64,000 nt of DNA, taken from contig NZ_LMMV01000023.1 in the NCBI RefSeq assembly GCF_001422405.1, positions 63,156 through 127,155 on the forward strand, given 5' to 3'. The stretch is from Pseudorhodoferax sp. Leaf267. Lineage in GTDB: Bacteria > Pseudomonadota > Gammaproteobacteria > Burkholderiales > Burkholderiaceae_C. The first letter of the stretch is position 1. Every line of letters starts with the position of its first letter. A program made the translations under genes and the position numbers. Below, piece by piece: positions 1-64,000 of the stretch. A model generated the notes under the pieces. The model was not told the origin of the DNA and did not search any database. It worked only from the letters and a program-made list of their open reading frames with translations.

Positions 1-1121
1 CGTTCCACGCGCCCGGTGACGACACCAGCCTGGAAGCGCGCGCCGCGCGTAAGGCAGGCCAGTTCACGGCCTGCCCCACGGCCGCCGACGACATCGCGCT
101 TCTGGCGTTCACTTCCGGCACCACGGGCAAGCCCAAGGCACCCGTCACCAGCCACCGGGAGGTCATCGCCATGTGCAACTGCTGGCCGCGCCATGTGCTC
201 AAGGCCCGGCCCGAGGACATCGTGATGGGCTCGCCGCCGCTGGCTTTCACGTTCGGCCTGGGGGGCCTGCTGGTCTTCCCGATGTGGGCGGGGGCCAGTG
301 TCTACTTTCCCGACATCCCCTACACACCCGAAGCCATGGTGCGGCTGATCCGGGAGGTGGGCGCCACCATCGTTTACACCGCGCCCACGTTCTACCGGCA
401 GATGGCACCGTTCGCCAAGGCGTTGGGCCTGCCGTCCTTGCGCACCACGGTCAGCGCCGGTGAGGCATTGCCCGACGCCACGCGCCAGCTCTGGAAGGAG
501 GCCACCGGCATCGAGATGCTGGACGGGATCGGCGGCACCGAGGTGTTCCACATCTACATCTCTGCGCCGCCCGACGAGGTGCGGCGTGGCGCCATCGGCA
601 AGGTGGTGCCGGGCTTCACGGCCAGGATCCTCGACGACGAGGGCCGCGAACTGCCGCGGGGCCAGGTCGGCAAGCTGGCGCTGGTCGGCCCGGTGGGCTG
701 CCGCTACCTGGACGACGCGCGACAGACGAGCTATGTGAAGGACGGCTGGAACTACCCTGGCGATGCCTTCGTGCAGGACGAGGACGGCTACTTCTTCTAC
801 CAGTCGCGTGCCGACGACATGATCATCACGGCCGGCTACAACGTCGGCGGCCCCGAGGTCGAGGACGCCTTGCTGCAGCACCCGGCCGTGGCCGAATGCG
901 GCGTGATCGGCAAGCCCGACGCCGAACGCGGCATGCTGGTCAAGGCATTCTGCGTGCTCAAGCCGGGCCATGTGGGCGATGCGGCGATGGTGCGGGCACT
1001 GCAGGACCATGTGAAGGCCCACATCGCGCCGTTCAAATACCCGCGCGAGATCGCGTTCGTGGCCAGCCTGCCGCGCACCGAGACCGGCAAATTGCAACGC
1101 TTCAAACTCAAACAGCTATGA
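1..1121 (+). CDS. aromatic acid-CoA ligase (2-aminobenzoate/benzoate-CoA ligase type), 5'-truncated
   Basis: The reading frame is open from base 3 and the N-terminus lies outside the window. The visible part has the AMP-binding P-loop (AFTSGTTGKPK, coded at about 105-143), a mid-domain GIGGTEVFHIY segment, the hinge region YNVGGPEVEDAL, and the catalytic-lysine tail RTETGKLQRFKL. This is an ANL-superfamily ligase that forms an acyl-adenylate and then a CoA thioester. The GGTE segment and overall flow resemble benzoate- and 2-aminobenzoate-CoA ligases more than fatty-acid ligases. Its stop overlaps the start of a RidA-like gene (ATGA), so the two are co-translated, an arrangement seen in anthranilate catabolic operons. 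The exact substrate is inferred. Confidence 0.85.
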   Translation, partial: FHAPGDDTSLEARAARKAGQFTACPTAADDIALLAFTSGTTGKPKAPVTSHREVIAMCNCWPRHVLKARPEDIVMGSPPLAFTFGLGGLLVFPMWAGASVYFPDIPYTPEAMVRLIREVGATIVYTAPTFYRQMAPFAKALGLPSLRTTVSAGEALPDATRQLWKEATGIEMLDGIGGTEVFHIYISAPPDEVRRGAIGKVVPGFTARILDDEGRELPRGQVGKLALVGPVGCRYLDDARQTSYVKDGWNYPGDAFVQDEDGYFFYQSRADDMIITAGYNVGGPEVEDALLQHPAVAECGVIGKPDAERGMLVKAFCVLKPGHVGDAAMVRALQDHVKAHIAPFKYPREIAFVASLPRTETGKLQRFKLKQL

Positions 1122-1510
1122 AACTCCTGCAACCACCGGGCTGGACGGCGCCCAAGGGTTATGCCAACGGCGTCGCCGCGCGCGGCACCATGGTGTTCGT
1201 CGGCGGCCAGATCGGCTGGAACGCGCAGCAGCAGTTCGAGACCGACGACTTCATCGCGCAGACCGGCCAGGCGCTGCGCAATGTCGTCGACGTGCTGCGC
1301 GAGGCTGGCGCCGGGCCCGAGCACATGGTGCGCATGACCTGGTACGTGACCGACCGCGTGGAATACAACAGCCGCCTGCCCGAGCTCGGCAAGGTCTACC
1401 GCGAGGCCATGGGCCGCAACTTCCCGGCCATGACCTGCGTGCAGGTCAGCGGGCTCATGGAGGCGCGCGCCAAGGTGGAGATCGAAGTCACGGCGGTGGT
1501 GCCGGACTGA
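1118..1510 (+). CDS. RidA/YjgF/UK114 family protein without the usual catalytic Arg
   Basis: A 130-residue protein beginning MKLLQPPGW, the usual RidA size. The family core is present (VFVGGQIGW, then TGQALRNVVDVLREAG) and the C-terminal strand ends KVEIEVTAVVP. RidA enzymes hydrolyse reactive imines using an Arg in a PxRxxVxV motif. Here that stretch reads FPAMTCVQV, with Met in place of Arg, so classical 2-iminobutanoate deaminase activity is doubtful and a different Rid subgroup role is more likely. The start overlaps the stop of the upstream CoA ligase by 4 bp, which ties it to aromatic acid metabolism. Confidence 0.88.
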   Translation: MKLLQPPGWTAPKGYANGVAARGTMVFVGGQIGWNAQQQFETDDFIAQTGQALRNVVDVLREAGAGPEHMVRMTWYVTDRVEYNSRLPELGKVYREAMGRNFPAMTCVQVSGLMEARAKVEIEVTAVVPD

Positions 1511-1524
1511 CAAAAACGTCCGGC
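1501..1524. terminator. stem-loop over the RidA-like gene stop
   Basis: GCCGGAC (1501-1507) and GTCCGGC (1518-1524) form a perfect 7-bp stem with a 10-base loop. It spans the stop codon and lies in the 40-bp gap before the converging gamma-glutamyltransferase-like gene. There is no T-run, so termination is only possible. Confidence 0.35.
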
Positions 1525-1550
1525 CGCGCGCAGTTTGTCAGCGCCCCGCG

Positions 1551-3101
1551 CTACCAGGCCACGGCATGGGCCTGGCGGCGCAGGTCGGCCACGGCCTCCA
1601 GCCCGCCCAGCGGGTGGGCACGGACGGCCTTGACCGAGCCGAAGCACAGCTCCTGCGCCACGTTCTCGACGACCTCCAGGCCCTGGCCGCGCAGCGCGGG
1701 CGCCACGGCCGGGTCCATGCCGGGCTCCAGGAGCACGCCGCCCTCGGGGTTCAGGCTCCAGCGCGGGCGGCCCGCGATCTCGCCCAGCGTCGCCTCGGTC
1801 TCCAGCGCGCCGCTGGCGAACTGCACACCGCAGGTGGTCTGGTTCACGCCGCCGGGCGACACGGCCGCCAGCTCGGCGCGGTTGCCGTGGACCACGATGT
1901 AGGGGCTCAGCGTGTGGGCCGGCCGGATCAGTGGCTGCACGCTGTTCGGCATGCCGGGCTGGGCGACGAAATCGGACATGCGGTTGTTCAGCAACACGCC
2001 GGTGCCCGGGTCCACGCAGCCCGAACCCAGGGGCTGGAACACGCTTTGCAGCAGGGCCACGGCATTGCCCTCGACATCCATGGCGACGAAGCCGGACGCA
2101 TCGGCCGGCATGGCGGCACCCGCATGCGGCCCAGGCGCGGGGCCGGGGCTCAGGTGGCGCTCGCCCAGGTCGAAGTCGGCCGGCATCAGCCGCTTGCGGG
2201 CCGGGTCGCCGATGCGCGACCGGTAGCGGTGCAGCACGGCGATGGCGCGCATCACATCGGCGTCGGCAGTCTCGGCCCCACGCGCGGCGCGGGCGGTGGC
2301 GCGCAGGTTGAGCTGGCGCAGCATCAGCACGCTGACTGCATTGGGCGGCGCGACATGCACCTCGCGGCCGGCGTACCGCGTGTGCCAGCTCTGCCACCAG
2401 TCGGCCTGGGCACGGGCCAGGTCCTCCTGGCCAAGCCAGCCGCCGTGCTCGGCGCAGAAGGCGGCCAGGCTGCGTGCGACCCAGCCGCCGAAAAAGCCGT
2501 CCTCGCCGTTCCTGGCAATGGTCTGCAGCACCTCGGCCATGCGCGGCTGGCGCATGGGCTGCCCGGCCGCCAGCAGCTGCCCCTTGCGGCAGAAGCTGTC
2601 GGTGAAGCCGGGCTGGGCCGAGACGGCGGGATCGGCCAGGGCCAGATTGCGCGCCAGCTCTTCCGACGTGCCGATGCCACCGTCGGCCGCCGCGATGGCC
2701 GGTGCCAGCAACTGGCCCCAGGGCAGGCGGCCGAAGCGCTCGTGGGCACGTGCCCACAGCCGCACCAGGGTCGGCGTCACCGCAGCCTGCACGCCATGGC
2801 GCGGCATCACGCCCGCGTCTGCCAGCGCCTGGGCCGGCGTGGCAGCCGGCGCGCGGCCCGTGCCGTTCAGCACCTGCACCTGGTGCGAGGTGGCGTCGAA
2901 GTACAGCAACATGCCGCAGCCGCCCAGCGAACTCGCGTGCGGCTGCGTGACTGTCAACATTGCCGACGCCGCGATCATGGCGTCGATCAGCGAGCCGCCC
3001 TGTTCCACGACCCGCTGCGCGGTCAAGGTCGACAGGTGGTGGCCGCTGGCGATTGCCGTCAGGCGGCCATACTGGCTCTTGGGGCGGCCGTGGCTGGACA
3101 T
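1551..3101 (-). CDS. gamma-glutamyltransferase family protein with altered nucleophile site
   Basis: A 516-residue protein starting MSSHGRPKSQYG. Family landmarks are clear: HHLSTLTAQRVVEQGGSLIDAMIAA near the N-terminus, SSLGGCGMLLY, a glycine-rich LNGTGRAPA, and the small-subunit block GSGCVDPGTGVLLNNRMSDF with SPGGVNQTT further on. GGTs are Ntn-hydrolases that self-cleave in front of a Thr in a TTHxS motif. The equivalent segment here is ADASGFVAMD (about residues 333-342), so the nucleophile position is Ala335 with Ser336 next to it. Autoprocessing and transpeptidation are therefore uncertain. No clear signal peptide is seen, unlike periplasmic Ggt, which fits the cytoplasmic GGT-like hydrolase subgroup. 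An upstream in-frame ATG at 3161 is less likely because of its atypical N-terminus. Confidence 0.85.
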   Translation of the reverse strand: MSSHGRPKSQYGRLTAIASGHHLSTLTAQRVVEQGGSLIDAMIAASAMLTVTQPHASSLGGCGMLLYFDATSHQVQVLNGTGRAPAATPAQALADAGVMPRHGVQAAVTPTLVRLWARAHERFGRLPWGQLLAPAIAAADGGIGTSEELARNLALADPAVSAQPGFTDSFCRKGQLLAAGQPMRQPRMAEVLQTIARNGEDGFFGGWVARSLAAFCAEHGGWLGQEDLARAQADWWQSWHTRYAGREVHVAPPNAVSVLMLRQLNLRATARAARGAETADADVMRAIAVLHRYRSRIGDPARKRLMPADFDLGERHLSPGPAPGPHAGAAMPADASGFVAMDVEGNAVALLQSVFQPLGSGCVDPGTGVLLNNRMSDFVAQPGMPNSVQPLIRPAHTLSPYIVVHGNRAELAAVSPGGVNQTTCGVQFASGALETEATLGEIAGRPRWSLNPEGGVLLEPGMDPAVAPALRGQGLEVVENVAQELCFGSVKAVRAHPLGGLEAVADLRRQAHAVAW

Positions 3102-3267
3102 GTCAGGACCACCGCATCGAAAAGGAGTTGAAAAACCGCTGCATGCCCGGCTTGGACGCACGGCGGCAGCCTTGGTTCACCGATGGAGAAAGATTCGCAG
3201 CAGGCATGTGCGAAGCACAGCAACCTGCGTGCCAGAACGGCTGGCCAAGCTCCGTAAACTCGCCTCC

Positions 3268-4377
3268 GTGCCACATCCTTCCATCCGTACCTGGGCCACG
3301 ACCGCGCGCGCGGCAGGGGCATCGTTGGTGCTGCTGTGCGTGTCGGGCTGTGCCGACATGTCCTACTACTGGCAGTCCGCGCGCGGGCACCTGCAGCTCA
3401 TGCACGCAGCGCGGCCGATCCAGGACTGGCTGGACGACGCCAAGGCGCCGCCCGAGCTCAAGCGCCAGCTCGAGCTCGCGCGCCGTCTGCGTGCGTTTGC
3501 CGTGGATGCCCTGCATCTGCCCGATAACGCGAGCTACCACCGCTACGCCGACCTGGGCCGGCGCGCCGCCGTGTGGAATGCGATCGCGGCACCGCCGTAC
3601 TCGCTCAAGCTCAAGACCTGGTGCTTCCCGTTCACCGGCTGCATCGGCTACCGCGGCTACTTCGACGAGCGCGAGGCGCAGGCCCTGGCGGCGCAGTTGC
3701 GCAGCGACGGGCTGGAAGCCAGCGTCTACGGCGTGCCGGCCTATTCCACGCTGGGCTGGATGAACTGGCTCGGCGGCGACCCGCTGCTGAACACCTTCAT
3801 CCAATACCCCGAGGGCGAGCTGGCCCGCATGCTGTTCCATGAGCTGGCGCACCAGATGGTGTACGTGCAGGACGACACGCAGTTCAACGAATCCTTCGCG
3901 ACGGCGGTCGAGCGTCTGGGCAGCGCGCAGTGGCTGGCCACGCACGCCAGTGAGGCCGCCCGGGTCGAGTACGCGCGCTTCGACAGCCGGCGCCGCGAGT
4001 TCCGCGCCTTGATGCTGGCCACGCGTAAACAGCTCGAGGCCGTGTATGCCGACGGCGCCAATGCCCAGCCCATGGCCGAGCGCAAGGCGCAGGTGATGGA
4101 GGCGTTCCGCACCGATTACGCGCTGCTCAAGCGTGAGCGCTGGCAGGGCTTCGCGGGCTATGACGCCTACGTGGAGCGGGTCAACAACGCCAGCTTTGGC
4201 GTGCAGGCAGCCTACGACGGGCTGGTGCCGGCCTTCGAAGCGCTGTTCGAACGTGAAGGCCGCGACTGGCCGCGCTTTTATGCCGCCGTGCGGTCGCTGG
4301 CTGCGCGGTCCAAGGCAGAGCGTGACCTGGCCCTCGGCTTGCTCGCGCCGCTCTCCGGGCCTGCAGCGGGGACCTGA
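3268..4377 (+). CDS. putative zinc aminopeptidase lipoprotein (PF10023-like)
   Basis: A 369-residue protein from a GTG start, chosen because it places a short basic N-terminus and hydrophobic stretch directly before the lipobox CVSGC. It should be exported and lipidated. The zinc motif HELAH lies in the segment ARMLFHELAHQMVYVQDD, followed by NESFATAVE, whose Glu residues could be the third ligand, as in gluzincins. The early region KLKTWCFPFTGCIGYRGYF and the overall length match the proteobacterial predicted-aminopeptidase family. It is divergent from the GGT-like gene; if both are active, one may release and the other cleave gamma-glutamyl or other peptides, but this pairing is inference only. 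Confidence 0.82.
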   Translation: MPHPSIRTWATTARAAGASLVLLCVSGCADMSYYWQSARGHLQLMHAARPIQDWLDDAKAPPELKRQLELARRLRAFAVDALHLPDNASYHRYADLGRRAAVWNAIAAPPYSLKLKTWCFPFTGCIGYRGYFDEREAQALAAQLRSDGLEASVYGVPAYSTLGWMNWLGGDPLLNTFIQYPEGELARMLFHELAHQMVYVQDDTQFNESFATAVERLGSAQWLATHASEAARVEYARFDSRRREFRALMLATRKQLEAVYADGANAQPMAERKAQVMEAFRTDYALLKRERWQGFAGYDAYVERVNNASFGVQAAYDGLVPAFEALFEREGRDWPRFYAAVRSLAARSKAERDLALGLLAPLSGPAAGT

Positions 4378-4407
4378 GCGGCGCATCGAGGGTTCGGGGT
4401 GCCGGCG

Positions 4408-4662
4408 CTATTCGAGCGCGGACACGGCGTCGATGTACTGCTGCATGGCGTCTTCGCCCGACATGCCCTGCAGCTTGTTCCAGGCGTCCCACTTGGCACG
4501 GCCCACCATGTCGGAGAAGCCGGGCTTGGGCGCCTTGTTGTCGCCGGCACTGGCCTGCTTGTACAGCCCGTAGAGCCGCAGCAACGTGGCGTTGTCGGGG
4601 CGCTGGCTCAGCTGTTGCGACTGGTGGACGGCGGCCTGGAAGGCGGTCTGGAGTTCGGACAT
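4408..4662 (-). CDS. acyl-CoA-binding protein
   Basis: An 84-residue protein with the ACBP signature: an N-terminal helix MSELQTAFQAAV, the ligand-binding LLRLYGLYKQAS, then KPGFSDMVGRAKWDAW and a final helix ending in AMQQYIDAVSAL. Tyr and Lys residues of the YGLYKQA motif and the Lys of RAKWDAW are those that contact the CoA phosphate in eukaryotic ACBPs. Its role would be binding and buffering long-chain acyl-CoA in the cytoplasm. It converges with the aminopeptidase gene and lies 44 bp downstream of the hemerythrin gene on the same strand. Confidence 0.93.
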   Translation of the reverse strand: MSELQTAFQAAVHQSQQLSQRPDNATLLRLYGLYKQASAGDNKAPKPGFSDMVGRAKWDAWNKLQGMSGEDAMQQYIDAVSALE

Positions 4663-4706
4663 GGCGGGCTCTTGTGGTGGGTGGCGTGGTGCTTGCGCGC
4701 CAGCTT

Positions 4707-5150
4707 TCAGGCCTGGACGCGCTGGGTCGTGAATTCTGCCTCGTAGGCCTTGGCGAGTGCGGTTTTCTGCGCGGCAGATAGCACCTTGCCAGCGAGCTGG
4801 AAGAACACCTGCTCTTCCTCGTCCAGGTGGTGGTGCACCTTGTGCCGCAGCGCGCGCGCCTTGACCAGCCAGGCCGGCGACGACATCTCCGTGTCCGCCA
4901 GTTCCTCCACCATCTCGTCCATCTCATGGTGCTCGGCGATGCCGTGGCGCGCGGTATCGACCGTGGCGTCGTGCTCGATCAAAGGCACGTAAAAGCAGCG
5001 CTCCTCTGCCGTCTCGTGCGCCTGCAGTTCCTTGCGCAGCGCCGTGAACACGACACTGCGTTCGCGGCTGTCGCCCTCGGTGGCGACCAACTGGTCCACC
5101 AGCGCGCGCTGGGTCTGGTGGCTGATGCGGAGCGCTTCGAAGATGTTCAT
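4707..5150 (-). CDS. hemerythrin HHE domain protein
   Basis: A 147-residue protein starting MNIFEALRISHQTQ. It has the spaced His/Glu ligands of a four-helix hemerythrin fold: H in RISHQTQ, HxxxE in QAHETAEE, the pair in AEHHEMDEM, and a His-rich HKVHHHLDEEE. Such proteins bind a non-haem di-iron centre and sense or buffer oxygen, NO or iron. The start at 5150 is preferred to upstream in-frame codons because the motif alignment begins there. No signal peptide is seen, so it is cytoplasmic. Its specific ligand cannot be read from sequence. Confidence 0.9.
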   Translation of the reverse strand: MNIFEALRISHQTQRALVDQLVATEGDSRERSVVFTALRKELQAHETAEERCFYVPLIEHDATVDTARHGIAEHHEMDEMVEELADTEMSSPAWLVKARALRHKVHHHLDEEEQVFFQLAGKVLSAAQKTALAKAYEAEFTTQRVQA

Positions 5151-5275
5151 GGGGTCGTCCGGCAAGATGTACACAGGTGTGCGCGTGCATGGTGCCCAGC
5201 GTGGCCGCCGCGGGCAAGGCCAACCGCCCGTTCCCGCTGTAGGACCAACGCGCATCGCCCACCGGACGGCGCGCG

Positions 5276-6049
5276 TCAGTTGGCCAGCTCGGCCTGCGCC
5301 ATCTCCACGTCGAGCCGTTCCGTGGCGTCTGCCGGCGTGGCGGCTGCCGCCTGCTCATACAGGGCTGTCGCCTCCTGCAGCTTGTCGTCGCCATCGAGCA
5401 TGACCAATGCGTTGGCGTACTCCACCAGCCCGATCACGGAGCCCGGGTGCAGCCTGAGCGCCTGCTGGAACATGCGCAGGCCCACGTCCCGCTTGGCGCC
5501 GTAGGTCATGCTGCCGATCAGCGAGCCGACCTTGTCGATCACCTCGGCGTGGAAGGTGCCCAGCGCAATGTGCGCGTCGGCATGGCTGGGCGCCAGGTCG
5601 ATCACACGCTCCAGCGATTCCTTGACCCGCGTGCCCAGCCCCTGGGCCAGCGCCTTGGCCACGCTGATCCCCTGGCTGTAGCGCCCCAGCGCATAGGCGC
5701 GCCAGTACCAGGCGTTGGGGTTGTGCGGCTCGGCCAGCAGCTGCTTCTCGGCCCGCTCGGCCACGTCCTGGAACAGTGCGAGCCGCGTCTTCTCGCGAGG
5801 TTCGAGGTAGTTGGCGTAAATCGCCGTCGCCTTGTTGGCCACCGTGATGCCGGCGCCGCCGGCCTTGAGCCCGGCCTCGCAGGCCTGGCGAAACTCACCG
5901 TTGTGGAACAAGGCCCAGGCATGCAGCACGGCCTGGTCGTGCGGCGCAGGCTCGACATCGGCCACATGCAGGCGCGACCACGCCTTCAGGACACTGGCGC
6001 CGTCGAAACTGAACGCGCCGACGTAGGGGAAAGCGGTCCATTCGCCCAT
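5276..6049 (-). CDS. tetratricopeptide-like repeat protein of unknown function
   Basis: A 257-residue protein starting MGEWTAFPYVGAFSFDG. The body consists of helical hairpins with TPR-like spacing, for example NPNAWYWRAYALGRYSQGI, SHADAHIALGTFHAEV and HPGSVIGLVEYANALVM. No signal peptide or catalytic motif is visible. It lies 29 bp downstream of a TetR-family regulator on the same strand, so the two may be co-transcribed. A scaffold role is inferred from the fold only. Confidence 0.8.
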   Translation of the reverse strand: MGEWTAFPYVGAFSFDGASVLKAWSRLHVADVEPAPHDQAVLHAWALFHNGEFRQACEAGLKAGGAGITVANKATAIYANYLEPREKTRLALFQDVAERAEKQLLAEPHNPNAWYWRAYALGRYSQGISVAKALAQGLGTRVKESLERVIDLAPSHADAHIALGTFHAEVIDKVGSLIGSMTYGAKRDVGLRMFQQALRLHPGSVIGLVEYANALVMLDGDDKLQEATALYEQAAAATPADATERLDVEMAQAELAN

Positions 6050-6078
6050 CGTTGTCTCCTTCTTGCGGTTGCGCCAGT

Positions 6079-6753
6079 CTAAATTTTTTGCGTGACAGCC
6101 GCTTGCTCGTATGCAGATACTAATGAAGCCAGGTGTTCGCGCTGCTCCGCCGCCAGATAAGGCAGCAGCAAGGCCAGCACATGGGTAGCGCCGCGCAGCA
6201 CGGCGCCTTGTGCGGCTTCGGGTTCCATGGCGCCGCGCGGGGCCAGCGCGTATTCGAAGCTGAGCCAGTAGGTCAGCACTACGACCATGCTGGTGGCGGT
6301 GGTCTGCGCTTCGGTCGGCGCGATCTGCAGTGCGCCGTGGTGACCCATGGCCTGCAGCATGCCGCGCACGGCGCGCGACTTGCCTTGCAGTACGGTCTGC
6401 ACATGCTGCTCCAGCCGGCGGTTGTTGCTCAGCAGGTCGTTCAGGTCGCGGTACAGGAAGCGGTACTCCCAGATGCGTTCGAAAACGCTGTGCAGGAAGA
6501 ACCAAGCGTCTTCCACATCACGCACCTCCTGCCCCGCATCCAGCAGTTCGCCCATCGCCTGGGCATAGCGGTCGAACAGCGCGCCCAGCAGTTCGTCCTT
6601 GGCGGGGTAGTGGTAGTAGAGGTTGCCGGGGCTGATGTTCAACTCGGCCGCAATCAGCGTGGTGGACACGTTCGGCGCGCCCAGGCGGTTGAACAGCGCC
6701 AGCGTGACTTCCAGAATCCGTTCGGCCGTCCGGCGTGGGGCCTTCTTCGCCAT
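6079..6753 (-). CDS. TetR family transcriptional regulator
   Basis: A 224-residue protein starting MAKKAPRRTAERILE. The N-terminal HTH is typical: ALFNRLGAPNVSTTLIAAELNISPGNLYYHYPAKDELL at about residues 19-56. The C-terminal half is a helical ligand-binding domain with the segment FLYRDLNDLLSNN, seen in a TetR subgroup with a conserved YRFLYRDL patch. It probably acts as a ligand-responsive repressor. It starts 71 bp after the end of the Cys-rich hypothetical gene upstream and is followed by the TPR gene. The target genes are not evident. Confidence 0.92.
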   Translation of the reverse strand: MAKKAPRRTAERILEVTLALFNRLGAPNVSTTLIAAELNISPGNLYYHYPAKDELLGALFDRYAQAMGELLDAGQEVRDVEDAWFFLHSVFERIWEYRFLYRDLNDLLSNNRRLEQHVQTVLQGKSRAVRGMLQAMGHHGALQIAPTEAQTTATSMVVVLTYWLSFEYALAPRGAMEPEAAQGAVLRGATHVLALLLPYLAAEQREHLASLVSAYEQAAVTQKI

Positions 6754-6824
6754 TTGTTGTCTCCCCTCGGGCTGCTGGTCGGCCTGGCTGCGGCCCAGCA
6801 TGCACCAGGCGGGGAGATTCGGCG

Positions 6825-7232
6825 CTAGGTCTTTCCCGGTGTGGCGACCACGAGCGCAGGGTCGACGCGGCGGATGCGCTCTTCCTCGAAATAGCCGCCG
6901 GTCTCGGCATAGCGCACGAAGACCGTGGCGCACACCCGGCACCGCCACACGCTGCAGCGGTTGTAGGGGAACCAGCCCAGCGCGATGGGCGCATCGGCCG
7001 ACCAATAACGCGTGCCGTTGGGGTGGTACTCGTCCAGCGTCGCTCCCGCCAGATCGGTGGCGGCGGCGGGGTAGAGCGTGCCCACGGGCTCCAGCCGCGC
7101 GCGGTCGAGCGACGAGGGCATGGCTTCCCAGCCGCCGGAGGGCAGCGTGCGGCACGAGTCGCAGGGCGGCGTCGCTGCCTGCGCGGCCAGCGCCTGCAGT
7201 GCCGCAGCGCTCCATTCGGTTTCCGGGGTCAT
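6825..7232 (-). CDS. conserved hypothetical protein with two CxxC pairs
   Basis: A 135-residue protein starting MTPETEWSAAALQ. Two Cys pairs, C24-x2-C27 (CDSC) and C98-x2-C101 (CRVC), with an extra Cys93, could form a zinc-ribbon-like site. The C-terminal segment VRYAETGGYFEEERIRRVD is strongly polar. It sits 19 bp after the phasin gene on the same strand. I do not recognise a function. Confidence 0.72.
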   Translation of the reverse strand: MTPETEWSAAALQALAAQAATPPCDSCRTLPSGGWEAMPSSLDRARLEPVGTLYPAAATDLAGATLDEYHPNGTRYWSADAPIALGWFPYNRCSVWRCRVCATVFVRYAETGGYFEEERIRRVDPALVVATPGKT

Positions 7233-7251
7233 GCGGTCCTTGCGTACGCAA

Positions 7252-7785
7252 TCAGTCGGCGGAACGGGGTGCGCGTTTGCGCGGTGTGCGCTTGGCCAGT
7301 GCCGGCTGGGGCTCGGCGGCAGTGGCTGCGCTCTTGCGGCCCGCTCGCCCGCCGGCCTTGGTGGTGCCCTTGGCGCTGGCGGCGTGTTGCTCCAGCGCAC
7401 GCGTCAGCGCGTCGATGCGCGCACTCAGCTGCTCCAGGTCGCTCGCGGTCGGCACGTCGAGCTTTTTCAGCGCCTTGGCCACCCGGTCTTCGAAAATGTT
7501 CTCCAGCTTGTCCCACTGGCCCGCGGCCCGCGCGCCGAGGCCGCTGGCCATGCTGCCCATGCGGCTGGCGGCCTCGCTGAGCTTGTCTTCCGCGGTGTCC
7601 TGCGTCTTGCGCTGCAGGCCCACGCCTTCCTTCACCAAGGTGTCGAAGACCTTGGTGCCTTCCTCCTGCGCCTTGGCGAAAGCGCCCAGGCCGGCCAGCC
7701 AGATCTGCTGCGCCGAGTCGCGGACAGCCTCGCCGAGCTGCGCTGCCGTCAGGTTGTCGCCGAAGGGGTTGAACTTCTTGGTCAT
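7252..7785 (-). CDS. phasin / PHA granule-associated protein (PhaF-like)
   Basis: A 177-residue protein starting MTKKFNPFGDNL. The N-terminal half, with QIWLAGLGAFAKAQEEGTKVFDTLVKEG, is the PF05597 type of poly(3-hydroxyalkanoate) granule-associated phasin. A coiled-coil-prone region follows (ASDLEQLSARIDALTRALEQ). The tail from about residue 133 is Ala/Lys/Arg-rich, as in PhaF proteins that also bind DNA. It coats polyester granules in the cytoplasm and may help segregate them. It is divergent from rmlB. Confidence 0.88.
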   Translation of the reverse strand: MTKKFNPFGDNLTAAQLGEAVRDSAQQIWLAGLGAFAKAQEEGTKVFDTLVKEGVGLQRKTQDTAEDKLSEAASRMGSMASGLGARAAGQWDKLENIFEDRVAKALKKLDVPTASDLEQLSARIDALTRALEQHAASAKGTTKAGGRAGRKSAATAAEPQPALAKRTPRKRAPRSAD

Positions 7786-7908
7786 GGCATTTCTCGCGGA
7801 ATCCGTGTGTTGCACACTGTAAGTCCACGACACCCCGGCCGTACGGGGGGGTGGTCCGCAAAGCCGGCACGGCGATAATCGCGCGCTTGTCTTTTGCACA
7901 GTACACAC

Positions 7909-8979
7909 ATGATCCTCGTTACCGGCGGTGCCGGCTTCATTGGCACCAACTTTGTCCTGGACTGGGTCGCGGCTGTCGGTGAGCCCGTTGTCAACCTCGA
8001 CAAACTCACCTATGCAGGCAATATCGAAAACCTGGCCAGCCTGCAAGGCGATGCCCGGCATGTGTTCGTGCAAGGTGACATCGGCGATACGGCCCTCGTG
8101 GCCCGCCTGCTGGCCCAATACCAGGTGCGGGCCGTGGTGAATTTTGCGGCAGAGTCGCACGTGGACCGCTCCATCCACGGCCCCGCCGCCTTCATCGAGA
8201 CCAACGTGGTCGGCACCTTCGGCCTGCTGGAGGCCGTGCGCCAGTACTGGGGCCAGCTGCCCGAACCTGAGAAGGCTGCATTCCGCTTTTTGCACGTGTC
8301 GACCGACGAGGTCTATGGCTCGCTGCGCGCCAGCGACCCGGCCTTCACCGAAGAAAACAAGTACGAGCCCAACAGCCCTTACTCCGCCAGCAAGGCAGCC
8401 AGCGACCACCTGGTGCGCGCTTACCACCACACCTACGGCCTGCCGGTGCTGACGACCAACTGCAGCAACAATTACGGCCCGTTTCATTTCCCTGAAAAGC
8501 TGATCCCGCTCATGATCGTCAACGCGCTCGCAGGCAAGAGCCTGCCGGTGTACGGCGATGGTCAGCAAGTGCGCGACTGGCTTTACGTGCGCGACCATTG
8601 CAGCGCCATCCGGGCTGTGCTCGAAGCGGGGCGGCTGGGCGAGACCTACAACGTGGGCGGCTGGAACGAGAAGCCCAATCTGGAGATCGTGCACACCGTC
8701 TGCGCCTTGCTCGATGAGCGCCGCCCGCGCGCCGACGGCCAGTCTTACGCCACGCAGATCGCCTACGTGACGGACCGCCCGGGGCACGACCGGCGCTACG
8801 CCATCGACGCCCGCAAGATCGAGCGCGAACTGGGCTGGAAACCCGCCGAGACCTTCGACACCGGCATCCGCAAGACGGTGGACTGGTATCTGGAGAACCC
8901 GGAATGGGTGGCGCGCGTGCAGAGTGGCGCGTACCGTGAATGGGTGTCCACCAACTACAGCGAACGGACGACCGCATGA
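7909..8979 (+). CDS. rmlB: dTDP-glucose 4,6-dehydratase RmlB
   Basis: A 356-residue extended SDR. It starts [16 protein letters not shown] with the NAD-binding GxxGxxG and carries the dehydratase signature STDEVYGSL followed by the catalytic [15 protein letters not shown]. Further on are [19 protein letters not shown] and [19 protein letters not shown], near-universal in RmlB. It converts dTDP-glucose to dTDP-4-keto-6-deoxyglucose, step two of dTDP-L-rhamnose synthesis. It is the first of four genes rmlB-D-A-C, each joined by a 4-bp ATGA overlap. GATAAT at 7874-7879 is a possible -10 element, without a good -35. Confidence 0.98.
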
Positions 8980-9890
8980 AGATCCTGCTGTTCGGCAAAG
9001 GCGGGCAGGTCGGTTGGGAACTGCAGCGCAGCCTGGCGCCGCTGGGCGAACTGGTGGCGCTGGATTCCCACAGCACCGAGCTGTGCGGTGACTTCAGCAA
9101 CCCCGACGGCGTGGCCGCGACGGTGCGCCAAGTGGCCCCGGACGTGATCGTGAATGCCGCTGCCCACACCGCCGTGGACAAGGCCGAGAGCGAGCCCGAG
9201 TTCGCGCGAACGCTCAACGCCCTGGCGGTGGGCGCCATTGCGCAAGAGGCCGAGAAGCTGGGCGCCTGGATGGCCCACTACTCCACCGACTACGTGTTCG
9301 ACGGCAGCGGCACCATACCGTGGACCGAGCAAAGCCCGACCGGCCCGCTGTCGGTCTACGGCAAGACCAAGCTCGAAGGTGAGCAACTGCTGCAACAGCG
9401 TTGCAGCCGGCACCTGATCTTTCGCACCAGTTGGGTCTACGCGGCACGCGGTGGCAACTTCGCCAAGACCATGCTGCGGCTGGCCGCAGAGCGTGACGCG
9501 CTGACCGTGATCGACGACCAGATGGGCGCGCCGACCGGTGCGGAGTTGCTGGCCGATGTGACGGCGCTGGCCCTGCGGCAGGTTCGTGCGCGTGGCGCCG
9601 ATGGCCAGGGCCTGTCCGGCCTCTATCACCTGGCCGCCGCGGGAGAGACGTCTTGGCACGGCTACGCGCGATTTGTCATCGACTTCGCGCAGAGCAAAGG
9701 CGTGGCGCTCAAGGCCACTGGCGACGCCGTCAGGCCGGTGCCCTCCAGCGCCTTCAAGACAGTCGCTCCGCGCCCTGGCAACAGCCGCATGGACACCCGC
9801 AAGCTGCAGGCCGCCTTCGGCGTGCGCCTGCCGCACTGGCAGGCCGGCGTCACACGCATGCTCACCGAGACTTTGGAGCGCAACACATGA
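8976..9890 (+). CDS. rmlD: dTDP-4-dehydrorhamnose reductase RmlD
   Basis: A 304-residue protein starting [20 protein letters not shown]. Hallmarks are [16 protein letters not shown], the STDYVFDG block, and the catalytic tyrosine in [11 protein letters not shown]. Later segments [21 protein letters not shown] and [15 protein letters not shown] are typical of RmlD. It carries out the final NAD(P)H-dependent reduction to dTDP-L-rhamnose. The start overlaps the rmlB stop (ATGA). Base composition is still like the core genome here. Confidence 0.97.
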
Positions 9891-10774
9891 AAAGCCGCAA
9901 AGGCATCATCCTGGCCGGGGGCTCGGGCACCCGGCTGCACCCGGCCACGTTGGCGATCAGCAAGCAGTTGCTGCCGGTGTATGACAAGCCAATGATTTAT
10001 TACCCGCTGAGCACGTTGATGCTGGCGGGTATTCGCGACGTGCTCATCATCAGCACGCCGCAGGACACGCCGCGGTTTGAGCAGTTGCTCGGTGATGGAA
10101 GTCAGTGGGGGCTGAATCTGCAATACGCGGTGCAACCCAGCCCGGATGGGTTGGCTCAGGCGTTTTTGATCGGCGAGAAGTTCCTGGATGGCGCCCCCAG
10201 TGCGTTGGTGCTGGGTGACAACATTTTTTATGGGCATGACTTCGCCCAACTACTTGGTGGTGCAGATGCCAAGTCGCATGGCGCAACCGTGTTTGCCTAC
10301 CATGTGACTGATCCTGAGCGCTACGGTGTGGTGGCTTTCGATGCGAAAGGCAAGGCCCGCAGCATTGAGGAGAAACCAGCTAGGCCGCAAAGCAGCTATG
10401 CCGTCACGGGCCTGTACTTCTATGACGATCAAGTCGTGGACATTGCCAAGGCTGTCAAGCCCAGCGCGCGTGGAGAACTCGAGATCACGGCGGTCAACCA
10501 AGCCTATCTCGACTTAGGGCAATTGAACGTGCAGATCATGCAGCGCGGCTACGCGTGGCTGGATACGGGTACGCATGAGAGTTTGCTAGAGGCGGGACAG
10601 TTCATTGCGACGTTAGAGCACCGCCAAGGACTCAAGATCGCGTGCCCTGAAGAGATCGCCTGGCGGGCTGGCTTTATCGATGGTGAGCAGTTGGCCACGC
10701 TCGCTGCGCCGTTGCAGAAAAGCGGCTACGGAAAATACTTAAGTCAATTGCTTGCTGAGGGATCCAGCCCATGA
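9887..10774 (+). CDS. rmlA: glucose-1-phosphate thymidylyltransferase RmlA
   Basis: A 295-residue nucleotidyltransferase starting [21 protein letters not shown], with the pyrophosphorylase signature GGSGTRL and downstream [16 protein letters not shown]. It also has [32 protein letters not shown] and [16 protein letters not shown]. It makes dTDP-glucose from glucose-1-phosphate and dTTP and is usually feedback-inhibited by dTDP-L-rhamnose. Within this gene, from about base 10000, third positions become visibly richer in A/T than in rmlBD, marking the start of a compositionally different stretch. Confidence 0.98.
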
Positions 10775-11319
10775 ACGTCACAGCCACACACATTCCAGAT
10801 GTGCTGATCTTCGAGCCCAAGGTGTTTGGGGATACCCGCGGCTTCTTTATGGAAAGCTTCAATGGCAAGCAGTTCGGCGCCGCCGTAGGGATGAGCGTCA
10901 ATTTTGTCCAAGACAATCACTCCCGTTCCTCCAGGGGCGTGCTGCGCGGGTTGCATTACCAGATTCAGCAGCCGCAAGGCAAGCTCGTGAGGGTCGTGCG
11001 TGGAGCAGTATTCGATGTCGCGGTGGACATCCGCAGGTCGTCTTCGACATTTGGACAGTGGGTAGGCGTGGAATTAAGCGAAGAGAATCATCGGCAGCTC
11101 TGGGTTCCGCCAGGATTTGCACATGGGTTTTTGGTCTTGAGCGAGACGGCCGATTTTCTTTACAAGACTACAGACTATTACGCGCCCGCCCATGAGCGCA
11201 GCATTGTTTGGGACGATCTAGATATTGGGATTATGTGGCCAGACATCGGCATGCCACCTGCACTTTCAGCGAAGGACGCAGCAGGATCCACTATGGCTGC
11301 GGCAGAGGTATTCAGTTGA
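10771..11319 (+). CDS. rmlC: dTDP-4-dehydrorhamnose 3,5-epimerase RmlC
   Basis: A 182-residue cupin-fold protein. RmlC landmarks are [37 protein letters not shown] with the catalytic His, [17 protein letters not shown], and [15 protein letters not shown]. It epimerises C3 and C5 of dTDP-4-keto-6-deoxyglucose. The start overlaps the rmlA stop (ATGA), and its own stop overlaps the TTG start of the following exporter permease, so precursor synthesis and export genes are translationally linked. Confidence 0.97.
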
Positions 11320-12146
11320 TCGCTGCGGGTCCTCTTGACGTTGCGAAACCAAGCTTTGTACAGACTCTTCGCAGCAATCGCAAACTGCTACTGCAAATGA
11401 TTCGTCGGGAAGTTGTCGGCCGCTATCAAGGTTCGGCGGCGGGGGTACTTTGGTCATTCCTGAACCCGTTGTTCATGTTGGTAGTCTACGCCTTCGTCTT
11501 CTCAGTGGTTTTTAAAGCGCGATGGAACGTGACTGGCGACGAAAGCCGAACGCAGTTCGCGCTCGTGCTTTTTTCGGGACTCATTGTCCACAGCTTTGCA
11601 TCAGAATGTTTAATGCGCGCACCGCGTCTGGTGATTGACAATGCCAACTACGTCAAGCGCGTCGTATTCCCGCTGGAAATACTGCCCATCGTCACAGCAG
11701 GGTCGGCTTTATTTCATGCAGCGGTCAGTTACGCAGTACTGCTGGCCGGCCTCCTTTTTTTTAATGGGGACTTACCTGTTACCGCAGCATTATTGCCACT
11801 GGTGCTTGCCCCACTTTGTATCGGTCTGCTTGGATTGATGTGGTTTTTCGCGTCCCTCGGTGTATTCGCACGCGACATCCAGCAGCTGATCGGTATGGCA
11901 ATGACAGCGTTGCTGTTCCTGACACCAATTTTCTTTCCCGCAACAGCGCTGCCGGAAGACTTCAGAGTGTGGATGTATTTGAATCCTCTGACTCTGTTCG
12001 TCGAGCAGTCGCGTGACGTTTTGGTCTGGGGCAAGGTGCCAGCGTGGGCCCCACTGCTGCTGGCATATGTGGCGGCGATCGTGTTGGCGAGATTGGGTTA
12101 CGCCTGGTTCCAAAGGACTCGCAAGGGCTTTGCAGATGTCCTTTGA
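11316..12146 (+). CDS. wzm: polysaccharide ABC exporter permease (Wzm type)
   Basis: A 276-residue integral membrane protein. The TTG at 11316 is chosen as start because it gives a TTGA overlap with the rmlC stop and a normal family length. The N-terminal RSNRKLLLQMIRREVVGRYQGSAAGVLWSFLNPLFMLVVYAFVFSVVF is the ABC-2 polysaccharide exporter signature; about six hydrophobic segments follow. The C-terminal region contains TPIFFPATALPEDFRVWMYLNPLTLFVEQSRDV. It should form the channel that flips a completed lipid-linked glycan across the inner membrane, with the ATPase encoded by the overlapping next gene. Confidence 0.93.
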   Translation: MIAAGPLDVAKPSFVQTLRSNRKLLLQMIRREVVGRYQGSAAGVLWSFLNPLFMLVVYAFVFSVVFKARWNVTGDESRTQFALVLFSGLIVHSFASECLMRAPRLVIDNANYVKRVVFPLEILPIVTAGSALFHAAVSYAVLLAGLLFFNGDLPVTAALLPLVLAPLCIGLLGLMWFFASLGVFARDIQQLIGMAMTALLFLTPIFFPATALPEDFRVWMYLNPLTLFVEQSRDVLVWGKVPAWAPLLLAYVAAIVLARLGYAWFQRTRKGFADVL

Positions 12147-13497
12147 GCCAATCATCGAAGCCGTGAGACTCGGCAAAAGATATCAGCTCTACGACGCTCC
12201 GCGCGACCGTCTCCGGCAGTTTATATTGCCACGCCTGCGCCGTCTGCTACGACTGTCCCCAAAGAAATATTACCGAGAGTTCGCTTCTTTGGCGGACGTG
12301 AGCTTCTCTGTAATGCCGGGAGAAACCCTTGGGATCGTGGGGCGTAACGGCGCTGGCAAATCGACCTTACTACAAATGCTGTGCGGCACGTTGACGCCTA
12401 GCGATGGAGTAGTAAAGGTGCGTGGACGCGTTGCAGCCTTGCTCGAACTCGGTGCTGGTTTCAACCCGGAGTTTAGTGGGCGTGACAATGTTTATATGAA
12501 CGCTCGCCTGCTGGGACTGGACGAGCGGCAAATTGAAGAGCGCTTCGATTCCATTGCCGCTTTTGCAGATATCGGTGCGTTCCTTGAGCAGCCCGTCAAG
12601 ACATATTCCAGTGGCATGTATGTGCGTTTGGCATTTGCCGTCATAGCGCACGTCGACGCAGATATTTTGGTGATCGACGAAGCACTGGCGGTCGGTGACG
12701 CCTACTTCTCGCAACGTTGCATGCGGTTCCTGCGCAGCTTCAAAGAGCGGGGGACGTTGCTGTTCGTCAGTCATGATGCGTCAGCCGTGGTGAGTCTTTG
12801 CGACCGCGCGCTATGGCTCGACAAGGGGCGCTTGGTCGGTCAAGGCAGCGCCAAGGAGGTGATGCAGTCTTATCTAGAGGAGCTTTATGGTGCAACCACA
12901 AGTCGTGCACTAAGTGACGCTCCGACGGTGGCGGGCGCTCCTGGGATAGAAGAAGGGGCGTCAGATGATGCGGTTATGGTTGAACCGACGCGGACGCTGG
13001 CGCTTGAACCTGACCTATCCATTCATACGGACGGGCGGCAGCGCTTCGGAACCAATCTGGCAAGAATCGACGAAGTTCGCTTGCTGGCTCGAACAGGCGA
13101 ATCGTTGCGTTGGGTTGAGGGGGGAGAGCCGGTGTCAATCACTGTGCGTGCTTCGACAACGATTAATCTTGATGCGCCGATCATCGGGTTTATTGTCAAA
13201 GATCGCCTAGGTCAGCATCTCTTTGGGGATAATACCTACGAAAGCCAGAGGCTAAGGCCTTCTAGATGCACGAAGGGCGATATTCTTAATGCGTCGTTTG
13301 AGTTCAAGATGCCAATCCTGCCAAAGGGTGAATATTCAATTGCAGTGGCGTTAGCGGACGGTACCCAGACAGATCACGTCGTGCATGAGTGGTTACATGA
13401 GGCTTTGCTGTTTCAGTCGCATTCCGCGTCCGTGGTGACTGGGCTCGTAGGCATACCAATGTCAAAAATTTCCTTGGCGGCTAGTTCCATGGGCTGA
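12136..13497 (+). CDS. wzt: polysaccharide ABC exporter ATPase with C-terminal glycan-binding domain (Wzt type)
   Basis: A 453-residue protein starting MSFEPIIEAVRLGKRYQLY, overlapping wzm by 11 bp. The Walker A motif GIVGRNGAGKST is at about residues 67-78. It is followed by GRVAALLELGAGFNPEFSGRDNVYMN, the ABC signature YSSGMYVRLAF, Walker B ILVIDEALAVGD and the switch His in LFVSHD. After about residue 245 there is a roughly 200-residue extension with a beta-rich sequence (SITVRASTTINL, IIGFIVKDRLGQHLFGDNTY). This matches Wzt C-terminal domains that, in the E. coli O9a and Raoultella O12 systems, bind a modified non-reducing end of the glycan. Here it implies export of a chain-terminated polymer. 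Confidence 0.93.
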   Translation: MSFEPIIEAVRLGKRYQLYDAPRDRLRQFILPRLRRLLRLSPKKYYREFASLADVSFSVMPGETLGIVGRNGAGKSTLLQMLCGTLTPSDGVVKVRGRVAALLELGAGFNPEFSGRDNVYMNARLLGLDERQIEERFDSIAAFADIGAFLEQPVKTYSSGMYVRLAFAVIAHVDADILVIDEALAVGDAYFSQRCMRFLRSFKERGTLLFVSHDASAVVSLCDRALWLDKGRLVGQGSAKEVMQSYLEELYGATTSRALSDAPTVAGAPGIEEGASDDAVMVEPTRTLALEPDLSIHTDGRQRFGTNLARIDEVRLLARTGESLRWVEGGEPVSITVRASTTINLDAPIIGFIVKDRLGQHLFGDNTYESQRLRPSRCTKGDILNASFEFKMPILPKGEYSIAVALADGTQTDHVVHEWLHEALLFQSHSASVVTGLVGIPMSKISLAASSMG

Positions 13498-13508
13498 CGC
13501 AGCAAACA

Positions 13509-14546
13509 ATGAAGTCTTCGAATAACTTCGATGTGGTGCGATTGCTTGCCGCGCTCCTCGTCGTATACGGGCACGCGTACCCACTAACGGGTTCTGTGAG
13601 TCCTTTTTTTGCGGGAAATTCCGTCCAAAGCATCGGCGTTAAAATATTTTTCGTCGTTAGCGGTTACTTGATTATTGGAAGCTGGCAACGCGATCCCTCC
13701 ATCGGGCGTTTTTTTCAGCGACGTGCGCTACGAATCATGCCCGGCCTGTGCGTTGTCATTGTGCTCAGCGCGTTCATTTTGGGTCCATTGGTTAGCGTAT
13801 TGCCGATGAGCGAGTACTTTGAAAGTCCGCGCTTGTGGACTTACGTTATGAACAATTTCGCCTTCAGGCCGCAATACGACTTGCCTGGCGTGTTCGGTTC
13901 TAACCCGTACCCAGTGGCCGTCAACGGATCACTTTGGAGTCTGCCGGCCGAAGTCGCGATGTATTTTATCGGCCCGATGGTCTGCGTTCTTGGTGGTTTA
14001 CTCTTTCGGTCGGCAAGATGGGGGGTATTTCTTGGCTCTTTTTTATTAATGGGACTGTCGATTTGGTTTGTGCGTATTGCACCTCCGTCGGCCCACCCTG
14101 TTTTTTACGGAACAAGCCTGCTTTCATTTCTTGATGTGGCACCTTATTTTCTGATCGGGGCGCTTTACACGCTTTTCAAATGGGACTTGAAAGTTAGTCC
14201 ACTTTTGGCTGCGGCGATGTGGATGTCATTATCTTTGGTGCAGTTTCCGGGAGTGTCGGCGGAATTGGCTTTATACGCCGTTCTGCCATACACGGTACTA
14301 GCATTGGGGCTACAGCACACAAATTTCTCAAGCAGACTCCATCAATTTGGTGATGTTTCGTACGGCGTGTACCTTTATAGTTTTCCGCTGCAACAACTTT
14401 TTGCTTACGTTTTTCCGCTTGGACATGCGAGTCCCTGGATAAATACTGCATTGACATTGCCGGCCCTTTTGATTTTGGCAACAATGTCGTGGCGCCTTGT
14501 GGAAAGGCCGTTGCTTAAGTTCAAGATTGCCCCAGCAATAACGTAG
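13509..14546 (+). CDS. acyltransferase 3 family membrane protein (O-antigen acetylase-like)
   Basis: A 345-residue polytopic protein starting MKSSNNFDVVRLLAALLVVYGHAYPLTG. This has the acyltransferase-3 motif (F-x-x-R-x-x-A followed by a membrane-embedded His). Further motifs are FFVVSGYLIIGSW, RRALRIMPGL with its Arg pair, NGSLWSLPAEVAMY and a C-terminal YGVYLYSFPLQQL. About ten hydrophobic segments are visible. Such OafA/WbpC-type proteins move acetyl or other acyl groups onto surface sugars. The base composition is clearly more A/T-rich than the flanking chromosome. The start is 11 bp after wzt. Confidence 0.92.
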   Translation: MKSSNNFDVVRLLAALLVVYGHAYPLTGSVSPFFAGNSVQSIGVKIFFVVSGYLIIGSWQRDPSIGRFFQRRALRIMPGLCVVIVLSAFILGPLVSVLPMSEYFESPRLWTYVMNNFAFRPQYDLPGVFGSNPYPVAVNGSLWSLPAEVAMYFIGPMVCVLGGLLFRSARWGVFLGSFLLMGLSIWFVRIAPPSAHPVFYGTSLLSFLDVAPYFLIGALYTLFKWDLKVSPLLAAAMWMSLSLVQFPGVSAELALYAVLPYTVLALGLQHTNFSSRLHQFGDVSYGVYLYSFPLQQLFAYVFPLGHASPWINTALTLPALLILATMSWRLVERPLLKFKIAPAIT

Positions 14547-14567
14547 AAATATCAGATAGGTCAGATT

Positions 14568-15656
14568 ATGAGTTCCAATTCCTCCTTTCAGAGCACTTGC
14601 TTGGTCACCGGCGGGGCCGGATTTATCGGTTGCGCCTTGTCCAGTGGACTGGCTAATAGATACGAGCGTGTTGTTGTCGTCGATAACTTGCATCCTCAAA
14701 TTCACAAGGTACGTGAACGCCCGCCTGCGCTCGATGTGCGCTGTGAACTCGTGGTAGGAGACGTCACCGACGCATCTACTTGGGACGCTGTGTTGCGTGA
14801 CTTCAGCCCGCAAGCTGTCGTCCACTTGGCGGCCGAGACGGGCACCGGGCAGTCGTTGACTGAGTCCACTCGCCACGCCATGGTGAACGTGGTTGGGACA
14901 AGCCAGATGCTTGACGGGCTCACGCGCCACCAGTCTGTGCCACAGAAATTCGTGTTGAGCAGCAGCCGGGCCGTCTACGGCGAAGGCGTTTGGAGGCGTG
15001 GAAACGGGGAACTGTTTCACCCGGGTCAGCGCACCCAGCAGCAACTCGCAGCCGCGCAATGGGACTTTGCCGGAGCCACGCCGTTGCCTTTTCGCGGGGC
15101 ATTGACGCCGCCAGCGCCCACCAGCGTCTACGGTGCAACCAAGCTTGCGCAAGAACATGTCCTGAACTCCTGGGCACTTGCACGAGTTAGTTCTCCGCGG
15201 ATTCTCCGCCTGCAAAACGTCTATGGCCCGGGCCAGTCGCTGTCCAATCCATACACCGGAATCGTGTCGCTATTTGTCCGCCTCGCGAAAGCTGGCAAGG
15301 CTATTCCGTTATATGAGGACGGCGAGATGTCACGCGACTTTGTGTTCATTGACGATGTGGCGGCGGCATTGCTAGCTGCCTTGGACGCGCCGACTGGCGG
15401 CTTTGTGCATGACGTCGGTACTGGCGTTGCTGCGTCTATTCGTCAAGTTGCTGAGTTGATCGCCGAGCGCTACGGCTCACCGGCCCCCGTCGTTACCGGT
15501 CAATTCCGCAATGGCGATGTCCGCCATGCTGCTTGTGATATTCAGGACACTGTTAAGTCGTTGGCGTGGCGGCCTCAGGTCGACCTGCGGACGGGCTTGA
15601 ATCTGCTGTGTGACTGGATCGACGAGCATCTGAATCCTGCGGTGGGTACTGTTTGA
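14568..15656 (+). CDS. NAD-dependent epimerase/dehydratase acting on a nucleotide sugar
   Basis: A 362-residue extended SDR. It has the Rossmann motif [14 protein letters not shown], then VVVVDNLHPQIHK, VVHLAAETGTGQS, and the catalytic SVYGATKLAQEHV with Tyr and Lys. ILRLQNVYGPGQSLSNPYTGIVSLF and SRDFVFIDDVAAALLAAL are typical of sugar epimerases. Since rmlBDAC lie just upstream, a dTDP-L-rhamnose 4-epimerase making dTDP-6-deoxy-L-talose is a reasonable guess from the overall look of the sequence, but a UDP-sugar epimerase cannot be ruled out. Confidence 0.88.
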   Translation: MSSNSSFQSTCLVTGGAGFIGCALSSGLANRYERVVVVDNLHPQIHKVRERPPALDVRCELVVGDVTDASTWDAVLRDFSPQAVVHLAAETGTGQSLTESTRHAMVNVVGTSQMLDGLTRHQSVPQKFVLSSSRAVYGEGVWRRGNGELFHPGQRTQQQLAAAQWDFAGATPLPFRGALTPPAPTSVYGATKLAQEHVLNSWALARVSSPRILRLQNVYGPGQSLSNPYTGIVSLFVRLAKAGKAIPLYEDGEMSRDFVFIDDVAAALLAALDAPTGGFVHDVGTGVAASIRQVAELIAERYGSPAPVVTGQFRNGDVRHAACDIQDTVKSLAWRPQVDLRTGLNLLCDWIDEHLNPAVGTV

Positions 15657-15657
15657 C

Positions 15658-16551
15658 ATGACGACGCTGCGCGTTCAATCGGTGTTATTCCACAGCGATG
15701 CGGATTCTGTGGTGCGGGCCTTCGATGCGCTCGCACACGCAGGTTTGCGTGCTCTGAAGTCCGGCGATTTCACCGCGATCGAGATGGCCTATGGCGATTG
15801 TTCGTCCATGCCCATTTTCGATGCGGCCAGGCTTAACGGACTCGTCGAGAGGCACCCGCATGTCAAAGTGCAGTATCAGTTCTTCGAAGACAACCTGGGC
15901 TCAGCCAAAGGACACAACACCTTGCTGGCGACCGCTTCGACAGACATGGTTCTGATCATGAACCCTGATGTCATGTTGGCTCCGGACACGCTGATCGAAC
16001 TGGCGCTCCCGTTTCAGAGTGACCGGGTCGGCATGGTGGAAGCCAGGCAACTGCCGGTGGAACATCCAAAGGAATATAACGTTCTGACTGGCGAGACAAG
16101 CTGGGCAGCCACAGCATGCGCGCTGATGCCTACATCTGTTTGCCGAGAAGTGGAAGGGTTCGATCACGAAACCTTCTTCCTCTATTGTGACGACGTCGAT
16201 TTTTCGTGGCGCATCCGGCTGGCAGGCTACAAGGTGATCTACCAGCCCTCTGCCGTCGTGTTCCACGACAAGCGATTAGGTTCAGGGGGGCGGTGGGTTG
16301 CTGGCTCGGCCGAGCAGTATTTCTCGGCCGAGGCTGCCTTGCTGCTATCGTGGAAATGGTCACGTCCTGACATCACCGACCGCCTGCTGACCATTTTCAG
16401 GGGTGCTGCCGAAGCCCACCTGCAAAAGGCAGCCGCGACGTTTGAGCAGCGGCGCGCTGAAGGGAGACTGCCTTGTCCGCTGGACACTGAACACCGCGTT
16501 GCGCAGTTCGTTGATGATGCGTACGCGGCGCACCGTTTTGTGATTGCATGA
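15658..16551 (+). CDS. family 2 glycosyltransferase (copy A1)
   Basis: A 297-residue GT-A protein starting MTTLRVQSVLFHSDA, one base after the preceding stop. Key features are GSAKGHNTLL, the metal-binding IMNPDVMLA segment, GETSWAATACALM, EGFDHETFFLYCDDVDFSWRIRLAGYKVIYQ and a C-terminal HDKR. The YCDDVDFSWR block is that of rhamnosyltransferase-like GT2 enzymes. It is a clear paralogue of the gene at 18499-19392, with the same length and parallel motifs. It probably adds one sugar, possibly rhamnose, to the growing chain at the cytoplasmic membrane face. Confidence 0.93.
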   Translation: MTTLRVQSVLFHSDADSVVRAFDALAHAGLRALKSGDFTAIEMAYGDCSSMPIFDAARLNGLVERHPHVKVQYQFFEDNLGSAKGHNTLLATASTDMVLIMNPDVMLAPDTLIELALPFQSDRVGMVEARQLPVEHPKEYNVLTGETSWAATACALMPTSVCREVEGFDHETFFLYCDDVDFSWRIRLAGYKVIYQPSAVVFHDKRLGSGGRWVAGSAEQYFSAEAALLLSWKWSRPDITDRLLTIFRGAAEAHLQKAAATFEQRRAEGRLPCPLDTEHRVAQFVDDAYAAHRFVIA

Positions 16552-18461
16552 TGAAGCAGAACTACGACAACGCATATGCCTACGACAACGTCTACGGGCA
16601 TGTTGTGGAGCTACTCAGGCGTCACCGGCCGTTCAAGGCCGAAGATGGCGTGCACGTGGATCTGGGGTGCGGCTATGGAAGGATGGGAGAGGCTGTACAG
16701 GGCGAATTGGGGCGGCACTATATTGGGTTCGACATCGATGCGCAGGCTGTGAGTTCGTTGGCGTCGCGCGGGCTTGAAGCGCATGTGCTTGATTTCAACG
16801 CACCTGTGGCGTCCATCCGACAGATCATCGATGGGCATTTGGCAGGACGCAAGGTCCTTTCTATTTCGATGGTCGACGTGCTAGAGCATGTTCATCCACC
16901 TGCGCTTGCGCTGGAAGTTGTGCGTCGGCTAGTCGCAGACCACGGCGCTCTAGCAGTTTTAAGCGTTCCGAACTTGGCACATCGCGATGTGGGATTCAAG
17001 CTGGCCTTCGGCCGCTATGACATAACCCATGCCGGATTGCTGGACCACACCCACGTGAATCCATTTACTGCCGAAGTCCTGGATGACATGCTGGTCCAGA
17101 ACGGCCTGCACACCATTGACCGGTTCGATGTCCGTATGGGTGATAGTGACCAACATTTTCCTGGTTTTCATCCGGCGTTGGCGTCCAAGTCCGTTCTAGC
17201 AACTTACTTACGCGGGCTGCGCGATCAGATCGACGGGCACGCCACGACAAACCAACTTGTAGTGGCGTGCCTGGCCGGTCCCGAGCAAGGGGCGCGGTTC
17301 CGCGCTGCAGAGGACGAGCGCCGACATGTCAAAAGGCCATTCCTTTCTATCGTCACCCGCACTCAAGGGCGACGTCGCTCGACTCTGAATGATCTCTTCC
17401 TTGCACTGTCTGCACAAAGTTGCATGGACTATGAGGTGGTCTTAGTAGGCCATATGCTGGAGGTGCAGAAGCAGATCGTTGTGGAGGAAGTGATCGAGCA
17501 ACTGCAGCCACACATGCAGGCCCGCGTGAACTTCATTCGGGTGGATCACGGCAACCGCACCACGCCCTTGAACGCCGGTTTTAGCGCGGCGCGCGGTGAG
17601 TACGTGACGATCCTAGACGATGACGATTTGCCCATGGCGCACTGGGTTGAGGTCTTCCAAGAACTTGCCTTGCGAGCTCCTGGCCGGGCGCTGAGATCAG
17701 TTGCCGTTCGCCAGGAATTCGATGAGGTGGGCAACGAGAAAAGTCACCTTGTTCCGCGGTCTCTGAGCGGCTTCAAGTACGACTATCCGGACCGGTTCGA
17801 TCTGTTGGCTCACCTGCGTGATAACTTCACGCCAGGCCTTGCCATTGCCCTGCCGCGCAGCGCTTTCCAGGACATGGGCATTCGCTTCGACGAGAGCCTG
17901 ACAACGGCCGAAGACTGGGACTTCATCATGCGGTGCGCTTTGCTTTGCGGCGTGGAGTCATCCCCGCAAGTCACGTGCATATACCGCTGGTGGCTGAGTG
18001 CGGACAGCTCGCGTGCCTTGCACCGCCCTGAGGAGTGGCGAGCAAACCACCAGCGGATCTGGGACAAGATGGACAAGGCTCCGCTGCTCTTGCCTCCTGG
18101 CAGTGCTCGCCTCTTGCGCGACCTGATGGAGGAGCGAGACAGTCTGAATGCAGCTGTTGCCGGTCTCAGAATCCAGCTCCAAGACCTCCATGCGCAGCGC
18201 GCCGACACCGTCCCGTTGCCCCCCGGATTTGAGCCGACTGAAGCGCATCGCATGTTGATGTTGGCCATCGGGTCGTGGTCGTGGCGGTTGTCTGCGCCTC
18301 TGAGGGCTGTCACGGCAGCATTGGCGCGGCGACCCTTGCCTACCTTCAACATCTCGCACATGACGGAGACGCAAGCCAGGGAGATTCTGAACGCCGTCCA
18401 TCGCTCGAGCTCCTGGCGCCTTACTCAGCCTTTGAGGACCGTGAAAAGGTGGTTTCAATGA
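16548..18461 (+). CDS. methyltransferase - family 2 glycosyltransferase fusion (copy B1 with extra domain)
   Basis: A 637-residue two-domain protein; the start overlaps the previous stop. Residues 1-240 are a class I SAM methyltransferase: VHVDLGCGYGRMGE at 36-48, FDID at 61-64, and SISMVDVLEHVHPP. From about residue 264 a GT2 domain begins (FLSIVTRTQGRRRSTLNDLF), with the metal-binding ILDDDDLPMAHW at 355-366 and TTAEDWDFIMRC, which holds the base. A coiled-coil-prone stretch at 522-552 leads to two SWR(L)xxPLR motifs at 576-586 and 620-630. The GT half is paralogous to the gene at 19367-20554, which lacks the methyltransferase. The fused enzyme may add and methylate a sugar; whether the methyl caps the chain is inference. 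Confidence 0.9.
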   Translation: MMKQNYDNAYAYDNVYGHVVELLRRHRPFKAEDGVHVDLGCGYGRMGEAVQGELGRHYIGFDIDAQAVSSLASRGLEAHVLDFNAPVASIRQIIDGHLAGRKVLSISMVDVLEHVHPPALALEVVRRLVADHGALAVLSVPNLAHRDVGFKLAFGRYDITHAGLLDHTHVNPFTAEVLDDMLVQNGLHTIDRFDVRMGDSDQHFPGFHPALASKSVLATYLRGLRDQIDGHATTNQLVVACLAGPEQGARFRAAEDERRHVKRPFLSIVTRTQGRRRSTLNDLFLALSAQSCMDYEVVLVGHMLEVQKQIVVEEVIEQLQPHMQARVNFIRVDHGNRTTPLNAGFSAARGEYVTILDDDDLPMAHWVEVFQELALRAPGRALRSVAVRQEFDEVGNEKSHLVPRSLSGFKYDYPDRFDLLAHLRDNFTPGLAIALPRSAFQDMGIRFDESLTTAEDWDFIMRCALLCGVESSPQVTCIYRWWLSADSSRALHRPEEWRANHQRIWDKMDKAPLLLPPGSARLLRDLMEERDSLNAAVAGLRIQLQDLHAQRADTVPLPPGFEPTEAHRMLMLAIGSWSWRLSAPLRAVTAALARRPLPTFNISHMTETQAREILNAVHRSSSWRLTQPLRTVKRWFQ

Positions 18462-18498
18462 CGAAGCCGTGGATTGGTCGGTGGTCGAGGGGCGCCGC

Positions 18499-19392
18499 GT
18501 GAGTACGCTGCGTATCCAGTCCATCCTTTACCGAAACGAGCCGCAATCGATTCAGCGAGCGGTGCGTAGCGTGAACGCGGCCATGGACGCTGCTGTTGCG
18601 GCTGGCGTCTTTGAGTCTTGCGAGCTCGCGTATGGGGATTGCTCGCCAGAGCCGCTGTTCGACAACATGGCGCTCGAGGCGCTCGAACGTGAGAGCGGAC
18701 CGCGGGTAAGGCTGCATTACCGTCACTTCGGCGCCAATCTCGGATCAGCCAGGGGGCACAACACGCTCTTCGAAGGATGCGTGGCCACCTACGTGCTGAT
18801 CATGAATCCCGACGTCGTGCTTGCTGCAAATGCATTAGTTGAGCTTTCGATCCCGTTCAATGACGACAAAGTAGGGCTTGTAGAAGCTCGGCAGCTACCG
18901 ATCGAGCATCCGAAGGCGTACGACCCCGTGACGGGTGAGACTGGGTGGGCAACGACGGCTTGTGCGCTGATTCCCGTAGACGACTTTGTCAGCATCGGCG
19001 GTTTCGATAGCCAAACGTTTTTTCTGTATTGCGACGACGTCGATTTTTCTTGGAGGCTCCGGCTCGCAGGAAAGAAGGTCATATACCGACCAACTGCGGC
19101 CGTGTTTCACGACAAGAGGCTTGCCCAAAGCGGAGCCTGGCAGCCTTCGGCGGCCGAACAATACTATTCTGCCGAGGCCGCCCTGATGCTGGCCTACAAA
19201 TGGTCGCGTGAGGATCTTGCCCGCCAACTTGTGCGAGCGTTCAACGCGTCAGCGCTACCTTATCTCCAAAAGGCAGCACAGGAATTTCTGCGACGTGAGG
19301 CTGCGCAAGTTCTTCCCCAGCCCCTTGACGGTGATCATCGAATTGGTGAATTCGTTGGCGACGGCTATGCACAACATCGGTTTGGGCTCTGA
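18499..19392 (+). CDS. family 2 glycosyltransferase (copy A2)
   Basis: The GTG at 18499 is chosen because it is preceded by GAGGGG and gives exactly 297 residues, the same length and N-terminus (STLRIQSILYRN) as copy A1. An earlier in-frame GTG at 18469 is possible. Motifs parallel A1: GSARGHNTLF, IMNPDVVLAANALVEL, ARQLPIEHPKAYDPVTGETGW, QTFFLYCDDVDFSWRLRLAGKKVIYR and HDKRLAQSG. It belongs to the rhamnosyltransferase-like GT2 group. Together with the following gene it repeats the A1-B1 unit directly upstream. Confidence 0.91.
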   Translation: MSTLRIQSILYRNEPQSIQRAVRSVNAAMDAAVAAGVFESCELAYGDCSPEPLFDNMALEALERESGPRVRLHYRHFGANLGSARGHNTLFEGCVATYVLIMNPDVVLAANALVELSIPFNDDKVGLVEARQLPIEHPKAYDPVTGETGWATTACALIPVDDFVSIGGFDSQTFFLYCDDVDFSWRLRLAGKKVIYRPTAAVFHDKRLAQSGAWQPSAAEQYYSAEAALMLAYKWSREDLARQLVRAFNASALPYLQKAAQEFLRREAAQVLPQPLDGDHRIGEFVGDGYAQHRFGL

Positions 19393-20554
19393 AGTGCAGG
19401 ACACTTACGCGGGCTCGCGACCACCATTTCTGACAGTTATCACGCGTACTCAAGGTAAGCGTCCGGTCACTTTGGGCGACGTGTTGGTAGCGCTTGCGGC
19501 GCAATCCTGCGACGACTTTGAGTTGCTGATCGTAGGCCACTGCCTGGATATGGAATCTCTAGCTATCGTTCAACAATTGATTGATGGAGCGCCTGTAAGT
19601 CTACGAAGGCGTACTACCCTGCTGTCGGTCGATCGTGGTAATCGGACTGCTCCGCTGAATGAGGGTTTCTCTGTTGCGCGGGGAGAGTACATTTCCATCC
19701 TGGATGACGACGACGTTCCGATGGCACACTGGGTCGAAACTTTCAAGGATCTGGCACATCGAAATCCCAAGAACGTTCTGCGCGCAGTTGCGATTAAACA
19801 GCAATTTGATGAGGTGCATTCGCCCCACAGTTCCTTCGTCGCTCCCCGTGCGATTACTGGCTTTGATAAGGAATACCCGTCGCACTTCGAGTTTCTTGAT
19901 CATCTACGCATCAATCAGACGCCCCCGATCGCACTGGCATTCCCTCGAATTGCATTTGTCGAATTAGACATAAAGTTTGATGAAAGCCTGACGACGACGG
20001 AGGATTGGGATTTTCTGATGCGGACAGTAAATGCCTGCGGGATCGCGTCGACTTCAGAAATAACCGCAATTTATCGTTGGTGGACGCATGCCGAAAGTTC
20101 ACGGTCGGTTCACCCGCAAGAGGAATGGAAAAAAAACCACGCGCATATTCTCAAAAAAATGGACTTGGCACCACTTCATTTGCCAGTTGGATCAGCGCGC
20201 AAGCTGCGTGATTTGCTAGATCGGGTCGACCGTTTGACTGCGTTGACCTTGGAGATGAATTCGCGTTTGGCGCGCCATGGACAGGCCATAGATCTCCAAG
20301 AGTTTCAAGATGTTGACACAGACGCACGGGCAGAATTACTGGCGCTGTTGCAATCCCGGTCATGGCGCATAAGCGCGCCACTGCGGCTGGCGAGGAGACT
20401 GTTGCGCGGCCTGCCACCTAACGTCATTGACGTCGGCGCGATGTCTACTTCGCAAGTAAACGAGGCAATTCGCAGTATTCGAGCATCTTCGTCTTGGCGG
20501 ATCACAGCTGTCATGCGCAAGTGGAAAACGGGCAATGGTCGGTCGTCCGGTTGA
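19367..20554 (+). CDS. family 2 glycosyltransferase (copy B2)
   Basis: A 395-residue protein if the ATG at 19367 is used (26-bp overlap with A2); a GTG at 19394, immediately after the A2 stop, is the alternative. It matches the C-terminal part of the fusion at 16548-18461: FLTVITRTQGKRPVTLGDVLVAL, DRGNRTAPLNEGFSVARGEY, ILDDDDVPMAHWVE at 111-124, FDESLTTTEDWDFLMR and AIYRWWTHAESSR. It too ends in two SWR motifs, at 330-340 and 374-384. It lacks the methyltransferase domain. It probably extends the same polymer with a related linkage. Confidence 0.9.
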   Translation: MHNIGLGSEVQDTYAGSRPPFLTVITRTQGKRPVTLGDVLVALAAQSCDDFELLIVGHCLDMESLAIVQQLIDGAPVSLRRRTTLLSVDRGNRTAPLNEGFSVARGEYISILDDDDVPMAHWVETFKDLAHRNPKNVLRAVAIKQQFDEVHSPHSSFVAPRAITGFDKEYPSHFEFLDHLRINQTPPIALAFPRIAFVELDIKFDESLTTTEDWDFLMRTVNACGIASTSEITAIYRWWTHAESSRSVHPQEEWKKNHAHILKKMDLAPLHLPVGSARKLRDLLDRVDRLTALTLEMNSRLARHGQAIDLQEFQDVDTDARAELLALLQSRSWRISAPLRLARRLLRGLPPNVIDVGAMSTSQVNEAIRSIRASSSWRITAVMRKWKTGNGRSSG

Positions 20555-21575
20555 TTCCCGCTCAGGCACTTGCGCACTGCCCGCATCAGTGGTTGTATCA
20601 GTTGCGCTCTGCACGCACAACGGCGCGAACTACCTGGGGCGGCAGGTCGCAAGCATCTGTGAGCAAACCCGGATTCCCGACGAGATCGTGTTGTCAGATG
20701 ACGCATCGTCCGACGCCAGCGTTCGAGTGGTTCAATCAGAGATCGCGCAAACTGCTCGCAGTCCGATCCCGCGCCTGCGCATTCTGCGAAACACCAAAGC
20801 GCTGGGGATCACAGCAAACTTCGAACAGGCTGTGCGTGCTTGTAATGGAGATGTGATCGTGTTGTGCGATCAGGACGACGTTTGGCTTCCGAACCGTGTA
20901 GAGCGCGCCTTAGCGGCGTTCAGCCAGCGGCCAGATCTCCTGCTGGTGCACTCGGACGCAGTCCTGATTGATGCATTTGATCGACCCATTGGGCGTGGAC
21001 TATTTCACGCATTGGAAGTGCATGCGTACGAGCTTTCTTGGCTTCACCAAGGGCGTGGTTTCAACGTTTTTCTACGGCGCAACTTGGTCACAGGAGCGAC
21101 TGCAGCTTTCAGACGGCAGTTGCTTGACAGCGCATTGCCGTTTCCTGCCGGATGGCTGCACGATGAATGGCTTGGTGCTGTCGCCGCCACCGTGGGCCAG
21201 GTGGATGTGCTGGAAGAACCGCTCATCGCATATCGCCAGCATGGCGGCAACGCTGTAGGTGCTCGCAGGCTGACACTATTCGAGCTGGTGCAGCGTGCGT
21301 TTGCTGCGCGTGGCCAGACCCATATCGACCGGGCCCGGAAGGCAGAGATCTGGCTCAATCGGCTCAACCTTTTGAAGGCTTCTGGTATTGAAGTTGAACC
21401 GATCAAGCAGCAGGCACTTGTCCAGCGATTGGCACATCAAAAGTTTCGTGCAGAACTTCCAACAAAGCGGCTTCGAAGAATTTGGCCTATTTGGCGAGAG
21501 GTCCGATCCGGTAATTACGCCCGCTTCGGTCGCGGTGCGCGCGGTGTGTTTCGCGATTTATTCGAATCCGCCTGA
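20535..21575 (+). CDS. family 2 glycosyltransferase (rhamnosyl-type)
   Basis: A 346-residue protein overlapping the previous gene by 20 bp. It has the GT2 opening SVALCTHNGANYLGRQVASICEQTRIPDEIVLSDDASSD, the metal-binding CDQDDVWLPNRVE, LVTGATAAFRR and GWLHDEWLGAVAA with a Glu/Asp pair, and IAYRQHGGNAVG. This pattern is common to O-antigen rhamnosyl- and galactosyltransferases of the WcaA/RfbN kind. It is the last plus-strand gene of the glycan operon; transcription then meets a 529-bp A/T-rich gap. Confidence 0.93.
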   Translation: MVGRPVDSRSGTCALPASVVVSVALCTHNGANYLGRQVASICEQTRIPDEIVLSDDASSDASVRVVQSEIAQTARSPIPRLRILRNTKALGITANFEQAVRACNGDVIVLCDQDDVWLPNRVERALAAFSQRPDLLLVHSDAVLIDAFDRPIGRGLFHALEVHAYELSWLHQGRGFNVFLRRNLVTGATAAFRRQLLDSALPFPAGWLHDEWLGAVAATVGQVDVLEEPLIAYRQHGGNAVGARRLTLFELVQRAFAARGQTHIDRARKAEIWLNRLNLLKASGIEVEPIKQQALVQRLAHQKFRAELPTKRLRRIWPIWREVRSGNYARFGRGARGVFRDLFESA

Positions 21576-22104
21576 AATTTTTCATTGGCTGAACTATGCC
21601 CGAACGCTCAGCTACCAAAGGACGAATCACGTCGAACGTAGGTGACTGTGATTTTAAGCACGTATGTGGAAGTACCGGCGAACATGAGCTAACACTGGCA
21701 TTAAATATCAACAGTCATCATGCCACACTCTGCGCCTATGGAATTTCTGTCATCTTTTATGAGGCTTCAAGTTGCCAAGTGCAACCGCAGGCCCTGAATG
21801 AAAAGGCACTCAGCTGTGAAAAATTTTCTAACCATTGTGTGGAAAGAAGAGCAAAGTTCGTGTAGGGATCATCAATGACGTGTTTTTTCTGAAGTTTTCT
21901 TCATTACATGGATAATTCTTCGCTTTCAGTTTTTTCCCATATCAGCGCGAATTCTGCATTTCAAGCGTAAAACAATTCCACACCCTCATGGGTTTGGATG
22001 TGCATCAAACGGTGAAAGCGAGGATATGAGTCCATGGGGTCAACTGAACTGATTTTATTTTTGTAATATCGGGCGTTCATTGCTCTATAGCCAGTATCTC
22101 GCTG
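21576..22104. other. 529-bp A/T-rich intergenic region between converging glycosyltransferase genes
   Basis: No supported gene is seen here. Short frames exist (for example 21596-21865 on the plus strand) but show no recognisable domain, ribosome site or family motif. The stretch is the most A/T-rich in the window, with several T-runs, such as the one in GACGTGTTTTTTCTG near 21880. It lies at the right end of the low-GC block and could be a recombination scar or a remnant of a lost gene. I found no convincing hairpin terminator or mobile element end. Confidence 0.6.
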
Positions 22105-22854
22105 TTAGTCTTTGCATTTCTGCCTCGATCGATATTTCCAGAAGGCACCTGAAAACCAAACGCTGATCAAGCTGTTAATATGCCACAGCTTGTGGCGCCA
22201 CAATCTCTGGCTGGCGCGTCGGGCATCATGGTAGGCAAACAGATGTTCAGCAGTTGAAATCTGCCATCCCTTAAGCTTTAACCGGATGCACAAATCGAAA
22301 TCTTCCCCGTACATAAAAAAACGTGGATCAAAGCCATTGACGTCTTTATAGGCGTAGGCCCGCAGGAGCATAAACATACCTGGTACCCAAGTTGGCTTCG
22401 CCGGCGGTCGATACCCTGGCGATTCGCGCTGCAAGATTTCCAGTGGCGTCAGCAACCTACGATGGGGCTCAGGACACTGTTTGCCTGGCTCAAAAATCCG
22501 GGGGGCCAATAGTCCATCGTTGGGCAACGCGTGTGCAAGCAGTGATTGCAATACATCTCGGTTAAATCTCACGTCTGGATTGAGGACGAGAAACCAGTCG
22601 GTCTTGCACCGTGCGAAGGCTGCGTTGTGGTTGGCGCCAAATCCTTTCGGCCTGTTGTTCTCGATGCGTACAACCGGAATGCATCCATTTCGGCCGGCGA
22701 GCAAATCCGGCTCTGGCGTGTTAATTGTCACAACAATTCTGGCAATGAACTCGGAAGACAGCGCGTCCAACTGGTCCAGCAACGGGAGGAGCAGCTCCTG
22801 TTGCCCATGGCTCACGATGGAAACGGTGATCGGGCGGCGCATGGCAGTCGGCAT
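22105..22854 (-). CDS. family 2 glycosyltransferase (WbbL-type rhamnosyltransferase)
   Basis: A 249-residue protein starting MPTAMRRPITVSIVSHGQQE; the Met at residue 5 (22842) is an alternative start. Motifs are IENNRPKGFGANHNAAF, FLVLNPDVRF with the metal site, WVPGMFMLLRAYAYKDVNGFDPRFFMYGEDFDLCIRLKLKGW and FAYHDARRAS. The NPDVRF and YGEDFDLC blocks are those of WbbL-like enzymes that transfer rhamnose to a lipid-linked GlcNAc acceptor. Divergent transcription from the adjacent WecA-like gene (43-bp gap) fits a shared early step of glycan assembly. Confidence 0.92.
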   Translation of the reverse strand: MPTAMRRPITVSIVSHGQQELLLPLLDQLDALSSEFIARIVVTINTPEPDLLAGRNGCIPVVRIENNRPKGFGANHNAAFARCKTDWFLVLNPDVRFNRDVLQSLLAHALPNDGLLAPRIFEPGKQCPEPHRRLLTPLEILQRESPGYRPPAKPTWVPGMFMLLRAYAYKDVNGFDPRFFMYGEDFDLCIRLKLKGWQISTAEHLFAYHDARRASQRLWRHKLWHINSLISVWFSGAFWKYRSRQKCKD

Positions 22855-22897
22855 GGTCTAATTTCGCGCCCGGGATCCTAGGTTTCCCTGTGCTCCC

Positions 22898-23998
22898 ATG
22901 ATCGCGCTCCTCACAATAAGTTTTTTGGTTTCGGCCGTTGCCGTCATGCTGTTCATGCGCATGGCGCGTCGTCATGCGCGGCGTTACGGGGCGGACATGC
23001 CTCAGCGCTTCCACCTGGGCCATGTCCCGCGCCTCGGCGGTGCCGGCATTTTGATCGGTGCAGCCTGCGCGTGGCTGGTGGCTGGCATCACGGGCTCGGC
23101 GCCATTCAACACCGGATGGTCGTGGCGCCCGGTCATGCTGCTTTTGGTGGGAGTGCTGCCCGCCGCATTGGGAGGCATCGCCGAAGACGTCACGCAGCGC
23201 CTTCCGGCCCGCATTCGCCTCCTCTTGACCACCTGCTCCGCCGCCCTTCTGTGCTGGACCCTTGGCCTCGGTGTCCACCGGCTCGGCATCCCGTGGGCCG
23301 ACCAATGGCTGCACACCGTTCCCCTGCTCGCCGTCTGGATCGCCATCCTCGCCATCAGCGGCCTGCCGCATGCCTTCAACCTCATCGACGGCTACAACGG
23401 CCTGGCTGGCACGGTCGCCATGCTGATCTGCCTGGCGCTCGCGCATGTCGCGCTGCAACTCGGCGACCGGCAACTGGCCGCCATGCTGGTCTGCCTGATC
23501 GGCGCCACGCTGGGCTTTTTGTTGTGGAACTACCCGCACGGCAAGATCTTCGCTGGTGATGGCGGGGCCTACATGTGGGGCCTGGTGATCGCGGTCGGCT
23601 GCATCCAGCTGGTCCAAAGGCACCAGGCGGTGTCGCCCTGGTTCCCGATGCTGCTGCTGATGTACCCGGTGTGGGAGACCATCTTCTCGATCTACCGCAA
23701 GGCGGCGCGCGGCATTTCGCCGGGCACACCGGATGCCCTGCACTTTCACCAGCTCGTGTTCCGGCGCATCGTGCGCGCGGTGATCCATGAGGATGGTGAG
23801 GCCAGAGAGCTTCTGGCGCGCAACAACCGCACCTCGCCCTACCTGTGGATGTTCTGCGCGATGACGGTCGTGCCGGCCGTGCTGTTCTGGAACAACACGC
23901 CGGTGCTGATGCTGTTCTGCGCCTTGTTCGCGCTCAGCTACGTCGCGGCCTACCTCATGATCATCCGGTTCAAGGTGCCGCGCTGGCTGCGGAAGTGA
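22898..23998 (+). CDS. undecaprenyl-phosphate sugar-1-phosphate transferase (WecA/MraY family)
   Basis: A 366-residue polytopic protein starting [19 protein letters not shown]. The family motifs are [11 protein letters not shown], the catalytic [12 protein letters not shown] (cytoplasmic loop with the Asp pair region), [10 protein letters not shown] and a basic/His loop [14 protein letters not shown]. About ten transmembrane segments can be drawn. Enzymes of this family transfer GlcNAc-1-P or a related sugar phosphate to undecaprenyl phosphate, starting glycan synthesis. Composition returns to high GC here, so it may be a core gene next to the acquired block. Confidence 0.93.
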
Positions 23999-24045
23999 CA
24001 CAGGCGGACCCTACAATCCGCCGAGTTTTTTTGGGAGCGCCCGCC

Positions 24046-24951
24046 ATGCCGACGAACACCGACCCCGACCTGTCTTCCATCGCACCGCGCGACAAGGCCG
24101 AGATCCTGGCCCAGGCCCTGCCCTACATCCGCAAGTTCCACGGCAAGACCATCGTCATCAAGTACGGCGGCAATGCCATGACGGACCCGGGCCTGCAGGC
24201 CGATTTCGCCGAGGACGTGGTGCTGCTCAAGCTGGTCGGCATGAACCCGGTGGTCGTGCACGGTGGCGGCCCGCAGATCGAGACCGCGCTCAAGCGTCTG
24301 GGCAAGACGGGCAAGTTCATCCAGGGCATGCGCGTCACCGATGCCGAGACCATGGAAGTCGTCGAATGGGTGCTGGCCGGCGAGGTGCAGCAGGACATCG
24401 TGGGCCTCATCAACCAGGCCGGTGGCAAGGCCGTGGGCCTGACGGGGCGCGACGGCGGCCTGATCCGCGCGACGAGACTGCGCATGCCCGACAAGGACGA
24501 TCCCAGCATCGAACACGACGTCGGCCAGGTGGGCGACATCCAGGCCATCGACCCCAGCGTGGTCAAGGCGCTGCAGGACGACCAGTTCATCCCCGTCATC
24601 AGCCCCATCGGCTTCGGCGAGGAGAACGAGAGCTACAACATCAACGCCGATGTGGTGGCGAGCAAGCTGGCCACGGTGCTGCAGGCCGAGAAGCTGATGA
24701 TGCTGACCAACATCCCCGGCGTGCTGAACAAGGCGGGCGAGCTGCTGACCGAGCTGACCTCGCGGCAGATCGACGAGCTGATCGCCGATGGCACCATCTC
24801 CGGCGGCATGCTGCCCAAGCTGGCCGGCGCGATCGACGCGGCCAAGAGCGGTGTGAACGCCGTGCACATCGTCGACGGCCGAGTGCCGCACGCGATGCTG
24901 CTCGAGATCCTGACCGACCAGGCCTACGGCACGATGATCCGGGCACGCTGA
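24046..24951 (+). CDS. argB: acetylglutamate kinase ArgB
   Basis: A 301-residue amino-acid kinase. Motifs are [15 protein letters not shown] (phosphate-binding Lys and Gly), [43 protein letters not shown] and [11 protein letters not shown], then [16 protein letters not shown]. It phosphorylates N-acetyl-L-glutamate in arginine synthesis in the cytoplasm. The start at 24046 is the first Met giving the normal length. A TACAAT hexamer at 24012-24017 is a possible -10 element. slmA follows 16 bp downstream. Confidence 0.98.
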
Positions 24952-24967
24952 GCAGGCGGCGGCCGCG

Positions 24968-25657
24968 ATGTCCGACGGCGTCCTGCTCCCCGCGATGGAT
25001 GGCGCTGGCGAGGGCGCTGCCGCCGCACCGGCCCGCAAGCGGCCCAAGCCCGGCGAGCGGCGCGTGCAGATCCTGCAGGCGCTGGCGACCATGCTGGAGC
25101 AGCCCGGCACCGAGCGTGTCACCACCGCAGCGCTGGCCGCCCGGCTGAAGGTCAGCGAGGCCGCGCTGTACCGGCATTTCGCCAGCAAGGCGCAGATGTT
25201 CGAGGGGCTGATCGCGTTCATCGAGCAGAGCGTCTTCACGCTCGTCAACCAGATCACGGCCGATGCCGGCGATGCGCCCGCCGACCCGCAGGCCGGCAGC
25301 CGCCAGGCCCAGCACATCGTGACCGTGCTGCTGCAGTTCGGCGAGAAGAACCCCGGCATGACGCGCGTGATGGTCGGCGATGCGCTGGTGTTCGAGAACG
25401 AGCGCCTGCAGCTGCGCATGAACCAGTTCTTCGACAAGATCGAGGCCAGCCTGCGCCAGTGCCTGCGCACGCTGGCGAGCGATGACGCCGTGCCCCAGCC
25501 CATGGTGGACGCCACCGTGCAGGCCTCGGTCATGACGGCCTTCGTGATTGGCCGCCTGCAGCGCTTCGCGCGCTCGGGCTTTCGGCGCCAGCCCACCGAG
25601 CACCTGGACGCCAGCCTGCAGCGTCTGGTGCGCACCACGGCCAATCCCCCGGCCTGA
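24968..25657 (+). CDS. slmA: nucleoid occlusion factor SlmA (TetR family)
   Basis: A 229-residue TetR-fold protein. After an Ala-rich lead, the segment RRVQILQALATMLEQPGTERVTTAALAARLKVSEAALYRHFASKAQMFEGLIAFIEQ is the SlmA HTH and adjoining helices. Later segments EKNPGMTRVMVGDALVFENERLQLRMNQFFDKIE are SlmA-specific rather than general TetR. SlmA binds specific DNA sites around the nucleoid and blocks FtsZ assembly there. The position directly after argB is common in Burkholderiales. Identity is by motif recognition. Confidence 0.9.
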   Translation: MSDGVLLPAMDGAGEGAAAAPARKRPKPGERRVQILQALATMLEQPGTERVTTAALAARLKVSEAALYRHFASKAQMFEGLIAFIEQSVFTLVNQITADAGDAPADPQAGSRQAQHIVTVLLQFGEKNPGMTRVMVGDALVFENERLQLRMNQFFDKIEASLRQCLRTLASDDAVPQPMVDATVQASVMTAFVIGRLQRFARSGFRRQPTEHLDASLQRLVRTTANPPA

Positions 25658-25820
25658 TCGCACCGGCTGCAAGCGCGGTCGTGGCCGCGCGTTGTCACTT
25701 TTGGCCAATGGCGCGGCACGTTCCGGCCATTGTGGCTGCGGCGCGGTGCTTTTCATACTCGGCGCCCACGGCCCGCAAGCCGGGCCGGCCGCACGACAGG
25801 CCATCAGGAGACAAGACACC

Positions 25821-27971
25821 ATGCCAGCCACCACCACCTTGCAGCGGCTCGCGGGCACCGCGCTCGCCGCCGCACTCGCCATCGCCTTGCCCGCCTGCGG
25901 CGGCTCCGGCGAGGACAGCAGCGACGTCGCCGTGCGCTTTCCCACCAGCGACCCGGACGCCACGCCCTTCCCGAGCGACCGCTTCACTGTGGCCGACACG
26001 CGCCACCTCACGCAGCGGCGCGTGGCCCTGCCGCTGCCCGACTGCGCCGTGCGCGTGAGCGACTGCCAGGACACCAACGAGCTCAACACGCTGGACGGCT
26101 TCTCGGTCTGGCCGCGCATCACCGTGCCGTTCACGGGTGACATCGATCCGGCCACCGTCACGAGCAACAGCGTCTACCTGCTGCAGGTCGGCGGCGCGGG
26201 CGAGAAGATCGGCATCAACCAGATCGCCTGGGACGCACCCGCGCGGCTCCTGTCGTTCAAGAGCGATGCCTTGCTGCGCGAGCACACGCGCTACCTGCTG
26301 GTGGTGACCGACCGCGTGCGCGACACGGCCGGCAAGCGCCTGGGTGGCGGCGAGTGGATCGAGCCCGCCAGCGGCCTGCCCGTGGGCCGCGCCGCCGACA
26401 CCGGCGACTACCGCGATGCGCTGCGCCAGGCCCTGGCGCTGGCACCGGCCGATGGCGGCAAGCCCGTCGCCGCCAGCGTGTTCACCACGCAGACCGCCAC
26501 CGCCGAGCTGGCCGCCATGGCCGGCGCCGTGAAGGCGCGCACCACGGCCGGCATCGACTTCATGGTCGCCAGCCAGGCCGGCAGCGCCACGCGCGCCGTG
26601 TTCGACATCGCGCAGCTGCAGTCCGGCACCTTCCGCCGCCAGACCGGCACCGCGCCGCAGTTCACCGACAGCGCGTTGCGCCTGGCCGCGCTGCAGCTGG
26701 TGCCGGGCAGCGTCGCGCGCGTGGGCTTCGGCCGCTACACCTCGCCGACCTTCATGGATGCCAACGTGCGCATCGCGCCCACCGGCACGGCCGCCACGCC
26801 GCCCGTCGTGTCCGAGCAGCCCGTGACGGTGCAGATCTTCGTGCCCGCCGGCGCCAAGCCGCCCGGCGGCTGGCCCGTCGTGCTGTTCGGCCATGGCTTT
26901 GGCAGCAACATGCACGACGCGGCCTGGTCCATCGCCTCGGTGCTGGCCTCCCACGGCCTGGCCACGGCGTCCATCCACGTCGTGGGCCACGGCGGCGGCG
27001 CGCAGGGCAGCCTGCAGATGACGACGACGGCCGGCACGGTGGTCAGCGTGACCGCCCCCGGGCGCGGCATCGACCAGAACGGCGACGGCCAGATCGCGGC
27101 CACCGAGGGCAGCACCGCGCCCGCACCCTATGGCGTGATCGGCGCGCGCGACGCATTGCGCCAGACGGTCGTCGACCTCATGGAGCTCGCGCGCCGCTTC
27201 AAGGCCGGCGTGGACATCGACGGCGACGGCCAAAGCGACTTCGACGGCAGCCGCGTGAGCTACAGCGGCCAGTCCTTCGGCGGCGTCTACGGCACCATGC
27301 TGCTGGCCGTGGACAAGGACCTCGTCGCCGGTGTGCCCAACGTGGGCGGCGGCAGCCTGATCGAGGCCACGCGCCTGGGCGGCTTCCGCCCGCTGCGCGC
27401 CGCCCCGCTGGCCGCGCGCGCGCCCTCGCTGGTCAACTTGCCACCGGCGGCCAATGGCGCGGTGCAGTTCGATGAGAACCTGCCGCTGCGCAACCAGCCC
27501 GTGCTGACCCGGCACGTGGATGGCGCGCTGGCCATCGCCAAGGCCTTCGAGGGCAGCGACTGGGCCCAGCAGGCCGGCGTGGCCACCGCCTACGCGCCGC
27601 TGCTGCGCATGCGCCCGCTCGCCGGCCACGCGCCCAAGCCCATCATTTACCAGCTGGCCAAGGGCGACACCATCATGACCAACCCCAGCTCGACCATGGT
27701 CGTGCGCGGCGGTGCGCTGGCCGACCGCGTGAGCTGGTTCCGCCATGACCTGGCGTTCGCGGCCAACGCGGCCGTGGCGCGCAACCCGCACGGCTACCTG
27801 CTCGACATCGCCAACCCGGCCACGCTGGCGCATGCGCTGGCCGCGCAGCACCAGATCGGCACGTTCCTGGCGAGCGGCGGCAGCACGTTCACGGACGCCG
27901 ACGGCGCGCAGCCGTTCTTCGAGAACGGCGTGAACGTGAACGAGCTGGACGCGCTGAACTTCCTGCCTTGA
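25821..27971 (+). CDS. lipase-like lipoprotein with alpha/beta hydrolase fold
   Basis: A 716-residue protein starting MPATTTLQRLAGTALAAALAIA with a lipobox LPAC (Cys26), so it is predicted to be a lipoprotein. An Ig-like N-terminal part (VPFTGDIDPATVTSNSVYLL, DALLREHTRYLLVVTD) resembles the N-terminus of bacterial virulence-factor lipases. The hydrolase part has FGHGFGSNMHDAAW (oxyanion region) and the nucleophile elbow SGQSFGG with Ser485. Two Asp-rich loops, DQNGDGQIAATEG and DIDGDGQSDFDG, look like calcium sites. It probably cleaves esters or lipids outside the inner membrane. It does not look part of the downstream operon. Confidence 0.85.
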   Translation: MPATTTLQRLAGTALAAALAIALPACGGSGEDSSDVAVRFPTSDPDATPFPSDRFTVADTRHLTQRRVALPLPDCAVRVSDCQDTNELNTLDGFSVWPRITVPFTGDIDPATVTSNSVYLLQVGGAGEKIGINQIAWDAPARLLSFKSDALLREHTRYLLVVTDRVRDTAGKRLGGGEWIEPASGLPVGRAADTGDYRDALRQALALAPADGGKPVAASVFTTQTATAELAAMAGAVKARTTAGIDFMVASQAGSATRAVFDIAQLQSGTFRRQTGTAPQFTDSALRLAALQLVPGSVARVGFGRYTSPTFMDANVRIAPTGTAATPPVVSEQPVTVQIFVPAGAKPPGGWPVVLFGHGFGSNMHDAAWSIASVLASHGLATASIHVVGHGGGAQGSLQMTTTAGTVVSVTAPGRGIDQNGDGQIAATEGSTAPAPYGVIGARDALRQTVVDLMELARRFKAGVDIDGDGQSDFDGSRVSYSGQSFGGVYGTMLLAVDKDLVAGVPNVGGGSLIEATRLGGFRPLRAAPLAARAPSLVNLPPAANGAVQFDENLPLRNQPVLTRHVDGALAIAKAFEGSDWAQQAGVATAYAPLLRMRPLAGHAPKPIIYQLAKGDTIMTNPSSTMVVRGGALADRVSWFRHDLAFAANAAVARNPHGYLLDIANPATLAHALAAQHQIGTFLASGGSTFTDADGAQPFFENGVNVNELDALNFLP

Positions 27972-28081
27972 CGACATCGAGACCGGCGATGCAGGCACAG
28001 GGCCGGTGGGTTGCACCGGCTCCTACAATCCGCCGCACCTGCGCCGGGCCCCGAGACAGGCCCGGCGCAGCGCCCCGCGCC

Positions 28082-29110
28082 ATGCAGCATTCCCCATCCA
28101 GCGGCAGCACCCGACCCACCATCTCCATCCAGCAGGTGGAGCAGATCCTGCTGGGCGCACGCCACGCCGGCCACGATTGCGACCGGTTGCTGCAGCGTGC
28201 CGGCATCGCCCCCGAGCTCATGCAGGCGCAGCTCGCGCGCGTGAGCCAGGCGCAGTTCGCCGCGCTGGTCGTGCAGCTGCGCCATGTCACGCGCGACGAG
28301 CTCTGGGGCCTGTGCAGCCGGCCGCTGCCGCTGGGCAGCTTCGAGGCCGCCTGCCGCCTGGCGGTGGGCTGCGAGACGCTGGAGCAGGCCCTGCGCGCCG
28401 GCCTGCGCCACTACCGCCTGCTGCTGGCCGACTTCACGCCGCGCCTGCAGGTGACCGACGGGGTGGCGCAGCTCTCGCTGCTGCCGCGCAGGCCGGCCGA
28501 TGGGCTGCTGGTCTACGCCCAGCGCGCGTTCGCCTTCCTGGCCTACGGCCTGGTGTGCTGGCTGGTGGCACGGCGCCTGCCGCTGGTCGCGGTGGACCTG
28601 CCGCAATCCGAGGCCCAGCGCCCGGGCGACGCGCCCGTTCTGTTCCAGGCGCCGCTGCTGCACGGCGTGCGCACGGGCTGGCGCTTCGAGTCGCGCTGGC
28701 TCACCTTGCCCGTGGTGCAGACCGCCGAGAGCCTGGTGCCCTTCCTGCAGCAGGCACCCGCCAGCCTGCTGCTGAAGTACCGCGACGACAGCCGCCTCAC
28801 CGAGCGCATCCGCCGCATCCTGCGCCGCCACCTGGGCGGCGCCGTGCCCTCGCTGGAGGCCGTGGGCGAGCTGCTCGCGATGACGCCGCAGACGCTGCGC
28901 CGGCGCCTGCGCGAAGAGGGCCGGGGCTTCCGCGAGATCCGCGACGACCTGCTGCGTGACGCCGCCATCGACTACCTCACGCGGCCCGACCTGACCCTGC
29001 CCGAAATCGCCAGCCTGCTGGGCTTCTCCGAGGCCAGCACCTTCCACCGCGCGTTCAAGCACTGGACCGGCGTCGCACCCGGCGCCTACCGCCAGACCCG
29101 CCTCGGGTAA
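28082..29110 (+). CDS. AraC family transcriptional regulator (Arabinose_bd type)
   Basis: A 342-residue protein starting MQHSPSSGSTRPTISI. The first two thirds form the helical AraC-type effector region, with SRPLPLGSFEAACRLAVGCETLEQALRAGLRHY. The C-terminal double HTH is SLEAVGELLAMTPQTLRRRLREEGRGFREIRDDLLRDAAIDYL followed by LPEIASLLGFSEASTFHRAFKHWTGVAPGAYR. This OruR/ArgR-like layout is common for regulators of fatty-acid or aromatic catabolic operons. It lies immediately upstream of, and on the same strand as, the CoA-dependent catabolic genes that it may control. Confidence 0.92.
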   Translation: MQHSPSSGSTRPTISIQQVEQILLGARHAGHDCDRLLQRAGIAPELMQAQLARVSQAQFAALVVQLRHVTRDELWGLCSRPLPLGSFEAACRLAVGCETLEQALRAGLRHYRLLLADFTPRLQVTDGVAQLSLLPRRPADGLLVYAQRAFAFLAYGLVCWLVARRLPLVAVDLPQSEAQRPGDAPVLFQAPLLHGVRTGWRFESRWLTLPVVQTAESLVPFLQQAPASLLLKYRDDSRLTERIRRILRRHLGGAVPSLEAVGELLAMTPQTLRRRLREEGRGFREIRDDLLRDAAIDYLTRPDLTLPEIASLLGFSEASTFHRAFKHWTGVAPGAYRQTRLG

Positions 29111-29271
29111 GCCCTGAGGCGCGGTGCGCCTGCGCCGTATTTGATCGTTCAGGCCAACACGAAGCATCGCTTCGGCCATGGGCCGTGCGCGCGGCTTTTC
29201 CTAGACTTTCCGCACGCTGGACGGCGCCTGCAGCGCGCGCCCTTTCCCTGTTCTCCAACGCTCATTTCGCC

Positions 29272-30093
29272 ATGACACTCAAACTGCAAGACAAGGTTGC
29301 CCTGGTTTCGGGCTCGGGCCGCGGCATCGGCCAATCCATCGCGCTCAAGCTCGCCTCCGAAGGCGCGCGCCTGGTCATCAACGACCTGGACGAAGGCCCG
29401 GCGCACGAGACCGTGGCCGCCATCCGCGCCGCGGGCGGCCAGGCCGTGGCCTGCGTGGGCAGCGTGACCGATGCCGACTTCGGCACGCGCTTCGTAGGCA
29501 CCGCGCTCAAGGAATTCGGCGGCGTGGACATCATCGTCAACAACGCCGGCTACACCTGGGACAACGTGATCCAGAAGATGACCGACCAGCAGTGGGAAGA
29601 CATCCTGGCGGTGCACCTGACGGCGCCGTTCCGCATCCTGCGCGCCGCATCCGACTTCATCCGCGAGGCCGCCAAGAAAGAGGCCGACGCACCGGTGTTC
29701 CGCAAGGTCGTGAACATCTCCTCCACCTCGGGCGTGTACGGCAACGCAGGCCAGGCCAACTACGCGGCGGCCAAGGCCGGCATCAACGGGCTGACGAAGG
29801 CCATGGCCAAGGAATGGGGCCGCTACAAGGTCAACGTGAACAGCGTGGCCTTCGGGCTGATCCAGACGCGGCTGACGCAGCCGCTCACGGCCGGCGAGGC
29901 CAGCGTGGACATCGGCGGGCGGACCATCGCAGTGGGCGTGCAGCCGGACCGTTTGAAAGCCGCCGAAGCCACCATTCCCCTGGGCCGGGGCGGCACGGCG
30001 GAAGAGGCAGCGGGGGCGGTCTACATGTTCTGCATCCCCGAGTCCAACTACGTGAGCGGGCAGGTGCTCGTGTGCGGCGGAGGCCGGCCATGA
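29272..30093 (+). CDS. SDR family oxidoreductase (3-oxoacyl reductase-like)
   Basis: A 273-residue classical SDR starting MTLKLQDKVALVSGSGRGIG. It has the TGxxxGxG-type nucleotide site, NNAGYTWD, the catalytic Ser in VNISSTSGVYG and YAAAKAGINGLTKAMA with Tyr and Lys. It most resembles FabG/3-hydroxyacyl-CoA dehydrogenases and would oxidise a hydroxyacyl intermediate. Between the active site and C-terminus there is an insertion (LTAGEASVDIGGRTIAVGVQPDRL) that differs from FabG itself. Its stop overlaps the start of an acyl-CoA dehydrogenase (ATGATG), so the two are translated together. Confidence 0.92.
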   Translation: MTLKLQDKVALVSGSGRGIGQSIALKLASEGARLVINDLDEGPAHETVAAIRAAGGQAVACVGSVTDADFGTRFVGTALKEFGGVDIIVNNAGYTWDNVIQKMTDQQWEDILAVHLTAPFRILRAASDFIREAAKKEADAPVFRKVVNISSTSGVYGNAGQANYAAAKAGINGLTKAMAKEWGRYKVNVNSVAFGLIQTRLTQPLTAGEASVDIGGRTIAVGVQPDRLKAAEATIPLGRGGTAEEAAGAVYMFCIPESNYVSGQVLVCGGGRP

Positions 30094-31250
30094 TGCAAGC
30101 CCCTCGCGCCTGGATGACGCCCGAGCTCGAACTGGTGCGCGACACCGCGCGCCGCTTCTTCGAGACCGAGTGCGTGCCGCGCCACCGCGACTGGGTGGCG
30201 CAAGGCCATGTGGACCGCGCCATCTGGCGCCGGGCCGGCGAGCTGGGCCTGCTGTGCGCCGGCATTCCCGAGGAGTACGGCGGCGGTGGCGGCAGCTTCC
30301 TGCACGAGGCCGTGATCTGCGAGGAGCAGATGCGCGCGCTGGTCAACAGCTTCTCGATCAACGTGCACAGCGGCATCGTGGCGCACTACCTGCTGGCCTA
30401 TGGCACCGAGGCGCAGAAGCAGCGCTGGCTGCCGCGCATGGCGCAAGGCGAGATCGTGGCCGCCATCGCCATGACCGAGCCCGGAGCCGGCACCGACCTG
30501 CAGCGCATCACCACCAGCGCGGTGAAGGATGGCACCGACTACGTGATCAATGGCGCCAAGACCTTCATCACCAATGGCCTGCTGGCCGACATCATCGTGG
30601 TGGCCTGCAAGACCGACCCCACGGCCAAGGCCAAGGGCGTGTCGCTGGTCGTGATCGAGACGAAGGACCTGGAGGGCTTCCGCCGTGGCCGCCTGCTCGA
30701 AAAAGTGGGCCAGCAAGGGCAGGACACGGTGGAGCTGTTCTTCAACGACATGCGCGTGCCGCAGGCCAACCTGTTGGGCGGCGAGGAGGGCAAGGGCTTC
30801 GCCCAGCTGATGCTGCAACTGCCGCGCGAGCGCCTGGTGCTGGCCATCGGCTGCGCAGCCACCATGCAGCGCGCCGTCGACGAAACGCTGGCCTACACAC
30901 GCGACCGCAAGATCTTCGGCGACTCGCTGCTGCACCTGCAGAACACGCGCTTCAAGCTGGCCGAATGCCAGACCAAGGCCACCATCGCGCGCAGCTTCCT
31001 CGACGACTGCGTGGCGCGGCTTGCGCGCGACGAGCTGGACATCCCCACGGCCGCCATGGCCAAGTGGTGGGTCAGCCAGGCCACCTGCGAGGTGGTGGAC
31101 GAGTGCCTGCAGCTGCATGGCGGCTACGGCTACATGCAGGAATATCCCATCGCCCGCATGTACGCCGACGTGCGCGTCTCGCGCATCTACGGCGGCGCGA
31201 ACGAGGTCATGAAGGAAATCATCGCGCGCGCGATGGAAAAGGGCGACTGA
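30090..31250 (+). CDS. acyl-CoA dehydrogenase
   Basis: A 386-residue flavoprotein. The first Met codon (30090) overlaps the SDR stop. Conserved blocks are LCAGIPEEYGGGGG, AIAMTEPGAGTDL (FAD contact), VINGAKTFITNG, ERLVLAIGCAATMQRA, YTRDRKIFGDSLLHLQNTRFKLAE and LQLHGGYGYMQEYPIARMYADVRVSRIYGGANEVMKEIIAR. These are the two ACAD family signatures. It should introduce an alpha,beta double bond into an acyl-CoA made by the downstream ligase. The chain length or branching of its substrate cannot be read. Confidence 0.95.
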   Translation: MMQAPRAWMTPELELVRDTARRFFETECVPRHRDWVAQGHVDRAIWRRAGELGLLCAGIPEEYGGGGGSFLHEAVICEEQMRALVNSFSINVHSGIVAHYLLAYGTEAQKQRWLPRMAQGEIVAAIAMTEPGAGTDLQRITTSAVKDGTDYVINGAKTFITNGLLADIIVVACKTDPTAKAKGVSLVVIETKDLEGFRRGRLLEKVGQQGQDTVELFFNDMRVPQANLLGGEEGKGFAQLMLQLPRERLVLAIGCAATMQRAVDETLAYTRDRKIFGDSLLHLQNTRFKLAECQTKATIARSFLDDCVARLARDELDIPTAAMAKWWVSQATCEVVDECLQLHGGYGYMQEYPIARMYADVRVSRIYGGANEVMKEIIARAMEKGD

Positions 31251-31274
31251 CCCCACCCGGGGACGGAGAGACAC

Positions 31275-32933
31275 ATGACCCCACGCACATCACCCTGGCA
31301 CCGCCACTGGCCGCGCGGCTTCCCACATGCGCTGGCCGTGCCGCAGAGCACGCTGTTCGACCACCTGGCCACCAGCGCCGCGCGCTACCCGCAGCGCCCG
31401 GCCATCGTCTACTACGACAGCGTGCTGACCTATGCCGACTTCCTGGCGCAAGCCGAGGCGCTGGCCGGCCACCTGCAGCGCGCCGGTGTCGCGCAGGGCG
31501 ATCGTGTGCTGCTCATGAGCCAGAACTGCCCGCAGTTCAGCATCGCCTTCTTCGCCATCCAGCGCTGCGGCGCCGTGGTCGTGCCTGTCAACGCCATGTG
31601 CACGGCCGGCGAGGTGGACCACTACCTCGAAGACAGCGGCGCGCGCCATGCGGTCGCCGCGCAGGAGCTGCTGCCCGCCATGGCGCCGGCCCTGCAACGC
31701 GGCGTGCTGCGCGAGGTCGTGGTGATCTGCTATGCCGATGCGTTGACGGCCCCCACCGCACTCAACGTGCCCGAGGTCGTGCGCGCCCCGCGCCAGCCGC
31801 TCGACCAGCCGGGCTGCACGGCCTGGGCCACGGCGCTGGCCGGTGCCCCCGCGCCGCCCGTGGCCGTGAAGTCCGGCGACCTGGCCGTGCTGCCCTACAC
31901 CTCGGGCACCACGGGCCGGCCCAAGGGCTGCATGCACACGCACCAGAGCCTCACGGCCTCGAGCACTGGCGCCGCGCTCTGGCGTGGCCTGCACGCCGAA
32001 TCCGTGGTGCTGGGCGTGGCGCCGCTGTTCCACCTGCTGGGCCTGCAGAACGCGCTGCTGATGCCCGTGTGGCAAGGCGCCACCGTGGTCATGCTCGCGC
32101 GCTGGGACGCCGCCGCCGCAGCCGCGCTGATCGAGCGCTACCGCGTCTCGGTCTGGGCCTCGCCGCCGGCCATGCTGATCGACTTCTTCGCGCACCCCGA
32201 AGCGCAGCGGCGCGACCTGTCCAGCCTGGCCATGCTCAACGGCGGCGGCGCGGCCATGCCCGAGGCCGTCTCCGCCATGCTCAAGGAGCGTTTCGGCATC
32301 ACCTACATCGAAGGCTATGGCCTGACGGAGACGGCCTCCTTCCTGCACTGCAACCCGCTGCAGGCCAGCAAGCGCCAGTGCCTGGGCATCCCCACCTTCG
32401 GCGTGCATTCGCGCATCGTGGACCCCGAGACGCTGGCCGAGCTGCCGGTGGGCGAGACGGGCGAGCTGGTCACGCGCGGCGCCCAGGTCATGCAGGGCTA
32501 CTGGCGCGACGAGGCCGCGAACCGCGCGGCCTTCATGACCCTCGACGGCGAGCGCTACTTCCGCACCGGCGACCTGGCGGCCATGGACGCCGACGGCTAC
32601 TTCTTCATGCGCGACAGGCTCAAGCGCATGATCAACGTGAGCGGCTACAAGGTCTGGCCTGCGGAGGTCGAGAGCATGCTGTACGAGCATGCCGCGATCC
32701 ACGAGGCCTGCATCGTGGCGCGGCCCGATGCCAAGCAGGGCGAATCCGTCTGCGCCGTCGTCGTGCTGCGCCCCGGCCACGCGCTGGACGAGGCCGCGCT
32801 GATCGCCTGGTGCCGCGAACGCATGGCCGTCTACAAGGCGCCGCGCGCGGTGGAGTTCCGCGCGGCACTGCCCAAGTCCAACACCGGCAAGGTGGCCTGG
32901 CGCGAGATCCAGGAAGCCTACGCCAGGCCCTGA
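31275..32933 (+). CDS. acyl-CoA synthetase (AMP-forming)
   Basis: A 552-residue ANL ligase with all motifs: LPYTSGTTGRPKGCMHTH (P-loop), GYGLTETASFLH, YFRTGDLAAMDADGYFFM, the hinge RLKRMINVSGYKVWPAEVE, and the catalytic Lys in KSNTGKVAWRE. An N-terminal segment WPRGFPHALAVPQSTLFDHLA precedes the domain. It activates a carboxylic acid, probably medium or long chain by overall similarity to FadD-like proteins, for the acyl-CoA dehydrogenase upstream. The gap to the upstream gene is 24 bp, consistent with one operon. Confidence 0.93.
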   Translation: MTPRTSPWHRHWPRGFPHALAVPQSTLFDHLATSAARYPQRPAIVYYDSVLTYADFLAQAEALAGHLQRAGVAQGDRVLLMSQNCPQFSIAFFAIQRCGAVVVPVNAMCTAGEVDHYLEDSGARHAVAAQELLPAMAPALQRGVLREVVVICYADALTAPTALNVPEVVRAPRQPLDQPGCTAWATALAGAPAPPVAVKSGDLAVLPYTSGTTGRPKGCMHTHQSLTASSTGAALWRGLHAESVVLGVAPLFHLLGLQNALLMPVWQGATVVMLARWDAAAAAALIERYRVSVWASPPAMLIDFFAHPEAQRRDLSSLAMLNGGGAAMPEAVSAMLKERFGITYIEGYGLTETASFLHCNPLQASKRQCLGIPTFGVHSRIVDPETLAELPVGETGELVTRGAQVMQGYWRDEAANRAAFMTLDGERYFRTGDLAAMDADGYFFMRDRLKRMINVSGYKVWPAEVESMLYEHAAIHEACIVARPDAKQGESVCAVVVLRPGHALDEAALIAWCRERMAVYKAPRAVEFRAALPKSNTGKVAWREIQEAYARP

Positions 32934-32960
32934 CAACCACGACCCACAGGAGACAAACGC

Positions 32961-33935
32961 ATGCAAGACATCACGCGCCGCCAGGCCCTGGCCCTCACCA
33001 CGCTCGGCCTGGCCGGCCTGCCCGCGCTGGCGCAGCAGGACTTCCCGAGCCGGCCGCTGCGCATCGTCGTGCCCTATGCCCCGGGCGGCGGCACCGACAC
33101 CATCGGCCGCCTGATGGCGACCAAGCTCGGCGAGAGCCTGAAGGCCACGGTGTTCGTGGAGAACAAGCCCGGCGCGGGCGGCGTGATCGGCAACGACATG
33201 GTGGCCAAGGCCGTGCCGGATGGCACCACCATCCTCATGGGCATCACGGTCATGGTGCAGCACCCGGCCATGATGCCCAAGCTGCCCTACGACCTGCTCA
33301 AGGACTTCTACCCCCTGGCCGTGGCCGCGCGCTCGGCCGACCTGCTGCTGGTGCACCGCGACGTGCCGGCCAACACGCTCGAAGAGTTCGTCAAGCTGGC
33401 CAAGGCCAACCCGCGCGACTACGCACTGGGCTCCTACGGCAACGGCACCTCGGGCCATGTGCACGCGGCCATGCTGAGCAGCCAGGCCGGGCTGGACCTG
33501 GCCATCGCCCACTACAAGGGCGCCGGCCCGCTGATGGCCGACCTGCTCGGCGGCCAGGTCAAGGTGGCCTTCCTGGATGCGACCACGGCCGCGGCGCAGA
33601 TGGGCGGCGGCCGCGTCAAGGTGCTGGGCGTGACGGGCGCGCGCCGCTCGCCGCTGGCGCCGAATGCGCCCACCTTCACCGAGCTGGGCTACAAGTCCTT
33701 CGAGCCCTATGGCTGGTTCGCACTGTTCACGCAGGCGGCCACGCCTGCGCCCATTGCCAAGAAGCTGTCCGACGAGCTCAACGCCATCCTGGCCCAGCCC
33801 GAGGTGCGCAAGCGCCTGGAAGAGCTGGGCCTGCTGCCCGGTGGCGAGCCGCAGGCCGAGTTCGCGCAGGAGATGCGGCGCGACCTGGCCATCTGGGGCA
33901 GGGTGATCAAGGAAGCCAACATCCGTGTGGACTGA
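32961..33935 (+). CDS. Bug/TctC-type periplasmic solute receptor
   Basis: A 324-residue protein with an N-terminal signal (TRRQALALTTLGLAGLPALAQQ, including a twin-Arg-like TRRQA). The family core is FPSRPLRIVVPYAPGGGTDTIGRLMATKL, then FVENKPGAGGVIGNDMVAKA and TLMG-like repeats, GSYGNGTSGHVHAAM and YKGAGPLMADLLGGQVK. Bug proteins bind carboxylic acids or related small molecules in the periplasm; many have no adjacent membrane partner, as here. Position inside the operon suggests that it captures the acid that the CoA ligase activates. Confidence 0.94.
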   Translation: MQDITRRQALALTTLGLAGLPALAQQDFPSRPLRIVVPYAPGGGTDTIGRLMATKLGESLKATVFVENKPGAGGVIGNDMVAKAVPDGTTILMGITVMVQHPAMMPKLPYDLLKDFYPLAVAARSADLLLVHRDVPANTLEEFVKLAKANPRDYALGSYGNGTSGHVHAAMLSSQAGLDLAIAHYKGAGPLMADLLGGQVKVAFLDATTAAAQMGGGRVKVLGVTGARRSPLAPNAPTFTELGYKSFEPYGWFALFTQAATPAPIAKKLSDELNAILAQPEVRKRLEELGLLPGGEPQAEFAQEMRRDLAIWGRVIKEANIRVD

Positions 33936-33945
33936 GGAGAGCAAA

Positions 33946-34743
33946 TTGACAAAAGACAGACCCGACCCCTTCGACTTCACCGGCCGCAACGTCTTCGTGG
34001 CCGGTGGCTCCAGTGGCATCAACTTGGCGATTGCCGACGCCTTCGCCGAGGCCGGCGCCAACGTGGCCATCGCCAGCCGCTCGGCCGAACGCGTGGCCGG
34101 CGCGGTCGAGCAACTGCGTGCCCACGGCGGCCAGGCCGAGGGCTACAGCGCCGACGTGCGCGACGCCGAGGCCATCGAGGCCGCGCTGCGCGCCGCGCAC
34201 GAGCGCTTCGGCCCCATCGACGTGCTGGTCTCCGGCGCGGCCGGCAACTTCGTGGCGCCGGCCCTGGGCATGTCCTCCAAGGGCTTCAAGACGGTGGTCG
34301 ACATCGACCTGATCGGCGGCTTCAACGTGGTGCGCGCCGCCCATGCCTTCTTGCGCAAGCCCGGTGCTTCGGTGCTCAACATCTCGGCGCCGCAGGCGGC
34401 CAACCCGACCAGGCTGCAGGCCCACGTGTGCGCGGCCAAGGCCGGGCTGGACATGATGGTGCGCGTGCTGGCCATGGAGTGGGGCGCAGACGGCATCCGC
34501 GTCAACTCGCTCGTGCCCGGCCCCATCGGCGGCACCGAGGGCATGCGCCGGCTGGCGCCCGATGCCGCGGCCGAAAAGCGCGTGACCGATTCCGTGCCGC
34601 TGGGCCGCATGGGCACGACGCGCGAGATCGCCGACATGGCGCTGGTGCTGGCGTCACCGCTGGCCAGCTACGTGACGGGCGCGATCCTGAATGTGGATGG
34701 GGGAAGTTCGCTGCCTGGGGGGCGCGAGCTGGGCGCCAGCTGA
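33946..34743 (+). CDS. SDR, 2,4-dienoyl-CoA reductase-like
   Basis: A 265-residue SDR. TTG at 33946 is preferred as start because GAGGAGA lies 6 bp upstream; an in-frame GTG at 33925 would overlap the receptor gene. It has FVAGGSSGINLAIADAFAEAGANVAIASRS, SGAAGNFVAP, and ISAPQAANPTRLQAHVCAAKAGLDMM, where the usual catalytic YxxxK Tyr is absent, as in 2,4-dienoyl-CoA reductases. VNSLVPGPIGGTEGMRRLAP is the matching C-terminal signature. It would handle dienoyl-CoA intermediates of unsaturated acyl breakdown. Confidence 0.88.
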   Translation: MTKDRPDPFDFTGRNVFVAGGSSGINLAIADAFAEAGANVAIASRSAERVAGAVEQLRAHGGQAEGYSADVRDAEAIEAALRAAHERFGPIDVLVSGAAGNFVAPALGMSSKGFKTVVDIDLIGGFNVVRAAHAFLRKPGASVLNISAPQAANPTRLQAHVCAAKAGLDMMVRVLAMEWGADGIRVNSLVPGPIGGTEGMRRLAPDAAAEKRVTDSVPLGRMGTTREIADMALVLASPLASYVTGAILNVDGGSSLPGGRELGAS

Positions 34744-34755
34744 TCAGGCCGTGGC

Positions 34756-34849
34756 CCCTCACCCCAACCCTCTCCCCAGAGGGGCGAGGGAGCTTGGCCG
34801 CGCTCTTGCTTTTACTCCTTCTCCCTCTGGGAGAGGGTTGGGGTGAGGG
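34756..34849. repeat. dispersed palindromic element, copy 1
   Basis: Perfect 21-bp inverted arms at 34756-34776 and 34829-34849, separated by 52 bp. Each arm region also contains smaller G/C-run hairpins. The right arm is identical in sequence to the right arm of the element at 55361-55465. It lies between two co-directional genes of the operon, downstream of the SDR stop, in a place where it could act on mRNA stability or attenuation. It is a REP-like intergenic repeat; no coding capacity. Confidence 0.85.
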
Positions 34850-34904
34850 CCCGCACGGCCTCCGTCACCCCCCCCACCGCAATGACTCATCGAAAGACAC
34901 CACC

Positions 34905-35681
34905 ATGCCCCTGACCCGCTTCGACCTGCAAGGCGCCACCGCCGTCCTCACCCTGGACGACGCCGCCACGCGCAACGCCATCGGCCCCGACATGCGTGTC
35001 GAGGTCGCCCAGGCCGTCGAGCGCGTGCGCACCGACCCGGCCATCCGCGCGCTGGTCATCACCGGCGCCAACGGCCACTTCTGCTCCGGCGGCGACCTGC
35101 GCAATATCGCCAGCGCGGGCCTGGACAACGCCGGCTGGCGCGACCGCCTGCACCTGCTGCACAGCTGGCTGCGCGACCTGCTGAGCCTGGACAAGCCCGT
35201 GATCTGCGCGGTGGACGGCGCGGCCTTCGGCGCCGGCTTCGGCCTGGCGCTGGCCGGCGACTTCGTGCTGGCCACGTCGCGCGCGCGCATGTGCGTGTCG
35301 TTCCTCAAGGTCGGCCTGGTGCCCGACTGCGGCATCTTCTACACACTGCCGCGCATCGTCGGCCCGCAGCGCGCGCGCGAGCTCATGCTGTCGGCGCGCG
35401 AGGTGAACGCCGACGAGGCCCTGCGCCTGGGCATCGCGATGGAAGTGCACGCGCCCGAAGCCTTGCTGCCGCGCGCACTGGCGCTGGCCCGGAGCTTCGA
35501 AGGCGCCTCGGCCATGGCGGTCAGCCTGATCAAGCGCACGACCGCGTCCACCGGCGACCTGGCCCTGGCGCTGAGCCTGGAGGCCGACGCGCAGGCGCTG
35601 GCCATGGGCTCGCCCGAGCACAAGCGTGCGGTCAACGACTTCCTGGAAAAGCGGCCACCGAAGTTCTCGTGGCCGGCGTGA
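34905..35681 (+). CDS. enoyl-CoA hydratase/isomerase family protein
   Basis: A 258-residue crotonase-fold protein starting MPLTRFDLQGATAVLTLDDA. It has GHFCSGGDLRNIASAG (oxyanion hole), KPVICAVDGAAFGAGFGLALAGDFVLATSRARMCVSFLKVGLVPDCG and a C-terminal ELMLSAREVNADEALRLGI. One of the usual Glu residues of hydratases appears replaced in the VGLVPDCGIFYTLPR stretch (Asp present), so the exact reaction (hydration, isomerisation) is open. It is last in the CoA catabolic operon and separated from the SDR by the palindromic repeat. Confidence 0.92.
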   Translation: MPLTRFDLQGATAVLTLDDAATRNAIGPDMRVEVAQAVERVRTDPAIRALVITGANGHFCSGGDLRNIASAGLDNAGWRDRLHLLHSWLRDLLSLDKPVICAVDGAAFGAGFGLALAGDFVLATSRARMCVSFLKVGLVPDCGIFYTLPRIVGPQRARELMLSAREVNADEALRLGIAMEVHAPEALLPRALALARSFEGASAMAVSLIKRTTASTGDLALALSLEADAQALAMGSPEHKRAVNDFLEKRPPKFSWPA

Positions 35682-35703
35682 CACAGAACTTGTGCGTCAC
35701 GCC
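35675..35703. terminator. hairpin at the enoyl-CoA hydratase stop
   Basis: GGCGTGAC (35675-35682, containing the stop codon) pairs with GTCACGCC (35696-35703) across a 13-base loop. There is no T-run, so it may be an intrinsic end point of low strength or an mRNA-stabilising fold. Confidence 0.4.
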
Positions 35704-35914
35704 CACGCCGTAGCGTAGCTGCTCCCGCGTGGTGCTGGTGCTGGCGCAGGCCACGTCCGGCTGCCGCCTGCCGTCCCGGTGCGGCTGCCCTGCGGGCCGC
35801 AGCGCCCGAAGAAGCCGTGCACCACGTCGGCCCCTCGTTGGCTCCCGCTGGCGCCTTGCGCGCCTGCGGCGACAATCCGCGCCCCGCCACCGCCACCTGT
35901 CCGCCCGCGCAAAG

Positions 35915-36949
35915 ATGACCCTCACCGAACTGCGTCAACGCCTGCGCGCGCTGGGCGCGCTGCCGCTGCACGAGGGCCGCGTGCTGCGCCAGTGGGCCCA
36001 GGGCCGCCCGCTGATCGACGGCGCACGGCGCTGGCACGACGACTTCTTTCCGCAGCGCGTGCGCGCGGACCTGCCACAGCTGACGCGCGACCTGGCCGCG
36101 CTGGCGACGCTGCAGTCGCAGCACCCGGCCGAGGACGGCTCGGCCCGCCTGCTGGTCGGCCTGCAGGACGGCCAGTCCATCGAAAGCGTGCTGCTGCCGC
36201 GCGACGGCCTGTGCGTGTCCTCGCAAGTCGGCTGCGCGGTAGGCTGCCAGTTCTGCATGACCGGCCGCGAAGGCCTGGTGCGCCAGGTCAGCAGCGCCGA
36301 GATCGTGGGCCAGGTCGCGCTGGCGCGCGCGCTGCGGCCGGTGAAGAAGGTCGTCTTCATGGGCATGGGCGAGCCGGCGCACAACCTCGACCAGGTGATG
36401 GAGGCCATCGAAGTGCTGGGCCTGCACGGCAACATCGGCCACAAGAACCTGGTGTTCTCCACCGTGGGCGACCCGCGCGTGTTCGAGCGGCTGCCGCTGG
36501 GCCCGGTGAAGCCCGCGCTGGCCCTGTCGCTGCACACCAGCAAGCGCGCACTGCGCGAGCAACTGCTGCCGCGTGCGCCCAGGCTCGCGCCCGAAGAGCT
36601 GGTCGACGCGGGCGAGCGCTATGCGCGGGCCACCGGCTACCCGATCCAGTACCAGTGGACGCTGCTGGACGGTGTGAACGACGGCGAGGACGAGATCGAC
36701 GGCATCGTGCGCCTGCTGAAGGGCAAGTACGCGCTGCTGAACATGATCCCGTACAACACCGTCCCGGGACTCGCGTTCCAGCGGCCGGCCTGGGACAAGG
36801 CCAAGGCCATGGCGCGCGCGCTGCACCAGCGCGGCGTGCTGACCAAGCTGCGCGACTCGGCGGGGCAGGACATCGATGGCGGCTGCGGCCAGTTGCGGGC
36901 GCGGGCGGAGAAGCCGGTGCGGCTGGTGCCGCGGGGCGCGGCGGGCTGA
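35915..36949 (+). CDS. RlmN-like radical SAM RNA methyltransferase
   Basis: A 344-residue radical-SAM protein. The 4Fe-4S motif CxxxCxxC (CAVGCQFC) is at residues 107-114 within LCVSSQVGCAVGCQFCMTG. It has VVFMGMGEPAHNLDQV (SAM), NIGHKNLVFSTVGDP, ALSLHT and the resolving Cys in DIDGGCGQLRA near residue 327. RlmN methylates 23S rRNA A2503 and tRNA A37. The segment before the cluster reads LLPRDGLCVSS rather than the PEDDR type of true RlmN, and the protein is shorter than RlmN, so it is probably a paralogue with a different or extra role. The 233-bp gap upstream holds no gene I can support. Confidence 0.85.
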   Translation: MTLTELRQRLRALGALPLHEGRVLRQWAQGRPLIDGARRWHDDFFPQRVRADLPQLTRDLAALATLQSQHPAEDGSARLLVGLQDGQSIESVLLPRDGLCVSSQVGCAVGCQFCMTGREGLVRQVSSAEIVGQVALARALRPVKKVVFMGMGEPAHNLDQVMEAIEVLGLHGNIGHKNLVFSTVGDPRVFERLPLGPVKPALALSLHTSKRALREQLLPRAPRLAPEELVDAGERYARATGYPIQYQWTLLDGVNDGEDEIDGIVRLLKGKYALLNMIPYNTVPGLAFQRPAWDKAKAMARALHQRGVLTKLRDSAGQDIDGGCGQLRARAEKPVRLVPRGAAG

Positions 36950-37007
36950 GGGTTGGGACAAGCACCGACGGCGCTTGGCTTCGACCCGCAGTGACGCTCC
37001 TGGATGA

Positions 37008-37325
37008 TCAGCCGGGCTGCGAGTCGTCGCGCAGCAGCGACTCGTAGTCCTGGCCGCCGTAGAAGATTCCGATGACGGAGACCACATCGTCGTCGACTGC
37101 AAACGCGATGACGGTGCGCCTGCGGTAGTTGGTCGTGCGCAAGCCAGGGCGGATGTCGTCTCGCCGGGTGCCCCGCTGAGGGAAGGTTTGCAGGCTCTCG
37201 CAGTATTGGATGATGGCCTGCGTGTATCCAGGGGCGACGCTGGGCGAAGCCGCAGCGGCGATGTAGCGGTACAGCGCAACGAGTTGTTCTTCTGCGTCTG
37301 CAGAGAAAACCACCCGGTAGTTCAT
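37008..37325 (-). CDS. parE: ParE/RelE family toxin
   Basis: A 105-residue basic protein starting MNYRVVFSADAEEQLVALYRYI. The ParE pattern is visible: SPSVAPGYTQAIIQYCESLQTFPQRGTRRDDIRPGLRTTNYRRRTVIAFAVDDDVVSVIGIFYGGQDYESLL. The last strand with GIFYGGQDY is typical of the fold. ParE toxins poison DNA gyrase, while RelE cleaves mRNA; the layout favours ParE. Translation overlaps the antitoxin gene by 4 bp. Confidence 0.9.
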   Translation of the reverse strand: MNYRVVFSADAEEQLVALYRYIAAAASPSVAPGYTQAIIQYCESLQTFPQRGTRRDDIRPGLRTTNYRRRTVIAFAVDDDVVSVIGIFYGGQDYESLLRDDSQPG

Positions 37326-37591
37326 TTCATCGCGGCGTGCTCGTCGGCCAATCTGGCTTGGACCTGCCCCACGGTGCGGGCGCGGGACGGATCGGCTTGC
37401 AGGGCGTCGTACGCGGGGCCAACCGTGCCGTGTAGCCAGCCCTCCACAGCCCGGTCACGGGCCATCAATGCGCGCAGGCCATCGCGGATGACTTCGCTTT
37501 CAGACGCGTACTCGCCTGTTGACACCTTCGCCTTGACCGCGTCCGCCATCTCCTTCGGCAGGGTGACGCTCAGTTGATGTGTGGTTCGCAT
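37322..37591 (-). CDS. parD: ParD-type ribbon-helix-helix antitoxin
   Basis: An 89-residue protein starting MRTTHQLSVTLPKEMADAVKAKVSTGEYASESEVIRDGLRALMAR. The first 45 residues are a ribbon-helix-helix DNA-binding domain with the classical EYASESEVIRDGLR segment. The acidic/helical C-terminal part would bind and neutralise the toxin. Antitoxin precedes toxin on the minus strand, the usual order, and it probably represses its own promoter. Confidence 0.92.
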   Translation of the reverse strand: MRTTHQLSVTLPKEMADAVKAKVSTGEYASESEVIRDGLRALMARDRAVEGWLHGTVGPAYDALQADPSRARTVGQVQARLADEHAAMK

Positions 37592-37681
37592 GGGCGGCTC
37601 CGTGACTTTTAGGCACTCGATCCTACTCGGGCATGCCGGGCGCGTGGTCGCTGTAGATGGCGGTGCGCGCCTCCAGGCGAC

Positions 37682-38743
37682 TCAGACCCCGACCACACAG
37701 CCGACCTTGGCGCCTGCCTCGACGATCTCCGCCCAGGTCTGATCGTCCACGACGATGCCTGCCGCCGCGCGCGCTGTGCGGTAGGCGCGCTCGGGTTCGC
37801 CGGCGACCAGCACCTTGTCGTAGCCCTCGCCGGGCGGCCCCTGGCGCAGCCAGTCGATGAAGGCAACGGCCTCCTGCTCGAAGCGGGCCTGCGTGCCCAG
37901 CCTGGCCGGGTCGATCAGCACCGTCAGCATGCCGTTCAGCACCGTGCGCGCCTGGTCGGCCGGCCGGTGCCAGGTGCCGCCGCCGCTCAGCGCGCCGCCC
38001 AGCAGTTCGCAGGCGACTGCCATGCCGTAGCCCTTGTGCTCGCCGAAGGTCATCAAGGCGCCGAACAGGCCGTTGCTCTGCGGCACGACGACCACGCCGG
38101 GGTCGGTGGTGGGGCGGCCATGCTCGTCGATCAAGGTGCCCGGCGGCACGCGCTCGCCCTTGTTGTGCGCCACGCGCATCTTGCCTTGGGCCTGGCGGCT
38201 GGTGGCGAAGTCGAGGATGAAGGGCTCCTGGCCTTGCAGCGGCACGCCGATGCAACAGGGGTTGGTGCCGAAGCGCCCGTCGCCGCCGCCGAAGGGTGCG
38301 ACCACGGGGCGCGACAGCACATTGACGAAATGCATGGACACCAGGCCCTGGGCCACCGCCATCTCGGCAAAGTGGCCGATGCGGCCCAGGTGGTGGCTGT
38401 TGCCCACCGTCATGATGCAGCTGCCGTGCGCCTGCGCGCGCTCGATTCCCAGCTGCATGGCCTGCTCGCCGACCACCTGGCCGTAGCCGCGCTGGCCGTC
38501 CAGCGCGAGCATGGTGCCGATGTCCAGCGTGGCTTTCGCCCCTGTGTTGGGCTTCAAGCCGCCTTCGAGCACGGCATCGACATAGCGCGGCACCATGCCC
38601 ACGCCATGCGAGTCGTGGCCGCTGAGGTTGGCGAGCACGAGGTTGGACGCGACCTTCTGCGCTTCGGCCTCGGTGCTGCCGGCCGCGGCGATGACCCTGG
38701 CGACCTGCGCGGTCAGCAGTTCCGGGGAAATGGTTTTGCTCAT
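37682..38743 (-). CDS. Ldh/MdhA family 2-hydroxyacid dehydrogenase
   Basis: A 353-residue protein starting MSKTISPELLTAQVARV. Family landmarks are ANLSGHDSHGVGMVPRYVDAV with the catalytic His, GNSHHLGRIGHFAEMAVAQGLVSMHFVN, GRFGTNPCCIGVPL, DFATSRQAQGKM and EHKGYGMAVACELLGGALSGGG. PF02615 enzymes (malate, L-lactate, ureidoglycolate and sulfolactate dehydrogenases) use NAD(P) with an unusual fold. As last gene of the TRAP/UxaA operon, it probably oxidises or reduces a 2-hydroxy or 2-keto acid formed in sugar-acid breakdown. It lies 10 bp after the dehydratase gene. Confidence 0.93.
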   Translation of the reverse strand: MSKTISPELLTAQVARVIAAAGSTEAEAQKVASNLVLANLSGHDSHGVGMVPRYVDAVLEGGLKPNTGAKATLDIGTMLALDGQRGYGQVVGEQAMQLGIERAQAHGSCIMTVGNSHHLGRIGHFAEMAVAQGLVSMHFVNVLSRPVVAPFGGGDGRFGTNPCCIGVPLQGQEPFILDFATSRQAQGKMRVAHNKGERVPPGTLIDEHGRPTTDPGVVVVPQSNGLFGALMTFGEHKGYGMAVACELLGGALSGGGTWHRPADQARTVLNGMLTVLIDPARLGTQARFEQEAVAFIDWLRQGPPGEGYDKVLVAGEPERAYRTARAAAGIVVDDQTWAEIVEAGAKVGCVVGV

Positions 38744-38753
38744 GGCATCGTCC

Positions 38754-40280
38754 TCACATCACCGCGCCGACCTGCCAAGGCACGAACTCGTTCTGCCCAT
38801 ACCCGTGCTTCTCGCTCTTGCTCTGCTCGCCCGACGCCGTGGCCAGTACCAGCTGGAAGATGCGCTCGCCCATCTCCTGGATGCTGGCCTTGCCGTCCAC
38901 GATCTCGCCGCAGTTGATGTCCATGTCTTCTTCCTGGCGCTGCCACAGCACGCTGTTGGTGGCCAGCTTGAGCGAGGGCGACGGTGCGCAGCCATAGGCC
39001 GAGCCGCGGCCGGTGGTGAAGCAGATCATGTTCGCGCCGCCCGCCACCTGGCCCGTCGCGCTCACCGGGTCGTAGCCCGGCGTGTCCATGTAGACGAAGC
39101 CGTGCGCCGTGACCGGCTCGGCGTACTCGTAGACCGCCTCCAGGTTGCTGGTGCCGCCCTTGGCCACCGCACCCAGCGACTTCTCCAGGATGGTCGTCAG
39201 CCCGCCCGCCTTGTTGCCGGGCGAGGGGTTGTTGTTCATCTCGCCTTCGTTGATCTCGGTGTAGCGCTCCCACCAGTGGATGCGCTCCACGAGCTTCTCA
39301 CCCACCTCGCGGCGCACGGCGCGGCGGGTCAGCAGATGCTCGGCGCCGTAGACCTCGGGCGTCTCGGAGAGGATGGCCGTGCCGCCGTGCGCGACCAGGA
39401 TGTCCACCGCCGCGCCCAGCGCCGGGTTGGCGCTGATGCCCGAGTAGCCGTCCGAGCCGCCGCACTGCAGGCCGATGGTGATGTGCGCCGCGCTGCAAGG
39501 CTCGCGCCACACGGCGTTGGCGCGCGGCAGCATTTCGTTGATCAGCGCGATGCCCTTGTCCACGGTCTTGCGCGTGCCGCCCGTGTCCTGGATGTTGAAG
39601 GTGCGGAAGTTCTCGCCCTCGGCCAGGTGGCCGGTGGCCAGCCAGGCGTTGATCTGGTTCGCCTCGCAGCCCAGGCCCACGACCAGCACGCCGGCGAAGT
39701 TGGGGTGCGTGGCATAGCCCGTCAGCGTGCGCTCCAGGATCTGCATGCCCATGCCCTGCGTGTCCATGCCGCAGCCCGTGCCGTGCGTGAGCGCGACCAC
39801 GCCGTCCACGTTCGGGAATGCGGCCAGTGCCTGTGGGTTGCTGCGGCGCGAGAAGTGGTCGGCAATGGCGCGCGCGGCCGTCGCCGAGCAGTTCACGCTG
39901 GTCAGCACGCCGATGTAGTTGCGCGTGGCCACGCGGCCGTCGGCGCGCTTGATGCCCATGAAGATGGCCTCGCGCTTCGCGGGGGCCGGCTTCACGTCGG
40001 CACCGAAGGCGTAGTCGCGTGCGAAGTCGCCCTTGTCCGGCCCCATGTCCAGGTTCTGCGTGTGCACGTGCTCGCCCTGGGCGATGGGCCGGCTCGCGAA
40101 GCCGATGATCTGGTTGTAGCGGCGCACGGGCGCGCCCTGCGCGATGTCGTGCGAGGCGACCTTGTGGCCGGCCGGGATCAGGCCGCGCACGGTGAAGTTC
40201 TCGACGGTGGCGCCGCCGACCAGCTGGCTGCGCGCGATCACCACGTCGTCGTCGGGATGCAATCGAATAAAGGGGGTCAT
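38754..40280 (-). CDS. UxaA family sugar-acid dehydratase (altronate/galactarate type)
   Basis: A 508-residue protein starting MTPFIRLHPDDDVVIARSQL. The small N-terminal SAF domain (to about residue 95) is followed by the catalytic part: YIGVLTSVNCSATAARAIADHF, ALTHGTGCGMDTQGMGMQILERTLTGYATHPNFAGVLVVGLGCEANQ, GLQCGGSDGYSGISANPALGAAVD and NNNPSPGNKAGGLTTILEKSLG. Near the C-terminus are MDINCGEIVDG and Cys residues for metal. It removes water from a hexonate, pentonate or 6-deoxyhexonate. Which one depends on the operon substrate, which is not decided here. It lies 34 bp downstream of the TRAP permease. Confidence 0.93.
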   Translation of the reverse strand: MTPFIRLHPDDDVVIARSQLVGGATVENFTVRGLIPAGHKVASHDIAQGAPVRRYNQIIGFASRPIAQGEHVHTQNLDMGPDKGDFARDYAFGADVKPAPAKREAIFMGIKRADGRVATRNYIGVLTSVNCSATAARAIADHFSRRSNPQALAAFPNVDGVVALTHGTGCGMDTQGMGMQILERTLTGYATHPNFAGVLVVGLGCEANQINAWLATGHLAEGENFRTFNIQDTGGTRKTVDKGIALINEMLPRANAVWREPCSAAHITIGLQCGGSDGYSGISANPALGAAVDILVAHGGTAILSETPEVYGAEHLLTRRAVRREVGEKLVERIHWWERYTEINEGEMNNNPSPGNKAGGLTTILEKSLGAVAKGGTSNLEAVYEYAEPVTAHGFVYMDTPGYDPVSATGQVAGGANMICFTTGRGSAYGCAPSPSLKLATNSVLWQRQEEDMDINCGEIVDGKASIQEMGERIFQLVLATASGEQSKSEKHGYGQNEFVPWQVGAVM

Positions 40281-40314
40281 CGTGGGGCCTCTTTCGGGCA
40301 AGGGAATCGGGGGG

Positions 40315-41709
40315 TTAGAAGAACATCTTGGGCAGCCACAGCACCAGCGAGGGCACGTAGGTGATGATGGCCAGGCTCAGCAGCAGGGGCACCAGCCAGG
40401 GCAGGATGGCCATGGTCGTGCGCTCGAAGGAGAGGCCCGCCACCCGCGCCAGCACGAACAGCACCAGCCCCATGGGTGGGTGCAGCAGGCCGATCATCAA
40501 ATTCAGCACCATCACCAGGCCGAAGTGCACCGGGTCGATGCCCAGCTGCAGCGCGATCGGCAAGAGGATGGGCACGAGGATGGTGATGGCCGCCGTGGGT
40601 TCCAGGAAGCAGCCGACGAACAGCATCAACAGGTTGGCCAGCAGCAGGAACACCCAGGCCTCCCGGGTGAAGCCCAGCACCCAGGCCGCGATGTCGGTGG
40701 TGACACCGGTGGCCGTCAGCATCCAGCCGAAGATGGACGCCGCCGCCACGATGAACAGCACGGTGGAGGTGGTCTCGATGGTGTCCAGGCAGACCTTGAG
40801 GAACATCTTCCACTTGAGCGTGCGGTACCAGGCAAAGCCCAAAATCATGGCCCACAGGCAGGCGGCGATGGCGCCCTCGGTGGGCGTGAACAGGCCGGTG
40901 CTCATGCCGCCGATCAGCAACACGGGCGTCATGATGGGCAGCAGCGCCTCGAACCTGAAGATCTTGTCCAGCACGAACAGCGAGGCCAGGCCCGCGAACA
41001 CCGTGGGCTGGGCCGGCAGGTCGAACTTGCTGACCAGCAGCCACAGGCCCAGCGGCCAGCCGACCACGACCGCCAGTTCCGACAGCGCCTTGATCAGCCG
41101 CGGCGCCGAGAACTTGGTGTCGCTGCCCCAGCCGTTCTTGTGCGCGTAGTAGGCCACCGTGAGCATCATCAGGATAGTCATGAGCAGGCCCGGCATCAGC
41201 CCCGCGAGGAACAGCGCGCCGATGGACACGTTGCCCATCATCCCGTAGATCACGAACGGCAGGCTGGGCGGGATGATGGGCCCCAGCGTGGCCGACGCGG
41301 CCGTGACGCCCACCGCGAACTCGGTGCTGTAGCCATGCTCCTTCATGGCCTTGATCTCGATGGTGCCCAGGCCTGCGGCATCGGCAATGGCCGTGCCGCT
41401 CATGCCGGCGAACACCACCGAGCCCACGATGTTCACGTGGCCCAGCCCGCCCTTGAGCCAGCCCACCAGCGCCAGCGCAAAGTTGTAGATGCGCGTGGTG
41501 ATGCCGGCGTTGTTCATCAGGTTGCCGGCCAGGATGAAGAAGGGCACGGCCAGCAGCGGAAAGCTGTCGATGCCGCTGACCATGCGGTGCACCACCACGA
41601 AGGGCGGCAGGTTGCCGGTGATCAGGATGTAGACCAGCGAGGCGCCGGCCATGGCGATGGCCACCGGAATGCCGCCGGCCATGAAAAACAGGAACAGGAT
41701 TTTCAGCAT
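40315..41709 (-). CDS. dctM: TRAP transporter large permease (DctM)
   Basis: A 464-residue polytopic protein with many hydrophobic segments. It starts MLKILFLFFMAGGIPVAIAMAGASLVYIL. DctM hallmarks are SFPLLAVPFFILAGNLMNNAGITTRIYNFALALVG, GMSGTAIADAAGLGTIEIKAM, SATLGPIIPPSLPFVIYGMM and PTAAITILVPILLPIALQLGIDPVHFGLVMVLNLMIGLLHPPMG. It forms the ion-coupled translocation pathway of a TRAP uptake system, with DctQ encoded 6 bp upstream. The expected substrate is a sugar acid or another organic acid, judging from the operon. Confidence 0.95.
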   Translation of the reverse strand: MLKILFLFFMAGGIPVAIAMAGASLVYILITGNLPPFVVVHRMVSGIDSFPLLAVPFFILAGNLMNNAGITTRIYNFALALVGWLKGGLGHVNIVGSVVFAGMSGTAIADAAGLGTIEIKAMKEHGYSTEFAVGVTAASATLGPIIPPSLPFVIYGMMGNVSIGALFLAGLMPGLLMTILMMLTVAYYAHKNGWGSDTKFSAPRLIKALSELAVVVGWPLGLWLLVSKFDLPAQPTVFAGLASLFVLDKIFRFEALLPIMTPVLLIGGMSTGLFTPTEGAIAACLWAMILGFAWYRTLKWKMFLKVCLDTIETTSTVLFIVAAASIFGWMLTATGVTTDIAAWVLGFTREAWVFLLLANLLMLFVGCFLEPTAAITILVPILLPIALQLGIDPVHFGLVMVLNLMIGLLHPPMGLVLFVLARVAGLSFERTTMAILPWLVPLLLSLAIITYVPSLVLWLPKMFF

Positions 41710-41715
41710 GGCGGT

Positions 41716-42273
41716 TCAGTGGTCCTGCATGGTGGATTCGGGGCGCTCGAGCACGCTGTAGCCGCGCGCCCAGTGGGCGCGTGCGACCTGCACCGAGCGC
41801 CAGGCCATGGCCAGGAAGCCGATGCAGCACACGCCGTAGACGATGTTCATGGGCGCGTCGATGACCGTCATGCGCGTCATGGCGCCGATCTTGAGCATCA
41901 TCTGCACCGTCATCACCGCGGCGGCCACGAAGAAGGCGATGCGCACCACGTCGACGATCCGCGACAGCCACCGGCCCATGGCGGCCGGCATGTGGCGGTA
42001 GAAGAAGTCGACCTGGATGTGGTTGTTCTTGTGCACGCCGATGGCCGCGCCGATGAACACCACGCCGATGAGCATGTAGCGCGCCACCTCCTCGGTCCAC
42101 GCGGCCGAATCGTTCAGCACATAGCGCGTGATGAACTGGTAGAGCACGGTGGCGCCGAGCAGCCAGAACAGGGCCAGCGCGGCCCAGCCTTCGGCGATGG
42201 TGCCCGACAGGTCCACCTCCTCGTCTTCCACGTGGAAGTTGCCTTCGTCATCGATGATCTTTTGTTCTTGCAT
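41716..42273 (-). CDS. dctQ: TRAP transporter small permease (DctQ)
   Basis: A 185-residue protein with four predicted membrane segments. There is a polar N-terminus of about 30 residues (EQKIIDDEGNFHVEDEEVDL), then ALALFWLLGATVLYQFITRYVLNDSAAWTEEVARYMLIGVVFIGAAIG with the DctQ W-TEE-ARY motif. The short charged HKNNHIQVDFFYRHMP follows. It pairs with DctM in the inner membrane. The spacing to dctP is 46 bp and to dctM 6 bp. Confidence 0.93.
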   Translation of the reverse strand: MQEQKIIDDEGNFHVEDEEVDLSGTIAEGWAALALFWLLGATVLYQFITRYVLNDSAAWTEEVARYMLIGVVFIGAAIGVHKNNHIQVDFFYRHMPAAMGRWLSRIVDVVRIAFFVAAAVMTVQMMLKIGAMTRMTVIDAPMNIVYGVCCIGFLAMAWRSVQVARAHWARGYSVLERPESTMQDH

Positions 42274-42319
42274 GCTGTCTCCAACGACGGCGCCCGCGTG
42301 CTGCGGGCGCTGGCGGGCG

Positions 42320-43318
42320 TTACTTGATGGCGGTGATGCGGTCGTAGTCCTGCTGGCGGTAGCCGTGGTCGGTGGGCTTGGTGTTCTTCAGCACGGCCTC
42401 GCGGAAGGCGTTCTTGTCGACCGTGATCACGTTGTTGCCGCGCTTCTTGAACTCATCCACCAGGCGTGCCTCGGAGGCGATGATGTCGCGGCCCGTTTTG
42501 TCCGCGGCCTCCACCATCACGTCGCCGAAGATCTTCTTCTCGTCCGCGCTGAGCTTGTTCCACAAAGTGCCCGAGACCACCGTCAGCAGCGAGTCGACGA
42601 TGTGGCCGGTCAGCGAGATGTTCTTCTGCACCTCGTAGAACTTCTTGGCCTCGATGGTGGGCAGCGGGTTTTCCTGCGCGTCCACGGTGTTGTTCTGCAG
42701 CGCCAGGTAGACCTCGGCGAACGCGATGGGCGTGGCATTGGCGCCGAGCGCGCGCGGGAAGGCCAGGTAGGCCGGCGCATCGGGCACGCGGATCTTCAGC
42801 CCCTTCATGTCCTCGGGCTTGCTCACCGGCTTGGCCGCACTGCTGGTCACATGGCGCGCGCCGTAGTAGCTGAGCGCGGTGATGTGGTTGCCGGTCTTGT
42901 CGTCGTAGCCCTTGGCGAGTTCCTTGAACACGTCGCTGGTGGCGTATTTCAACTGGTGCTCGGCGTCGCGGAAGATGAACGGGAAGTAGCTGATCGACAG
43001 CGGCGTGTAGCTGCGGCCCGCGAAGCTGGCGCCGGTCAGCACGATGTCCACCGTGCCCAGCGTCAGGCCCTGGTTGATGTCGGCCTCCTTGCCCAGCGTG
43101 GAGGCCGGGAACACGGTGATCTCGTACTTGCCGTTGGTGCGCTTCTTGATCTCCTCGCCGGCCCACACCGAGTACTTGTGGAAGGGCTCGGAGGTCTCGT
43201 AGACGTGGGCCCATTTGAGCTTGGTCTGGGCCTGGGCCAGGCCGCTGGCGCCCAGCGTGCAGGCCAGGGTGGCGGCGAGCGCCAGGGTCTTCAGGGTATG
43301 CCGCTTGAAGCTGTGCAT
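42320..43318 (-). CDS. dctP: TRAP transporter periplasmic substrate-binding protein (DctP)
   Basis: A 332-residue protein with a signal peptide (MHSFKRHTLKTLALAATLAC to an AQA cleavage site). The mature part opens KLKWAHVYETSEPFHKYSVWAGEEIKKRTNGKYEITVFPASTLGKEADINQGLTLGTVDIVLTG, the DctP pattern. GLKIRVPDAPAYLAFPRALGANATPIAFAEVYLALQNNTVDAQENPLPTI carries the conserved Arg and Asn that clamp the carboxylate. It binds its ligand, probably a sugar acid, in the periplasm and delivers it to DctQM. The start lies 26 bp after the GntR regulator stop. Confidence 0.95.
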   Translation of the reverse strand: MHSFKRHTLKTLALAATLACTLGASGLAQAQTKLKWAHVYETSEPFHKYSVWAGEEIKKRTNGKYEITVFPASTLGKEADINQGLTLGTVDIVLTGASFAGRSYTPLSISYFPFIFRDAEHQLKYATSDVFKELAKGYDDKTGNHITALSYYGARHVTSSAAKPVSKPEDMKGLKIRVPDAPAYLAFPRALGANATPIAFAEVYLALQNNTVDAQENPLPTIEAKKFYEVQKNISLTGHIVDSLLTVVSGTLWNKLSADEKKIFGDVMVEAADKTGRDIIASEARLVDEFKKRGNNVITVDKNAFREAVLKNTKPTDHGYRQQDYDRITAIK

Positions 43319-43344
43319 CGTGTGTCTCCTCGGTGGGTGGTGGA

Positions 43345-44052
43345 TCAGGGTTTCTGGGCGCGCGCCCAGCTGGCGGAAAAGCGTTGGTGCGACTTGTCCA
43401 TGTGGGTGTGCATGGCGGTGCGCGCGGCGGCGGCGTCGCGCGCGGCGATCGCCTCGCGGATGGCCTCGTGCTCGGCGATCGCCATGCGCCAGGACGTGAC
43501 GGTCTCGAAGTAGCCGCCCAGCCGCGTGAAGATGGGGCCGCGGCGCGAGTCCCAGAAGCCCTGCACGGTCTCGGTCAGCACCTGGTTGTCGCAGGCCTGC
43601 GCGATGGCCAGGTGGAACGCGCGGTCGCCCTCCAGCGGCATGACCTTGCGCGCGGCCATCTCGCGCATGTCCTCGATCGCGCGGGCCATGGCATCCAGGT
43701 GCACGCGCTTGCGCTGCTGGGCGGCGATGGCGGCGGTCTCGCCCTCGACCACGCGGCGTGCGCGGATCAGCTCGAGCGGGCCCCATTCGGCTTCGGCCAC
43801 GGGCGCGGCCGCGCGGCGTTCGCGCTCCAGCACGTAGACACCCGAGCCGGTGCGCACCTCGACCCAGCCCTCCACCTCCAGCGCGATCAGCGCCTCGCGC
43901 ACCGAGGGGCGGCTCACGCCCAGCTGCTGCGCCAGCTCGCGCTCGGCCGGCAGTCGCGCGCCCACGGCGAACTCGCCCTGCGCGATCAGGGCACGCAGCT
44001 GGTCCGCGATCTGGCGGTACAGGCGTTGCGGGGCGATGGACTGCAGCGGCAC
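43345..44052 (-). CDS. GntR/FCD family transcriptional regulator
   Basis: A 235-residue protein if the GTG at 44052 is used. The HTH is PQRLYRQIADQLRALIAQGEFAVGARLPAERELAQQLGVSRPSVREALIALEVEGWVEVRTGSGVYVLE, the GntR type. The FCD effector domain has the metal/ligand His residues (DRAFHLAIAQACDN, EHEAIREAIAARDAAAARTAMHTHM). An ATG at 44130 would extend it by 26 residues, but these do not fit the family and would put the operator at 44086-44096 inside the gene. It probably represses both divergent operons and is released by a sugar-acid intermediate. Confidence 0.9.
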   Translation of the reverse strand: MPLQSIAPQRLYRQIADQLRALIAQGEFAVGARLPAERELAQQLGVSRPSVREALIALEVEGWVEVRTGSGVYVLERERRAAAPVAEAEWGPLELIRARRVVEGETAAIAAQQRKRVHLDAMARAIEDMREMAARKVMPLEGDRAFHLAIAQACDNQVLTETVQGFWDSRRGPIFTRLGGYFETVTSWRMAIAEHEAIREAIAARDAAAARTAMHTHMDKSHQRFSASWARAQKP

Positions 44053-44076
44053 GGCGTTCTTAGGGCTTGTACTGAA

Positions 44077-44105
44077 TTGGCCAAGTGGTCTGACCAATTG
44101 ATAAT
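44077..44105 (+). promoter_or_regulatory. sigma70-type promoter for the SDR-FAH operon
   Basis: TTGGCC (44077-44082) and GATAAT (44100-44105) are separated by exactly 17 bp and read toward the SDR gene at 44162. The spacer holds the palindrome at 44086-44096. Assignment is from consensus and spacing only. Confidence 0.65.
44086..44096. promoter_or_regulatory. FCD-type operator, TGGTCTGACCA
   Basis: A perfect odd palindrome TGGTC-T-GACCA matching the TNGTNNNACNA operator pattern known for FadR/LldR-type GntR regulators. It sits between the -35 and -10 hexamers of the divergent promoter, next to the gene for a GntR/FCD regulator. Outer arms AATTGG (44075-44080) and CCAATT (44094-44099) add further symmetry. 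Binding here would block the rightward promoter by steric hindrance. Confidence 0.75.
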
Positions 44106-44161
44106 TCCACAGCTTCCGGAGAGCACCCATCCGGCGAAACCCTCAAACACAAGGAGATGCG

Positions 44162-44920
44162 ATGCGACTGCAGGGCAAGAGAGTGCTGGTGACCGCCGCC
44201 GGCCAGGGCATAGGCCGCGCGGCGGTGGAGGCACTGGCGCGCGAGGGCGCCGAGGTCTGGGCCACCGATGTGAACCACGAGCTGCTGCAGGCTGCCTATG
44301 CAAACCAGGCACGCGTGCACGCCAAGCGGCTGGACGTGCTGGACAAGACCGCCATCACGGCCGTCATCGCCGGCATGCCAGCCATCGACGTGCTGTTCAA
44401 CTGCGCGGGCGTGGTGCACAACGGCAGCATCCTGGACGCCAGCGACGACGACCTGGAGTTCGCGCTGAACCTCAACGTGCGCGCGCAGTTCTGGGCCATC
44501 CAGGCCGCGCTGCCGCGCATGCTGGCCAATGACGACGGCCAGGGCGGCCAGGGCAAGGGCAGCATCATCAACATGGCCAGCGTGTGCAGCAGCCTGAAGG
44601 GCCTGCCCAACCGCTGCGTCTACGGCACCAGCAAGGCGGCGGTGGTGGGCCTGACCAAGAGCGTGGCCGCCGACTACGTGGCCAAGGGCATCCGCTGCAA
44701 TGCGATCGCGCCCGGCACCGTGGACACGCCCTCGCTGGGCGAGCGCATCAACGCCTATGCCGACCCGGCCGAGGCACGCAAGGCCTTCGTCGCGCGCCAG
44801 CCCATGGGGCGCCTGGCGCAGGCGGCCGAGATCGTGCCCATCGTGGTCTACCTGGCCAGCGACGAATCGGTGTTCGCCACGGGCCAGATCTTCTCCGTCG
44901 ACGGCGGCATGACGATATGA
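44162..44920 (+). CDS. SDR, sugar-acid (2-keto-3-deoxy acid) dehydrogenase-like
   Basis: A 252-residue SDR starting MRLQGKRVLVTAAGQGIGRAAVEAL. Key segments are IDVLFNCAGVVHNGSILDASDDDLEFALNLNVRAQFWAIQAALP, IINMASVCSSLKGLPNRCVYGTSKAAVVGLTKSVAADY and RCNAIAPGTVDTPSLGERI. This resembles the DHRS6/BDH2-like group that includes bacterial 2-keto-3-deoxy-L-fuconate 4-dehydrogenases. It would oxidise the dehydratase product to a 2,4-diketo acid, the substrate type of the FAH-fold enzyme two genes on. AAGGAG lies just upstream of the start. Confidence 0.85.
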   Translation: MRLQGKRVLVTAAGQGIGRAAVEALAREGAEVWATDVNHELLQAAYANQARVHAKRLDVLDKTAITAVIAGMPAIDVLFNCAGVVHNGSILDASDDDLEFALNLNVRAQFWAIQAALPRMLANDDGQGGQGKGSIINMASVCSSLKGLPNRCVYGTSKAAVVGLTKSVAADYVAKGIRCNAIAPGTVDTPSLGERINAYADPAEARKAFVARQPMGRLAQAAEIVPIVVYLASDESVFATGQIFSVDGGMTI

Positions 44921-45663
44921 ATCAGCTCGACCTGAAGGGCCGCCACGCCGTTATCACGGGCGGCGCCGTGGGCCTGGGCTACGGCATCGCGCAACGCATG
45001 CTGGCCTCGGGCGCCAGCGTCACGCTGTGGGACCAGAACGCCGAGGCACTCGCCAAGGCGCAGGCTGTACTCGGTGCTGGCGTTGATACGGTGCAGGTCG
45101 ACGTGGCCGCGCACGCCAGCGTGGCGGCCGGCGCGCGCGAGACGGCTGCGCGCCACGCGGCCGTGGACATCCTCGTCAACAGCGCCGGCATCACCGGCCC
45201 CAACGTGAAGCTGTGGGACTACCCGCCCGAGGAATGGGCGCGTGTGCAGCAGGTCAACCTGAACGGCCTGTTCCACTGCTGCCGCGAGATCGTGCCGCTG
45301 ATGCGCGCCAGGAACTACGGCCGCATCGTCAACATCGCGTCCGTCGCCGGCAAGGACGGCAACCCCAACGCCAGCGCCTACAGCGCCAGCAAGGCGGCCG
45401 TGATAGGCCTGACCAAGTCGCTGGGCAAGGAGCTGGCCGACACCGGCATCCGCGTCAACTGCATCACCCCCGCAGCCGTGAAGACGCCGATCTTCGACCA
45501 GATGACGCCCGAGCACATCGCCTTCATGCTGTCCAAGATCCCCATGGCGCGCTTCGGTACAGTCGAAGAGGTCGCGGCCATGGTCAGCTGGCTGTGCACG
45601 GAGGATTGCTCCTTCACCACGGGCGCGGTGTTCGACCTGTCGGGCGGCCGAAGTACTTATTGA
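44917..45663 (+). CDS. SDR family oxidoreductase
   Basis: A 248-residue classical SDR starting MNQLDLKGRHAVITGGAVGLGYGIAQRMLASGA. It has VDILVNSAGITGPNVKLWDYPPEEWARVQQVNLNGLF, RIVNIASVAGKDGNPNASAYSASKAAVIGLTKSLGKEL and a C-terminal SWLCTEDCSFTTGAVFDLSGGRSTY. The start overlaps the previous SDR stop (ATGA). It is probably a sugar 1-dehydrogenase or a further alcohol dehydrogenase of the same pathway; I cannot decide which from sequence. Confidence 0.9.
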   Translation: MNQLDLKGRHAVITGGAVGLGYGIAQRMLASGASVTLWDQNAEALAKAQAVLGAGVDTVQVDVAAHASVAAGARETAARHAAVDILVNSAGITGPNVKLWDYPPEEWARVQQVNLNGLFHCCREIVPLMRARNYGRIVNIASVAGKDGNPNASAYSASKAAVIGLTKSLGKELADTGIRVNCITPAAVKTPIFDQMTPEHIAFMLSKIPMARFGTVEEVAAMVSWLCTEDCSFTTGAVFDLSGGRSTY

Positions 45664-45697
45664 CCCACCCCAGTCTCCGCGCTGCGCGCTTCGCCAA

Positions 45698-45711
45698 CCC
45701 CCTTGCGGGGG
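45698..45711. other. C/G hairpin in the SDR-FAH intergenic gap
   Basis: CCCCC (45698-45702) and GGGGG (45707-45711) enclose a TTGC loop in a 168-bp gap with no gene. The surrounding stretch 45671-45724 has the look of a G/C-rich intergenic repeat of Comamonadaceae genomes, but no second copy is in this window. It could partly terminate or pause transcription before the hydrolase gene. Confidence 0.4.
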
Positions 45712-45831
45712 CACCGCCAGCGGCCGGTCAGAGCCCGTTCCGCGGCCACCGGAAGTGTTCAGTGCAGCCCGCGTAGGATGCGGGCGCTCCGGAAAGCTTT
45801 GTTTACAGAGAAGAGAAAAGGAAGGCAACAC

Positions 45832-46683
45832 ATGAAACTCGTCCGCTACGGCAACCCCGGCAAGGAGAAGCCCGGCCTCATCGACGCCAACGGCCAGCTG
45901 CGCGACCTCTCGTCCGTCGTGCCCGACATCGGCCCGGCCCAGCTCGGCGATGCAGCCCTGGCCAAGATCGCGAAGGTCAAGGCCGACAAGCTGCCGCTGG
46001 TGCGCGGCAAGCCGCGTTTGGGCACACCGGTGTCGGGCACGCAGAAGTTCATCGCCATCGGCCTGAACTACGCCGACCATGCGGCCGAATCCAACATGCC
46101 CATCCCGGCCGAGCCCGTGGTGTTCACCAAGGCCAACAGCTGCATCCAGGGCCCGAACGACCCGGTGATGCTGCCCAAGAACTCTGTCAAGAGCGACTGG
46201 GAAGTGGAGCTCGGCGTCGTCATCGGCACGCGCGCGCGCTGCGTCTCGCAGAAGGACGCGCTCAACTATGTGGCCGGCTATGTTGTCATCAACGACGTGA
46301 GCGAACGCGCCTGGCAGCTCGAACACGGCCTGACCTGGGACAAGGGCAAGGGCTTCGACACCTTCGGCCCCATCGGCCCCTGGCTGGTCACGCGCGACGA
46401 AGTGCCCAACGCGCAGAAGCTGGGCATGTGGCTGGACGTGAACGGCGAGCGCATGCAGACCGGCAACACCAAGACCATGATCTTCGGCGTGGCCAAGCTC
46501 GTGGCTTACGTGAGCCAGCTCAACACGCTGATGCCGGGCGACATCATCACCACCGGCACCCCGCCCGGCGTGGGCATGGGCAAGAAGCCCGCTGCCATCT
46601 TCCTCAAGAAGGGCGACGTGATGACGCTGGGGATCGACGGCCTGGGCGAGCAGCGGCAGGACGTGGTGGCGTTCAAGCTGTGA
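45832..46683 (+). CDS. fumarylacetoacetate hydrolase family protein (diketo-acid hydrolase)
   Basis: A 283-residue protein starting MKLVRYGNPGKEKPGLIDA. FAH-fold hallmarks are KFIAIGLNYADHAAESNMP, the metal-binding EVELGVVIG, VINDVSERAWQLEHGLTWDKGKGFDTFGPIGPWLV, and LMPGDIITTGTPPGVGMGKKP. The GKGFDTF segment is usual in 2,4-diketo-3-deoxy-sugar acid hydrolases and ureidoglycolate-lyase-like proteins. It would split a 2,4-diketo-3-deoxy acid into pyruvate and a 2-hydroxy acid such as lactate, ending the pathway. AAGGAAGG serves as ribosome site, and a hairpin terminator follows. Confidence 0.92.
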   Translation: MKLVRYGNPGKEKPGLIDANGQLRDLSSVVPDIGPAQLGDAALAKIAKVKADKLPLVRGKPRLGTPVSGTQKFIAIGLNYADHAAESNMPIPAEPVVFTKANSCIQGPNDPVMLPKNSVKSDWEVELGVVIGTRARCVSQKDALNYVAGYVVINDVSERAWQLEHGLTWDKGKGFDTFGPIGPWLVTRDEVPNAQKLGMWLDVNGERMQTGNTKTMIFGVAKLVAYVSQLNTLMPGDIITTGTPPGVGMGKKPAAIFLKKGDVMTLGIDGLGEQRQDVVAFKL

Positions 46684-46721
46684 CGTGTGGCTGACGTTCG
46701 CCTGCGGCGGACCTGGTCAAA

Positions 46722-46745
46722 AAAGAGAGCCTTGGGGCTCTCTTT
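46722..46745. terminator. intrinsic terminator after the FAH-fold gene
   Basis: AAAGAGAGCC (46722-46731), loop TTGG, GGCTCTCTTT (46736-46745): a perfect 10-bp stem with flanking A- and T-runs. It lies 38 bp after the FAH stop and closes the sugar-acid operon. The A-tract on the left makes it symmetrical, so it could act in both directions. Confidence 0.85.
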
Positions 46746-46895
46746 GCGTTGTGGGTTCGCGGTCGTTCCCGCGACGCAAAAAACTGCGCGCGTTGATGCC
46801 CCATCCTCGTTGTGCGCGCAAATAATCCCGGTTACATGATGTTGCATTGAGGCGTCCATCGACGTACTGCAACGCATCACAGGAGGGGTTGAGGG

Positions 46896-48482
46896 ATGGC
46901 GCGTTGGTGGTGGGCTTTCGGCATTGCTTTGGCAGTGGCCGGTTGTGGCGGTGGTGGTGGTGGCGGTGATGCGGCGGGCCCTGCGCCGGTGGTCCAGGGG
47001 CTCAGCATCCGTGCGGTGCAGTGCAATACCCCGGCCATGACAGAAGCGTTGACCTGCGTGGTCACGGGCAGCGGGCTGACCTCGTCGCTGCAGATCGAGG
47101 CGCAGGACTGCACGCCCTTCGTCGAGCAGGCAGAGGCGACGTCGAGCCAGCGCAGTTACCGCTGCCTGCCCCAGTCCGAGGGCGCCAAGGCCGTTCAGGT
47201 CAGTGCAGGCGGGGCGGTGCAGGCCCGGGCGAGTGCGCAGGTCCAGCCCTTTCCCGAACGCGGCACCTCGGCGGTGTCGTGCACGCCCGCCTTCGCAACC
47301 TCCAGGCTGACCTGCACCGCGCGCGGCGATTTCGCGCGCGCGTCATCACTGCAAGGCGAAAGCTGTGGCGCGAGCTCGACCCAGCCGTTCGCCGGCGGGA
47401 TCGACCTGAGCTGCACGCCGTCGCAAGCAGGCGTGCTGGCGCTGGTGTTGACAGCCGATGGCGCGTCCTACGCCATCAAGGTCACCGCGCGCGAGGAGCC
47501 GGGGGTCGTGGCCATTTCGGCCAATGGCTACATCTCCATGGCGGTCAAGGCCGATGGCTCCCTGTGGGTCTGGGGCGACCAATACCAGGCGTTTCCCTAC
47601 ATGAATCTGGACAAGCCGCGCCAGATTGGCCAGGGCTTCAGCGCGGTGGCGGTCGGCCAGTATTACTACGCCGCGCTCAAGCCCGACGGCAGCCTCTGGG
47701 CGTGGGGACCCGCCCGAACCAATGCGACCGTTCCCGTTCAGATATCGCCGCCCGGCATGGTGTTCACCAGGATCGCCATCGACAGCCATCTGCTGGCCAT
47801 CCAGGAAGGGGGCACGCTCTGGGCCATGGGCTTGAACGACTTCGGCCAGCTGGGAGACGGCACGACCCAGGAACGGACCAGCCTGGTGCAGATCGGTAGC
47901 GGGTTTGCCGAGGTGTCTGCTGGCAGGCAGCACTCGTTCGGCGTCAAGACAGACGGGGCATTGTGGGCCTGGGGCACCAATGCCTATGGCCAGTTCGGCG
48001 ACGGGACGACGCTGCCCAGCGCCGTGCCCAAGCAGGTCGGCACTGGATACGTAAGCACCGTGACGGCGATGTTCTCGCCTGCCTATGGCGTGGCCGCAGA
48101 CGGCAACCTGTACGGCTGGGGCGCCTCTTCCTGGGGGGCGTTGGGCTTGCCCGATGGCGCCCACCCCAATCCCGTGCTGTTGACCACCGGCGTGCGCGAG
48201 GTCGCCACGTCTGCTAGCCACACGCTGGCCGTGAAGACCGATGGTGGGTTGTGGACCTGGGGCTTCAACAATGCGGGCCAGGTCGGTGACGGCACGCTGA
48301 ACAACACGGCCGTGGCTGTGAACGTGGGCACGGGCTTCACCAAGGTGGCGGCCGGCGCCTTCCACAGCATCGCCTTGAAGACCGATGGCAGTGTATGGAC
48401 CTGGGGCGGCAATGACCGGTACCAGCTCGGCGATGGGACCACGACACCCCGAGCCGTGCCGACGCAGGTGTGGCTGCGCTGA
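46896..48482 (+). CDS. RCC1-repeat lipoprotein
   Basis: A 528-residue protein starting MARWWWAFGIALAVAGCGGG, with lipobox AVAGC and a Gly-run spacer after the Cys. The first 200 residues are Cys-containing, beta-like domains (SLQIEAQDCTPF, AVSCTPAFATSRLTC, LQGESCG). From about residue 205 there are six to seven RCC1 blades with the repeats DGSLWVWG, DGSLWAWG, GTLWAMG, DGALWAWGTNAYGQFGDGT, DGNLYGWG, DGGLWTWGFNNAGQVGDGT and DGSVWTWGGNDRYQLGDGT. They would close into a beta-propeller at the cell surface or in the periplasm, for binding rather than catalysis. AGGAGGGG upstream is a strong ribosome site. Confidence 0.92.
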   Translation: MARWWWAFGIALAVAGCGGGGGGGDAAGPAPVVQGLSIRAVQCNTPAMTEALTCVVTGSGLTSSLQIEAQDCTPFVEQAEATSSQRSYRCLPQSEGAKAVQVSAGGAVQARASAQVQPFPERGTSAVSCTPAFATSRLTCTARGDFARASSLQGESCGASSTQPFAGGIDLSCTPSQAGVLALVLTADGASYAIKVTAREEPGVVAISANGYISMAVKADGSLWVWGDQYQAFPYMNLDKPRQIGQGFSAVAVGQYYYAALKPDGSLWAWGPARTNATVPVQISPPGMVFTRIAIDSHLLAIQEGGTLWAMGLNDFGQLGDGTTQERTSLVQIGSGFAEVSAGRQHSFGVKTDGALWAWGTNAYGQFGDGTTLPSAVPKQVGTGYVSTVTAMFSPAYGVAADGNLYGWGASSWGALGLPDGAHPNPVLLTTGVREVATSASHTLAVKTDGGLWTWGFNNAGQVGDGTLNNTAVAVNVGTGFTKVAAGAFHSIALKTDGSVWTWGGNDRYQLGDGTTTPRAVPTQVWLR

Positions 48483-48485
48483 GCT

Positions 48486-49169
48486 TCAGCGCCCCAGCCG
48501 ATACGGCTCCTCGAAATCGAGGAACGCCTTCTCCGCCAGAGCGCCCTCGATCCAGCGCTGCACGCCCGGCAGTTCGCGCACGCGGTCCACGTAGGCCGCG
48601 ATCGCAGGCGGCAGCGGCAGCGCGTAGGTCAGCAGGCGCATGCAGACGGGCGCGTAGTAGGCGTCGGCGATGCTGAAGGCGCCGAACAGCATCGGGCCGC
48701 CGTGCGCGGCCAGCAATTCCTCCCACATCGCCACCAGGCGCGCCACGTCGGCGCGCACACCGGGTTTGTCGCGCCAGATCAGCTGGCCGGTCTCGGGCAG
48801 GCGGGCCTCGATGTTCATGGGGCAGTTCGAACGCAGCGCGCCGAAGCCCGCATGCATCTCGGCACAGATGCTGCGCGCGCGGGCGCGGGCCTTGGCATCT
48901 GTGGGCCACAGCTGCCTGTCGGGGAATCGCTCGGCCGCGTATTCGGCGATCGCCAGCGTGTCCCACACGGCCAGGTCGCCGTCCACGAGCACGGGCACCT
49001 TGCCCACGGGCGTGATGCCGGTCAGCGCATTCTTGAACTGCGAACCGGGGTCGAACGAGTCGAAGCCGACCATGACTTCTTCGAACGGGATGCCGGCCTG
49101 GGTCAGCAGCACCCAGGGCCGCATGGACCAGGACGAGTAATTTTTGTTGCCGATGTAGAGCTTGAGCAT
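48486..49169 (-). CDS. glutathione S-transferase
   Basis: A 227-residue protein starting MLKLYIGNKNYSSWSMRPWVLLTQAGIPFEEVMVGF. The thioredoxin-like N-domain has NYSSWSMRP (catalytic Ser) and GKVPVLVDGDLAVWDTLAIAEYAAERF with the cis-Pro and the Asp that bind glutathione. The helical C-domain follows (GAFSIADAYYAPVCMRLLTYALPL). It probably conjugates or reduces small electrophiles in the cytoplasm. It converges with the RCC1-repeat gene, with only 3 bp between the two stop codons. Confidence 0.93.
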   Translation of the reverse strand: MLKLYIGNKNYSSWSMRPWVLLTQAGIPFEEVMVGFDSFDPGSQFKNALTGITPVGKVPVLVDGDLAVWDTLAIAEYAAERFPDRQLWPTDAKARARARSICAEMHAGFGALRSNCPMNIEARLPETGQLIWRDKPGVRADVARLVAMWEELLAAHGGPMLFGAFSIADAYYAPVCMRLLTYALPLPPAIAAYVDRVRELPGVQRWIEGALAEKAFLDFEEPYRLGR

Positions 49170-49274
49170 GCGGACTCCTGGTGCGTTGGGTCCGCGATGC
49201 TAGCGCGCCGACGCCGCGCGATCGATGCCGAAAGCGCGGGCGATTGATGCGCGGCCCGCAAGGCCGCGCCGCGC

Positions 49275-50255
49275 TCAGCGCAGTGTCAGCCCCGCTGTCT
49301 TGATGGCCCGGCTGTACTTGGGCTGATCGGCCCGCAGGCTCGCCGCCAGCGCCTCGGGCGTGCCGCCGGCGATGCCGAATCCGAGCTCCAGTAGCTTGCT
49401 GCGCACATCGGGCGCCTGCAGCACGGCCTGGATGTCGCGGTTGATCTTGCGCACCACCTCGGGCGGCGTGCCGGCCGGGGCGAAGTAGCCCTGCCAGCTC
49501 TCCACCGAGAAGCCCGCGGGGCCGCCCGCCTCGGCGATGGTGGGCACGTCGGGCAGGGCCGGCGAGCGGTAGTCCGTGGTCACGGCCAGCGCGCGCAGCT
49601 TGCCGGCGCGCACGTAGTCGGTCACCGCGGCCAGCGTGATCAGCGTGGCGTTGGTGTGGCCGGCCAGCACGTCCAGCGTGGCCGGGCCGCCGCCGCCGTA
49701 GGGGATGTAGTTGACCTTGGCGCCGGTCTCCTGCGCCAGCATCTCGTGCGCCACATGGGCCACGCCGCCGTTGCCGGGCAGCCCCAGGCTGATGCTGTCG
49801 GGCTGGGCCTTGGCGCGGGCCAGGTAGTCGGCCAGCGTGTTCAGGCCCGTGCCCGGGTGCACCACCAGGATCTGCGGGTTGACCACGGCCTTGATGATGG
49901 GCGCGAAGCTCTGCGCGCCGTAGGGCAGCTCCTGGAACAGGATGCTGTTGAGCGTGAGGCCCTCGCCCTGTTGCAGCAGCGTGTAGCCGTCGGGCGCGGC
50001 CTTGGCCACGCGCGCCGCGCCGATGGTGCCGCTGGCGCCGGCCACGTTCTCCACCACCACGTTCTGGCCCCACAGCGCGGTGAGCTTGTCGGCGATCAGC
50101 CGCGTGAGCTTGTCGGCACTGCCGCCGGGCGCCACGGGCACGACGATGCGCACGGGCTTGGTCGGGAAGTCGGGCGCGGCGTGCAGCGCGGGCAGGGCCA
50201 GGGCCGTGAGCGCGAGGCCGGCGGCGAGGGTGCGTAGAAAAGTGCGAGGGGTCAT
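49275..50255 (-). CDS. Bug/TctC-type periplasmic solute receptor
   Basis: A 326-residue protein with a signal peptide (MTPRTFLRTLAAGLALTALALPALHA). The mature core is DFPTKPVRIVVPVAPGGSADKLTRLIADKL, then VVENVAGASGTIGAARVAKAAPDGYTLL, LGLPGNGGVAHVAHEM and YIPYGGGGPATLDVLAGHTNAT. It binds a small acid or amide in the periplasm. No TctAB membrane partner is nearby, as with most Bug paralogues. The 159-bp gap to the divergent dioxygenase-rhodanese gene is likely to hold both promoters. Confidence 0.94.
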   Translation of the reverse strand: MTPRTFLRTLAAGLALTALALPALHAAPDFPTKPVRIVVPVAPGGSADKLTRLIADKLTALWGQNVVVENVAGASGTIGAARVAKAAPDGYTLLQQGEGLTLNSILFQELPYGAQSFAPIIKAVVNPQILVVHPGTGLNTLADYLARAKAQPDSISLGLPGNGGVAHVAHEMLAQETGAKVNYIPYGGGGPATLDVLAGHTNATLITLAAVTDYVRAGKLRALAVTTDYRSPALPDVPTIAEAGGPAGFSVESWQGYFAPAGTPPEVVRKINRDIQAVLQAPDVRSKLLELGFGIAGGTPEALAASLRADQPKYSRAIKTAGLTLR

Positions 50256-50414
50256 GGCAGTGGGCCGTTCGATGCGAAACAGCTGCGCAATCTAGGCGGC
50301 ACGCCGCGCGCGAGGAACGACGCATTTCAGATATCCAAGCGCGAATTGCTTCGTTGGCGCGGGCCGTCGCGCGCGCTACGTTCGGCGCACCGTTCACACC
50401 GCTTGGCCTCTTCC

Positions 50415-52634
50415 ATGACCCAGACCCACGTTTCCCTCGACTTCAGCGGCAGCGACACCGCCAGCCAGCGCGCCCGCGCCGTCGCGGCCTTCATCGCCAC
50501 CGCGCGCCGCCTGATCCCCGAGCCGACACGCGCCACGCCCGAGCAGCTGCGCGCCACGGCCTCGGCGCTGGAGGCGCTGGGCCTGCAGCGCGCGCTGTTT
50601 CCGCTCGATCACTTTCCCGTGTCCGAGGCCAACCCGGCCCAGGTCTGGCGCCTGGCCGAAGACCTGGATGGCCGCTACGCGCTCTACGCGTCGGCCGGCC
50701 TGCCCGGCAAGGCCCAGCCGCCGCACGACCACACGACTTGGGCCATCATCGCCGGCGTGCACGGCAACGAGCGCAACGTGTTCTACCGCCGCGACGCCAC
50801 GGCCGATGCGCAGCGCCACACCCTGACCGCCCTGCGCACGGTGGACGTGGTGGCCGGTGCCTCCGTCACGCTGCTGCCCAGCGACGTGCACACCATCGAA
50901 CTGGTGGGCGACGCACAGGGCCTGCAGCTGCACTTCTACGGCCTGGCGCTGGACCGCCTGCCCGGCCGTGTGGTGTTCGAGAGCAAGGAGGGCGGCACGT
51001 ACCGCACCTTCGGCCCGCCCAAGTCCATCCGCCATGCGCTCGTCACGCCGCAGGCGCTCAAGGCCGCGCTGGCCGATGGCGAGGAGATCGCCGTGCTCGA
51101 CGTGCGCGAGGCCGGCGTGTTCGCCCACCGCCACATCCTGTTCGCCGCGCCCGCGCCGCTGTGGCGCCTCGAATTGCTGATCGACCGCCTGGTGCCGCGC
51201 CGCAACACGCGCACCGTGCTGGTCGACGGCAACGAGACGCTGGCCCACGAGGCCGCCGCCAAGCTGGCGCGCCTGGGCTGGACCAACCTCTCGGTGCTGG
51301 CCGGCGGCACCGACGGCTGGGAGGCGGCGGGCTACGAGATCTTCAGTGGCAGCAACGTGCCCAGCAAGGCCTTCGGCGAAGTCATCGAGCACGAGAAGCA
51401 CACGCCCTGGATCACGTCCGAACAGCTGGCAGAACGCGTGGCGCGCGGCGACGACATCGTGGTGGTGGACAGCCGCACGCCCGAGGAGTTCGCCGACTTC
51501 AGCCTGCCGTTCGCGCACAGCCTGCCGGGTGCCGAGCTGGTCTACCGCATCGGCGAACTCGCGCCGCGGCCCGAGACCTTCGTGGTGGTGAACTGCGCCG
51601 GCCGCACGCGCAGCATCGTGGGTGCGCAGACGCTGATCGATGCCGGCATTCCGAACCAGGTCGCCTCGCTGCGCAACGGCACCATGGACTGGCTGCTGAC
51701 CGGCCGCACGCTGGCGCATGGCCGCCAGGCCGCGCTGCCGGAGCCCTCGGCCGAGACCTTGGCGACCGCCCGCGCGCGCGCCGAGGCCGTGGCGAAGCGG
51801 GCCGGCGTGCAGCGCATCGACGCGCTGGATCTGGCGCGCTTCGAGGCCGAAGCCGAGGCGCAGGCCCGCACGCTGTACCGCTTCGACGTGCGCACGCGCG
51901 AGGAACACGAGGCCGGCCACCTGCCGGGCTGGCGCTGGGCGCCCGGCGGGCAGCTGGTGCAGGCCACCGACGAATACGCCGCCGCGCGCGGTGCGCGTAT
52001 CGTGCTGGCCGACTGGGACGGCGTGCGTGCGCTGACCACGGGCGCCTGGCTGGCCCAGCTGGGCGGCTACGAGGTCTTCGTGTTCGTGCCGCAGCGCTTG
52101 CCCACGCTGGCGGCCGGCCCCGAGCCGGTGCAGGTGCTGGCCTCGCGCCCGGCGGCCGCGGCCATCGCGCCGGTCCAGGCGCAGGCGCTGCTGGCGGCGG
52201 GCCAGGCCGTGGTGTTCGACGTGGAGCGCCGCGCGGCGTTCGAGAAGCGCCACATCGCCGGCGCGCGGTTCTCGGTGCCGGACCGCCTGCCCGCGTTTGT
52301 GGCCGAGCTGCCGGTGGCGCAGGCCGTGCTGGTCACCTCGCCCGACGGCGTGCTGGCCCGCACCGTGGCCGCCGAGCTGGCGGCGCGCACCGGGCGCGAC
52401 GTGCGCGCGCTCACGGGCGGAACGGCTGCCTGGGCTGCTGCCGGCCTGCCGGTGGAACAGGGTGGCGAGGGCGTGCTGACGGGCGACGACGACCACTGGT
52501 ACAGCCCCTACCACCATGCCGATCTGGCCCAGCGTGATGCGGGCTTTCAACAGTACCTGGATTGGGAACTGGGCCTGGTGGGGCAGCTGGAGCGGGAAGG
52601 GGCGACGGGCATTCGCCTGTTGCCGCAGGCCTGA
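50415..52634 (+). CDS. thiol dioxygenase (CDO-type cupin) fused to four rhodanese domains
   Basis: A 739-residue cytoplasmic protein. Residues 1-205 resemble cysteine dioxygenases: PPHDHTTWAIIAGVHGNERNVFYRR supplies His104 and His106, and LPSDVHTIEL supplies His159, the three iron ligands. Four rhodanese domains follow, at about 206-310, 325-432, 465-560 and 580-680. Only the second has the catalytic cysteine (Cys394, loop CAGRTRS). The others have Asp271, Asp533 and Ser642 near that position, so they are probably structural. The product of thiol dioxygenation, a sulfinate, or a persulfide could pass to the active rhodanese. The substrate is unknown. A Bug receptor gene follows 3 bp downstream. 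Confidence 0.88.
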   Translation: MTQTHVSLDFSGSDTASQRARAVAAFIATARRLIPEPTRATPEQLRATASALEALGLQRALFPLDHFPVSEANPAQVWRLAEDLDGRYALYASAGLPGKAQPPHDHTTWAIIAGVHGNERNVFYRRDATADAQRHTLTALRTVDVVAGASVTLLPSDVHTIELVGDAQGLQLHFYGLALDRLPGRVVFESKEGGTYRTFGPPKSIRHALVTPQALKAALADGEEIAVLDVREAGVFAHRHILFAAPAPLWRLELLIDRLVPRRNTRTVLVDGNETLAHEAAAKLARLGWTNLSVLAGGTDGWEAAGYEIFSGSNVPSKAFGEVIEHEKHTPWITSEQLAERVARGDDIVVVDSRTPEEFADFSLPFAHSLPGAELVYRIGELAPRPETFVVVNCAGRTRSIVGAQTLIDAGIPNQVASLRNGTMDWLLTGRTLAHGRQAALPEPSAETLATARARAEAVAKRAGVQRIDALDLARFEAEAEAQARTLYRFDVRTREEHEAGHLPGWRWAPGGQLVQATDEYAAARGARIVLADWDGVRALTTGAWLAQLGGYEVFVFVPQRLPTLAAGPEPVQVLASRPAAAAIAPVQAQALLAAGQAVVFDVERRAAFEKRHIAGARFSVPDRLPAFVAELPVAQAVLVTSPDGVLARTVAAELAARTGRDVRALTGGTAAWAAAGLPVEQGGEGVLTGDDDHWYSPYHHADLAQRDAGFQQYLDWELGLVGQLEREGATGIRLLPQA

Positions 52635-52637
52635 GAG

Positions 52638-53624
52638 ATGCGCATCACGCCTCTGTACCGCCGCGCACTGCTCGCGCGTGCGGCTGCCTGTGTGGCAGCG
52701 CCCTGGCTGGCCGGCGCGGCGCAGGCCATCGACTTGCGCGGCCGCCCCGTGCGGCTCGTGCTGCCGCTGGCGCCGGGCGGCGCCATGGACGTGTTGGGCC
52801 GCGGCCTGGCCAGCGAACTCGGCCAGCGGCTGGGCACCAACGTCGTGGTGGAAAACCGCGCCGGTGCCGGCGGCAACCTGGCGCATGAACTCGTGGCCGG
52901 CGAGAAGCCCGACGGCCATGCGCTGCTGCTGACCAGCAACGCGCTCGTGGCCAACGTCACGCTGTTCGAAGGCCGCGTGCGCTACGACCCGATCCGCAGC
53001 TTCGCCCCCGTGAGCATCATCGCCAGCACGCCCGCGGCGCTCGTCGTGCGCAGTGATGCGCCGGCCGCCGACGTGGCGGCGCTGGTGCGCCAGGCGCGCG
53101 GCGCGGGGGTCAGCGTGGGTACGCCGGGCTTTGGCAACGGGAACCATCTGGCCCTGGTCAAGCTGCAGCGCGCGCAGGGCGGCGACTGGGTGCATGTGCC
53201 GTACAAGGGCGCCGGCCCTGCGGTGGTCGGCCTGCTGGGCGGCGAGACCGACGCGGCCATCGTGGCCCTGCCGGCGGCCCTGGCGCAGGTGCAGTCGGGC
53301 AAGCTGCGTGCGCTGGCCGTGCTGCAGGGGCGGCGCAGCCCCATCACGCCCGAGGTGCCCACGCTGGCCGAGGCCGGCGTGGCGCTGACGCTGGATACCG
53401 GCTGGTTCGGCCTGCTGGCGCCTGGCGGCACACCGAGCGATGTGGTCGAGCGCGTGCACCAGGCCGCGGCCGATGCACTGGCCGACCCGGCCTTTCGCGC
53501 GCAACTGGGGCGCCAGGGCTTCGAGACCGTCGGCAGCACGCCGCAGGCGTTCGCGCAGCAGCTCCGCGCCGACGTGGCCTACTTTCCGCCCCTGCTCAAG
53601 AGCATCGGCGCACGCGTTGAGTGA
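52638..53624 (+). CDS. Bug/TctC-type periplasmic solute receptor
   Basis: A 328-residue protein with a signal peptide (ITPLYRRALLARAAACVAAPWLAGAAQA). It has the family pattern GRPVRLVLPLAPGGAMDVLGRGLASELGQ, VVENRAGAGGNLAHELVAGEKPDGHALLLTSNALVANVTLF, GFGNGNHLALVKLQRA and YKGAGPAVVGLLGGETDAAIVAL. It starts 3 bp after the dioxygenase-rhodanese stop, so the two are co-transcribed, suggesting that it captures the substrate of that enzyme, possibly an organosulfur acid. This link is inference. Confidence 0.94.
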   Translation: MRITPLYRRALLARAAACVAAPWLAGAAQAIDLRGRPVRLVLPLAPGGAMDVLGRGLASELGQRLGTNVVVENRAGAGGNLAHELVAGEKPDGHALLLTSNALVANVTLFEGRVRYDPIRSFAPVSIIASTPAALVVRSDAPAADVAALVRQARGAGVSVGTPGFGNGNHLALVKLQRAQGGDWVHVPYKGAGPAVVGLLGGETDAAIVALPAALAQVQSGKLRALAVLQGRRSPITPEVPTLAEAGVALTLDTGWFGLLAPGGTPSDVVERVHQAAADALADPAFRAQLGRQGFETVGSTPQAFAQQLRADVAYFPPLLKSIGARVE

Positions 53625-53644
53625 CGCATCAGCAGGAAGCCTTC

Positions 53645-54412
53645 ATGCCGACCATCGCCCTGGGTGCCAGCATCCATTACGAGACCTACGCCCCCGGGCC
53701 CGACGCGCCACAGGGCCTGCCCGTGCTGCTGCTCGCGCCGGGCGGCCTGCGCTCGCGCATCGGCCTGTGGCGCCACACGCACGACGGCCGCCCGCGGCCC
53801 TGGCCCGATCCGACGGTCGAGCTGGCCCGCGCGCACCGCGTGGTGGCGCTGGACCAGCGCAACGCCGGACTGTCGCGTGCGCCCGTGCGGCCCGACGACG
53901 GCTGGCACAGCTTTGCGGCCGACCACCTGGGTGTGCTCGATGCGCTGGGCATAGCCCGCTTCCACGTGGTGGGCGCGTGCATCGGCGCGTCGTTCGCATT
54001 GAGGCTGGCGGAATGCGCGCCGCAGCGCGTGGCGTCGGCCGTGCTGCAGCAGCCGATCGGCTGGACAGCCGAAAACGCGCTGCTGCGGCCCGAGAGCTTC
54101 GAGGCCTGGGCGCGCGACGCGCGGCCGTGGCTGCCGGGCGTGCCCGAGGCGCATCTGCGGGCGCTGGAGCGCAACCTCTTTGGCGGTGACGACTTCGTGT
54201 TCAGCGTGTCGCGCCAGTTCGTGCGCGAGACGCAGACGCCGCTGTTGGTCCTGGCCGGCAACGATGTGCACCACCCGGCGGAGACGTCGCGGGAACTGGC
54301 AGCGTTGGCGCGGCGGGGGCGCCTGGTGCCGCAGTGGACCGGCGAGGCCCACCGCGCCACCTATGTGCAAGGGATTCTGGAATTCTTCCGGCAGGCGGAA
54401 GCGGCGGGCTGA
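53645..54412 (+). CDS. alpha/beta hydrolase with Cys in the nucleophile elbow
   Basis: A 255-residue protein starting MPTIALGASIHYETYAPG; AGGAAG lies 6 bp upstream. The fold is that of the HIP/lactonase-type hydrolases: LLLAPGGLRSRIG (oxyanion region), VVALDQRNAGLSRAP, and the nucleophile elbow VVGACIGASFALRLAE. The elbow has Cys rather than Ser (GACIG), as in dienelactone hydrolases. Asp in LAGNDVHHP and His in GEAHRATY complete a possible triad. It lies 20 bp downstream of the Bug receptor in the same operon. Its substrate is not evident. Confidence 0.85.
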   Translation: MPTIALGASIHYETYAPGPDAPQGLPVLLLAPGGLRSRIGLWRHTHDGRPRPWPDPTVELARAHRVVALDQRNAGLSRAPVRPDDGWHSFAADHLGVLDALGIARFHVVGACIGASFALRLAECAPQRVASAVLQQPIGWTAENALLRPESFEAWARDARPWLPGVPEAHLRALERNLFGGDDFVFSVSRQFVRETQTPLLVLAGNDVHHPAETSRELAALARRGRLVPQWTGEAHRATYVQGILEFFRQAEAAG

Positions 54413-54479
54413 CACGCACGCCACGCCGGCCAGGGCAGGCCAGTTAGAGTGGGGGCCGCTCCGCTCTCGACTGCCCCCC

Positions 54480-55322
54480 ATGAAACCGCCCGCCCGCCTG
54501 CAATCGCTCATCGAAGAGGGCCTGATCGACACCGTGGTGCGCCAGCTCATGAGCGGCAAGGAGGCCATGGTGTTCGTGGTGCGCAGTGGCGACCACACGC
54601 ACTGCGCCAAGGTCTACAAGGAGGCCACGCAGCGCAGCTTCCGCCAGGCCGTGGACTACACCGAGAACCGCAAGGTGAAGAACTCGCGCCAGGCCCGCGC
54701 CATGGCCAAGGGTACGAAGTTCGGCCGGCAGGCGCAGGAGGCCGCCTGGCAGAGCGCCGAGGTCGACGCCCTGTACCGGTTGGCCGATGCGGGCGTGCGC
54801 GTGCCCAGGCCCTACAACTTCTTCGAGGGCGTGCTGCTGATGGAGCTGGTGACCGACGCGGCCGGCGATGCCGCGCCGCGCCTGAACGACGTGGACTTCA
54901 CGCCGCAAGACGCACGCCGCCACCACGCCACGCTGGTGACCGAGGTCGTGCGCATGCTGTGCGCGGGTGTCGTGCATGGCGACCTGTCGGAGTTCAACAT
55001 CCTGCTGGCCGCCGACGGCCCGGTCATCATCGATCTGCCGCAGGCCGTGGACGCGGCCGGCAACAACCACGCGCAACGCATGCTGCTGCGGGATGTGGGC
55101 AACCTCGCGGACTTCTTCGGGCGGTTCGCGCCGGAGCTGCGGGGCACGGCGTATGGGCCGGAGATCTGGGGGCTGTACCAGGCGGGGTTGTTGCAGGTGG
55201 ACAGTGTGCTGACGGGGCGGTTCGAGAAGACCGCGGCAGCGGTGGACATGGGCGGCGTGCTGCGCGAGATCGATGCGGCGCGGGATGAGGAGGCGGCGCG
55301 GCTGGTGCGGATGGGGCGGTGA
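54480..55322 (+). CDS. RIO1-family serine protein kinase
   Basis: A 280-residue protein starting MKPPARLQSLIEEGLID. It has the RIO kinase features: ATP-binding GKEAMVFVVRSGDHTHCAKVYKEATQRSFRQ with the catalytic Lys, the flexible-loop segment NRKVKNSRQARAMAKGTKFGRQ, hinge VLLMELVT, the catalytic loop VHGDLSEFNILL and the metal-binding IIDLPQAVD. RIO kinases are atypical Ser/Thr kinases, involved in ribosome maturation in archaea and eukaryotes; bacterial roles are unclear. The gene lies after the alpha/beta hydrolase gene on the same strand with a 67-bp gap. Confidence 0.9.
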   Translation: MKPPARLQSLIEEGLIDTVVRQLMSGKEAMVFVVRSGDHTHCAKVYKEATQRSFRQAVDYTENRKVKNSRQARAMAKGTKFGRQAQEAAWQSAEVDALYRLADAGVRVPRPYNFFEGVLLMELVTDAAGDAAPRLNDVDFTPQDARRHHATLVTEVVRMLCAGVVHGDLSEFNILLAADGPVIIDLPQAVDAAGNNHAQRMLLRDVGNLADFFGRFAPELRGTAYGPEIWGLYQAGLLQVDSVLTGRFEKTAAAVDMGGVLREIDAARDEEAARLVRMGR

Positions 55323-55360
55323 GTCGGGCGCGGGCCATCGCTGCGCTCGGCCCTGGGGAG

Positions 55361-55465
55361 CCCTCACCCCGGCCCTCTCCCGCATCCGGGAGAGGGAGAC
55401 GGGCCAATGAAAGCGCTCGGTCTTCTTGCCCCTCTCCCGTGCGCGGGAGAGGGTTGGGGTGAGGG
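55361..55465. repeat. dispersed palindromic element, copy 2
   Basis: Inverted 21-bp arms at 55361-55381 and 55445-55465, with two G-T wobble positions in the stem. Smaller hairpins are nested in each arm (CTCTCCCG/CGGGAGAG). The right arm is identical to the right arm of the element at 34756-34849. It lies between the converging RIO kinase and MetC-like genes, a position suited to a bidirectional transcription stop. Confidence 0.85.
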
Positions 55466-55471
55466 TCTGCG

Positions 55472-56686
55472 TTACGCAGCCACCGCCAACTGACTCTGGC
55501 TCTCCGCCCGCACCAACGCCTGCCCCAGGTCCGCGATCAGGTCCTGCGGGTCCTCCAGCCCCACATGCAGCCGCACGACCGGATCGGTGCCGTTCCATGC
55601 ACTGTGCTCGCGCAGCCGCTCCGGCGCCGCGATCAGCGCCAGGCTCTCATAGCCACCCCACGACGCCCCGATGCCGAAGAACTGCAGCGCATCGATGAAG
55701 GTCTCGGCCTGCTGCTGGTCCGCGCCCTCCAGCACGAACGATACGAGCCCGCTCGCACCGGTGAAGTCCCGCTTCCACAGCGCATGGCCCGGGTCGTCCG
55801 CCAACGCGGGGTAGAACACGCGGCCCACCTGCGGCTGCCGGTGCAGCCACTGCGCAACCTCGGTCGCATGGCGCTGGTGCTGCGCCAGGCGCACCGGCAG
55901 CGTGCGCACGCCGCGCAGGGCCAGGTAGGCGTCGTCGGCGCCGATGGTCAGGCCCAGGGCTTCATACGCGGTGGACAGCTTGGCGGCCAGCGCCGGCGAG
56001 TCGGCCACCACGATGCCCTGCATCACGTCCGAATGCCCGGCGATGTACTTGGTCGCTGCCTGGATGGAGAGGTTGGCGCCGAGCTGCAGCGGCTTGTAGA
56101 ACCAGCCGCCGCTCCAGGTGTTGTCGGTCGCCACCGGGATGCCGTGCGCGCGCGCCACGGCCGTCAGCGCCGGCAGGTCCAGCACCTCGTACAGCAGCGA
56201 GCTGGGCGACTCCAGGTAGACGAGTTTGGTGTTGGGGCGGATCTTCGCGACCAGGTCGTCCTGCGAGGGCGAGAAGTATTCGAGCGTGATGCCCAGCCGC
56301 TGCAGTAGCGTGGCGTCGACGCGGCGCACGGGCGAGTAGACGCTGTCGGCCACCAGCGCATGGTCGCCGGGCGAGAGCAGGGCCAGCAGCACCAGCGTGA
56401 TGGCGGACAGGCCCGAGGGCGTGAGGAAGGCGCGGTGGCCGCCCTCCAGCGCGGTGACGGCGTCTTCGAGCGCGCGGTGCGTGTCCAGCCCGTGCCGGCC
56501 GTACGAGGCCACGCGCTCGCCGGCCACGCGCCGGTGGTGGTGGTCGGCGTAGGCGGCGGTGTCGGCGAAACGCACGGTGCTGGTGCGCACCACCGGCACG
56601 TTCACGGGGCCGGAGCCGCCGCGCAGGGGCGGCGTGCCGGCGTGCAGCAGGCGCGTGGCGGGGCCGATGGGCGGGGCCTGCGTCAT
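55472..56686 (-). CDS. metC: cystathionine beta-lyase (MetC-like, PLP-dependent)
   Basis: A 404-residue PLP enzyme. The MetC-type signature YGRHGLDTHRALEDAVTALEGG is at about 62-83. It is followed by LTPSGLSAIT, DSVYSPVRR, VATDNTWSGGWFYKPLQLGANLS and the PLP-lysine in QAATKYIAGHSD (Lys213). It cleaves cystathionine or other C-S bonds of thiol amino acids with release of a thiol, ammonia and a keto acid. The start overlaps the stop of the CDO-type gene (ATGA). In this transport operon it may act on an imported organosulfur compound rather than in methionine synthesis. Confidence 0.9.
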   Translation of the reverse strand: MTQAPPIGPATRLLHAGTPPLRGGSGPVNVPVVRTSTVRFADTAAYADHHHRRVAGERVASYGRHGLDTHRALEDAVTALEGGHRAFLTPSGLSAITLVLLALLSPGDHALVADSVYSPVRRVDATLLQRLGITLEYFSPSQDDLVAKIRPNTKLVYLESPSSLLYEVLDLPALTAVARAHGIPVATDNTWSGGWFYKPLQLGANLSIQAATKYIAGHSDVMQGIVVADSPALAAKLSTAYEALGLTIGADDAYLALRGVRTLPVRLAQHQRHATEVAQWLHRQPQVGRVFYPALADDPGHALWKRDFTGASGLVSFVLEGADQQQAETFIDALQFFGIGASWGGYESLALIAAPERLREHSAWNGTDPVVRLHVGLEDPQDLIADLGQALVRAESQSQLAVAA

Positions 56687-57312
56687 ACGGCGGCTTCCTC
56701 GCTGGGCTTGAGCTGCGAGGCGTTGTAGCGCACCACCTTGCCGGTCTCGGGCTCGATGCCGATGCGGTCCGTCAGGCGTTCCAGCGGCAGGCCGTACAGG
56801 TGGAAGTGCAGCGTGGGCTCGCTGCCCTTCACGTGGATGCTGTGGATGTCGTCGGGCAAAAAGGCGATGGGCGTGCCGGGCCGCACCGTCACCTCGCGCG
56901 CCACTTCCAGCTGCGCATGGTCGGGGTTGCGGCCGTCGTCGGTGCGCGCGTAGACGCGGTTCTCTTCCTCGCCCTGCACGGCCACGATGACGGCCCAGGT
57001 CGTGTGGTTGTGCGGCCAGGTGGTCTTGCCGGGGTTGATCGAGTTCAGGTAGAGGGCCAGGCCGTCGTCGCCATCGGCAGCATTGAGCCGGTAGCGCGTG
57101 GATGCGCCCACGCCTTCCGTTGCGGCTGGCGGCGGGAAGTCGGCGCGCGTGAACCAATCGGCGTGCGCGGCCAGGCGCTCCAGCCGCGCCGTGATGGCGG
57201 CGAGAACGCTGCGGTCGGGCGGGCCGCCGGCCACGAGCTGGCGCACGTCGGCCAGGGTCTCGTCAATCGCCTGGCGGCGTTCGGATTGCAGGGCGGTAGG
57301 GGCTTGGGTCAT
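56683..57312 (-). CDS. CDO-type cupin, putative thiol dioxygenase
   Basis: A 209-residue protein starting MTQAPTALQSERRQAIDE. The cupin segment WPHNHTTWAVIVAVQGEEENRVYAR gives two His of the iron site, and FLPDDIHSIHVKGSEPTLHFHLYGLPLERL gives the third. This is the same pattern as in the N-terminal domain of the fusion at 50415-52634 and in bacterial cysteine or 3-mercaptopropionate dioxygenases. It adds O2 to a free thiol to give a sulfinate. It is placed between the ABC transporter ATPase gene and the lyase gene, with translation coupled to the latter, which suggests that it oxidises the thiol the lyase releases. Confidence 0.88.
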   Translation of the reverse strand: MTQAPTALQSERRQAIDETLADVRQLVAGGPPDRSVLAAITARLERLAAHADWFTRADFPPPAATEGVGASTRYRLNAADGDDGLALYLNSINPGKTTWPHNHTTWAVIVAVQGEEENRVYARTDDGRNPDHAQLEVAREVTVRPGTPIAFLPDDIHSIHVKGSEPTLHFHLYGLPLERLTDRIGIEPETGKVVRYNASQLKPSEEAAV

Positions 57313-57331
57313 GGGGTTCTCCTTGGATGTT

Positions 57332-58159
<828 letters not shown>

Positions 58160-58189
58160 GGCAGTGGCCGCGATGGAGGAGAGAAAGGT

Positions 58190-59020
58190 TCAGTGGCGTT
58201 CATGGCGGCGCTCCAGCGCGCGGGTGGCGCGGGCAATCGGGTAGCAGTAGGCGAAGAACAGCACCAGCAGCGTGAAGTACACGAGGATGGTGAAGTCGGT
58301 GCGGGCCACGGTGTTGCTGGCGATCTGCGCCGTGTCCACCACGTCGTGCACGCCGACCAGCGAGGCGAGTGAAGTGCTCATGGTGATGCTGGCGTACAGG
58401 TTCATCCACGGCGGCAGCATGCGGCGCACGCACTGCGGCAGCACCACCAGCCGGAAGATCTGGCTGCGCTTGAAGGCCAGCGACTGCGCCGCCTCCCATT
58501 GCGCGCTGGGGATGGACTGGATCGCCCCGCGGAAGATCTCGGCCACGTTGGCGCTGGTGGGCAGCGCCAGGCCCAGCACCACCTTCACCCAGTCGGGGAA
58601 CGGGAAGGTCCAGGCCACGATGTTCAGCTCGAACGGGAACACGTAGGTCGTGAAGTAGATCAGCACCAGGATGGGCGCATTGCGGAACACCTGCACGTAG
58701 CAGCGCATGAGCACGCGCACGGCCGGCAGGGGCGACAGCGACAGCGCGCCCACGACCAGGCCGACCACGGTGCCGATAGCCACGGCCAGCACGCTGATCT
58801 CGATGTTCACGAGCAGGCCGCGCAGCAGCGCCGGCATCCAGCGCCACAGGTGCGTGAAGGCCGCGGGCGCGCTGCCCGTGGCGTTCCAGTACCCCAGCAC
58901 GGCCAGCGCCGCGGCGGCGGCGATCAGCCAGGGGTTGCGCGCGGCGTTCAGCAGCGCGGCGGGCAAGCCCAAGGCGCGAGAGGGCGCGGCGGCGCGGGGC
59001 AGGGTGGCTTCATTGGCCAT
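58190..59020 (-). CDS. amino acid ABC transporter permease (second subunit)
   Basis: A 276-residue membrane protein. After an N-terminal helix pair (ALGLPAALLNAARNPWLIAAAAALAVLGYW), it has the HisMQ-type block LLRGLLVNIEISVLAVAIGTVVGLVVGALSLSPLPAVRVLMRCYVQVFRNAPILVLIYFTTYVFP. The coupling motif SAQWEAAQSLAFKRSQIFRLVVLPQCVRRMLPP resembles EAA...G. It overlaps the preceding permease gene by 11 bp and forms a heterodimer channel with it. Confidence 0.94.
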   Translation of the reverse strand: MANEATLPRAAAPSRALGLPAALLNAARNPWLIAAAAALAVLGYWNATGSAPAAFTHLWRWMPALLRGLLVNIEISVLAVAIGTVVGLVVGALSLSPLPAVRVLMRCYVQVFRNAPILVLIYFTTYVFPFELNIVAWTFPFPDWVKVVLGLALPTSANVAEIFRGAIQSIPSAQWEAAQSLAFKRSQIFRLVVLPQCVRRMLPPWMNLYASITMSTSLASLVGVHDVVDTAQIASNTVARTDFTILVYFTLLVLFFAYCYPIARATRALERRHERH

Positions 59021-59762
59021 AGCCGGGCATCCTCCATCGGTGTTCTAGCCAGCGGCCGGCGCGGCTCACGAGCCAGGTCAAGAGGCCGAACCAGATCAGG
59101 ATCAGCAGCAGCAGTTCCAGCACGTTGTCGCGTTGCGACCAGATCATGATGGACTCGTAGGTCACGTCGCCGACCGCGATGGCCGAGGCCACGGCCGTCA
59201 TCTTCACGAGGTCCACGAGGTTGTTGACCAGCGAGGGCAGCGCGAAGCGCACGGCCAGCGGCAGCTGCACGCGCGCCAGCAGCTGGCGCTGCGAGAAGCC
59301 CAGCGAGCGCGCGGCCTCCAGCGTGGTACCGGGCACGGCCTCGATGCCGGCGCGCAGCGCCTCGGCATGGAACACGCCCTTGTGCAGCGACACCACGATC
59401 ACCACCCACACGAAGGGCGTGAGCGGGTTGTTGCCGGCGCCGAAATCGCGCAGCTGCTGCGTGATCAGCATGTTGAGCACGAGGAAGGCGCAGTACAGCT
59501 GCACCAGCGTGGGCGTGTTGCGCGTGACCTCGACGAAGGCGCGCGCGGGGCCGGCGATCCAGGCGCGGCTGGACGTCATGAGCGCGGCCAGCAGCACGCC
59601 GGCCGCCAGGCTGCCCGGGATGGTCAGCAGCGCGAGCTGCACGGTCACGCCCAGGCCGCGCACGAAGGCCTGGCGCTCGCTGGCGTCGAGCACGAAGGCG
59701 TAGTTCAGGCCCAGGTTCTTGAATGCCGCCACGCCCTGCACGAGCAGGGTGTCGGTGGTCAT
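59010..59762 (-). CDS. amino acid ABC transporter permease (first subunit)
   Basis: A 250-residue membrane protein starting MTTDTLLVQGVAAFKNLG. It has FVRGLGVTVQLALLTIPGSLAAGVLLAALMTSSRAW, FVEVTRNTPTLVQLYCAFLVLNMLI and the ATPase-coupling PGTTLEAARSLGFSQRQLLARVQLPLAVRFALPSLVNNLVDLVKMT. These are the HisM/GlnP permease signatures. Its start overlaps the aminotransferase stop (ATGA), so enzyme and transporter are translated together. Confidence 0.94.
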   Translation of the reverse strand: MTTDTLLVQGVAAFKNLGLNYAFVLDASERQAFVRGLGVTVQLALLTIPGSLAAGVLLAALMTSSRAWIAGPARAFVEVTRNTPTLVQLYCAFLVLNMLITQQLRDFGAGNNPLTPFVWVVIVVSLHKGVFHAEALRAGIEAVPGTTLEAARSLGFSQRQLLARVQLPLAVRFALPSLVNNLVDLVKMTAVASAIAVGDVTYESIMIWSQRDNVLELLLLILIWFGLLTWLVSRAGRWLEHRWRMPGYGQ

Positions 59763-61024
59763 CCTGCGGCCTCGGCTTCCAACGTGCGCACGTCAGTGAC
59801 GTGCGCAGGCCGCAACGCCGCTACGGCGCGCGCGATGCGTGTCGTCGCGTCCGACAGCACCGCATCGCTGGCCGCCGTGGAAATGCGGAAGTAGGGCGAC
59901 AGGCCATAGCTCGCGCCATCCACCGCCGCCACGCCTTCGGCTTCGAGCAGCCAGTCCGTCAGCTCGGCATCGGTGCGGATCACCTGTCCATCAGGCCGCT
60001 GCAAACCCAGCAGCGCGCCGCAATGCACGAACGCGAAGAACGAGCCGCCGGGCGTCAGCAGCTTCAGGCCGGGCACGGTGTTGAGGGCGTTGACCACCAG
60101 CGTCGCGCGCCGCGCATAGGCCGCGCGCGCCTCGCCCACGAAGCGCTGGTCCGCTGATTCCAGCGCCGACGCCACGGCCGCCTGTGCGATGGAGTTGGGG
60201 CCGGAAGAGGCCTGCGACTGGATCACGACCATGGCCTGCACCAACGCGGCAGGGCCTGCGCCCCAGCCGATGCGCCAGCCGGTCATGGCGTAGGTCTTGG
60301 ACGCGCCGTTGACCAGCAGCGTGCGCTCCTTCAAGTCCGGCGCGACATGCAGCCAGTGCGCAGGCGCCTCGGGCGTGAACCAGATGTGCTCGTACAGCTC
60401 GTCCAGCAGTACCAGCACCTGCGGGTGGCGGCGCAGCACTGCTGCCAGCGCCGCGAGCTCGGCCGCGTCGTACAGCGCGCCGCTGGGGTTGCCCGGCGTG
60501 TTCAGCACCAGCCAGCGCGTGCGCGGCGTGATGGCCGCCTCCAGCGCAGCCGGCGTGAGCTTGAAGCCCACGGCGATGTCGCAGGGCACGATCACGGGCT
60601 GGCCGTCGTTGACCAGCACCATGTCGGGGAACGATGGCCAATAGGGCGCGGGGATGATGACCTCGTCGCCCGCGTCCAGCGTGGCGGCCAGCGCGTTGTA
60701 GATCACCTGCTTGCCGCCGTTGCTGACGACGATCTGCGCGGCGGGGTAGTCCAGCGCGTTCTCGCGTGTGTATTTGGCGCTGATCGCGCGGCGCAGGGCC
60801 GCTGTGCCGGCCGTCGGTGTGTACCTGGTTTCGCCGCGCGCCATGGCCGCGATGGCGGCCTGCTGGATGGGCTCGGGCGTGTCGAAGTCGGGCTCGCCCG
60901 TGGTCAGTGCGATCACGTCGCGGCCCTGCGCGGCCAGGGCGGCGGCGCGCTGGCTGGCGGCGGCGTTGGGCGAGAGCTTGACGCGCTGCGCGCGTTGCGA
61001 GAGCAGGATGGGGGTGGTCGTCAT
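59759..61024 (-). CDS. class I/II aminotransferase (PLP-dependent)
   Basis: A 421-residue protein starting MTTTPILLSQRAQRVKLSPNAAASQRAAAL. Features of subgroup I-gamma aspartate-type enzymes are LTTGEPDFDTPEPIQQAA, NGGKQVIYNALAATLDAGDEVIIPAPYWPSFPDMV, LNTPGNPSGA, LLDELYEHIWF and the PLP-lysine in NGASKTYAMTGWRIGWGAG, then SYGLSPYFRIS. It interconverts an amino acid and a 2-keto acid. With the FAD-linked oxidase next to it, it would link a 2-hydroxy acid, a 2-keto acid and an amino acid in one pathway. Confidence 0.94.
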   Translation of the reverse strand: MTTTPILLSQRAQRVKLSPNAAASQRAAALAAQGRDVIALTTGEPDFDTPEPIQQAAIAAMARGETRYTPTAGTAALRRAISAKYTRENALDYPAAQIVVSNGGKQVIYNALAATLDAGDEVIIPAPYWPSFPDMVLVNDGQPVIVPCDIAVGFKLTPAALEAAITPRTRWLVLNTPGNPSGALYDAAELAALAAVLRRHPQVLVLLDELYEHIWFTPEAPAHWLHVAPDLKERTLLVNGASKTYAMTGWRIGWGAGPAALVQAMVVIQSQASSGPNSIAQAAVASALESADQRFVGEARAAYARRATLVVNALNTVPGLKLLTPGGSFFAFVHCGALLGLQRPDGQVIRTDAELTDWLLEAEGVAAVDGASYGLSPYFRISTAASDAVLSDATTRIARAVAALRPAHVTDVRTLEAEAAG

Positions 61025-62457
61025 GGTGTGCTTTCTTCTGCGGTGTGCGGCGCGAGCACCTTGCCGGGGTTGAGCAGCCCGAGCGGGTCGAACGCGGCCT
61101 TCAGCCTTCTCATGAGGTCCAGCTCCACCGCGCTCTTGTAGCGGGGCAGCAGGTCGCGCTTGGTCTGGCCCACGCCGTGCTCGGCGCTGATGGAGCCGCC
61201 ATGCGCATGCACGCTGTCGTGCACCAGTTCGTGGATGGCGTCCTCTGCGGCGAACAGCTCGGCCGGCGTGGCGCTCGGCGCGTGCGAGACGTTGTAGTGC
61301 AGGTTGCCATCGCCCAGGTGGCCGAACGCGACCGGCCGCACGCCGGGAAAGCGCGCCTGCAGCGCGGCGGCGGTGGCGGCCAGGAAGTCCGGGATGCGCG
61401 AGATCGGCACCGACACGTCGTGCTTGATGTTGCGGCCATCGCGCTGCTGCGCCAGGCCCAGCGCCTCGTCGCGCAGGCGCCAGAGGGCGTCGCTCTGCGG
61501 CAGGCTTTCGGCGATGGCCGCGTCCGTGACCAAGCCGTCCTCGAAGGCCTGGCTGACCACGGCTTCGAAGCGTTCGCGCGCGTGGGCTTCGCCCTCGCTG
61601 TCCGACAGCTCGACCAGCGCGTACCACGGAGCGTCCAGCGGCAGCGGCAAGGGTTGCGCCGGCACATGCTGCGCGATCAGGCCCAGGGCCGTGTCCGACA
61701 TCAGCTCGAAGGCCGTGAGGCTGGCGCCGAAGCCGGCCCGCGCGCTGCTCAGGAAGGCCACCGCGTCGCGGATGCAGCCGAAGGCCAGCAGCGCGGTGTG
61801 CTGCGCCTGCGGCAGCGGGTACAGCTTGAGCGTGGCCGCGGTGATGATGCCCAGCGTGCCCTCGCTGCCCACGTACAGGTCGCGCAGCGCGTAGCCGGTG
61901 TTGTCCTTGCGCAGGCCGCGCAGGCCGTCCCAGACCGCGCCCTCCGCCGTGACCACCTCCAGCCCCAGCACCAGCTCGCGCGTGTTGCCGTAGCGCAGCA
62001 CCTGGGTGCCGCCCGCGTTGGTGGAGAGGTTGCCGCCGATGGTGCAGCTGCCCTCCGAGCCCAGGCTCAGCGGGAACAGGCGCCCGGCTTCGCGCGCGGC
62101 CTGCTGCACGTTTGCCAGCACGGCGCCGGCCTCCACGGTCAGCGTGTCGTTGTCGCGGTCGATGGCGCGGATGCGCTGCAAGCGGCCCAGCGACAGCAGC
62201 ACGGCCCGGCCGCTGCCGTCCGGCGTGGCCGCGCCCATCAGGCCGGTGTTGCCGCCCTGCGGCACGATGGGCGTGCGGTGCTGGCGGCACAGGCGCACCA
62301 CCTGCGCGACCTGGGCCGTGTCGGCCGGGCGCACCACGGCCAGCGCGCGGCCGGTCAGCCGGCGGTGCTGGTCGGTCAGGTAGCCGGTGGCGTCGTCACC
62401 GGTCAGCACATGGGTGCTGCCCAGTGCCTCGCGCAATGCGGCCAGCAATGTGCTCAC
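61021..62457 (-). CDS. FAD-linked 2-hydroxyacid oxidase (GlcD/D2HGDH family)
   Basis: A 478-residue protein from a GTG start (62457) that overlaps the binding-protein stop (GTGA). It has VVRPADTAQVAQVVRLCRQHRTPIVPQGGNTGLMG (FAD site), LGSEGSCTIGGNLSTNAGGTQVLRYGNTRELVLGLEVV, YVGSEGTLGIITAATLKLYPLP, FGHLGDGNLHYNV and SAEHGVGQTKRDLLPRYKS. These are the VAO-fold oxidase and dehydrogenase signatures. It would oxidise a D-2-hydroxy acid to the keto acid. In the aminotransferase operon it probably feeds that enzyme. Confidence 0.93.
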   Translation of the reverse strand: MSTLLAALREALGSTHVLTGDDATGYLTDQHRRLTGRALAVVRPADTAQVAQVVRLCRQHRTPIVPQGGNTGLMGAATPDGSGRAVLLSLGRLQRIRAIDRDNDTLTVEAGAVLANVQQAAREAGRLFPLSLGSEGSCTIGGNLSTNAGGTQVLRYGNTRELVLGLEVVTAEGAVWDGLRGLRKDNTGYALRDLYVGSEGTLGIITAATLKLYPLPQAQHTALLAFGCIRDAVAFLSSARAGFGASLTAFELMSDTALGLIAQHVPAQPLPLPLDAPWYALVELSDSEGEAHARERFEAVVSQAFEDGLVTDAAIAESLPQSDALWRLRDEALGLAQQRDGRNIKHDVSVPISRIPDFLAATAAALQARFPGVRPVAFGHLGDGNLHYNVSHAPSATPAELFAAEDAIHELVHDSVHAHGGSISAEHGVGQTKRDLLPRYKSAVELDLMRRLKAAFDPLGLLNPGKVLAPHTAEESTP

Positions 62458-63353
62458 TGTTTCTTGCCCTCTGCGGCTGCCGCAGCCTGCGCCTCGCCAT
62501 ACACCGCGAAATCGAACGGCGCGCGGTCGAACTGGCCCTTCAGCGCGCGCTGGTGGCGCTCGGCGATCCAGGTGTCGGGCACGCCCCACTGGCGCGCCTG
62601 CTTGAGCAGGAAGCCCGTGCGGTGCCAGTCCTGGATGGCCTTGTCGACGAAGGCCTGCGTGTCGGCCTCGCCGCGGCGCGTCCACACCACGGTGGGCGAA
62701 GGAATCAACTGGTCTTGCGTGCCGAGTTCGAAGTCCTTCCACTCGGCCGCGTTGGGGCCGGTAAGCTTCTCGTACAGCGCGGGCTGGATGTGGACTGACG
62801 CGGCGCAGGTGCCGCCCTTGAGCGCGAGCAGCGACTCGGGAATGCCGCGCAGGCCCTTGACCACGGCGCCGTAGGTTTCTGCCAGCGGCCTGGCGAAGTT
62901 GCTGCCCTGCGAGACGCAAGCCACCTTGCCGCGCAGGTCTTCCCAGCGCTTGATGTTGCTGGCCTTGGCCACCAGCGCGCCGCCGCCGATCAGGTCGTAG
63001 GGCGTGGGCGCGAACGACAGGATCTCGCTGCGCTCCTGCGTCCACTGGATGTTGGCGATCAAGAGGTCGACCTTGCCGCTCTGCAGGAACTGCACGCGCG
63101 TGGAGGCGGTCACGGGCACCGTCTCCAGCGCCACGCCCAGGCGCCTGGCGATGTCGGCGGCCAGCGCAGTCTGGTAGCCGCCGGTCTTGCCCGTGGCCGG
63201 GTCGAGCACGCCGAAGGGCGGGCTGGCGCCGTCGATGCCGACGGACAGCTTGCCGCGCTGCTGGATCTTGTCGAGCGTGGCGTCAGCGTGGGCGGTGCCG
63301 CCCGAGAAGGCCAGGGCCAGGGCGGCGGAAAGGGGAGCGAGGAAGCGGTGCAT
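62454..63353 (-). CDS. amino acid ABC transporter periplasmic binding protein (copy 2)
   Basis: A 299-residue protein with a signal peptide (MHRFLAPLSAALALAFSGGTAHA). The mature part has TLDKIQQRGKLSVGIDGASPPFGVLDPATGKTGGYQTALAADIARRLGVALETVPV, the PBP type 3 pattern, and KVDLLIANIQWTQERSEILSFAPTPYDLIGGGALV. It binds an amino acid or related ligand for the permeases encoded downstream. Sequence blocks such as WEDLRGK, CVSQGSNFA and SLLALKGG are shared with the gene immediately upstream, so the two are tandem paralogues. Confidence 0.95.
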   Translation of the reverse strand: MHRFLAPLSAALALAFSGGTAHADATLDKIQQRGKLSVGIDGASPPFGVLDPATGKTGGYQTALAADIARRLGVALETVPVTASTRVQFLQSGKVDLLIANIQWTQERSEILSFAPTPYDLIGGGALVAKASNIKRWEDLRGKVACVSQGSNFARPLAETYGAVVKGLRGIPESLLALKGGTCAASVHIQPALYEKLTGPNAAEWKDFELGTQDQLIPSPTVVWTRRGEADTQAFVDKAIQDWHRTGFLLKQARQWGVPDTWIAERHQRALKGQFDRAPFDFAVYGEAQAAAAAEGKKQ

Positions 63354-63434
63354 GTGGACATCCGATCGGCAAAGGCGCGGCCAGCCCCGCGTGCACGGGG
63401 CCATGCCAGGGAAGAAAAAAACGGGAAGGGTGGC

Positions 63435-64000
63435 TTAGTTCGCCGCGGCCTTGAATTTGGCCTGCAGCTCGGGCAGCAGCGGGTTCGGCGGCTCGATGCC
63501 GACACGCTTTTCGGTGGCGATCAGCCAGCCGCTGCGGTGCCATTCCTGCACTACCTTGTCGACGGCGGCGATGGTGTCGGCCTCGCCCTTGCGCGTCCAC
63601 ACCACCGAGGGGGCGGGCAGCACTTCTGTGGCGATGGGCGCGCTGTACTGCGTCCACTCGGGGTTGCTCCGCAGCAGCGGCTGGATCAGCGTGCTGTCGT
63701 GCACGGCAGCCACGCAGTTGCCGCCCTTGAGCGCCAGCAGCGAATCGGACGAGCTCTTGAAGCCCTGCACCTGGGCGCCGTAGTCGTTGGCCAGCGGCTT
63801 GGCGAAGCTGCTGCCCTGCGACACGCAGACCGGCTTGCCGCGCAGGTCTTCCCACTTCGTGATGCCGCTGTCCTTGCGCACGGCGGCCGTGCCGCCCACG
63901 CGGAAGAACGGCGTGGGCGCGTGGCCCAGGATCTCGCCGCGGTCGGCGTTGTATTCCATGGACGCGATCAACAGGTCGACCTTGCCGGCCTGCAGGAACT
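63435..64000 (-). CDS. amino acid ABC transporter periplasmic binding protein (copy 1, N-terminus outside window)
   Basis: The 3' portion of about 188 residues is inside the window; the frame runs on past base 64000, so the start is not visible. It contains LQAGKVDLLIASMEYNADRGEILGHAPTPFFRVGGTAAV, SGITKWEDLRGKPVCVSQGSSFAKPLANDYGAQVQGF, SLLALKGGNC and EVLPAPSVVWTRKGEADT, parallel to the next gene. A second binding protein in one operon suggests that two related ligands are imported by the same permease. It is upstream of all other operon genes seen. Confidence 0.93.
   Translation of the reverse strand, partial: FLQAGKVDLLIASMEYNADRGEILGHAPTPFFRVGGTAAVRKDSGITKWEDLRGKPVCVSQGSSFAKPLANDYGAQVQGFKSSSDSLLALKGGNCVAAVHDSTLIQPLLRSNPEWTQYSAPIATEVLPAPSVVWTRKGEADTIAAVDKVVQEWHRSGWLIATEKRVGIEPPNPLLPELQAKFKAAAN

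What the first reader, a model, noticed from the sequence alone, without database searches (positions are those of the whole stretch)
55472..64000. Transport operon that looks built for a sulfur-containing amino or hydroxy acid
Seen: one strand, nearly every gene overlapping the next, encoding two paralogous binding proteins, an FAD-linked 2-hydroxyacid oxidase, an aminotransferase, two permeases, an ATPase, a CDO-type dioxygenase and a MetC-like lyase. Known: MetC-type enzymes break C-S bonds and release a thiol; CDO-type cupins oxidise thiols; GlcD-type oxidases make keto acids that aminotransferases accept. Inference: the import of a thioether- or disulfide-bearing 2-hydroxy or amino acid, conversion to an amino acid, C-S cleavage and dioxygenation of the thiol. 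I know of no named pathway with exactly this set.
Basis: partly seen in the sequence, partly recalled or inferred. Interest (0 to 1): 0.75.

Follow-up and report, generated by a model that had tools for sequence, protein, structure and literature searches.

The report
Operon for salvaging sulfur-bearing amino acids
A bacterium carries a ten-gene operon that looks built to import a sulfur-linked derivative of cysteine, and apparently also the same molecule without its amino group, to cut the carbon-sulfur bond and to oxidise the released thiol; if right, it suggests a natural purpose for an enzyme family known from degrading an industrial thiol.

Summary
On the minus strand the operon runs: rhodanese-repeat protein (outside the window), binding protein SBP1 (cut by the edge), SBP2, D-2-hydroxyacid dehydrogenase, aminotransferase, two permeases, ATPase, cupin, MetC-like lyase. 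The cupin is not an ordinary cysteine dioxygenase: its nearest solved relative by sequence and fold is mercaptosuccinate dioxygenase (Msdo, 8vni), and it forms a clade beside that of Msdo. Lyase, cupin and amino-acid transporter recur together in Burkholderiales, and most lyases linked to either cupin clade share one branch. New here: the binding proteins differ exactly where the ligand's alpha-amine is held. One kind keeps Glu/Asp (44 of 83 sequences), the other has Gln/Ile-or-Val (36 of 83), and the second kind is present wherever the aminotransferase is (25 of 25 loci). I read this as uptake of an anionic cysteine S-conjugate and of its deaminated (hydroxy or oxo) form, conversion to the amino acid, beta-elimination, and oxidation of the thiol to sulfite. 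The best guess for the S-substituent is succinyl (S-(2-succino)cysteine), but the substrate is unproven, and two genomes carry both cupin types, which argues for different substrates.

The parts
55472..56686 (-). MetC-like PLP C-S beta-lyase (404 aa)
   Evidence: PF01053 350.9 bits; TIGR01324 402.6 against cut-off 365.9; ATG at 56686; E. coli Tyr338 position is Ala
56683..57312 (-). Msdo-like thiol dioxygenase (cupin)
   Evidence: 8vni E 2e-44 by sequence; model pLDDT 92.7, Foldseek best hit 8vni E 2.8e-22; clade beside Msdo
57332..58159 (-). ABC transporter ATPase, polar amino acid type
   Evidence: PF00005; best NCBIfam hit TcyN 303.1 bits, below its cut-off of 406
58190..59020 (-). ABC permease (Perm2)
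   Evidence: PF00528; TIGR01726 68.1 against cut-off 42.2
59010..59762 (-). ABC permease (Perm1)
   Evidence: PF00528; TIGR01726 52 against cut-off 42.2
59759..61024 (-). aspartate-aminotransferase-like enzyme
   Evidence: PF00155; best solved relative 6f77 aspartate aminotransferase A, E 3.4e-122
61021..62457 (-). FAD-linked D-2-hydroxyacid dehydrogenase (GlcD / D-2-hydroxyglutarate dehydrogenase superfamily)
   Evidence: PF02913 and PF01565; 3pm9 E 7.8e-135, 6lpn E 1.3e-88
62454..63353 (-). SBP2: family-3 binding protein without the alpha-amine-binding Asp (Gln/Ile)
   Evidence: PF00497; residues; start at 63353 chosen for its signal peptide (the ORF opens at 63404)
63435..64000 (-). SBP1: family-3 amino-acid-type binding protein (Glu/Asp), cut by the window edge
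   Evidence: complete in L009 9590-10426, PF00497 65.5 bits; residues
50415..52634 (+). second, fused dioxygenase cupin plus rhodanese protein of a linked cluster
   Evidence: 37% match to the cupin; PF00581 rhodanese, three stretches; linked to the operon in L041, L132, L135
52638..53624 (+). TctC-type carboxylate-binding protein of the linked cluster
   Evidence: PF03401; kept next to the fused cupin in L041, L132, L135
53621..54412 (+). alpha/beta hydrolase of the linked cluster
   Evidence: PF00561; homologue directly after the cupin in L042

Best explanation
The operon salvages cysteine S-conjugates that carry an anionic S-substituent. SBP1 brings in the amino-acid form; SBP2 brings in the same molecule without a free alpha-amine, most likely the 2-hydroxy or 2-oxo acid (a mercaptolactate or mercaptopyruvate S-conjugate). 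The shared permeases and ATPase import both. The GlcD-type dehydrogenase oxidises the hydroxy acid to the oxo acid, and the aminotransferase turns this into the L-cysteine S-conjugate. The MetC-like lyase beta-eliminates it to thiol, pyruvate and ammonia. The Msdo-like cupin oxidises the thiol to a sulfinate that yields sulfite, perhaps handled by the rhodanese. Shown: gene content, conservation, clades, the binding-site residue split. Inferred: every chemical step. Leading candidate for the S-substituent: succinyl, giving S-(2-succino)cysteine to mercaptosuccinate to succinate plus sulfite (about 0.3).
For: Cupin: best solved relative 8vni Msdo by sequence and by fold, TM 0.87/0.94 against about 0.7 for 3-mercaptopropionate dioxygenases and 0.64 for mammalian CDO. 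It keeps an Arg in the column of Msdo Arg66, the predicted substrate-binding Arg (PMC8503633, passage). Synteny: MetC within 9 kb in 46 of 52 loci of the window's clade; MetC nearby in 7 of 8 loci in the clade holding 8vni. The lyases of the window clade (45 rows) and of 6 of those 7 loci share one branch, SH-aLRT 99. Linked lyases have Ala/Ser at E. coli Tyr338 in 56 of 56, against 2 of 27 unlinked homologues. SBPs: 44 of 83 have Glu+Asp and 36 of 83 Gln+Ile/Val at the two amine-contact positions, with Arg in all 83; in LAO these positions (Ser72, Asp161) lock the alpha-amine and Arg77 binds the carboxylate (PMC4192606, PMC5740067, passages). Amine-less SBP in 25 of 25 loci with the aminotransferase, 7 of 21 without. 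GlcD only where the aminotransferase is, 11 of 11. An aminotransferase of another subfamily (24% identical) sits between cupin and MetC in L081 and L082. In A. mimigardefordensis two PAAT proteins beside msdo rise on mercaptosuccinate (ratios 22.7 and 7.0), yet deleting the whole transporter had no influence on growth on it or any tested carbon source (PMC5373536), so that transporter has another cargo.
Against: No enzyme or binding assay is known to me for any of these proteins. The window cupin is beside, not inside, the clade with 8vni, and two genomes (G219, G289) carry both types, which suggests different thiols. Loss of the amine site also fits an N-substituted ligand, as in opine-binding proteins, and in OccJ changing Asn202 to Asp had no effect on ligand recognition, so this one residue need not decide specificity. 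Of 8 other family-3 SBPs of this genome that could be aligned (13 found), 3 also lack the Asp. The link of aminotransferase and amine-less SBP rests on few independent events (mean 5.5 concordant, 0 discordant of 7 pairs, p 0.03-0.06). Six of 52 loci lack MetC. Among other cupins with Arg66 and Leu68 the lyase link is weaker, 9 of 17. The lyases of L080, L126, L114 and L118, though linked, fall outside the shared branch.
Confidence: 0.55

Rival explanations
1. Same pathway logic, but the S-substituent is another small carboxylate: S-carboxymethylcysteine (thiol mercaptoacetate) or S-(2-carboxyethyl)cysteine (thiol 3-mercaptopropionate).
For: The window clade has an extra Arg two residues after the Arg66 equivalent and coexists with Msdo-clade cupins in two genomes, so its thiol may differ from mercaptosuccinate. 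Nearest folds after Msdo are 3-mercaptopropionate dioxygenases.
Against: The closest assayed relative acts on mercaptosuccinate; no test here separates these thiols.
Confidence: 0.25
2. Cystine or cysteine mixed-disulfide catabolism: the lyase splits cystine to thiocysteine, rhodanese handles the persulfide, the cupin is a cysteine dioxygenase; SBP2 and GlcD serve the mercaptolactate-cysteine disulfide.
For: The best NCBIfam hits of the ATPase and of SBP2 are cystine transporter parts; MetC enzymes can act on cystine (recalled).
Against: All those hits are far below their cut-offs: ATPase 303.1 of 406, permeases 103.5 and 79.9 of 300, SBP2 78.3 of 312. The cupin falls below the CDO cut-off and its model ranks CDO structures behind Msdo and 3-mercaptopropionate dioxygenases.
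Confidence: 0.12
3. Cystathionine or lanthionine catabolism, the lyase releasing homocysteine or cysteine for the cupin.
For: TIGR01324 cystathionine beta-lyase passes its cut-off, 402.6 of 365.9.
Against: Tyr338 to Ala/Ser and, for most, a separate branch mark the dioxygenase-linked lyases; the genome has another MetC-like gene (40% identical); the cupin's assayed relative acts on a dicarboxylic thiol.
Confidence: 0.1
4. GlcD and aminotransferase act downstream of the cupin, for example the aspartate-type aminotransferase on an amino-acid sulfinate (cysteinesulfinate is an aspartate analogue; recalled).
For: The aminotransferase is closest to aspartate aminotransferases. L083 has a cupin, aminotransferase and GlcD without MetC.
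Against: Does not explain why an amine-less SBP is in every locus with the aminotransferase. The L083 aminotransferase passes the DapC cut-off and may be housekeeping.
Confidence: 0.13
5. SBP2 binds an N-substituted (acylated or opine-like) S-conjugate instead of a hydroxy or oxo acid.
For: The Asp is replaced by Asn in OccJ and Ser in NocT, which bind opines.
Against: No deacylase or opine-oxidase family appears among the hits listed for the operon genes (long lists were cut at 25), whereas GlcD and aminotransferase are there; the replacing residue is a hydrophobic Ile/Val in 36 of the 39 SBPs without the Asp.
Confidence: 0.12

Closest known systems
msdo gene region of Advenella mimigardefordensis DPN7 and of Variovorax paradoxus B4 (PMC5373536, passages read)
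   Same: Msdo-family cupin, cystathionine beta-lyase and rhodanese together (both); PAAT amino acid ABC transporter (A. mimigardefordensis)
   Different: The published text treats these regions as mercaptosuccinate degradation under a LysR regulator; the passages I read name no aminotransferase or GlcD there. The window cupin is of a neighbouring clade, with paired SBPs, GlcD and aminotransferase; I saw no LysR gene adjoining the operon.
Bacillus subtilis yxe operon and S-(2-succino) lyase pathway for S-(2-succino)cysteine (PMC9706529, abstract and Discussion read)
   Same: Breakdown of a cysteine S-conjugate; would share the substrate if the succinyl guess is right
   Different: Those use N-acetylation, a monooxygenase or a fumarate-releasing lyase, and deacetylation, and give cysteine. 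No such family was among the hits listed for this operon; here the beta-lyase would release mercaptosuccinate and pyruvate.
Opine-binding proteins OccJ and NocT against LAO (PMC5740067, PMC4192606, passages read)
   Same: Family-3 binding proteins that lost the Asp holding the alpha-amine and bind ligands without a free amine
   Different: Here both versions sit side by side in one operon with one pair of permeases; the replaced residue is Ile/Val together with Glu to Gln.

Membership tests
Mercaptosuccinate dioxygenase (Msdo) | Closest solved relative is Msdo | tested here: met
   8vni E 2e-44; Foldseek E 2.8e-22, 40% identity
Mercaptosuccinate dioxygenase (Msdo) | Three Fe-binding His and the Arg66 position | tested here: met
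   His at the 8vni 93, 95 and 149 columns and Arg at column 66; His101, His103, His157 invariant in 34 sequences; assignment as iron ligands recalled from the cupin family
Mercaptosuccinate dioxygenase (Msdo) | Lies inside the clade that holds 8vni | tested here: not met
   separate clade, 52 rows, support 100/96; clade with 8vni 9 rows, 100/100
Mercaptosuccinate dioxygenase (Msdo) | Oxidises mercaptosuccinate | not testable with these tools
   needs an assay
Cysteine dioxygenase type I (PF05995) | Reaches the Pfam gathering score | tested here: not met
   16.8 bits against 23
Cystathionine beta-lyase (TIGR01324) | Reaches the curated cut-off | tested here: met
   402.6 against 365.9; the Msdo-linked lyase of L121 also passes, 403.1, so the model does not separate them
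Cystathionine beta-lyase (TIGR01324) | Cleaves cystathionine in vivo | not testable with these tools
   sequence only
L-cystine ABC transporter (Tcy type) | Reaches cut-offs of TcyN, cystine permease, cystine SBP | tested here: not met
   303.1 of 406; 103.5 and 79.9 of 300; SBP2 78.3 of 312; whole SBP1 not scanned with NCBIfam
Glycolate oxidase GlcD | Reaches the GlcD cut-off, with GlcE and GlcF beside it | tested here: not met
   282.4 of 567.9; neighbours are SBP2 and the aminotransferase
yxe-type S-(2-succino)cysteine pathway | N-acetyltransferase, YxeK or 2SL, deacetylase in the operon | tested here: not met
   no such family among the hits listed for the operon genes (long lists cut at 25)

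The most novel reading that the evidence does not exclude
A third bacterial route for S-(2-succino)cysteine, the stable product of fumarate damage to cysteine: no acetylation, direct beta-elimination to mercaptosuccinate and pyruvate, and Msdo-type oxidation to succinate and sulfite. A twin binding-protein transporter also collects the deaminated mercaptolactate or mercaptopyruvate form. It would explain why mercaptosuccinate dioxygenases exist in nature.
Probability: 0.3. Interest if true: 0.8.

Novelty: new variant of a known kind. Interest (0 to 1): 0.55.

Why it matters
Mercaptosuccinate dioxygenase is described in the papers I saw as the key enzyme for degrading mercaptosuccinate, a discussed polythioester precursor; no natural source of that thiol is named in the passages read. 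The neighbouring amino-acid transporter and C-S lyase suggest that the real substrate is a cysteine S-conjugate, and S-(2-succino)cysteine is the cysteine conjugate whose beta-elimination would give mercaptosuccinate (inference from beta-lyase chemistry). That makes a specific, cheap test possible. Separately, two binding proteins that differ at exactly the amine-contact positions, tied to an aminotransferase and a hydroxyacid dehydrogenase, give a genomic sign for operons that collect both the amino and the deaminated form of a metabolite.

Tried and rejected
Asp116 of E. coli cystathionine beta-lyase is Arg in the window enzyme. I first took this as a sign of an extra carboxylate on the substrate, but 26 of 27 unlinked homologues also lack Asp there and all 27 have Arg at 115, so it says nothing. 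Ala338 stood the same control (2 of 27 have Ala).

A housekeeping role in methionine synthesis for the operon's lyase looks unlikely, since another MetC-like gene is in the genome, but that gene misses its own cut-offs (462.7 of 500; 311.8 of 365.9), so I do not press it.

No paper in the held library holds both 'mercaptosuccinate' and '2-succino' or 'mercaptosuccin' and 'succination'; a six-term search for the gene set returned only PMC5373536. These searches cover open-licence papers only. The original Msdo paper and the E. coli lyase mutant paper are not held.

One row labelled unlinked in the lyase tree, L147, falls inside the dioxygenase-linked branch; it has rhodanese matches beside it. 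It is not among the 27 controls (L148-L174). The 27 controls of the tree are L147-L174 without L170, whose frame holds a stop.

Rows dropped or completed: L137 is the same contig as L042 (counted in the 53, left out); L135 was completed with L190 of the same genome; L076, L082 and L170 lyases, whose frames hold one stop each, were left out of the lyase tree but counted. L075 and L141 are one contig.


Full report
Observation. The window is G000:C23:63156-127155. Reading past the edge (L009) completes SBP1 and adds a 540-aa protein with rhodanese repeats (three stretches in Pfam) as the first gene. From SBP2 to the lyase the junctions are -4, -4, -4, -11, 30, 19 and -4 bases; rhodanese to SBP1 is 79 and SBP1 to SBP2 is 81. 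Start codons were read from the sequence; that of SBP2 is a choice.

Cupin. It misses the Pfam CDO cut-off. The best solved relative is mercaptosuccinate dioxygenase 8vni (E 2e-44); the next is the Azotobacter enzyme 6xb9 at E 8e-6, a 3-mercaptopropionate dioxygenase (title). A model from 34 sequences has mean pLDDT 92.7 and finds 8vni first, E 2.8e-22, TM 0.87/0.94. In a tree of 120 sequences the window cupin lies in a 52-row clade (100/96) with Arg at both the 66 and 68 columns of 8vni; the clade with 8vni (9 rows, 100/100) has Arg66 and Leu68. A few other rows lie between the two. Arg66 is the predicted substrate-binding residue of Msdo (PMC8503633, passage). G219 and G289 hold both types.

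Synteny. Sources: one scan of genome contigs (85 relatives, 80 loci kept), a sample of 299 genomes of the family (21 with a match), plasmid records (27 with a match; 7 regions opened) and 15 stretches fetched. In the window's clade 46 of 52 loci have a MetC-type gene within 9 kb of the cupin; with a stricter rule (same strand, within 4 kb, 4 kb of sequence on both sides) 42 of 47. Under that rule the other classes give 9 of 17 (Arg66, Leu68), 12 of 13 (Ile66, Arg68, mostly fused cupins lying beside the operon) and 0 of 20 for the remaining thirteen small classes together. Of the 8 loci in the clade with 8vni, 7 have the lyase nearby: L121, L123, L126, L127, L129, L130, L131; L128 does not. In Aminobacter (L126) the transporter beside it is of the branched-chain type. 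Six window-clade loci lack the lyase: L042, L057, L064, L065, L073, L138; L042 starts at its contig's end, so a lyase upstream could be missed. In L042 an NtaA/DmoA-family monooxygenase ends 21 bases before the cupin, and L065 has one nearby with an SfnB-like and an SsuA-like gene. These families are known from organosulfur breakdown (recalled).

Lyase. In a quick tree one branch (SH-aLRT 99, 53 rows) holds the 45 window-clade lyases, 7 lyases linked to Arg66/Leu68 cupins (6 of them beside the 8vni clade) and L147, a row labelled control that has rhodanese matches beside it. E. coli MetC and the other 26 controls lie outside, as do the linked L080, L126, L114 and L118. At E. coli Tyr338 the linked lyases have Ala in 46 of 46 (window clade) and Ala or Ser in 10 of 10 (Arg66/Leu68 cupins); of 27 unlinked homologues 17 have Tyr and 2 Ala. 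A smaller residue there could leave room for a branched S-substituent; that is inference.

Binding proteins. In LAO, Ser72 and Asp161 hold the ligand's alpha-amine and Arg77 its carboxylate; NocT, which lacks both, binds no amino acids, while OccJ with Asn202 still binds arginine at micromolar affinity, and its N202D mutant behaves like the wild type (PMC4192606, PMC5740067, passages). Of 83 binding proteins in the loci, 44 have Glu, Asp and Arg at these places, 36 have Gln, Ile or Val, and Arg, 2 have Leu, Glu and Arg, 1 has Thr, Asn and Arg; the solved templates 4zv1, 2yjp and 1xt8 have Thr, Asp and Arg (residues listed). SBP1 is of the first kind, SBP2 of the second. The 83 include close relatives, so they are not 83 independent events. 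As a control, of the 13 other family-3 binding proteins found in this genome 8 could be aligned: 5 have the Asp, 3 do not.

Coupling. Among the 46 loci with the lyase, 25 have the aminotransferase (over 55% identical), and all 25 have an amine-less SBP (24; L135 completed from L190); of the 21 without it, 7 have one. GlcD occurs in 11 loci, all with the aminotransferase. On the tree, 7 independent pairs on well-supported branches give on average 5.5 concordant and 0 discordant, p 0.03-0.06; for GlcD and aminotransferase 5 pairs give 2.8 and 0, not significant. L081 (Ottowia thiooxydans) has cupin, a DapC-like aminotransferase only 24% identical to the window's, and the lyase in a row with 4-base overlaps, and two TctC-type carboxylate-binding proteins; L082 has the same order, but its lyase frame holds a stop. 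L083 has cupin, DapC-like aminotransferase and a GlcD 53% identical to the window's, without a lyase; its aminotransferase passes the DapC cut-off and may be housekeeping.

Reading. The order hydroxy acid, oxo acid, amino acid, thiol, sulfinate explains why GlcD needs the aminotransferase and why the aminotransferase goes with an amine-less SBP. The thiol should be anionic because of the Msdo kinship. In A. mimigardefordensis the binding protein and ATPase of the PAAT system next to msdo rise 22.7- and 7.0-fold on mercaptosuccinate, yet deletion of the complete system had no influence on growth with all tested carbon sources, mercaptosuccinate included (PMC5373536, passages). I take this to mean that the transporter's real cargo is something whose breakdown gives mercaptosuccinate. 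For a beta-lyase that is S-(2-succino)cysteine, a known damage product for which acetylation-based routes are published (PMC9706529, abstract and Discussion). No held paper joins the two topics by the terms I used. For the window's own clade the substituent may differ.

Linked cluster. 50415-54412 (+) holds a cupin-rhodanese fusion, a TctC-type binding protein and an alpha/beta hydrolase. The three stay together in L041, L132 and L135, within about 10 kb of the operon; the hydrolase was found in 6 loci in all, two of them one contig and one the window itself.

Verdict. A real, conserved organosulfur salvage operon, related to the published msdo regions but extended by a twin binding-protein system and two enzymes. 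A new variant of a known kind; the substrate is open.

Noticed in passing
window 48486-54412: Beside the operon: a glutathione S-transferase (48486-49169, -), a TctC protein (49275-50255, -), and a plus-strand cluster of cupin-rhodanese fusion, TctC protein and alpha/beta hydrolase.
   Followed up: partly
L042 330-2288: An NtaA/DmoA-family FMN monooxygenase ends 21 bases before a window-clade cupin, with no MetC lyase in the stretch held; perhaps another way to free the thiol.
   Followed up: partly
L065 2911-12297: Window-clade cupin near an SfnB-like oxidoreductase, an NtaA-like monooxygenase and an SsuA-like sulfonate-binding protein, without MetC.
   Followed up: partly
L120 15958-21556 (Variovorax paradoxus VAI-C plasmid): The operon's metC is followed by three hydantoinase/oxoprolinase genes in the same direction; cargo may include cyclic precursors.
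   Followed up: no
L122 17056-17832 (Caballeronia sp. NK8 plasmid): A TauE/SafE-family gene annotated as sulfite exporter lies just after the lyase and rhodanese genes, on the other strand; fits release of sulfite.
   Followed up: no
L081 7239-14123 (Ottowia thiooxydans): Rhodanese, TctC, cupin, DapC-like aminotransferase, MetC, TctC in a row: an aminotransferase of another subfamily in the same context.
   Followed up: yes
L083 9956-13313: Cupin, DapC-like aminotransferase and GlcD homologue in a row without a lyase; not explained by the proposed order.
   Followed up: partly
L044 11894-12745 and L124 from 15258: Extra binding proteins with Glu in place of the amine-binding Asp and Leu at the other contact, near the fused cupin; ligand unknown.
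   Followed up: no
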